From the IMG/VR virus record IMGVR_UViG_3300031707_000157, positions 1 to 25,556 of that record: a DNA stretch of 25,556 nucleotides; one strand, 5' to 3'. The notes beneath the pieces were generated by a model. That model made no database searches. It saw nothing but the letters and a program-made list of their open reading frames with translations, and had not been told where the DNA came from. The position numbers were made by a program, and so were the translations under genes. Position 1 is the stretch's first letter. Every line of letters begins with the position of its first letter. This DNA comes from a virus. Shown here piece after piece: positions 1-25,556 of the stretch.

Positions 1-1
1 A

Positions 2-1045
2 ATTCATGAGCTGGCGCTTCAGAAGTGGCTCTATTCTAAATTTGTAGTGCGAGAAGGTTTTCCGGTGCCCGTGGTGTTTTCATCCCCCATGGATGCTTTT
101 TCAGATTTCAAGACCCTTTGGAAACAAGACAAAAATCCCTTTTCCTACCTTTATGATCTGAAGGATGATAAGGGTACGCCGCTTTACGAGCCGTACCCGT
201 CGATGCCCAAGTACCCTCTGATTTCAGTGCACCGTAAGGGTTGGTCATACCGCGCTTACCAAAACTTTTCTATTCACAAGTGGCGGTTCATCAACTGGCC
301 AACGGTCAGTGACGATGCCAAACAATGTGATTTAGGCCACGTTACGGTCAGCCAAATGCCAATGGCTTGGGATTTTAAGTTCCAGGTTGATCATTGGTCT
401 CTCTACCCATCGACCCAGGCATTTTTTGTAGAGAAGTTAATGCGAGCGTTCTGGCGCACAGGCGGATCACCTCAAACATGGATGACCTGCTATTACCCAG
501 GGTGGGGACAGCAGTATATTCGGATGTATCTGGAAGCAGGCATCGACAGCGGCACTCCCGAGGATCTCGGTAACGACAAACAGGTGGAGTTCAGAACCAC
601 CTTCGGTGTGGTGGTAGAGGGATTCAGTGCTGATGTTAATTTTCAATTTCCGCCGGCATTTTGGACGCTTGTTATTGGCAAAAGCAGTGCGTCTTTGGCA
701 GAATTGAAAGCGCTGGATGAGCCGATAGCAGTTGTAGACCTTCGAGCCAAAGCTGATAACCCAATCATGGAGGTTAGAGTGGATATTCCTGAAGGGTCGG
801 CTTGCCAGGAAGAGTTGAGGAACTACGGGGCTCAGGTATGGACTACTGTGTGGTTTGGAACAAGTACCGGTGAGAGTCCCAATCCGAACACCAATCTCGA
901 TCCTGAATACACGTCACCAAGCGTTCCAATGTGGCCGGTTAATCCGACCATCACGTTTGCGGGCGTGTCTCCTATCAACCCATCGTTTCACTATGGCATA
1001 CAGTCTATAGAATCTTGGGGAACTCACACACTGGTGGCATTATGA
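2..1045 (+). CDS. Phage structural protein, 5' end cut off by the window
   Basis: The reading frame is open from the first bases of the window, so this gene begins outside it; the GTG at position 47 is unlikely to be the true start because the upstream residues read as ordinary protein. At least 347 residues are visible. It is rich in aromatic residues (Trp, Tyr, Phe) with a segment like PMAWDFKFQVDHWS, followed by a helical stretch and a hydrophobic beta-type stretch near VNFQFPPAFWTL. I do not recognise the family. Its place directly before the sheath gene on the same strand suggests a virion protein, possibly at the neck or tail end, but this is inference from context only. A tiny 22-codon frame overlaps its stop (TGATG), probably by chance. 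Confidence 0.6.
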   Translation: MHELALQKWLYSKFVVREGFPVPVVFSSPMDAFSDFKTLWKQDKNPFSYLYDLKDDKGTPLYEPYPSMPKYPLISVHRKGWSYRAYQNFSIHKWRFINWPTVSDDAKQCDLGHVTVSQMPMAWDFKFQVDHWSLYPSTQAFFVEKLMRAFWRTGGSPQTWMTCYYPGWGQQYIRMYLEAGIDSGTPEDLGNDKQVEFRTTFGVVVEGFSADVNFQFPPAFWTLVIGKSSASLAELKALDEPIAVVDLRAKADNPIMEVRVDIPEGSACQEELRNYGAQVWTTVWFGTSTGESPNPNTNLDPEYTSPSVPMWPVNPTITFAGVSPINPSFHYGIQSIESWGTHTLVAL

Positions 1046-1120
1046 TGTATACAGTCTTGATGCTCAGCGTTGAGTTTACACCGTGTGACTGGATGAGACT
1101 GTTATGGAGGTAAGGATGAT

Positions 1121-1133
1121 GTAGTTAAAGCAG
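1121..1133 (+). promoter_or_regulatory. TAGTTAAAGC-type motif upstream of the sheath gene
   Basis: GTAGTTAAAGCAG lies 15 bases before the ATG of the sheath gene. It is the best copy of a motif found eight times in this window, always just upstream of a start codon. A GGAGG at 1106-1110 is too far away (about 38 bases) to serve the sheath ATG. Promoter or leader function is inferred. Confidence 0.6.
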
Positions 1134-1148
1134 AAACAGACACGATTT

Positions 1149-3647
1149 ATGGCCAATACAGTTCAAACAACATTCCCGGGGGTCTACACTGCGATCCGTG
1201 ATCAGTCTTTTCTGCCGCCGTCACCCGCCCGCTATCGTGCGGGGCTTGTCGGTGTAGCTTCGAAAGGCCCGTTCGACCTGGCAACCCGCATTCGCTCTCT
1301 TAAAGAATTCCGTCAAACGTTCGGGGAACCTGTGGATTCTCAGACCGTGGGCTTTATTACTACTGATTTCTTCTTGGCGGATGCAGTCGGTATGATTTCC
1401 GATTTCACGGACGGCATTTATATCGTTCGGGTAGGTCACGAGTACGAACCAGTTGGTGGCGCTGGATGCTCGGGATGGGCTGGAACCGGGTCCGATACAG
1501 TTCAAGGCAGATACCATATTACGCCAGGCACGACTGATCCTTATCACACCATTTACACGTCCGCAGGCGCTGCCCTGGCGGTCAAGTCTGTTTACGACGT
1601 TCATTCAGAATTGTGGATCAAAGTCACTGAAGCTGGCAAGCGCAGTTCGGTTAACTTGGCGGTCAGCAACAGCAAGACTTCGGGTTGGGATGGCGCAGTT
1701 GGTAAGGCGTACATTAACACACAAGCTGGTGCAGACAACGAATTCCTGGATGACTATGTTAGTGGTGATTTGGAATATAGTAATCTTACGGACGCAGCGA
1801 ATCATGCTCAGACAACCCTTTACGGTTATCAGTGGGGTAACGGTACAACGGCAGGTCTACCTGTTTTCACAAGCCTGACCAATAACGTGTATGGCACAAA
1901 AGGTCAGTTCAAGTTATGGTTGCAGTACAACACCACCACAGGCACTCAGTACCCGAACGCCTCGTTTGCGCTCCAAATCGGTGATGTTCTGAAAATCGCT
2001 CAGACCAGTCAAAATATCACTTACGAAGCTCGTATCAAGCGGATCACAGGTGGTATCATCACGGAAGGCGATGAAACTGCCCCGGTAGGTGTTACCGACG
2101 GTTACACAATCTATTTTGAGCCATCTAACATTGCGCAGATTGGTTACCAAGCAGTGCCTTTGGCTGATAATTATGACGCCGGTGACGGCACATTGGCCGG
2201 TCGAGCGAATCTCTACAAAGTCAAGACACCAACTGGTGGTGAAGAGCCAACCAAAGTGGTGTACGTCACGGCAGCTACTGACGGTGAATGGGCGAACGGA
2301 TCCGATAAGACTATCGGTTTGTATGTCAAGGTTCTGCCGGGTTCGAAGGCCGGCACCAAAAAGTTTGAAGTGTATGAGAATGCTGCGTTGGCGGAAGTTT
2401 GGGATAACCTTCTGTTCTATGCTACCGACAACCCTGCTTTGGACATCGCTACAGATTTTGTTGAAACCAAGATCAACGATGTCTCTCAGTATATTACCGT
2501 GGCGGTCGTTACCAGCACTGGGTTAGTTCCGGCCAACACCAGTGACCCATGGGACACAACCATGGTGCCTCAGCGGGTGGACGATGTGACAGTTCGGTCT
2601 ATGCCTTGCAAAGCCGTAACTGGCACGACCGGTGACAGCCCAGGACAGATCAACCACGGTGGCACGTTCGGGAAGCACGGCAGCTTTTTGGACGGATGGA
2701 ACGGTCAAATCGTGGATGCTTCGGATATCGTAGGCGGGTACGACCCAATCACAGATACTCTTACGGGTATTAAGCAGTTCGAAGACATGGATACGGTCAA
2801 CGTGGATACGCTTAGCGCACCCGGCTATACGCATAATGAAGACGTCGGCCAGGCAGTTCGTCAAGAGTTGATTCGTGTCGCGGCCAAGATCAACGCAATG
2901 GCGCTGATCGACATTCCAGACAATCTCAACCTCTACCAGGCAACTGATTGGCACAACGGCTACGGGCAGTTTTCTGCCGAAGGTCGGATTGACAGCCGTA
3001 ATGCCGCCTTTTACTGGAACTGGTTCGAGGTAAGCGACCGTTTCTCCTCAGATCCTACGTCTACCAAATGGTTACCGCCTTCCATCGGTGCTATGCGGTG
3101 CCTTGCCTATACGTTTCGTAACGAGAAGCCTTGGTTCGCTGCTGCGGGTGAAAACCGCGGTCTGCTTCCTGAGGCATTGGATGTCCGATACCGTAAAGTT
3201 AGCGCCGAAGCGAAGAACAGTTCGTACGGCGATACGAATTCTGTCAACGGCATCTACCTCAACCGTAACCGTATCATGTTGTTCGGCGAGCGCACGATGC
3301 AGCGAGCAGAATCCAAGCTGACTGCGGTTCATTCCATGATCCTGGTGAATTACATCGTGAAGGGTCTGTCGGAGCTTGCCCGGACGTTCGTGTTCGATCC
3401 AAACGATCCCGAATTGCTTCAGCAACTCACTTTGGCATTCACGGAATTCCTGGACAAGATCAAGAACGAGCGGGGCATGGAAGGATATAGCCTCGTGATT
3501 GATGAAACTAACAACACGCCGGATAGCAGGAACCGCCGGGAAGTGATCGTTGACCTTTACCTCATCCCGACTGACTCGGTTGAGCGCATTTACATCAATG
3601 CAACAGTGCGTGAATCGGGCGCAAATCTGGAAGAGGTTAATGCTTAA
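1149..3647 (+). CDS. Contractile tail sheath protein (T4 gp18-like)
   Basis: This is the main component of the contractile tail sheath, which surrounds the tube and shortens on infection to drive the tube through the host envelope. The N-terminus carries the sheath signature (FPGVYTAIRDQS, then RAGLVGVASKGPFDLATRI and a FGEP turn). The C-terminal 200 residues are typical of the conserved sheath core: a GIYLNRNRIMLFGERTMQ-like segment, a long helix around LVNYIVKGLSELARTFVFDP, and a final VIVDLYLIPTDSVERIYINA strand. At 832 residues it is longer than T4 gp18 (659), the extra length lying in variable beta-rich middle domains. The tail tube gene follows 13 bases later, the usual sheath-tube order. 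The start is preceded by the TAGTTAAAGC-type motif rather than a close Shine-Dalgarno. Confidence 0.95.
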   Translation: MANTVQTTFPGVYTAIRDQSFLPPSPARYRAGLVGVASKGPFDLATRIRSLKEFRQTFGEPVDSQTVGFITTDFFLADAVGMISDFTDGIYIVRVGHEYEPVGGAGCSGWAGTGSDTVQGRYHITPGTTDPYHTIYTSAGAALAVKSVYDVHSELWIKVTEAGKRSSVNLAVSNSKTSGWDGAVGKAYINTQAGADNEFLDDYVSGDLEYSNLTDAANHAQTTLYGYQWGNGTTAGLPVFTSLTNNVYGTKGQFKLWLQYNTTTGTQYPNASFALQIGDVLKIAQTSQNITYEARIKRITGGIITEGDETAPVGVTDGYTIYFEPSNIAQIGYQAVPLADNYDAGDGTLAGRANLYKVKTPTGGEEPTKVVYVTAATDGEWANGSDKTIGLYVKVLPGSKAGTKKFEVYENAALAEVWDNLLFYATDNPALDIATDFVETKINDVSQYITVAVVTSTGLVPANTSDPWDTTMVPQRVDDVTVRSMPCKAVTGTTGDSPGQINHGGTFGKHGSFLDGWNGQIVDASDIVGGYDPITDTLTGIKQFEDMDTVNVDTLSAPGYTHNEDVGQAVRQELIRVAAKINAMALIDIPDNLNLYQATDWHNGYGQFSAEGRIDSRNAAFYWNWFEVSDRFSSDPTSTKWLPPSIGAMRCLAYTFRNEKPWFAAAGENRGLLPEALDVRYRKVSAEAKNSSYGDTNSVNGIYLNRNRIMLFGERTMQRAESKLTAVHSMILVNYIVKGLSELARTFVFDPNDPELLQQLTLAFTEFLDKIKNERGMEGYSLVIDETNNTPDSRNRREVIVDLYLIPTDSVERIYINATVRESGANLEEVNA

Positions 3648-3660
3648 CAAGTAACGACTT

Positions 3661-4281
3661 ATGGGAAACCGCATTAAATTCAAAAACACGTTCGGTTCTC
3701 AGGACGCTCGTCTTGACCTTCAGCGGGGTGACCTGTTCAAGTTCAAGATTCAGTTGCCTGCGGCATTGAACATGAAGTGGGAGAACGAGGTGGAGTTCGC
3801 AGTCGAGAATTTTCCGTTCCCGGCCCGTACTAAAGAGACCATCCCTATCAAGTACTTGCAACAGACCAACCATCAAATCGGTGCAGACGCTGCGACCGCT
3901 TCAGTAGCGGTACTCGTCCGCTATGCCTTCTCAACTCAAACTGCGAAAGCGCTGGAGTCGTGGTTTTGGCTGATTTCAAATCCGCTAACCGGTGGTGTGG
4001 GTCTGACTTCTCAAGTCAAAGCGAAGGGGTACTTCATCTGGATGGTGCCAAACATGGCCCGGCAAATAGCTGACCTTACTCAGACTTCGAATTCCACAAC
4101 TGAAGCTCAGGACGTCATGAAGCCAGGTTTGATCTATGCGCTGGAAGGTGTCTGGCCATCGGGGCTAAAACCGTCGGACGCTGACATGAAAACAGGTAAT
4201 ACGACGGTCCATATGGAATTTACCTTGATGATAGATCGGTACTATCCCGAAAGCTTGGACAAAATGCTTGTCACGGTGTAA
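3661..4281 (+). CDS. Tail tube protein (T4 gp19-like)
   Basis: The protein (206 residues, against 163 for T4 gp19) should stack in hexameric rings to form the inner tail tube. It begins with a segment typical of this family (RIKFKNTFGSQDARLDLQRGDLFKFKI), where a DxxRxDLF-like pattern is also seen in the tube-like paralogue at 8336. A loop with ENFPFPARTKETIPIKYL and a C-terminal HMEFTLMIDRYYPESLDKMLV strand complete the beta-barrel fold. It follows the sheath gene by 13 bases with no clear Shine-Dalgarno and no copy of either leader motif, so it is probably expressed from the sheath transcript. The identification rests on sequence pattern plus its position next to the sheath. Confidence 0.9.
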   Translation: MGNRIKFKNTFGSQDARLDLQRGDLFKFKIQLPAALNMKWENEVEFAVENFPFPARTKETIPIKYLQQTNHQIGADAATASVAVLVRYAFSTQTAKALESWFWLISNPLTGGVGLTSQVKAKGYFIWMVPNMARQIADLTQTSNSTTEAQDVMKPGLIYALEGVWPSGLKPSDADMKTGNTTVHMEFTLMIDRYYPESLDKMLVTV

Positions 4282-4284
4282 TGA

Positions 4285-4824
4285 ATGAGACCTCAAGGAC
4301 TAGTCACCGTAACCCGAATTCTTGATGTCGGTGGTAAAGAAATCCCGCTTCAACGGGCAGTAGACTATGGATGGATTCACGGTGCTCAGCGGGCTCCACC
4401 TGGTTGGGGTATTGGCCGTGAAGAAATCAGTTTAGGTAGGAACTTGTTTCTTGATCAAGGAAGACAGTTGATCTGTTTCTGCTTAGGTTTCAGAAATCCC
4501 ATCTCGGACTATACGCTTCAGAAGTTTGGGGTAGGAACTGGAATTACTGCCGCCAATGTCACGGACATCTCTCTGGAAGCACCTATTCAGCTAGCCTCTC
4601 AGTCTGATGCTACCACAGCGCCGATAGACTCTATTGATTTCCTGACGCCGTTCGTTCTACGAGTGGCGTACACTATTGCTTATGGTGATGCAAACGGATA
4701 TTTGATTCGTGAAAGGGGTTTGTTTTCGGGTAATAGCACGATGATTGCCAGACACGTGAGTGCGGCGGGAATTAACAAGACGTCGGACTTCAGCCCGATG
4801 CTGACCTGGAGGCTTCGATTTTGA
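4285..4824 (+). CDS. Predicted virion protein of unknown function
   Basis: A 179-residue protein starting 4 bases after the tube stop, in a run TAATGAATGAGA that offers two overlapping ATGs; the ATG at 4285 opens this frame. The C-terminal half (YGDANGYLIRERGLFSGNSTMIARHV, then INKTSDFSPMLTWRLRF) has the pattern I associate with small phage appendage or baseplate proteins, in which a GLF turn, an ARH-type strand and a final KTSDF...WR strand recur. That family memory is imprecise, so I give no name. It is coupled to the tube gene and to the small gene after it (TGATG), consistent with a structural operon. Confidence 0.7.
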   Translation: MRPQGLVTVTRILDVGGKEIPLQRAVDYGWIHGAQRAPPGWGIGREEISLGRNLFLDQGRQLICFCLGFRNPISDYTLQKFGVGTGITAANVTDISLEAPIQLASQSDATTAPIDSIDFLTPFVLRVAYTIAYGDANGYLIRERGLFSGNSTMIARHVSAAGINKTSDFSPMLTWRLRF

Positions 4825-5051
4825 TGAATGCCATCATAAGAAAGATGTTGGGTGAAGACCACATACCGAGTGGCAGTTGGCCTATTTCAGGCGGTCACCA
4901 CGAAGGTGATTCCGATCTGCCGAAAGAAAGCAAAGAAGTTGAGCTGGCCCGCACTATTTTGAGCGCAGCGAAGCAACTGCCGGATTCCCCGGCTAAGGAC
5001 AAGATCGTGCAGGCAGCAACAGAACTCAAACAGATTCATGCTCAAGCGTAG
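4824..5051 (+). CDS. Small protein of unknown function in the tail operon
   Basis: A 75-residue, mostly charged protein. The ATG at 4824 overlaps the previous stop (TGATG) and a GGAGG at 4808-4812 lies 11 bases upstream, one of the few clear Shine-Dalgarno sites in this window. The C-terminal half is predicted helical (VELARTILSAAKQL and IVQAATELKQIHAQA) and the middle is Gly/His/Ser rich. There is no signal peptide or membrane segment. Its stop codon TAG is part of the TAGTTAAAACAG motif of the next gene. I do not recognise the family. Confidence 0.65.
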   Translation: MNAIIRKMLGEDHIPSGSWPISGGHHEGDSDLPKESKEVELARTILSAAKQLPDSPAKDKIVQAATELKQIHAQA

Positions 5052-5060
5052 TTAAAACAG
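5048..5060 (+). promoter_or_regulatory. TAGTTAAAGC-type motif
   Basis: GTAGTTAAAACAG, differing from the sheath copy at one base, 12 bases before the ATG at 5073. It contains the TAG stop of the preceding gene. No Shine-Dalgarno lies between it and the ATG. Confidence 0.55.
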
Positions 5061-5072
5061 AAAGATATATCC

Positions 5073-5426
5073 ATGACAATTTTGATCTGTGACACCCAGG
5101 TTTGCGGGGAAACTGTCAGCACTTTGTTCAGTGTGCTGCAACAGGGTCCCGTATCAATGAACATCATCATCAAGAACAGCGGTGTAAACACTTTAAACTA
5201 TCGCTTGCAAAATTTCGATGGCACGACGTGGGCTGACCTAGGTGCCAGCGGCACAGACTACTACAACACATTGATCCAGAATCAGGTGCGGTCGTTCAAA
5301 GTCTCGTCGAGCTACCCACAGGTGCGGATGGTTGGAAATGCTTCGGGCGGCGCTTACCTGGAATTTTCAATTATGAGGTATGCGGATCGAGCAAGCGGCG
5401 GGGCCTGTCCGATACTTACGCTGTAA
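5073..5426 (+). CDS. Small beta-rich predicted virion protein
   Basis: 117 residues with alternating beta strands and no hydrophobic transmembrane stretch. Residues 33-41 (IKNSGVNTL) match a short pattern, hydrophobic-x-N-T/S-G-x-x-T-L, also present in the protein at 11522-12031 and in the fibre at 17729-19213, suggesting a shared beta-sandwich fold in virion proteins. It has its own upstream TAGTTAAAACAG motif, like other structural genes here. Its last 11 bases overlap the end of the exonuclease gene on the opposite strand. A decoration or tail accessory role would be a guess. Confidence 0.7.
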   Translation: MTILICDTQVCGETVSTLFSVLQQGPVSMNIIIKNSGVNTLNYRLQNFDGTTWADLGASGTDYYNTLIQNQVRSFKVSSSYPQVRMVGNASGGAYLEFSIMRYADRASGGACPILTL

Positions 5427-6270
5427 CGCTGTCGATGATCTCATCCAGATTGTACTGGGTGTAGACTTTCTGGTAGATTGAACGAAGACCTGGTAACCCC
5501 AGGTCTTCGATGTTTTCAGGGTTCATCCATCGGATGGGGGTGGGCTCAGCGACTCCTTCAACACTGGTATGCAGCAGAGTCAATTCCAGAGACGTGTAGA
5601 AGTCGTTTTTCAGCGACGCTGGTATCTGAGCGTCGATAGTATCCAGTGCCTCCTCGAATGACATGGTTTCGGTCACACTTTGAAACATCCGATTGACTTT
5701 CCTTTCACCCCAACCTCGAATACCTGGAATGTTGTCGCTGCGATCACCCACGATTGCCAGGGCGATGGCTATTTGACTGGGGCGTTTCACGTGCATCTTC
5801 TCGACGATGGCACGTTTGGAGATTAAACTGCCAGCGTTCAAGCAGTAGTACTGGATGTTGCCACCATGAAGTTGACGTAGGTCTTTGTCTCCCGAGATCA
5901 CGATTACGTTCCGTGCGGTGCTCTTGAAGGCAGCGGTGGCGACCAGATCATCTGCTTCCTGTCCTAAAATTTGGGAGTGAGCCACACCCAGCAGGGCGGT
6001 GAGTAGTTTTTTGAGCTCTTCCATCGTGGGATGATAATCGGTGGGCTTTTCGGCATGTCTCTTGTTAGTCTTACGACCCATGTCCCAGCAAAACAACAAA
6101 CGGGTTGCTTTGCCATTAAAATTGTCTACATCTAGGATGTTGAGCACCGACACGATTGCTCTTTTTAGGGTGATTTCGCGGACCATCTCAACGCCTGGCT
6201 TATAGCAAGAGAACCAAGCACGAGCGAAAAGTGAATTTCCGTCAAACAAAAAATCTGTGCCGCTAATCAT
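5416..6270 (-). CDS. 5'-3' exonuclease, FEN/PIN family (T4 RNase H, T5 D15 type)
   Basis: A flap-type nuclease that would remove RNA primers and 5' flaps during phage replication. All family metal ligands are visible in the 284-residue form: Asp10 in FLFDGNS, Asp63 in LLFCWDMG, the ExDD cluster at 105-108, DKD at 128-130, and GDRSDNIPG at 175-183 starting the helix-three-turn-helix DNA-binding region. The start at 6270 is chosen over an upstream in-frame ATG at 6324 because AGGAG lies six bases before it and because the upstream 18 residues are basic and unlike the family; this ATG also overlaps the stop of the preceding small ORF (ATGA). A strong 11-bp stem-loop lies within its 3' portion. 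It is encoded with baseplate genes, not with other replication genes. Confidence 0.95.
   Translation of the reverse strand: MISGTDFLFDGNSLFARAWFSCYKPGVEMVREITLKRAIVSVLNILDVDNFNGKATRLLFCWDMGRKTNKRHAEKPTDYHPTMEELKKLLTALLGVAHSQILGQEADDLVATAAFKSTARNVIVISGDKDLRQLHGGNIQYYCLNAGSLISKRAIVEKMHVKRPSQIAIALAIVGDRSDNIPGIRGWGERKVNRMFQSVTETMSFEEALDTIDAQIPASLKNDFYTSLELTLLHTSVEGVAEPTPIRWMNPENIEDLGLPGLRSIYQKVYTQYNLDEIIDSVTA
5483..5509 (+). terminator. Strong stem-loop inside the exonuclease gene, possible terminator for the rightward tail transcript
   Basis: A perfect 11-bp inverted repeat (CGAAGACCTGG / CCAGGTCTTCG) with a 5-base loop, followed on the + strand by ATGTTTT. It lies 57 bases past the stop of the + strand gene ending at 5426, in the antisense direction of the exonuclease gene, where it encodes EDLGLPGLR. 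Terminator function is inferred; the T-run is short. Confidence 0.45.
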
Positions 6271-6467
6271 GATCTCCTGCTTTGTAGTTCTGCATCCTCT
6301 TTTTCTCCTCGTTCCTTCGCCCAATCCATGAACTTGTCCAGGATGTGATCAGGCACATTGGAGAGATCGACTGTGAATCCTTTTGCCGCCCAAGCTAGAA
6401 TGAAGATTTTGAACCATCTTGCTTCCAGCGAATGATAGGCGGCGTCAACGAAAAAATGGCTGGTCAA
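6267..6467 (-). CDS. Small ORF overlapping the gp26-like gene; possible frameshift extension
   Basis: This 66-codon frame begins at a TTG immediately after a stop codon in the same frame and inside the last 23 bases of the gp26-like gene; no ATG is available until near its C-terminus and no Shine-Dalgarno precedes the TTG. It ends in an ATGA overlap with the exonuclease start. The sequence (SLEARWFKIFILAWAAKGFTVDL) reads as real protein, with an amphipathic helix and a charged tail. Either it starts by coupled initiation at TTG, or ribosomes reach it by a +1 shift at UUUUUUC in the gp26-like gene, which would give a fusion of about 312 residues. The second idea fits the poor start but is unproven. 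Confidence 0.6.
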   Translation of the reverse strand: MTSHFFVDAAYHSLEARWFKIFILAWAAKGFTVDLSNVPDHILDKFMDWAKERGEKEDAELQSRRS

Positions 6468-7206
6468 TCACCAGTTCGTGCTTGAACTTGGTACCGCAGC
6501 CTTTGCATTGATGCCACACCGTGGTGTCCAGACGGGGTTCCTTCGCTTCAATGGCTTCCTCGATATAGGTGGCATCCTTCGGGGACAAGCAGTCGTAATA
6601 AGTGACGAGTTCGCTGGGTTCATCCCAGACACTGTCGTTGACCGACATAATGGAACGAATGATTCTAGCGATGCGATCCGGCACTTTAACCCGGTCCGTG
6701 TCTTCCCGGGCAAGAATGGACTTTTCGTCTTTGACGTTCAGAGGTCGGAGCTTGATAACGTCTTTGCAGTCTGGCAGGGTGACCATGTCCCAGCCTGGGT
6801 AATCGTTCGGCTTCTCGTTTATCTTGACGAGTTCGTCTGGCACCCTGATAGTCTCAGTATCTTGTCGCTTGCAGGAAGGACATGAAGACTGGTACGAGAC
6901 TTCGCTGTTGTAGCGTAGGGCACGCGACACTAGCAGCACAGTGTTTACATCCCCGAGAAGAAAATCATCCAGAGGGCATCCGTTCAAATCCGCAACCCGA
7001 CTAACCAATTCGGTAAGAGCGCTGCCGGGGCTTTGTTGGCGGGCTTGCTGTGTGAGCCACTCGTCGATTCTGCTATCCCATGGGAAAATCGTTATGTCAC
7101 CTCCTGGGAAGGCTTTACGGTTAGCAACTCCGCCCGAAAGAAGTCGGATCACTCGCTTGAAAGCGTCTCTTCGAGGGACCATCTGCGACATATTGGTTTT
7201 AATCAT
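6445..7206 (-). CDS. Baseplate hub assembly protein, T4 gp26-like
   Basis: A 253-residue protein resembling the gp26-type T4 baseplate family: a region around LTELVSRVADLNGCPLDDFLLGDVNTVLLVSRALRYNS, then a CPSC pair (Cys109, Cys112), and a second CKGC pair near the C-terminus (Cys234, Cys237), which together look like a zinc ribbon. In T4, gp26 acts in building the baseplate hub. The gene follows the spike gene by 48 bases on the same strand, which supports a baseplate role. ATG codons at residues 1, 6 and 9 are possible starts; the first is used here. A GTTCTT motif lies 27 bases upstream. The last codons UUU UUU CGU UGA form a possible +1 shift site. Confidence 0.75.
   Translation of the reverse strand: MIKTNMSQMVPRRDAFKRVIRLLSGGVANRKAFPGGDITIFPWDSRIDEWLTQQARQQSPGSALTELVSRVADLNGCPLDDFLLGDVNTVLLVSRALRYNSEVSYQSSCPSCKRQDTETIRVPDELVKINEKPNDYPGWDMVTLPDCKDVIKLRPLNVKDEKSILAREDTDRVKVPDRIARIIRSIMSVNDSVWDEPSELVTYYDCLSPKDATYIEEAIEAKEPRLDTTVWHQCKGCGTKFKHELVIDQPFFR
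6450..6456 (-). other. Candidate +1 ribosomal frameshift site (UUUUUUC)
   Basis: The gp26-like gene ends with codons TTT TTT CGT TGA. A Phe-tRNA on the second UUU can slide forward one base onto UUC with good pairing, which places the ribosome in the frame of the 66-codon ORF just ahead of the UGA stop. Only the sequence arrangement is seen; no frameshift has been shown. Confidence 0.35.
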
Positions 7207-7232
7207 ATAGGTTTGTTGCAGTCATTATCTGT

Positions 7233-7238
7233 AAGAAC
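7233..7238 (-). promoter_or_regulatory. GTTCTT motif upstream of the gp26-like gene
   Basis: Read leftward, CCGTTCTT is followed 7 bases later by an ATG of an eight-codon frame (MTATNLYD) and then by the real ATG of the gp26-like gene. GATAAT, one base from a TATAAT box, follows closely. One of about eight start-proximal GTTCTT copies. Confidence 0.4.
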
Positions 7239-7254
7239 GGCGTTTTATCCATGC

Positions 7255-8280
7255 CTACATAGAACCGAAAACCGTCTTTGACACTAGATTCGGTATGAGA
7301 GGAGTAACGATTGCCGAACAGGGTACGATGGGGGTGCCGGTGGGTGAGCCGTTGTTACCGTTTGAGTGAACGTGAGTGTCAATCCAGGTCACCAGAGTGG
7401 TCAATAGGCTCATGAGCAGAGTGCCACCCAGCATAGGTTGAAGTCCTGCGGTGCCTATGTTCGTGATGCCACCTTTGATTTCCACTACGGGAGCGGTGAT
7501 CGACGCTGAGGCGACCGAGGTAAGGTCGAGAGTAGTTGAAGATTTCAGTGACATACCGCGGGTTGAAGTTACTGAAAATTCGCCCAGGGAAGTCACTTCC
7601 GTGTTATCCAAGGAAGATAGCTTGAACGCTGATCCGGACGTGATTTTGACGTCACCGCCGGTTGTGGTGAGGAGATCGAAGTCTCCACCCATCAGTGAGA
7701 TACTTTCAATTGCTTGAATGTTGAAGTCTTGTAGAACAAACGTAGTAAACGTGCTGGAGGTGTCATCCAGCTCCAGGGAATTACCTTTAGGGGTGGCCAG
7801 CTGAATTTTGCCATCGTAGGAGGCGGGCTGTCCAGAATCGGTCAAAACGACTCGGTACCCACCCATGGTGGTATGGATCAGTTGGCTCTTGTTGAGTTCC
7901 ATGACGTGTCCGTAGCGGGTTAATGCGGCACGTTCTGGTTTCTTTCCAGTGGTTGAGTAGACGTTGACTTTGTACCTTGCTGCCTGTGCGGTGGTTTGCA
8001 TCATCCACGACCACACCGGCTTCTCGGGTTCCCCGTCCAGAAACCATACAATCACCTGGTCGCCGGGTTCAGGTATCCAACTGATCGCACCGGATAGGGC
8101 AGAACCTCCTTGCGGTAGGCCCGAAGGCATGGCCCAAGGAAGGTTGTCGATGCTGATTGATCCGATTTCGCTGCCGGTAGCTCCATAAGCGTGCGGTACT
8201 CGGACTTTTAAGCGCCCGAGTCGTTCAGGATCGTCGTTTTTCTCTACGAGCCCAATATAAGCTCCAGTGAGGTTCACCAT
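7255..8280 (-). CDS. Baseplate spike protein with OB-fold (gp5/gpV/VgrG-like), no lysozyme domain
   Basis: The protein should form the trimeric needle at the tip of the tail tube that pierces the outer membrane. Residues 1-95 form the gp5-type OB domain (YIGLVEKNDDPERLGRLKVRVP, then WIPEPGDQVIVWFLDGEPEKPVW). From about 130 to 280 there is a repetitive run of short beta strands (LATPKGNSLELDD, LTTTGGDVKITSG, FSVTSTRGMSLKSS) expected for a triple-stranded beta helix. THVHSNGNNGSPTGTP near the C-terminus is a typical spike-end motif. At 341 residues it has no room for the lysozyme domain found in T4 gp5. The ATG abuts a TAGTTAAAGC motif. Confidence 0.9.
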   Translation of the reverse strand: MVNLTGAYIGLVEKNDDPERLGRLKVRVPHAYGATGSEIGSISIDNLPWAMPSGLPQGGSALSGAISWIPEPGDQVIVWFLDGEPEKPVWSWMMQTTAQAARYKVNVYSTTGKKPERAALTRYGHVMELNKSQLIHTTMGGYRVVLTDSGQPASYDGKIQLATPKGNSLELDDTSSTFTTFVLQDFNIQAIESISLMGGDFDLLTTTGGDVKITSGSAFKLSSLDNTEVTSLGEFSVTSTRGMSLKSSTTLDLTSVASASITAPVVEIKGGITNIGTAGLQPMLGGTLLMSLLTTLVTWIDTHVHSNGNNGSPTGTPIVPCSAIVTPLIPNLVSKTVFGSM

Positions 8281-8292
8281 GCTTTAACTAGC
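8281..8292 (-). promoter_or_regulatory. TAGTTAAAGC-type motif abutting the spike start
   Basis: GCTAGTTAAAGC read leftward ends exactly at the ATG of the spike gene, leaving no room for a Shine-Dalgarno. If it is a promoter element the transcript would be nearly leaderless, or it acts at translation. It faces a second copy at 8313 serving the divergent gene. Confidence 0.55.
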
Positions 8293-8312
8293 ATGTTAGG
8301 TGATGGGTTCAA

Positions 8313-8323
8313 GTAGTTAAGGC
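8313..8323 (+). promoter_or_regulatory. TAGTTAAAGC-type motif upstream of the tube-like gene
   Basis: GTAGTTAAGGC overlaps the region just before the possible GTG start at 8324 and lies 12 bases before the ATG at 8336. With the copy at 8281 it forms a divergent pair 20 bases apart between two structural genes. Confidence 0.5.
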
Positions 8324-8335
8324 GTGGGATCACGA

Positions 8336-9037
8336 ATGCGATTTCAAGAAAACGTGTGGGGTAAGCAAGGGTCAGAAAGCGCCTTGGACGCCCAAAGGTC
8401 TGATCTGTGGTCTATAAACATGGTCAATGTTGTAGAGGGTGTTAAACAAATTTCTACAATGGAGATAGGTACGCTGGAGCCTTATTATGCAAGGTCAGTT
8501 GTACTTCCAGAGATGAAGATGAAGCCGGAATCAGTGCGGCGTGACTCTCGGTCCTATATGATGCCAGGATTTGATGAAGCGTTGGACTCCATTAAGATAA
8601 CTTTTCTGATGGATGCGTGCGCTTATCGGACGGAGTCAAAGATTTATCGTTTGCTGACTTTGTGGAGAAAATTAGTGAGAGCCGGGCGTGGTCCAATGTC
8701 TAGTGAGATGTCCATCGACTTAAACGATAATTACCAACTTCCATACGCCTTCTCAATACCGGTCACTCTTCTACGTGGTACTGAACTTAAAGCCACGGCA
8801 ATTACGTCAGCATCACTTTTACCTCCTTTTGCCAGTACCAGGCAAAAGGTGGATGATCAAGGTCTTACAATCTCTCAGCAGCTTACGCTGGAGAACGCTT
8901 GGTTGTGCGGATTCAAACTTTCGGAACTGAGCTATGCGACCGGAAATCAGATAACGACCATCGACGCTACTATCTATGCTACGGATATTCTAGGATATGG
9001 TGATACCCAGATTACTTCACCGTACCCAACACATTAG
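8336..9037 (+). CDS. Tail tube-like baseplate protein (possible tube initiator)
   Basis: A 233-residue protein whose N-terminus (MRFQENVWGKQGSESALDAQRSDLWSINM) parallels that of the tail tube protein (RIKFKNTFGSQDARLDLQRGDLFKFKI), so the two are probably paralogues. In T4, tube-like folds recur in gp48 and gp54, which link the baseplate to the tube, and a gene next to the spike fits such a role. Further features are a helix YRTESKIYRLLTLWRKLVRAGRG and a C-terminal strand-rich half. I chose the ATG at 8336 because it matches the tube N-terminus; a GTG at 8324 would add four residues. The exact equivalent (gp48, gp54 or another) cannot be decided here. Confidence 0.75.
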   Translation: MRFQENVWGKQGSESALDAQRSDLWSINMVNVVEGVKQISTMEIGTLEPYYARSVVLPEMKMKPESVRRDSRSYMMPGFDEALDSIKITFLMDACAYRTESKIYRLLTLWRKLVRAGRGPMSSEMSIDLNDNYQLPYAFSIPVTLLRGTELKATAITSASLLPPFASTRQKVDDQGLTISQQLTLENAWLCGFKLSELSYATGNQITTIDATIYATDILGYGDTQITSPYPTH

Positions 9038-9044
9038 ACATGAT

Positions 9045-9242
9045 CTAATTGGATGGTACGCTCCATACCGGAATTAACTGAACAGGCTTGACTTCTTCAG
9101 GCTTGTGCTCCTTCAACCTTTCGCAGATACTGAGCCCGATAGACGCTTGACAGCTGCTATCCTCGTACGGGACAGACTCCAGAAGAAGGGTTGGGGATGC
9201 TGTTGCCTTCTTGGCAATGTCGATATATGCGTTCAAGTTCAT
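9045..9242 (-). CDS. Small protein of unknown function
   Basis: A 65-residue protein on the minus strand between the tube-like gene and the primase gene. Support for it being real comes from the GTAGTTAGAACAG motif directly before its ATG, the same type that precedes the sheath, spike, portal and fibre genes. The N-terminus is helical (LNAYIDIAKKATA) and the C-terminus rich in Pro, Val and Lys; there are two Cys (in SSCQ and SICE). No signal peptide or membrane segment. Its end nearly meets the stop of the + strand gene at 9037. Function unknown. Confidence 0.6.
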   Translation of the reverse strand: MNLNAYIDIAKKATASPTLLLESVPYEDSSCQASIGLSICERLKEHKPEEVKPVQLIPVWSVPSN

Positions 9243-9255
9243 CTGTTCTAACTAC
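9243..9255 (-). promoter_or_regulatory. TAGTTAAAGC-type motif on the minus strand
   Basis: GTAGTTAGAACAG read leftward abuts the ATG at 9242. It lies in the 22-base gap between this small gene and the divergent primase start at 9265. Confidence 0.5.
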
Positions 9256-9264
9256 GGTAGCAAC

Positions 9265-10323
9265 ATGAAAGGGCAAGCGCTAAAGCAGGCAATCAGCAAT
9301 CTGTTTGGGATTGTGAAAGACCGGTCCACGCCCGAGGAGCTGGTGTTCATCTGTCCCGAACCGGGATGTGGTGATCGCACCGGTAATCGCTCAGCGAATC
9401 TGCGAAACGGTAAAACGTCGTGTTGGAAGTGCAACAAAGGGGGTGACTTCGTCCGCTGGGCCAAGCACCTAGGATACAAGATTGACGGCATAGTGGTTCC
9501 AGAGTCGTCTGTGGAGGCGTTTGAGCGTCAGGTGGAACAAACATCCGTCCCGAAGCTCGCAACGCTTGTCTACGCCCTCGTAAAGATGCCGGAAGGGTTT
9601 GTAAGGTGCCAGGATGCCCCTCAGTCTGTATACACTCGCCTGATAGGCACTATGGCGCAAAGAAAGAACCTTACGCTAGACGATCTCATAGAGGTAGAGG
9701 TTGGTTTTACCCGTCAAGGCAGATGGGAGCCATTTGCCATCTTTCCAGTGATTGAACGAGGCAGGACGGTCTACTACCAGGGACGAACTTATATTGATGA
9801 ACCCGGTAAGACTACCAAGAAGTTTCCTTCCCGTCACGAGTGTCCGGTGTCGTCTAAATTTTGGGTCTACAACATTGACGCTGTGAAGAATCCTGAAGTG
9901 ACTAAGGTGGTGGTGGTAGAATCCATTCTCAATTGTTTGTCACTTAAAAAGCGGTTTCAGGAGCTAGGTGTCATGGATACGGTTCCAGTCTGCGTTTTCA
10001 AACATGCTGTAAGTCGTGAGCAAGCACGCAAGTTGTTTAAGCACAAAAATATAGATGAGGTTGTACTGCTTTTTGACCGGGATGCGATAGAGAAATCCTG
10101 GGAGGATGCTGCGGATCTTAATTTGTTCAAGACCGTAACGATAGCAGAGATGCCTGAAGTGCCCGGGAGACCGAAAATCGATGCAAACGATGACGTTGAC
10201 CTTGCTTTGGAGGCATTGGCTCGTAGAACATTGTTTAAGGCGGCTGATAAGACTCTACGGGAGGCGGTGCCAGTACCGATCAAGTACGATCTCAGTACCC
10301 TCAACTTCGATTTGACAGTGTGA
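9265..10323 (+). CDS. DNA primase, DnaG/T4 gp61-type (zinc ribbon plus TOPRIM)
   Basis: The enzyme would make RNA primers for lagging-strand synthesis. In the 352-residue form the N-terminal zinc ribbon has Cys30, Cys35, Cys53 and Cys56 (FICPEPGCGDRTG ... TSCWKC). The TOPRIM core shows Glu219 in VVVVESILNCLSL and Asp271/Asp273 in VVLLFDRDA. There is no C-terminal helicase domain, so it is like T4 gp61 (342 residues) rather than T7 gp4. The ATG at 9265 begins MKGQALKQAISNLFG just before the zinc domain; an upstream in-frame TTG at 9211 would run antisense into the small minus-strand gene and is less likely. No good Shine-Dalgarno. The co-chaperonin-like gene follows after 33 bases. Confidence 0.87.
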   Translation: MKGQALKQAISNLFGIVKDRSTPEELVFICPEPGCGDRTGNRSANLRNGKTSCWKCNKGGDFVRWAKHLGYKIDGIVVPESSVEAFERQVEQTSVPKLATLVYALVKMPEGFVRCQDAPQSVYTRLIGTMAQRKNLTLDDLIEVEVGFTRQGRWEPFAIFPVIERGRTVYYQGRTYIDEPGKTTKKFPSRHECPVSSKFWVYNIDAVKNPEVTKVVVVESILNCLSLKKRFQELGVMDTVPVCVFKHAVSREQARKLFKHKNIDEVVLLFDRDAIEKSWEDAADLNLFKTVTIAEMPEVPGRPKIDANDDVDLALEALARRTLFKAADKTLREAVPVPIKYDLSTLNFDLTV

Positions 10324-10344
10324 AATGTAGACGTACGAGACTTG

Positions 10345-10350
10345 GTTCTT
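10345..10350 (+). promoter_or_regulatory. GTTCTT motif before the co-chaperonin-like gene
   Basis: GGTTCTT followed by ACCAAC and then the ATG at 10357. The 6-base spacing from GTTCTT to ATG recurs at 13385, 21994 and 22569. No Shine-Dalgarno is present. Confidence 0.4.
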
Positions 10351-10356
10351 ACCAAC

Positions 10357-10923
10357 ATGATACTGAAATTGTTCGGACAACGAATCGCACTTATCGAAGT
10401 GAAGGAAGAGCTTGAAGGCTCGATCCTCTTACCTGAATCCAGGACCCGGTCGTTTTATATGGGCCGTGTTACCGTAGTGGGTGATGGACGGGATCCGGAC
10501 GGCACGGTCAAACCTATGTGGGTGAGTGCTGGAGACCTGATTATGTTTCAACTAATCGGTGCTCAGGCCATCGCTTCACAATTCGTCCACGACGACAACA
10601 AGGTGCGCATCCTTCATCAAGGAGATGCTATCGCCCGCTTGAAGTCCAACATGATCAAGTTGGAGAACTTCGAAATTCTAGGTGACTGGGTGCTCTCCAA
10701 GGTGGACATGCAGACCGGTACTACGTTGGTTGTTCCTGACTCTGCTCGTCAGCCCAATATGTTCACGTTCAAGCTAGAGCAAAAGGGTGCTGGTGTCGAG
10801 CATGACATTCAGAAAGGTGAAGAAATTTATGTTGAGCGTATGCGTTGTAACCCAATTGAGATTGACCGAGTGACATACGCCTTTTGTCATAAGAACGACG
10901 TGCACGGTGTGGTGAAATCATGA
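10357..10923 (+). CDS. Tandem GroES-like co-chaperonin (two Cpn10-type domains)
   Basis: A 188-residue protein that reads as two GroES-like domains in a row. Domain 1 (about 1-97) has LFGQRIALIEV, a loop with EGSILLPES matching the GroES mobile loop and its hydrophobic triplet, VGDGRDPDGT, VSAGDLIMFQ and a closing ILHQGDAIARL. Domain 2 (about 105-187) repeats the pattern: ILGDWVLSKV, TTLVVPDSA, IQKGEEIYVER and CHKNDVHGVV. T4 encodes a single-domain co-chaperonin, gp31 (111 residues), that adapts host GroEL for folding the major capsid protein; a similar role is inferred. Tandem Cpn10 domains are known in chloroplast Cpn20. The ATG at 10357 is preferred to a TTG at 10342. Its stop overlaps the next start (ATGA). 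Confidence 0.82.
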   Translation: MILKLFGQRIALIEVKEELEGSILLPESRTRSFYMGRVTVVGDGRDPDGTVKPMWVSAGDLIMFQLIGAQAIASQFVHDDNKVRILHQGDAIARLKSNMIKLENFEILGDWVLSKVDMQTGTTLVVPDSARQPNMFTFKLEQKGAGVEHDIQKGEEIYVERMRCNPIEIDRVTYAFCHKNDVHGVVKS

Positions 10924-11453
10924 TCGGCCCTATGTCTAGCGCCCGAGAAATTTTGGAGCATCTGTGCTCTGAGGGAGACGATGTGTGGCAGACAGGCATG
11001 TTGGGGTTGATGTCTACAACTATTTTTCCGATTCTGGAGGCGTGGAGTGATCATAGAAAAGTAGAAATTGTAAAAAAGAACGATCGGAAGGGAATCAAAT
11101 TGATCGATCACGTGGTTATTGGAGACTATGACATAACACTGTGGAGAGTACCGGTTGAGACAGACTTTTATTCCACTGGCATACTTTGGGCAGTGTCTAT
11201 TAACTCTGATCAGCATGACCCGTCGGATGCAAATGTACAAACGCTTAAATTTCCTGGCTCTTCTCTGAGACATTTGCCGGCGGATTCCATTTCGGAAGTT
11301 TTTCGAGGATGGATTGAAGAATATGGAAAGCTAGCGGTAGGAACAGTTAGTCTTGACAGGCTTTTGCTTTATCGCCGAATATGTGTTCGAGAGGGGTTTC
11401 GAGTAACCGATATGAACCCTAATTTGCCTCGGGCAGGTTTTTTTATCGAGTGA
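10920..11453 (+). CDS. Unknown protein, paralogue of the protein at 22006-22557
   Basis: A 177-residue protein coupled to the co-chaperonin-like gene by an ATGA overlap. It is clearly related to the protein at 22006: both have a helical N-terminus (SAREILEHLCSEGD), an LEAWSDHRKVEIV segment, a core VVIGDYDITLWR, a stretch ending in an HDP turn, and a helix FRGWIEEYGKLAVGTVSLDRLLLYRRI. No known catalytic motif is recognised, and there is no signal peptide or membrane segment. Conservation centres on the IG[DE]YD[IL]TLW core and the GW..EYG..[AV][IV]G[TS]V helix. It ends just before a perfect palindrome that probably terminates the transcript. A direct repeat TTATCGAGT occurs at its end and 17 bases later. 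Confidence 0.75.
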   Translation: MIGPMSSAREILEHLCSEGDDVWQTGMLGLMSTTIFPILEAWSDHRKVEIVKKNDRKGIKLIDHVVIGDYDITLWRVPVETDFYSTGILWAVSINSDQHDPSDANVQTLKFPGSSLRHLPADSISEVFRGWIEEYGKLAVGTVSLDRLLLYRRICVREGFRVTDMNPNLPRAGFFIE

Positions 11454-11474
11454 CAGACTTATCGAGTACAGTCG

Positions 11475-11500
11475 AAGAGGCGCTCCTAGGAGCGCCTCTT
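11475..11500. terminator. Perfect 26-bp palindrome, probable bidirectional terminator
   Basis: AAGAGGCGCTCCT is followed directly by its exact reverse complement. The stem is GC-rich and flanked by AA on one side and TT on the other, so both strands give a hairpin ending in a few T. It lies between the convergent genes ending at 11453 (+) and 11522 (-), as expected for a shared terminator. Confidence 0.8.
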
Positions 11501-11521
11501 GTGTTTGCGGAAGTGTTGAAC

Positions 11522-12031
11522 TTACGCAGGAGTTGGTTCGAAACCACCACCAGCCGCACCACGGTTGAACACCGTGCTGGTGCTGTCCGGCGGAGCGCCC
11601 CACTTCTTTGTGAGAGTCGGTGCGTCGAAGGCTTCATCCACACCCCAGCCCCGGCGACCCATTGTAACGATGTCGATACCTGCTCCACGCAGGTCGGCCT
11701 TGTTGCGAAGGACCACAGAGACATTGGCTTTCGTCGCACTCGCCACGGCCGATGAGTTACGTCCTGAGCCGAAGAAACCGACTCGCTTTGAAACGAGACA
11801 GTAAGATTTGGTCTGGACGCCCTTTGGCACGACGGTGAACCACGATCCGACATCCGCATAACCTGAAGTAGTTGCGCCAGCTTTCTGTTCGCGCACCATC
11901 ATGTACAGCGTGTTGTCGCCCGTGTTTTCTACGACGAGATCGAAGTTACCGAGACGATCATTGATAGATTGAGCGTAGCCGGCCAGTTTTGCGGCGTCTA
12001 CACCGAATCCTATACTTGAGACTTGATTCAT
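11522..12031 (-). CDS. Beta-rich predicted virion protein
   Basis: 169 residues, mainly beta strands with many Gly, Ser, Thr and Val. Residues 34-42 (VENTGDNTL) share a short pattern with the proteins at 5073 and in the fibre at 17729, suggesting a common virion fold. The C-terminal 40 residues (after RRGWGVDEAF) are Pro/Gly rich and probably flexible. No membrane segment or signal peptide. It is transcribed toward the palindromic terminator and has a 185-base upstream region that includes a leader with no G for 27 bases and a small hairpin. A head decoration or tail accessory protein is possible; the sequence does not settle it. Confidence 0.7.
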   Translation of the reverse strand: MNQVSSIGFGVDAAKLAGYAQSINDRLGNFDLVVENTGDNTLYMMVREQKAGATTSGYADVGSWFTVVPKGVQTKSYCLVSKRVGFFGSGRNSSAVASATKANVSVVLRNKADLRGAGIDIVTMGRRGWGVDEAFDAPTLTKKWGAPPDSTSTVFNRGAAGGGFEPTPA

Positions 12032-12216
12032 TGTGTGTTGTTGTGTTTGTTGAGGTTACGTTGTAGCGTGATTGCTACCTGCGGAAACGGCATGTCCCCG
12101 AAGATGGTTGGCTAGGCAACAGGCCCAGGTTAAAATTCTTTTTCACGACCTAATAACACACGCACCGCCCGAGCACATCAAAGAAGACTGACCAGTCAAA
12201 GGCGATTGGTGTGCTA
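12032..12216 (-). other. 185-base intergenic leader of the gene at 11522-12031
   Basis: No gene or known leader motif was found. Read leftward, the 27 bases before the ATG contain no G (A/C-rich, CAACAAACACAACAACACACA), so there is no Shine-Dalgarno and little structure at the start. Further upstream lies a hairpin at 12063-12078 (GTAGC / GCTAC) and a weaker one around 12108. This looks like an unstructured ribosome landing leader; promoter not identified. Confidence 0.4.
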
Positions 12217-13251
12217 TTAACTTTCCATGATGTCTTTACCGAATTGTAGAAGGTCTTCTTCGCTAACTTCTGATGCCGTACCACTGACCGGGTGTTTGCG
12301 CACGTAACGAAGCATTACGTCGTGAATCCCCCATCCTTTGACCTCAACCGTAGTGCCGGTAGACTCGACCGTTGCGGTCACGTCGTAGGCATAGACTGGC
12401 TCAGCGGCTCCACTTGACGGAGAAGCGTAGAACCGCTGCGCTTCTTCCGGGTCGGAGATCGTAACCTTGAACCTATCCTCAGTGGCGTTGATGTCGATGT
12501 TTTCAAATTCAGAAACTTTGACTTCGACATATTCAGGATATCCAGTCAGCGGTATCCAGTTGACCTCACATGTGTCAGTGTCTACAATGGCAACCCGTTT
12601 TCTCTCTCCCGCCTCTCCCCAGTTTTGCTGGAAAGGTGATCCGACGTAGTGAATCGTTTTTCTAATCGACTGGGGAGCGTGCACATGCCCGAGCAACACC
12701 AGGTTGGCGAATCGCATCTTCTTTACGTCAATACCCGTGACCGCTTGTCCGCTGTTCATCTGGCAGCCTAATACCTGAAAATGGCCCAGCAGGATGTTGG
12801 GACCTTTGCAGCGGGCCTGTTTTTCCAACCAGGTAATCAGCTCGGCATCGTTGGCCGGGTAAGAGGCACAGTGAATAGTCGTGTTTCCACAAGCATAGGC
12901 GTCGGTGCTTTTGACCACTGTAAAGTAGGGCTTGAACACCTCAGAAACGTCAATAGCAGTCGAGCGCAGGAATTGATCGTGATTTCCAAGCAACTTTATA
13001 TTCCAGTCAGACCGTGGAAACTTGGAAATTCCCGAGAGAACGACATCCAGGGAAGGAACGGGTATCGCCGATCTATCGTCTAGTGTGTCTCCTAGGTCTA
13101 CCAAACCACCACACTCGTATTTTTTGTAGATGGACAAAAGATCATCATAGAATTTTCTCACTCGGAAAGTTTGTAGGTCGATTGATGGATTCGATCGACA
13201 CCGTTCATGAGAAACAGTTGCTTGTAAGTCACCGTATGCTAATAGCCTCAT
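12217..13251 (-). CDS. Recombination nuclease subunit, SbcD/Mre11-like (T4 gp47)
   Basis: The phosphoesterase half of a recombination and DNA-end-processing complex; its partner in T4 is the gp46 ATPase, whose gene is not in this window. In the 344-residue form the calcineurin-like motifs are AYGDLQ (7-8, with Gln where many family members have His), GDTLDD (54-59), GNHD (89-92), GHF (156-158) and GHVH (188-191). T4 gp47 has 339 residues. The ATG at 13251 (MRLLAYGD) fits the family better than one at 13287, which would add 12 unlike residues, and it has a GTTCTT motif 10 bases upstream. The C-terminal 140 residues form the expected beta-rich and helical capping domain. Confidence 0.93.
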   Translation of the reverse strand: MRLLAYGDLQATVSHERCRSNPSIDLQTFRVRKFYDDLLSIYKKYECGGLVDLGDTLDDRSAIPVPSLDVVLSGISKFPRSDWNIKLLGNHDQFLRSTAIDVSEVFKPYFTVVKSTDAYACGNTTIHCASYPANDAELITWLEKQARCKGPNILLGHFQVLGCQMNSGQAVTGIDVKKMRFANLVLLGHVHAPQSIRKTIHYVGSPFQQNWGEAGERKRVAIVDTDTCEVNWIPLTGYPEYVEVKVSEFENIDINATEDRFKVTISDPEEAQRFYASPSSGAAEPVYAYDVTATVESTGTTVEVKGWGIHDVMLRYVRKHPVSGTASEVSEEDLLQFGKDIMES

Positions 13252-13261
13252 ACAGACGTAA

Positions 13262-13267
13262 AAGAAC
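13262..13267 (-). promoter_or_regulatory. GTTCTT motif before the gp47-like gene
   Basis: Read leftward, TAGGTTCTTTTACG precedes the ATG at 13251 by 10 bases. It closely resembles the divergent copy at 13385 (ATAGGTTCTTTAAGG). Confidence 0.45.
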
Positions 13268-13384
13268 CTAGACTGTGCCGTAGACATTTACCGTTAATTG
13301 CGTAGACAATACTGTTGATGGACTGACTCCTACTTCTATTTGATGCGCCACAGGGTTTTACGTTGTTTAGCAGCCTGTACATAG

Positions 13385-13390
13385 GTTCTT
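13385..13390 (+). promoter_or_regulatory. GTTCTT motif before the 60-residue gene
   Basis: ATAGGTTCTTTAAGGT lies directly before the ATG at 13397, with 6 bases between GTTCTT and the ATG. The AAGG may also serve as a weak ribosome binding site. Confidence 0.45.
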
Positions 13391-13396
13391 TAAGGT

Positions 13397-13579
13397 ATGG
13401 ATGGGAAGTATGTCAGTGTGTGCTCAGTAGAGATCGACGGTGACCCGGTCATAGCGGTCGATGTTCAAAAGCCTGGTTGGCTGCCTATCTGCCCGTCTGT
13501 GAATCAAGATTGGTTGAAGTCGGTCTTGCCAGAAGTGATTCGTCGCTACATACGTCGCAAGACCGTAGTTAAAGTGTGA
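13397..13579 (+). CDS. Small protein of unknown function
   Basis: A 60-residue protein with alternating strands (YVSVCSVEIDGDPVIAVDVQ) and a basic C-terminal helix (LPEVIRRYIRRKTVVKV). It starts right after a GTTCTT motif and its last codons contain a TAGTTAAAGT copy, its TGA overlapping the GTG start of the next gene (GTGTGA). The tight arrangement and upstream motif argue it is real, but length alone would not. Family not recognised. Confidence 0.6.
   Translation: MDGKYVSVCSVEIDGDPVIAVDVQKPGWLPICPSVNQDWLKSVLPEVIRRYIRRKTVVKV
13565..13575 (+). promoter_or_regulatory. TAGTTAAAGC-type motif inside the end of the 60-residue gene
   Basis: GTAGTTAAAGT directly abuts the GTG start at 13576 and encodes the last residues VVKV of the upstream gene. 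This is the one copy lying within coding sequence, and the gene after it would have no other start signal. Confidence 0.45.
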
Positions 13580-14076
13580 ACATCGCTGCATTTGCAACTC
13601 TGTTGCTTGAGACCAAGGCAAAGTCCAAGGACTTCGACACCAAAGTCGAAGTTTTTCTTAATCGCCTTTTGATGCGGATTTTTTCTCAACCCTCTCTGCT
13701 TACTTACTTGTCAAATGTCGGTGTAATCCCCAAAAAAGAAGGTAAGGAATCGCCCGAAACAGAGGACGATGATAGTGCTATCCGCCCGGCCGGAGAAGAA
13801 GACGAAGAGTCACCGGTTGAACTGGAGCAAGGTGAAACCGAGCAGCCGACCGACAAATCGGAAGATGATGACGGTAAGCGCCATGGCACTGTCACTGTGC
13901 AGTTGGATTTTCAAAAACTACCCGAAGAAGCGATTGAACCCTTAAAGAAGCTCATTGCCTCGCCCAACGAAGTGAAGTTCTTCAAGTACATCAAGAAGGG
14001 TGCCGCTCACGTAGGACTCGCCTTCGATTTGTCACCAGACGACATGCCTGGCGACGAGTACGACTACGCACAGTGA
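13576..14076 (+). CDS. Acidic protein of unknown function (possible head-assembly role)
   Basis: 166 residues from a GTG start. The N-terminal 55 residues are helical (FATLLLETKAKSKDFDTKVEVFLNRLL), the middle 50 are a low-complexity acidic linker of Glu, Asp, Ser and Pro, and the C-terminal 60 form a small folded domain (GTVTVQLDFQKLPEEAIEPLKKLI, then VKFFKYIKKGAAHVGLAFDL). The TAGTTAAAGT motif links it to the structural gene class, and the portal gene is the next + strand gene. T4 has small acidic prohead-core proteins near the portal gene, so a scaffold role is conceivable, but no homology is visible. It is the last gene before a stem-loop-rich non-coding region. Confidence 0.7.
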   Translation: MNIAAFATLLLETKAKSKDFDTKVEVFLNRLLMRIFSQPSLLTYLSNVGVIPKKEGKESPETEDDDSAIRPAGEEDEESPVELEQGETEQPTDKSEDDDGKRHGTVTVQLDFQKLPEEAIEPLKKLIASPNEVKFFKYIKKGAAHVGLAFDLSPDDMPGDEYDYAQ

Positions 14077-14378
14077 CGGCGGCTGTTGTTCCCCGAAGTC
14101 CTTTACTGACCGATTAGTGACTGTCAGGGCTGCCCACCTAAGTGGTTTATCCTGACCGCTTTTAGCAGCGTTCCACGAGCACTCCATCCAGACGAGGATG
14201 TGTTGACCCCATGCTAGGCGTGTCGGACGCCTATTAGACTGTCAAAGAACAACCACGATCAGAAAGCGGCGGACTTGGGTTTCCATGTCCCAATGCCCGC
14301 CGCTTCGTTCGTTACTGCTAACGACCCGCTCAGTGCGGGAGATTCGTCACTACCCCAAAACGAATCTTCTGACCGGCA
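14077..14378. other. Non-coding region with a series of stem-loops
   Basis: About 300 bases between two convergent genes with no supported gene. It holds at least five inverted repeats: 14123-14156 (GTCAGG / CCTGAC enclosing CCAC / GTGG), 14215-14233 (7 bp, TAGGCGT / ACGCCTA), 14264-14305 (AAGCGGCGG / CCGCCGCTT enclosing TTGGG / CCCAA), 14325-14339 (CCCGC / GCGGG) and 14341-14366 (7 bp, GATTCGT / ACGAATC). Termination of both transcripts is the simplest role, though long T-runs are missing; a structured RNA is an alternative. I found no tRNA cloverleaf. Confidence 0.6.
14264..14305. terminator. Strongest stem-loop of the series
   Basis: A 9-bp GC-rich outer stem (AAGCGGCGG / CCGCCGCTT) and a 5-bp inner stem (TTGGG / CCCAA) around a 9-base loop. 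Read leftward the stem is followed by TCTGATC after CTT, and read rightward by CGTTCGTT. It probably ends the leftward transcript from the regulator gene or the rightward one from 13576-14076, or both. Confidence 0.5.
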
Positions 14379-14609
14379 TTATGTGACAAACGGTGCCACG
14401 TTCGATGCCATGTCAGAATCGACAGTACGGTCACCGGTGTGTAGGTACGCTAACCGTCCCGAGATGTAGTCCAGGACGATCTTACGGCAAAACCGGTTTG
14501 CACTCAGTACGTTCACGATAGGACGTGTGCTGAGGTCTTTGTCCAACCATGCTTTGGCCGATCCTGGCATCCGAAACGACATGACTGTGTCTTTGCGATC
14601 TTTACTCAT
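14379..14609 (-). CDS. Ribbon-helix-helix-like DNA-binding protein, possible regulator
   Basis: 76 residues. Residues 8-14 (TVMSFRM) fit the N-terminal DNA-contacting beta strand of the ribbon-helix-helix fold, followed by helix 1 (GSAKAWLDKD) and helix 2 (SANRFCRKIVLDYISGRL). Such proteins act as dimers or higher oligomers binding short palindromes. A perfect palindrome, ACCGAT-TTC-ATCGGT, lies 13-27 bases upstream of its own start and in the control region of the divergent portal gene, consistent with self-regulation or control of the portal operon. The fold call is by eye and moderate. The ATG at 14609 is preceded by GGTTCT, a near match to the GTTCTT motif. Confidence 0.65.
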   Translation of the reverse strand: MSKDRKDTVMSFRMPGSAKAWLDKDLSTRPIVNVLSANRFCRKIVLDYISGRLAYLHTGDRTVDSDMASNVAPFVT

Positions 14610-14621
14610 ATGTTTACTAGA

Positions 14622-14636
14622 ACCGATTTCATCGGT
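14622..14636. promoter_or_regulatory. Perfect palindrome, candidate operator
   Basis: ACCGAT TTC ATCGGT, a 6-bp inverted repeat with a 3-base centre between the divergent regulator and portal genes. Position suggests an operator for the ribbon-helix-helix-like protein. It could also be a small RNA hairpin. Confidence 0.45.
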
Positions 14637-14642
14637 ATTTCC

Positions 14643-14648
14643 GTTCTT
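14643..14648 (+). promoter_or_regulatory. GTTCTT motif upstream of the portal gene
   Basis: TTTCCGTTCTTGTATCAT, where TATCAT is close to a TATAAT box. An 11-codon frame (MFALQLKSERS) starts at 14660 and ends in the next motif. It lies 59 bases before the portal ATG, further than usual for this motif. Confidence 0.4.
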
Positions 14649-14687
14649 GTATCATAGGAATGTTCGCATTGCAACTAAAATCTGAAC

Positions 14688-14700
14688 GTAGTTAGAGCAG
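14688..14700 (+). promoter_or_regulatory. TAGTTAAAGC-type motif before the portal gene
   Basis: GTAGTTAGAGCAG, 6 bases before the portal ATG at 14707. No Shine-Dalgarno is present between it and the ATG. Confidence 0.55.
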
Positions 14701-14706
14701 ACGCTT

Positions 14707-16659
14707 ATGGCCAGTAACATCATTGGAACCAATCTTCTCAGCTACCTGGGGTTAATCGGATCAGCCGGAGTTCATACCGGCTCGCTCGTGCCCCGAGCAC
14801 AGACCCCACAAGCGAACCAGGAGCTTTTTCGTGATTTTACGGATGCTGGGCGGGTCGCCGACCCGGACGTTTGGACCCGCTATCACCATGCCTTAAAGCG
14901 TCCTACGACCTTCGATGCCATGTTGCAGCTTTGGGACGAAATGGCGTCCTGGGACCTTATGGCTGCGGCTCTTGTCGAAATTGTAGACGAAGCGACCCAG
15001 GTAGACGGAAATTCTCCGGCAACTGTTTGGTACCAATGCAATGATCGTGATTTTGAGGATTCACTGAACCAAATGCTTGTTAACATCAACGCTGAGGATG
15101 TGATTCAAAGCCAGGTATGGCATTTATCGGCCCTCGGCAATCATTTTGAAAAACTCGAATATGCTCCCGAAGAAGGAGTTATGGGATTTTCGTTTGTGCA
15201 TCCTGCCGATATTCGCCGGTACTGGTTGGAACGAAATCGAAAGTGTATCGGGTTTCGTTGGGCAGGGCACAAGCCTTCCAAAGAGTCCGCTTTCGTTATG
15301 CCAGACAATCAGACGCCCATTGAACGGGTGGCACTGACGGACGGTAAAGACACCGAGGAACTATGGTACCCGTGGGATTTCTTGCACATGCGCCGCATGT
15401 TTCGTCTACGCCAGTCTGAGCACGGTGAACCTGTGTTCGATGAGGCACAGGGCATTTACAAGAAGCTCAAAATCGCTATCGACCAGATGGTTGTGCATCG
15501 TGCTCAGGTGCAGCCTGACCGCTATGCGATCAACATTGACGTCAAGGAGAGCCCGCCTGCCGAGCAGGCAAAAATTGTGCAGCGGTGGAAACAGGCACTG
15601 CGTGCCAAGCTGGCCTTCGGCCAGCAGTGGAATCAGTCCGGTCAGAGCAATACTTTCAACTCGCCGGTTGGGTTCGATTCTTTCTACAACGCCTGGTCAC
15701 TAGACACGATTCTATGGGTAGCCCGGCCGACCGGGTTCAATCACGTAGTAGAAAAACTTCAGGGCACCCAAAACGTACCCGATATCTATGACATCGAGCT
15801 GTTAACCGATTTGTTTTATTCGATTATCGGCATGCCTCGATCATGGTTCTCTGCCAAGGGCGGGGATGGGTCTAGTGGCGGAGAATCTCCTTCCGGCAAG
15901 GCGCTCCTGGCACAAGACATGCGGTTTTTGCGCAAAATCAAGTCTATTCGCCGTCCTATCATCAACTGTTACACATGGATGGGTTACTTTCATGCCGTGT
16001 TGCTTGGCAAGGACATCCGTCAGTTGGATATTCGGGCGATGATGCCGCCGATCGGTGGGTTGGAAGAGCAGATGAAGCTGGAGATGCTGAAGGTTCAGGC
16101 AGAAGTCCTGGGGATGATGGCAGATGTCATGGATCAGTACTCATTGCCCAAGGAGGCGTGGGTTGAAATCATCTTCAAGAAGTACTTGCATCTGCCGGAC
16201 GACATTGTAAACATTTTCATCACGGCGCTGCCTGGTGAGGAAGAGCCAATGCCGGTAGAAAGTCTACAGCGCCCCCGTTTACCCGCCCCTTACTCCTACA
16301 AATTGATTCGTCAAATTCAGGAGAAGGTGGGTAATAGCCCTGAGATCGGTAAGCTCCTGACCGAACTCAAGAGCACGATCTTCGGTGAGGATGACCGACG
16401 CGCCATCAAGATGAACATGCACCGATGCAAGAAGCTAGACGAAGTCGTCGGGCTGCCGAAGATGAAAGATTTCGACCTGATCGTATCATCTTATGGAAAA
16501 CATCCATTCGAGCTGAAACGTCTTAGCGGCGAAGGAAAGCCAAATAAGTTTCAAGGCACGAACATGAAGACGCCCCTGTTAGAAACTTTGCAGGAAGCAA
16601 GCCAACCTGTGTCCGAGGGAGTTGGGGCCGATCAGTACCGCCGTTGGATGAACTTGTAA
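14707..16659 (+). CDS. Portal protein (T4 gp20-like)
   Basis: The portal is the dodecameric ring at one capsid vertex through which DNA is packaged and released, and on which the head assembles. Signature segments are YKKLKIAIDQMVVHRAQVQ, then PDRYAINIDV, WVARPTGFNHVVEKLQG followed by NVPDIYDIELLTDLFYSIIGMPRSWF, and a long C-terminal helical region (MKLEMLKVQAEVLGMMADVM). A Gly/Ser-rich loop (SAKGGDGSSGGESPSG) follows the PRSWF segment, as in gp20-type portals. At 650 residues it is longer than T4 gp20 (about 520), with extra sequence at both ends. It overlaps the gp25-like start by one base (TAATG), so portal and baseplate genes share a transcript, unlike in T4. Confidence 0.95.
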   Translation: MASNIIGTNLLSYLGLIGSAGVHTGSLVPRAQTPQANQELFRDFTDAGRVADPDVWTRYHHALKRPTTFDAMLQLWDEMASWDLMAAALVEIVDEATQVDGNSPATVWYQCNDRDFEDSLNQMLVNINAEDVIQSQVWHLSALGNHFEKLEYAPEEGVMGFSFVHPADIRRYWLERNRKCIGFRWAGHKPSKESAFVMPDNQTPIERVALTDGKDTEELWYPWDFLHMRRMFRLRQSEHGEPVFDEAQGIYKKLKIAIDQMVVHRAQVQPDRYAINIDVKESPPAEQAKIVQRWKQALRAKLAFGQQWNQSGQSNTFNSPVGFDSFYNAWSLDTILWVARPTGFNHVVEKLQGTQNVPDIYDIELLTDLFYSIIGMPRSWFSAKGGDGSSGGESPSGKALLAQDMRFLRKIKSIRRPIINCYTWMGYFHAVLLGKDIRQLDIRAMMPPIGGLEEQMKLEMLKVQAEVLGMMADVMDQYSLPKEAWVEIIFKKYLHLPDDIVNIFITALPGEEEPMPVESLQRPRLPAPYSYKLIRQIQEKVGNSPEIGKLLTELKSTIFGEDDRRAIKMNMHRCKKLDEVVGLPKMKDFDLIVSSYGKHPFELKRLSGEGKPNKFQGTNMKTPLLETLQEASQPVSEGVGADQYRRWMNL

Positions 16660-17384
16660 TGCTCACGTTCACAAACTCACTCTTGGAGACCCTGACCGAC
16701 CAGACTGCGTTGGTGCAGGGTAACGCTACGGGTGCGGTGATCACTTTGGACTACTATCTGCGTGAAAGCAACACATCGTTGCCGTTCCAGGCGGTGTATG
16801 CTATGCTAAATTGGAACGATGGGTCCGCACCGTGGGAATATCCCCGGCAGGTGCAACCACTCCATATTGATGCTTCCAAGCTGCTTCGCAACGGTCAGTA
16901 TTATGTGACCGTGATGGGCAGAAACTACGTAACTCCGCACTACGAGATCGTGATGTTTACTCTCAACCTCACGATCTTTCCGAACTACACGATTGACAAC
17001 CCTCCATTCTACATTTATGGACCGATTTTGCCGAGGGACACAGGTTCGCCGAATAGAGATACGTGGTTGTTCGATATTGGCAGTGATATAAAGATTTTAG
17101 AGTCTTCGGTCAAGATGCTTCTCAAGACCAAGAAGGGAGAGCGAGTCATGGAGCCTCAGTACGGCACCAATTTGCAGCAGCTACTTTTTGAGAATGATCC
17201 GAAGACCGTCATTGGACTAGCCACCCAGGAAATCATTTCTGGTTTAGCTCGTTGGGAATCCCGGGTCGGAGTACTCAGCGTGGATGCGACTAACAATGGA
17301 GACCGCTCAGTCACTCTCAGCCTGGTGTTACTGTCAAAAATAAGTCAGCAGTCCTTTCAAGTGAATATGGTGTACGAAAAATGA
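16659..17384 (+). CDS. Baseplate wedge protein, gp25/GPW family, with N-terminal extension
   Basis: 241 residues. The C-terminal 110 residues match the GPW/gp25 family: WLFDIGSDIKILESSVKMLLKTKKGERVMEPQYGTNL, with the EPxYG turn, then helices and a closing strand SFQVNMVYE. In T4 this protein nucleates the sheath and is a conserved part of the wedge. The N-terminal 125 residues are a beta-rich domain (ITLDYYLRESNTSLPFQAVYAMLNW) absent from the 132-residue T4 gp25. The ATG at 16659 shares its A with the portal stop; a TTG at 16644 is open in the same frame but lies within the portal gene. The next gene overlaps its stop (ATGA). Confidence 0.9.
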   Translation: MLTFTNSLLETLTDQTALVQGNATGAVITLDYYLRESNTSLPFQAVYAMLNWNDGSAPWEYPRQVQPLHIDASKLLRNGQYYVTVMGRNYVTPHYEIVMFTLNLTIFPNYTIDNPPFYIYGPILPRDTGSPNRDTWLFDIGSDIKILESSVKMLLKTKKGERVMEPQYGTNLQQLLFENDPKTVIGLATQEIISGLARWESRVGVLSVDATNNGDRSVTLSLVLLSKISQQSFQVNMVYEK

Positions 17385-17719
17385 CGGACGGGAAAAACAC
17401 AATTACCAGAGCGAAATGGGTCAAGAGCTACATGGATAAATGTGGCATGACCTACGTGGCCGCCGGCAAAGCATTCGAGTGCATGGTGTCTACATTGGAG
17501 GATGCCATCTGTAACGGACAGAAGGTACAGCTGGGCCGGATAGGTAATATCGCCCCCATCTGGCGAAATCCCAGGACGGTGGTGCTAGGGTGTAAGCGTC
17601 TTCCGGGTAATAAGTTTGAGAAAGTTCGTCAGGAATACATTCTGGGCGGACGCATCCAGTACAAGTTCCATCTCCACAAGCGATTCGCTGCTACCCGGCA
17701 ACTACACTGGTACGAGTAG
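17381..17719 (+). CDS. HU/IHF-like DNA-binding protein
   Basis: 112 residues resembling the HU/IHF fold: N-terminal helices (ITRAKWVKSYMDKCGMTYVAAGKAFECMVSTLEDAI), then NGQKVQLGRIGNIAPIWRNPRTVV, which parallels the HU segment with GxxVxLxGFGxF and the RNPRTG-type arm. The tail is basic, with Arg, Lys and His suited to DNA. HU-like proteins bend and compact DNA; in a phage this could serve packaging, replication or regulation. It sits between two virion genes (ATGA overlap upstream, fibre 9 bases downstream), so packaging or virion association is possible. Its TAG stop lies in the motif before the fibre gene. Confidence 0.75.
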   Translation: MTDGKNTITRAKWVKSYMDKCGMTYVAAGKAFECMVSTLEDAICNGQKVQLGRIGNIAPIWRNPRTVVLGCKRLPGNKFEKVRQEYILGGRIQYKFHLHKRFAATRQLHWYE

Positions 17720-17727
17720 TTAAAGCA
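17716..17727 (+). promoter_or_regulatory. TAGTTAAAGC-type motif before the fibre gene
   Basis: GTAGTTAAAGCA abuts the fibre ATG (GCATATG), with only one base between. It includes the TAG stop of the HU-like gene. Confidence 0.55.
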
Positions 17728-17728
17728 T

Positions 17729-19213
17729 ATGATAAACCCAGTCAGTCTTCCCACCAGTGCCGGAGTTAATTTTGGCGAAGGTGACGTTAGGCACTTTTCA
17801 GAAGGTGATGAAGTCGGCGTGCCCGGGCTACAGGGTCCTACCCGTCAATTAGCGCAGCGTGACAACCTCTTGGCAAGCAAGGTTAACGAGTTGATAAGCC
17901 GGGTCAATAACCAAGAGCAATTCATCTCTGTGCCGGTCAATCGAATGATAGTTCCTCCCAGCAGCGAAGAGATCATCGCTAACTTCAGGATTCCTGCTGG
18001 TTATGAAGCCCGGGTGTTCAATGCCACGGTGTTTTCATCTCCTGCGTCTTCTTCCATCGAGCTTACTGTTTCCTACAGCGAGGTGATTGGATCGAATTCT
18101 GGAGAAGCGGCCGTCACGACTTCGTCTGAATTTTTCACTGGCACCCGGTTTTACCCCGAGGGTGAGTTCATCATCGTCGTGAAGAACACCGGAGCGGTTA
18201 CCTTGGATATGGGGGCGTCAGTCACGCTGTCTATGCGTCCTCTGGAGGATGCCGTGGTTGCTTCTTATCAGACTTCGCCGCCCACGGTTCCCGGTCCCCC
18301 AGGACCTCGTGGTGCCACTGGCGCTCAGGGGGTAGGCGGTGTTTCCGGTCCGAGCGGGTCTCCTGGATTACAGTGGAAAGGAGACTGGGCGAATGCGACG
18401 AACTATGCAGTAAATGACATAGTTCGACACAAATATCTTGGTGATGGCGCAGGAACGGTTGCTGTATCCTCTTACATCTGTCAGATAGCACACGACTCAG
18501 CGGATGTTGGCAAACCACAACCTTACCTTCTCGACCAATCTCCTTCAGCGATGCCGTGGTGGGGGTACTTGGCAGAGGCGGGAGCGCCGGTTCAGATAGA
18601 GTTTAAGGGGCCGTGGTCTGGAACTCATGGAACCTATCACATAAATGATGTGGTTACGTATGTTTCAAGTGGGGCGACATCCAGTTACATTTGCATCGTG
18701 ACTCACGCATCCGCACCTTCTCCCGCACCGCCTTCCGATCCCACAAATTGGACGGTCTTCGCTACGAGTTCTGCTTCCAGTACGTCGTTTTCAGGACCCA
18801 CTACCCGCCGAGGATTCTTGTTGTCTAGCAGCACCAGCAAGCCTTACCGAGAGTACGAAGGAATCCCTACGGGCGCTCAGCATTGGCCAATAGACGAGCA
18901 CACCGTGTCAAGTGCAACCGGCGGGCTGTCGTTCATCAAAGATCAACGACTCTTGAATTTACCGCCCTCGTCTACTCTGCTGCTGATGCTGCCTTCTTAC
19001 TCCAACGTTTACAACGTTCCTCGCCAGTGGCAGGTTAGCGACGTTATTCTAAACGTGATACCCCAGGTTGGAACTATTTTAGGCGGGGGAACCGTGACGG
19101 TGCAGTCGCCACTTGACGTAACAGGAAACGGAACCGGTAGTTTCTTGGTTGAAAACCTGACCGAGTACTACCTTCCGGTCACAGTCAGTTTGGCTGGCGT
19201 CACGACTTTCTAA
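17729..19213 (+). CDS. Tail fibre or appendage protein with collagen-like and sugar-binding-type repeats
   Basis: 494 residues in recognisable parts. Residues 1-65 include a helical trimer-like stretch (LAQRDNLLASKVNELISRVNN). Residues 70-172 form a beta domain with the VVKNTGAVTL pattern shared with two other proteins here. Residues 189-213 are eight collagen-type Gly-X-Y triplets. Two related modules follow, at about 214-282 and 290-345, each with a WKGDW or FKGPW start, a Y-x-x-ND-I/V-V segment and SSYIC; this is typical of CBM5/12-like carbohydrate-binding repeats in phage fibres. The C-terminal 140 residues are beta-rich. Host-surface binding is inferred. The stop overlaps that of the convergent gene. 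Confidence 0.8.
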   Translation: MINPVSLPTSAGVNFGEGDVRHFSEGDEVGVPGLQGPTRQLAQRDNLLASKVNELISRVNNQEQFISVPVNRMIVPPSSEEIIANFRIPAGYEARVFNATVFSSPASSSIELTVSYSEVIGSNSGEAAVTTSSEFFTGTRFYPEGEFIIVVKNTGAVTLDMGASVTLSMRPLEDAVVASYQTSPPTVPGPPGPRGATGAQGVGGVSGPSGSPGLQWKGDWANATNYAVNDIVRHKYLGDGAGTVAVSSYICQIAHDSADVGKPQPYLLDQSPSAMPWWGYLAEAGAPVQIEFKGPWSGTHGTYHINDVVTYVSSGATSSYICIVTHASAPSPAPPSDPTNWTVFATSSASSTSFSGPTTRRGFLLSSSTSKPYREYEGIPTGAQHWPIDEHTVSSATGGLSFIKDQRLLNLPPSSTLLLMLPSYSNVYNVPRQWQVSDVILNVIPQVGTILGGGTVTVQSPLDVTGNGTGSFLVENLTEYYLPVTVSLAGVTTF

Positions 19214-20265
19214 GTCTTGTCGAAGCACTTCAATTTAGCAGCGACGCTATAGGTGATTCCGCCGGTTGCAGCCATTACCTTGCACCGAAATACGTAACAA
19301 GGAATTTCGTCTTCTCCCAACCATTCATTGCTATGGCCACTTCCTACATGGATGTTTTGAGCACTAAACGTGGCGCTCGTAGCTCCCGAGAGTGCTTTTA
19401 CCTGGGCTCCCGTAAATCGGGGGGAGTCGTAGTCGCTGCCGTCTGTCATGTTTGTCCAGTTGGAATCGAGTAGTAGCAGGGGATCGAGTTTACTGGTGAC
19501 GTTAAGAGTGGCTATCTGCCACTGATAAGTGATTGGTATATCCGGTGTAACCGCAACTACCGAAAAGGTTCTGGTAGGCAGAGGTTCACTACTAGCCTTG
19601 GTTTGTTGATCGACTGGTTGAGACGTGATCCGGGGTGCTTGTGGCGGACCGGTAATGTTCTGGTCTCCAGCCAGTTTGTACTGTCGGTTGCCAAAGGTCA
19701 TTTTGACTGCTTTACGACCAACGATGTGACCCAGGGAGTCGAGGAAATCTTCGTCCGTTGTCAGGATGCCATAATGGGGCGTTGGGGCCTTTTCACCGTG
19801 GTTCAGCAAGGCGTGCGCCTTCAAGAGTTGGTCGGCGATCAATAAGTCCTGGAGCAGGGTCTCAGAGTAGCGGGTAAGCAGGCTGGAAGCAAGTTGAGGA
19901 ACTCCTGGGGAGTTAACCGATCCGTCCGGCCCCGTGCCGGTGTGGAATACACCCAGGCTAGCCGGCATTTCTCCCGACACCGTAGCGCCTCCAACCGGGA
20001 CTTTAGCGTTGTAAGTGGCAGCTGCGTCCGCTGGCACGTAGACAACTTCCAGGTTTCCGGGAGTGGTTTCAACGGACATTCTCAGCACATAAGAAGAGAG
20101 CTGATCACCACCGCTATCGAAGTAATCACCGGTGATCAGCGATATACCGTGTCCTTTTGCCAATGATCCGTTGCGATGAAAGAACAGGTTGTTGCTTAGG
20201 GTGTTCAATACCTCGTTGATGCGCCCGATCTCGCTTTGAGTTAGAAGTGTTGCTTGTTCGCTCAT
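19210..20265 (-). CDS. Virion-type protein with a C-terminal Ig-like domain
   Basis: 351 residues. The N-terminal 100 residues (INEVLNTLSNNLFFHRNG ... LSSYVLRMSV ... VVYVPAD) appear related to the N-terminus of the protein encoded just upstream (20262-20825). The middle is helical (SSLLTRYSETLLQDLLIADQLLKAHALL). From about residue 212 an Ig-like domain begins (PRITSQPVDQQ, TYQWQIATLN, then ATFSAQNIHV and CYVFRCKVMAATGG), with a Trp in the QW strand and the Cys of the YVFRC strand. Ig-like domains in phages usually decorate capsids or tails and aid weak host or surface binding. It starts in an ATGA overlap with the upstream gene and has a 10-bp inverted repeat at 20100-20140. Confidence 0.8.
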   Translation of the reverse strand: MSEQATLLTQSEIGRINEVLNTLSNNLFFHRNGSLAKGHGISLITGDYFDSGGDQLSSYVLRMSVETTPGNLEVVYVPADAAATYNAKVPVGGATVSGEMPASLGVFHTGTGPDGSVNSPGVPQLASSLLTRYSETLLQDLLIADQLLKAHALLNHGEKAPTPHYGILTTDEDFLDSLGHIVGRKAVKMTFGNRQYKLAGDQNITGPPQAPRITSQPVDQQTKASSEPLPTRTFSVVAVTPDIPITYQWQIATLNVTSKLDPLLLLDSNWTNMTDGSDYDSPRFTGAQVKALSGATSATFSAQNIHVGSGHSNEWLGEDEIPCYVFRCKVMAATGGITYSVAAKLKCFDKT

Positions 20266-20825
20266 GCGGTGTAGGTCAAAGTGATGACCTGACTGGTGAC
20301 TGATCCTCCGGCATTGGCAGCCACGCAGGTATAGTTTCCACTGTCTGTCTCGGAGATGTTCCTGAGCGTCAGGGTTGATCTTGTTTCATTAGAGAGGTTG
20401 ATCCCTGTCTTGCGCCACTGGTAGACTATCGGTCCCGTGCCGGTCACAGTGATTGATAGGATGATGTTCGATCCCTGCACTATGGCTTGACTGGCAGACT
20501 GGGTGGATATTTCAGGAGGACCGATGTTGACGGTTGGAACCGTGGTTCCCAGGAACACCGGCAGCACCACCACGATGTCCGTGTTGGATGTAGAGCCTGG
20601 GAGTGTAGACATTATGGTCAGAGTCCGACCGAATGAATGTCGTGCTCGACCCGAGTCATCGGCAGGAGGGTCATTGATCTGAAAAGGATACGTGCCAGCT
20701 ACCGCCTGGGTGTGTTGTTCATAGGCTCCATTGACGTGAGCAAAAATTCCGGTGACATAATCTGCCAGATTTCGCCCGACCGCTGTCTTTGCAGCCTCGG
20801 TTGCAAGTGACGTGTGCTGACTCAT
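20262..20825 (-). CDS. Virion-type protein with a C-terminal Ig-like (I-set type) domain
   Basis: 187 residues. Residues 102-187 form a clear Ig-like domain: PPEISTQSASQAIVQGSNI, QWRKTG with the core Trp, LTLRNISETDSGNYTCVAAN with the DxGxYxC motif, and a final GGSVTSQVITL strand. The N-terminal 100 residues, starting MSQHTSLATEAAKTAVGRNL, probably share a fold with the N-terminus of the next protein and may anchor it to the virion. The ATG at 20825 has no Shine-Dalgarno and neither leader motif close by; a GTTCTT lies 40 bases upstream. Head decoration or tail accessory protein is the usual role for this domain type. Confidence 0.85.
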   Translation of the reverse strand: MSQHTSLATEAAKTAVGRNLADYVTGIFAHVNGAYEQHTQAVAGTYPFQINDPPADDSGRARHSFGRTLTIMSTLPGSTSNTDIVVVLPVFLGTTVPTVNIGPPEISTQSASQAIVQGSNIILSITVTGTGPIVYQWRKTGINLSNETRSTLTLRNISETDSGNYTCVAANAGGSVTSQVITLTYTA

Positions 20826-20872
20826 GGTGGCTATGGTGCTGGGTTTTTACCAGGCACCACCACTAAAAGAAC

Positions 20873-21382
20873 TCATTCAGCTGGTGGAGTCGGGAGCCGG
20901 CGTTCAAGTTCCGAACGGTCGTCCGGAGTCATTTCAGGGCCTTCACCCATGCCAGCGAACTCATCTCCCCCCTCCCGCCCGCCTTCCAGACCCGCCTGCG
21001 CAACTCGTTTCACCTCTGCGGGGTCAAACTCACCACTCATGCCGCTTTCAGGACCCGTTTCGCTACCCATTTCACCTTCCATATCGCCTTCTGGGGGTAG
21101 ATCGGCTGCACCTTCTTCAGGTGGAGGAGGTAGGGTGCCGGCGGCTTCGGTACCTTCTTCGCCCGTGAGACCGGCTTCGCCCTGCTCGCGTGCCTTGAAC
21201 TCTTCGGTAGATTCACCAGGGCCTGGGACGTTTTGAAGGTACCAAGTAAGCTCCTGATAAAGTTCATCTAGGATGGGGTCAGCGTGGAATTCTTCCAGGG
21301 CGTCACGGATGGATTTGAGCTGTCCGAAGCTCATTTCTACACGATACTCACAGAAAGAGTCATCTATTTTTTTAATCCTCAT
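20873..21382 (-). CDS. Acidic, low-complexity protein of unknown function
   Basis: 169 residues. The first 55 form a folded-looking part (VEMSFGQLKSIRDALEEFHADPILDELYQELTWYLQN); the rest is a Glu-, Gly- and Pro-rich stretch with short repeats such as EEGTE, PPPEEGA and EGxMG. No membrane segment or signal peptide. The codons strongly favour GAA/GAG and the opposite strand is correspondingly open but reads as low complexity. It starts in an ATGA overlap with the HNH gene stop, so the two are co-transcribed. A scaffold-like or DNA-mimic role is conceivable from its charge, without direct support. Confidence 0.75.
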   Translation of the reverse strand: MRIKKIDDSFCEYRVEMSFGQLKSIRDALEEFHADPILDELYQELTWYLQNVPGPGESTEEFKAREQGEAGLTGEEGTEAAGTLPPPPEEGAADLPPEGDMEGEMGSETGPESGMSGEFDPAEVKRVAQAGLEGGREGGDEFAGMGEGPEMTPDDRSELERRLPTPPAE

Positions 21383-21972
21383 AGTATCAACAGGTTACAG
21401 GGTTTTATTGAGCGTTCGTAGAGGCATTTTGCCCAAGCAAAGAACTCATCTTTACCGAGAGTGTTCTTCGCTCGGTTGCAAGTCGAGCAGCACGGTACCA
21501 CATTGCTTGTGACGTAGCCATCTGTACTAACTACTCGGTCGATTCCATTGTACTTAAAAGTTTCTCCTCTCACTACCCACGTATTTGATCCAGTCCGTCC
21601 ACAGTAGTCACATGGTTGAAATACAAGATGAGTAACCTCAGCCCTGGTTAGGTTAAATGGAATGCCTCTAACTATGGCGCTACCTCGAATCGCATTCAGG
21701 ATTACTGTAATGGCGAGCCAAGATGTTGGTTTTCGGTGCATCCCTTCTATAGCCCGCTGCCGGTGTTCGGGGGACCAGTGCCTTGACCAAGCACGGCGCA
21801 CACACCCACAATTAGATGTTTTGCCCTCCGTGAGTCGGTACGCTTCTGCATACTTAACCCGCCCACACTCACATTTGCACTTGAACGTGGCTTTGGTAGC
21901 GCGGTTCCTCGCTCGTTTCAGGACTACAAGCTTTCCATATTTTTCTCCAGCTACTACTCTGCATTTACTCAT
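21379..21972 (-). CDS. HNH endonuclease, homing type
   Basis: 197 residues. The N-terminal part has a small Cys cluster (GKLVVLKR, then FKCKCECG with Cys32, 34 and 36, and NCGC at 55-57) often found in phage homing endonucleases. The HNH domain has SAIVRGIPFNLTRAEV before CDYCG (121-125), NGIDRV (142-147), and VVPCCSTCNRAKN (158-170), with the second Cys pair and the catalytic Asn. Such enzymes nick or cut DNA and spread their own gene between related phages. It has the best Shine-Dalgarno in this area (TTAGGAG, 3 bases from the ATG), unlike most genes here, which suggests late arrival. No intron or split gene is visible next to it. Confidence 0.93.
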   Translation of the reverse strand: MSKCRVVAGEKYGKLVVLKRARNRATKATFKCKCECGRVKYAEAYRLTEGKTSNCGCVRRAWSRHWSPEHRQRAIEGMHRKPTSWLAITVILNAIRGSAIVRGIPFNLTRAEVTHLVFQPCDYCGRTGSNTWVVRGETFKYNGIDRVVSTDGYVTSNVVPCCSTCNRAKNTLGKDEFFAWAKCLYERSIKPCNLLIL

Positions 21973-21980
21973 ACGCTCCT

Positions 21981-21986
21981 AAGAAC
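21981..21986 (-). promoter_or_regulatory. GTTCTT motif before the HNH gene
   Basis: Read leftward, TTTGTTCTTAGGAGCGT precedes the ATG at 21972 by 8 bases after the motif. With the opposite-facing copy at 21994 it forms a 6-bp inverted repeat, AAGAAC / GTTCTT, with 7 bases between. Confidence 0.4.
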
Positions 21987-21993
21987 AAATTCC

Positions 21994-21999
21994 GTTCTT
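21994..21999 (+). promoter_or_regulatory. GTTCTT motif before the 22006 gene
   Basis: TTCCGTTCTTCAGTGT lies 6 bases before the ATG at 22006, the same spacing as at 10345 and 13385. Confidence 0.4.
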
Positions 22000-22005
22000 C
22001 AGTGT

Positions 22006-22557
22006 ATGCACGCATCAAATTCCATGCTTTTGATGTCACACTCAGAGCGTGGCATCACTGCACGAGAACTTGTTCGCAGGATGCTCAGCGAGTATGACCC
22101 ATTTTGTGGCGTAGTAGGCACTGCACACGCAATCCCACTCTGTATACTTTATGAAGCGTGGTCACCTGAACGAAAAGAAGAAATTATCAAACATGGCAGG
22201 GAGCTAGGGTACGGTCTGGTAGAACACGCAGTAATCGGCGAGTACGACCTAACGCTATGGCACTCAGACAAGACTGAGCCACCCTATTTGGTGGCATTAA
22301 ATAGCGCCTACCACGATCCATTGAATCATGATACTCAAGAACAAAAACAAGTTGCAGGAAGAGGAATGGCGATTAAAACGATGAAAAGAGTACTGTTTGG
22401 ATGGGTTCAAGAATACGGTCCTTTGGTGATTGGTTCCGTTATGACAGAACAAACCGCACGCTATCTAAGACTTGTCCGTAAAATGTTTCCCACTGCCAAC
22501 ATCAAGTCCTGGTATAGCAAAGATTTCCAGCATGGGTTTACACTTTCGTTTGACTGA
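22006..22557 (+). CDS. Unknown protein, paralogue of the protein at 10920-11453
   Basis: 183 residues. Shared with the 10.9-kb paralogue are ITARELVRRMLSE (against SAREILEHLCSE), LYEAWSPERKEEII (against LEAWSDHRKVEIV), AVIGEYDLTLWH (against VVIGDYDITLWR), an HDP turn, and the helix LFGWVQEYGPLVIGSV (against FRGWIEEYGKLAVGTV). No catalytic residues of a known enzyme are recognised. The paralogue lies 11 kb away on the same strand. ATGs at codons 1, 7 and 10 are possible; the alignment favours codon 10 (22033), but the leader motif favours codon 1. It is followed by a T-rich stretch and the control region of the glycosyltransferase gene. Confidence 0.75.
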   Translation: MHASNSMLLMSHSERGITARELVRRMLSEYDPFCGVVGTAHAIPLCILYEAWSPERKEEIIKHGRELGYGLVEHAVIGEYDLTLWHSDKTEPPYLVALNSAYHDPLNHDTQEQKQVAGRGMAIKTMKRVLFGWVQEYGPLVIGSVMTEQTARYLRLVRKMFPTANIKSWYSKDFQHGFTLSFD

Positions 22558-22568
22558 CCCGTTTTTCG

Positions 22569-22574
22569 GTTCTT
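22569..22574 (+). promoter_or_regulatory. GTTCTT motif and TATAAATG box in the glycosyltransferase leader
   Basis: CGGTTCTTC is followed by TATAAATG at 22576-22583, one base from the T4 late promoter box TATAAATA. A nine-codon frame (MKDHQSTTN) begins at 22581, six bases after GTTCTT. A transcript from here would start close to the hairpin at 22588. Confidence 0.5.
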
Positions 22575-22587
22575 CTATAAATGAAAG

Positions 22588-22614
22588 ATCATCAGTCTAC
22601 AACCAACTGATGAT
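22588..22614 (+). promoter_or_regulatory. Leader stem-loop before the glycosyltransferase gene
   Basis: ATCATCAGT / ACTGATGAT, a perfect 9-bp inverted repeat with a 9-base loop, ending 12 bases before the ATG at 22627 and just before AAAGGA. It may stabilise the mRNA 5' end or limit ribosome access. It does not look like a terminator because no T-run follows. Confidence 0.55.
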
Positions 22615-22626
22615 AGAAAGGAACAT

Positions 22627-23853
22627 ATGAATTGTGTTACATTCTGGGAGCCTGTCACGGTCTCATTCAGGAAGAGTGCCGGAGGGGCCACGCTGACCTT
22701 CGACGCTGGACGGGATTATATCTTTGCCAACGCTCAGCTAGACCGAATCATGCAGGAAGAGAATGTCAAGTCACGGATTTACAAGATTTCCCGCTTGGAC
22801 TCTCGAATTCCAAACTTCCACGTTGCTGCTAAGAAACCCGGCAACCAGCGTCTATTGATGTACAACGGGTCTGGCGGGTATGGTGATCAGATTATCACCT
22901 GGCCAGTCACTCGTATCCTGGCGGGAATGGGGTACGAGGTGCATATGGCGGTTGATCCAGGTAACCAGGTCTGCTGGTGGAATATCCCATGGGTGAAAAG
23001 TTTACAAACGTTGCCCATACAGGCTGCGCAATTTTGGATGTACGACTATTTTTACATGATGGATCATGTAAACAATATGGATGAACATCAAGATCAGGAG
23101 CATCCGGTAGACACTATGCTTCGTAAGATCGGTATCGATCCTAAGCAGGTTCCCGATGATTACAAGGTGTTGCGCCCTATTTTTACTGCCACGGAGGCCA
23201 TGTCTGCTCGATCCTATGAGGGTCAGAAATTTGGCATCTATCAGCTTGCTGCTGCTAATAAGACCCGATCCCTGCCTGCCCTTGACAGTGCTTTTTTGTT
23301 GGCTAAGCTGGCAGAAGCGTTCCCAGACCTTACCTGGTTGGCGATCTACGACGAGTTTATACCCAAGGAGTACTGTGAGGCATGCATGGCCAAGGCGAAG
23401 GACGCCGACGGCAAGGAACTGTTGAACGAAAAAAACGAGCCCATCATGAAGGTCAAGTGGTCCAATGTTCAACTTTTCACTGCTCGTAATCTCCGGGAGA
23501 TGTGGTCGATCACCCGTCACGCCAAGATCGTAGTGTCCCCTGATTCGATGATGGTGCACGTGGCAGGGTCAATGGCGATCCCCTGCGTCGGTCTCTGGGG
23601 CATGGTCAGCCCTCACAACCGGGTCAAGTATTATAAGAACCATCTGGCGATTCACAACAAGGAAGCGTGCCCGATGTCGCCGTGTTTCTCCTATCTGGCA
23701 AACTTCCCGAAGTACTGTCCACCTCGTAAGGATAGGATCGTGTGCGAATGCTTGGGTGCCATTTCGCCTGTTCAGGTGATTGATGCCATTCGGAAGATTC
23801 AACCAGAACTTGCCAAGAAGGAACCGGCCAAGGTGGATGCTCCTAAAGCGTGA
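22627..23853 (+). CDS. Glycosyltransferase, GT9 (heptosyltransferase-like) family
   Basis: A 408-residue sugar transferase of the GT-B fold. Residues 81-93 (GSGGYGDQIITWP) and the following helix match the N-terminal GT9 signature, and residues 303-325 (VVSPDSMMVHVAGSMAIPCVGLWG) match the C-terminal nucleotide-sugar motif with DSxxxHxAG and the WG turn. Cys348, 353, 364, 373 and 375 near the end resemble the Cys-rich tail of some GT9 members. The substrate cannot be read; it could modify host surface sugar to block superinfection, or a virion component or DNA base. AAAGGA lies before the ATG. It heads a run of five genes that includes an SGNH-type hydrolase. Confidence 0.85.
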   Translation: MNCVTFWEPVTVSFRKSAGGATLTFDAGRDYIFANAQLDRIMQEENVKSRIYKISRLDSRIPNFHVAAKKPGNQRLLMYNGSGGYGDQIITWPVTRILAGMGYEVHMAVDPGNQVCWWNIPWVKSLQTLPIQAAQFWMYDYFYMMDHVNNMDEHQDQEHPVDTMLRKIGIDPKQVPDDYKVLRPIFTATEAMSARSYEGQKFGIYQLAAANKTRSLPALDSAFLLAKLAEAFPDLTWLAIYDEFIPKEYCEACMAKAKDADGKELLNEKNEPIMKVKWSNVQLFTARNLREMWSITRHAKIVVSPDSMMVHVAGSMAIPCVGLWGMVSPHNRVKYYKNHLAIHNKEACPMSPCFSYLANFPKYCPPRKDRIVCECLGAISPVQVIDAIRKIQPELAKKEPAKVDAPKA

Positions 23854-23925
23854 GCGGACAACCACTTAGCGACTGCGACGAAAATACTTCTTGACCAAAA
23901 GGCGGAAGTAGACGAAAGTGTGCGC

Positions 23926-24099
23926 ATGAAGATGAACGAAGAGACTGTGTTCGATGCCGCTATCAACCGTTGGCAAAAAGATCGTACTGAAGAAGCGACC
24001 TATGCCGCGATAGTCGCGTTTGCTGATTTGCAGTTGACGCCTTCGAACGCTGTAGGAGAGTCCCGAAAGCGCCTTTTCAACACCATTTTCGATCAATGA
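23926..24099 (+). CDS. Small protein of unknown function after the glycosyltransferase
   Basis: 57 residues from the ATG at 23926; a GTG at 23920 and an ATG at 23932 are alternatives, with GGCGGAAG 12 bases before the GTG. The protein is helical and charged (EETVFDAAINRWQKDRTEEATYAAIVAFADLQL). The frame is the same as that of the glycosyltransferase and is open all the way back to its TGA, so this segment could have been, or could become by readthrough, a C-terminal extension of that enzyme. The stop overlaps the next ATG (ATGA), as in real phage gene runs. Family not recognised. Confidence 0.55.
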   Translation: MKMNEETVFDAAINRWQKDRTEEATYAAIVAFADLQLTPSNAVGESRKRLFNTIFDQ

Positions 24100-24329
24100 A
24101 ACACTACCTTATCATCTTCTCAGGCACCGGTGTTAATAAGGCTGATGGTATAAACCTGGGGCACTGGTGGCGCGTATCACTGCCAAGGCACCTGTTGAAT
24201 CCACGGAGAGAGGAAGAGGAACTGGGGCACGTACTTCATGAACTTGCCCGAACCTCTTTTTTCTCCATTTCTAATGTTGTGGACATCACCAACCCTGCTT
24301 GTCCGGTAGAGGTCATCGCTAAGCTGTGA
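24096..24329 (+). CDS. Small protein of unknown function
   Basis: 77 residues, starting in an ATGA overlap with the preceding small gene. It opens with a hydrophobic strand (KHYLIIFSGTG) that may begin a small alpha/beta fold, has a basic and acidic middle (PRHLLNPRREEEELGHVLHEL), and ends VVDITNPACPVEVIAKL. No signal peptide or membrane segment. The SGNH-type hydrolase follows 3 bases later. The tight spacing on both sides supports it being translated. Family not recognised. Confidence 0.6.
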   Translation: MKHYLIIFSGTGVNKADGINLGHWWRVSLPRHLLNPRREEEELGHVLHELARTSFFSISNVVDITNPACPVEVIAKL

Positions 24330-24332
24330 TGA

Positions 24333-25073
24333 ATGATCTCGCTTCCTATTTACGTCACTGGCGATAGCCACATCGGACTCTTTTACGGAGAAAAGGGATT
24401 TGTCGTAGGTAAGAACACCCCTGCCACCGCCTACAACCTTTGCGCAGTGGAGACGGAATCTAATGGGTACCGATACCTTTTTGACTTCCTCGAAACGGTT
24501 CCCAAAGGTGGGACGGTTATGATGTCCTATGGAGAGATTGATTGTAGAAACCACATCGTTCGGCTGCACAAGAAAACCGGGCGTCCGATGGAAGATTTGG
24601 CAGATGAGATTGCTCGCCGTTATGCGGGCGTCGTATCCGAGGTCAAAGGCATGGGATACGAAGTCATCGTGTGGGGCGTTGTGCCCCCCACTTGTTGCCC
24701 CACTTATCCGCATATGGTTGGATCATTGCCACAACGCCTTGCCGCCACGGCACATCTTAACGCTGCCTATGTGCGCCACATGGCACCATTAGGCGTACCG
24801 GTTGTGAGTATTTTTGAAAGGCTTCTGCTCCCAAACGGACTCACGAACCCGCAGTACATGTCCGATGGGTTTCACCTTAAAAAACTAGCCTTGCCGTTAG
24901 CTCTGGCGGCGATACGAGCCGTGTGCCCTCCGGAAGTAATCGAGGCGTGGATGAATATGTTGCCACAAGCAAAGACTAAATCAACCTATTCTGTTGGCGT
25001 TGTTTGTGCTAAAGGCAACCGTCCCGTCTGGGCTCTGCTAAAGATGTGTCCTGTAACTGAGCATAAGTTATGA
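24333..25073 (+). CDS. SGNH/GDSL-type hydrolase
   Basis: 246 residues with the SGNH blocks in order: block I YVTGDSHIG with the nucleophile Ser12, a YGEIDCRNH segment at about 66-74 in place of the usual GxND, and block V SDGFHL with Asp178 and His181. SGNH enzymes remove acyl groups such as acetate from sugars or lipids, among other esters. Next to a GT9-type glycosyltransferase, a role in trimming or editing a surface or virion glycan is a reasonable inference. No signal peptide is present, so it acts in the host cytoplasm or in the virion. The stop overlaps the next start (ATGA). The last 40 residues are beyond the core fold. Confidence 0.8.
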   Translation: MISLPIYVTGDSHIGLFYGEKGFVVGKNTPATAYNLCAVETESNGYRYLFDFLETVPKGGTVMMSYGEIDCRNHIVRLHKKTGRPMEDLADEIARRYAGVVSEVKGMGYEVIVWGVVPPTCCPTYPHMVGSLPQRLAATAHLNAAYVRHMAPLGVPVVSIFERLLLPNGLTNPQYMSDGFHLKKLALPLALAAIRAVCPPEVIEAWMNMLPQAKTKSTYSVGVVCAKGNRPVWALLKMCPVTEHKL

Positions 25074-25543
25074 ACGACGAGCAAACAACCCATACGTGCA
25101 CCCAACGCTTATTGGAATCAGCAGGCAAGGAGGGCGTTTACTACGTCGTCAAATTTCCTACCGCTTGGCGGTTGTACACATTTCCGTGGGACGAGTTTGG
25201 TGATCTCTGGCATGGTGATGTTTGGAGACGTTTCGTGATTGCCGATCTAGCAGAGGCTTGGGCACCTCACCTGAAGCTGGAGGTGGCGAATTTACAAAAA
25301 CAACTTGAACCGTGGGCCAAGGGGTTTCCCCGAGGAAGGGTTGAACGGGCGGATACACTGGAGTACATAGTTTTTCACGCCGGAGACCTTGAGGGTACCG
25401 GCATCACACCGCAGCGTATAGAAAGAGCGTTTGAGTTGTTTAACAGCAAAGTCTGCTGGTCGCTTGATTCCCACGAGAAACGGCAACCGGAACATCAACT
25501 AGCGATTGAACGGATATTGGGTCTGACAGGTGAAAAGGTATAA
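25070..25543 (+). CDS. Unknown protein, last gene of the glycosyltransferase run
   Basis: 157 residues, coupled to the hydrolase gene by ATGA. It is rich in Trp, Glu and Arg with a helix DVWRRFVIADLAEAWAPHLKLEVANL; the EAW-x(3-4)-K-x-E-V stretch recalls the EAW segment of the two paralogues at 10920 and 22006, but their IGDYDxTLW core is missing, so relation is doubtful. Later helices (RIERAFELFNSK, LAIERILGL) suggest an alpha-rich protein. No membrane segment or signal peptide. Family not recognised. The remaining 13 bases to the window end hold nothing recognisable. Confidence 0.65.
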   Translation: MNDEQTTHTCTQRLLESAGKEGVYYVVKFPTAWRLYTFPWDEFGDLWHGDVWRRFVIADLAEAWAPHLKLEVANLQKQLEPWAKGFPRGRVERADTLEYIVFHAGDLEGTGITPQRIERAFELFNSKVCWSLDSHEKRQPEHQLAIERILGLTGEKV

Positions 25544-25556
25544 GTGGTTGGTACCA

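Follow-up and report, generated by a model that had tools for sequence, protein, structure and literature searches.

Genomic setting of the tandem gene

The window, by which we mean the whole 25,556-nucleotide stretch of viral DNA analyzed here (IMG/VR record IMGVR_UViG_3300031707_000157), contains T4-type contractile-tail genes encoding sheath, tube, hub, gp25 wedge and portal proteins. On its plus strand lies a gene for a tandem GroES-domain co-chaperonin of 188 aa (10357..10923, stop included). The original prediction had placed this reading frame correctly: the ATG is at 10357, the last codon ends at 10920 and the stop codon occupies 10921-10923. A TTG at 10342 is a less likely start, because the homologues begin at the residue aligned with the ATG.

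The conserved upstream neighbor is a DNA primase gene (9211..10323, plus strand), recognized by its match to phrog_47 (E 6e-25) and by synteny, and its stop is separated from the ATG of the tandem gene by 33 bases. Downstream, a gene without an assigned function (10920..11453, plus strand) overlaps the tandem gene stop by four bases (ATGA) and is probably translated together with it; its product has no Pfam match. The short gap to the primase gene and the ATGA overlap make it probable that the tandem gene forms one operon with both neighbors. A count of Shine-Dalgarno motifs gave no signal above chance. The gene at 10920-11453 has a paralogue in the window at 22006-22557, also without an assigned function (34% identity over 161 aa, E 1e-24).

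Two GroES domains in one chain

By every test that we ran, the protein belongs to the Cpn10 domain family. As a whole it matches Pfam Cpn10 (PF00166) in two stretches (E 8e-14), and each half presented alone scores above the curated cut-off of 21.1 bits, with 32.7 bits for the first domain (residues 1-98; 10357..10650, plus strand) and 24.0 bits for the second (residues 99-188; 10651..10920, plus strand). PHROG 3188, 'co-chaperonin GroES', also matches both halves. A profile made from second domains only finds Cpn10 structures in the PDB (E 2.9e-5 over 81 positions), and the domain tree described below supports both assignments. The two domain profiles align with each other end to end, if weakly (hhalign E 1.6e-4, a single comparison). 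Searched against the PDB as a single sequence, the window protein retrieves first Chlamydomonas chaperonin 23, itself a two-domain protein, and then single-domain GroES proteins. We considered phrog_6737 as a better family and rejected it, as it matches weakly (E 0.004, second half) and in one member only.

Structure prediction agrees with the profiles. AlphaFold2 models of the window protein (12 alignment rows; pLDDT 86.5, pTM 0.81) and of another family member (14 rows; pLDDT 86.1, pTM 0.82) each contain two beta-barrels, and in both models confidence is lowest in the two expected mobile loops. The test proposed for the original prediction, namely whether either half fails to fold as a Cpn10 barrel, was thus applied to predicted structures, and the prediction survived it. 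Foldseek ranks chloroplast Cpn20 (7ekq_R) first for both models, with a full-length alignment of 206-208 columns and a TM-score of 0.62-0.64; next come Cpn23, or bacterial and mitochondrial Cpn10. The arrangement of the two barrels within the chain therefore appears, in these models, to be roughly that of Cpn20. Together, the profiles, the two models and 13 relatives support both the tandem of GroES-like domains originally proposed and its comparison with Cpn20.

The two halves are not equivalent

The original prediction pointed to GroES landmarks in both halves: a GQR or GDW start, a hydrophobic triplet before P-E/D-S, an AGD or KGE strand, and a closing HQGDAIARL or HKNDVHGVV. All are present and fall in matching GroES columns, but the halves are no longer alike: the roof hairpin is gone from domain 2. 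In the domain alignment the E. coli GroES row is what we take to be its sequence, and the phage single-domain GroES rows came from searches of other phages.

The mobile loop of domain 1, VKEELEGSILLPESRT (10399..10446, plus strand), aligns with the GGIVL loop of GroES; its hydrophobic triplet, ILL, lies at 10423-10431, and I23 and P26 are nearly invariant among members. The mobile loop of domain 2, DMQTGTTLVVPDSARQP (10705..10755, plus strand), was located by alignment, includes an invariant proline (P127) and has a pLDDT of 60-76; its triplet, LVV, lies at 10726-10734. By sequence, a hydrophobic triplet before the proline is kept in both domains of all 14 distinct members, of the type I-x-L in domain 1, where the middle residue is often polar (IQL, IEL), and [IL]-[IVL]-[LVIMT] in domain 2. 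The second-domain loops do not have the glycine pair of GroES. Both loops are predicted to be of the GroEL-docking type.

The roof hairpin of domain 1, GDGRDPDGTVKPMWV (10480..10524, plus strand), was defined by alignment with E. coli GroES and resembles the GroES element. At the corresponding site domain 2 has only a short turn in the alignment (10786..10818, plus strand). The hairpin is missing from 14 of 14 second domains, as it is from T4 gp31. Most members have it in their first domain, and three first domains (L065, L070 and L071) have lost it as well.

A conserved gene of uncultivated T4-like phages

Direct searches with the window protein found few relatives. IMG/VR holds only two other copies, each 100% identical; GTDB genomes gave no tandem relative, whether searched with the window protein, with close relatives or with a subclade alignment; and INPHARED, searched with the window protein or close relatives, likewise gave none, the matches to the window protein there being single-domain GroES of bacterial type, none of them better than E 0.6. 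The alignment of all members is too diverged to serve as a query. We therefore gathered relatives through the neighboring primase and portal proteins, which yielded about 30 related phage contigs of up to 238 kb. Of 31 contigs searched, many of which are short fragments, 15 encode a tandem relative; a further member came from each of two later scans or both from one, making two additional members. The result is a set of 14 distinct, highly diverged tandem proteins with seven invariant residues across both halves; Pfam Cpn10 is detected in all 12 members scanned.

In 14 of 14 examined loci that span the site (two of them near-identical) the tandem gene stands directly behind the primase gene, and wherever the locus extends the downstream order is g11522, an sbcD-like gene, g13576 and portal, with g13576 occasionally undetected. 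This is a conserved core gene in a group of uncultivated, T4-like, large contractile-tailed phages. The distance from the tandem gene to g11522 varies among relatives from less than 0.2 kb to about 5 kb (loci L105-L110 and L007), which suggests that the stretch behind the tandem gene is an insertion hotspot.

In ten more distant phages, chosen by portal or capsid similarity, we find a Cpn10-like match in five. All five lie in frames that are 106-123 residues long and hold one domain, and two score under the Pfam cut-off, so the tandem architecture looks derived within this phage clade. Flavobacterium phage immuto (L089) has, from base 1788, a single-domain GroES gene followed directly by a frame resembling the start of GroEL; some distant relatives thus appear to carry a GroES-GroEL pair of their own.

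In the domain tree, the 14 second domains form a single clade (100/99) that has strongly diverged from GroES (branch length 1.64), and the first domains group with single-domain GroES. The alignment is short, the deeper order is unsure and the Cpn20 halves were left out. The monophyly of the second domains indicates that one duplication or fusion preceded the diversification of the phage group. Close pairs, in which synonymous changes approach saturation, give a dN/dS of about 0.12-0.26 for either half, and purifying selection therefore maintains each of them. The same fusion in 14 distinct proteins, at one locus and on many independent contigs, rejects the notion of a misassembly joining two genes or of a chance ORF, for which we found no supporting point and which we give practically no credence.

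A candidate lid for host GroEL

We consider it likely that the protein is a gp31-like lid for host GroEL, built on the Cpn20 architecture and serving chiefly to fold the capsid protein. It would cap the heptameric GroEL of the host during infection, by docking of the kind its loops predict, and replace or supplement GroES. Three or four copies may form a ring with six or eight domains; alternatively, three copies and one host GroES may supply seven. The original prediction likewise proposed, as an inference, a ring of different symmetry or mixed loops on host GroEL. A partly roofless dome could allow GroEL to fold those phage proteins that take up the whole cavity closed by GroES or are too large for it, and the principal client would be the T4 gp23-type major capsid protein. 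A gene for this capsid type is present in six of 16 contigs searched, all of them relatives; the window itself contains none. T4 gp31, which gp23 needs in order to fold, has no roof loops, and it is their absence that is considered helpful for gp23 folding (PMC6318259).

Several points count against this lid: the second-domain loops have no GroES glycine pair, the first-domain triplets are often polar in the middle, the window has no capsid gene, and the fold is only weakly similar to gp31. So does the even number of domains in each chain, which cannot be divided into seven GroEL sites and has been termed a 'symmetry dilemma' (PMC5780408, PMC3542282). By analogy, however, the mismatch need not be fatal, because the cpn20 of Plasmodium falciparum alone substitutes for GroES in E. 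coli, without a Cpn10 (PMC3542282), and because GroES concatamers with six and eight domains work with GroEL, one site or one domain being left unused, in the account given by PMC5780408 (citing Guo et al. 2015). It is tempting to speculate that the phage lid is even-numbered, works without host GroES and caps GroEL asymmetrically with alternating roofed and roofless domains, as a convergent viral counterpart of Cpn20 with specialized halves; for example, one half might close the dome and the other enlarge the cage. We hold this more elaborate version only tentatively.

It is possible, though we would not favor it, that the protein acts only as part of a hetero-oligomer, in which three tandem chains reach seven domains by taking in a single GroES from the host or a phage Cpn10 that has gone undetected. 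This is a special case of the lid that differs in stoichiometry, and it has been proposed for chloroplast Cpn20 with Cpn10. Chlamydomonas CPN20 and CPN23 do form seven-domain rings with a Cpn10 (PMC5780408). The clustering of the phage first domains with single-domain GroES points the same way, as does Cellulophaga phage phi18:3, which encodes a single-domain GroES of 84 aa together with one of double length (200 aa). However, we find no second, single-domain Cpn10/GroES gene in relatives of 203 and 238 kb, both contig fragments, which would leave the host to supply the partner, and the malarial Cpn20 functions without a Cpn10 (PMC3542282). A phage GroEL is likewise not found in the 16 contigs searched. 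Because all of these contigs are fragments, the searches could have overlooked a GroEL encoded by the phage or an additional gene for single-domain GroES.

The divergence of the second domains and the loss of their roof might instead reflect a protein that inhibits host GroEL or redirects it against host clients, or a structural or regulatory protein that has the GroES fold and no lid function. The position of the gene beside primase rather than among capsid genes would fit such a role. Purifying selection in both halves, the retained loop triplets and first domains that remain close to GroES argue against it, and we regard it as unlikely. More improbable still is that the tandem domains sit on some other machine with seven-fold symmetry, for instance ClpP of the host, as a cap that alters host protein turnover instead of acting on GroEL. 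The best structural match, 7ekq, is indeed a Chlamydomonas ClpP complex with Cpn11, Cpn20 and Cpn23, and the second-domain loops are unlike those of GroES. Nevertheless, both loops of all members carry hydrophobic triplets of the GroEL type, Chlamydomonas Cpn20 and Cpn23 are also chaperonin cofactors (PMC5780408), and the occurrence of the gene in phages with gp23-type capsids points toward folding.

Relation to known co-chaperonins

A close known design is that of chloroplast and apicoplast Cpn20, a chain of about 190-210 aa in which two GroES-like domains follow each other head to tail; Chlamydomonas CPN20/CPN23 (PDB 7ekq) is both the best full-length structural match and the best profile match. 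The phage protein differs in being encoded by a phage, between primase and portal genes, in sharing only 16-18% identity with Cpn20, and in having a second domain that is roofless in every member. It is Cpn20-like in architecture, but we do not class it as Cpn20, because Cpn20 is a plastid protein. With bacterial GroES/Cpn10 (PF00166) it shares the family match in both halves, the triplet in the mobile loop and the predicted beta-barrel, and differs in having two domains per chain where bacterial GroES has one.

It resembles gp31 of T4 and RB49-type phages in the following points: the encoding phages have a gp23-type capsid, no phage GroEL was detected in them, and the roof is missing. This last likeness covers domain 2 of all members and domain 1 of three, domain 1 of the window protein being roofed. 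In contrast to the two-domain phage protein, gp31 is single-domain and heptameric. We found no sequence link between the two: gp31 is absent among the PDB profile matches, and the similarity in fold is weak (1g31, Foldseek rank 32, E 0.055, 11% identity). The role is probably like that of gp31; the architecture is not.

The original prediction held that known phage co-chaperonins are single-domain. This is true of T4 gp31, but it fails as a universal rule. The 200-aa gp096 of phi18:3 (NC_021794), annotated 'co-chaperonin GroES', has a predicted structure that spans both halves of the tandem fold (BFVD S0A356, E 1e-6, 219 columns), although only its C-terminal half passes Pfam and its sequence link to the window protein is weak (E 0.002, a single comparison). 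It is probably two-domain as well. It differs from the family described here in coming from an unrelated phage type that also has a single-domain GroES. The two phi18:3 genes (L094:31108-31362 and 41458-42060), one single-domain and one double-length, are the set needed for a seven-domain mixed ring. BFVD holds three other double-length viral matches besides S0A356. The statement that the double structure of Cpn20 is specific to plant-lineage eukaryotes (PMC3542282) therefore seems, on the predicted phi18:3 structure, already strained. Our literature search, with most subscription journals outside it, found no description of a phage tandem GroES. Tandem lids in phages are uncommon and, within that search, lack a published description, but they are not unprecedented, because the phi18:3 protein is probably one.

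The conserved phage version is a second, probably independent natural case of a double-domain co-chaperonin. In it one half is consistently roofless, and the phages apparently encode no single-domain partner. Both the symmetry question and the cage-size model of gp31 become testable on it.

Other features of the window

Three further observations concern the rest of the window. A glycosyltransferase family 9 (heptosyltransferase-like) gene at 22627-23853 keeps a constant position, at about 50-59% identity, in related phages whose loci extend there, and is unusual as a core phage gene. Two distinct tail-tube-like proteins (3661-4281 and 8324-9037), both matching phrog_45, are encoded in this single phage, one behind the sheath gene and the other close to the hub genes. 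On the minus strand, 20262-20825 encodes a small protein, likely to lie on the virion surface, in which an immunoglobulin-like domain is strongly matched (Ig_3, E 7e-15).
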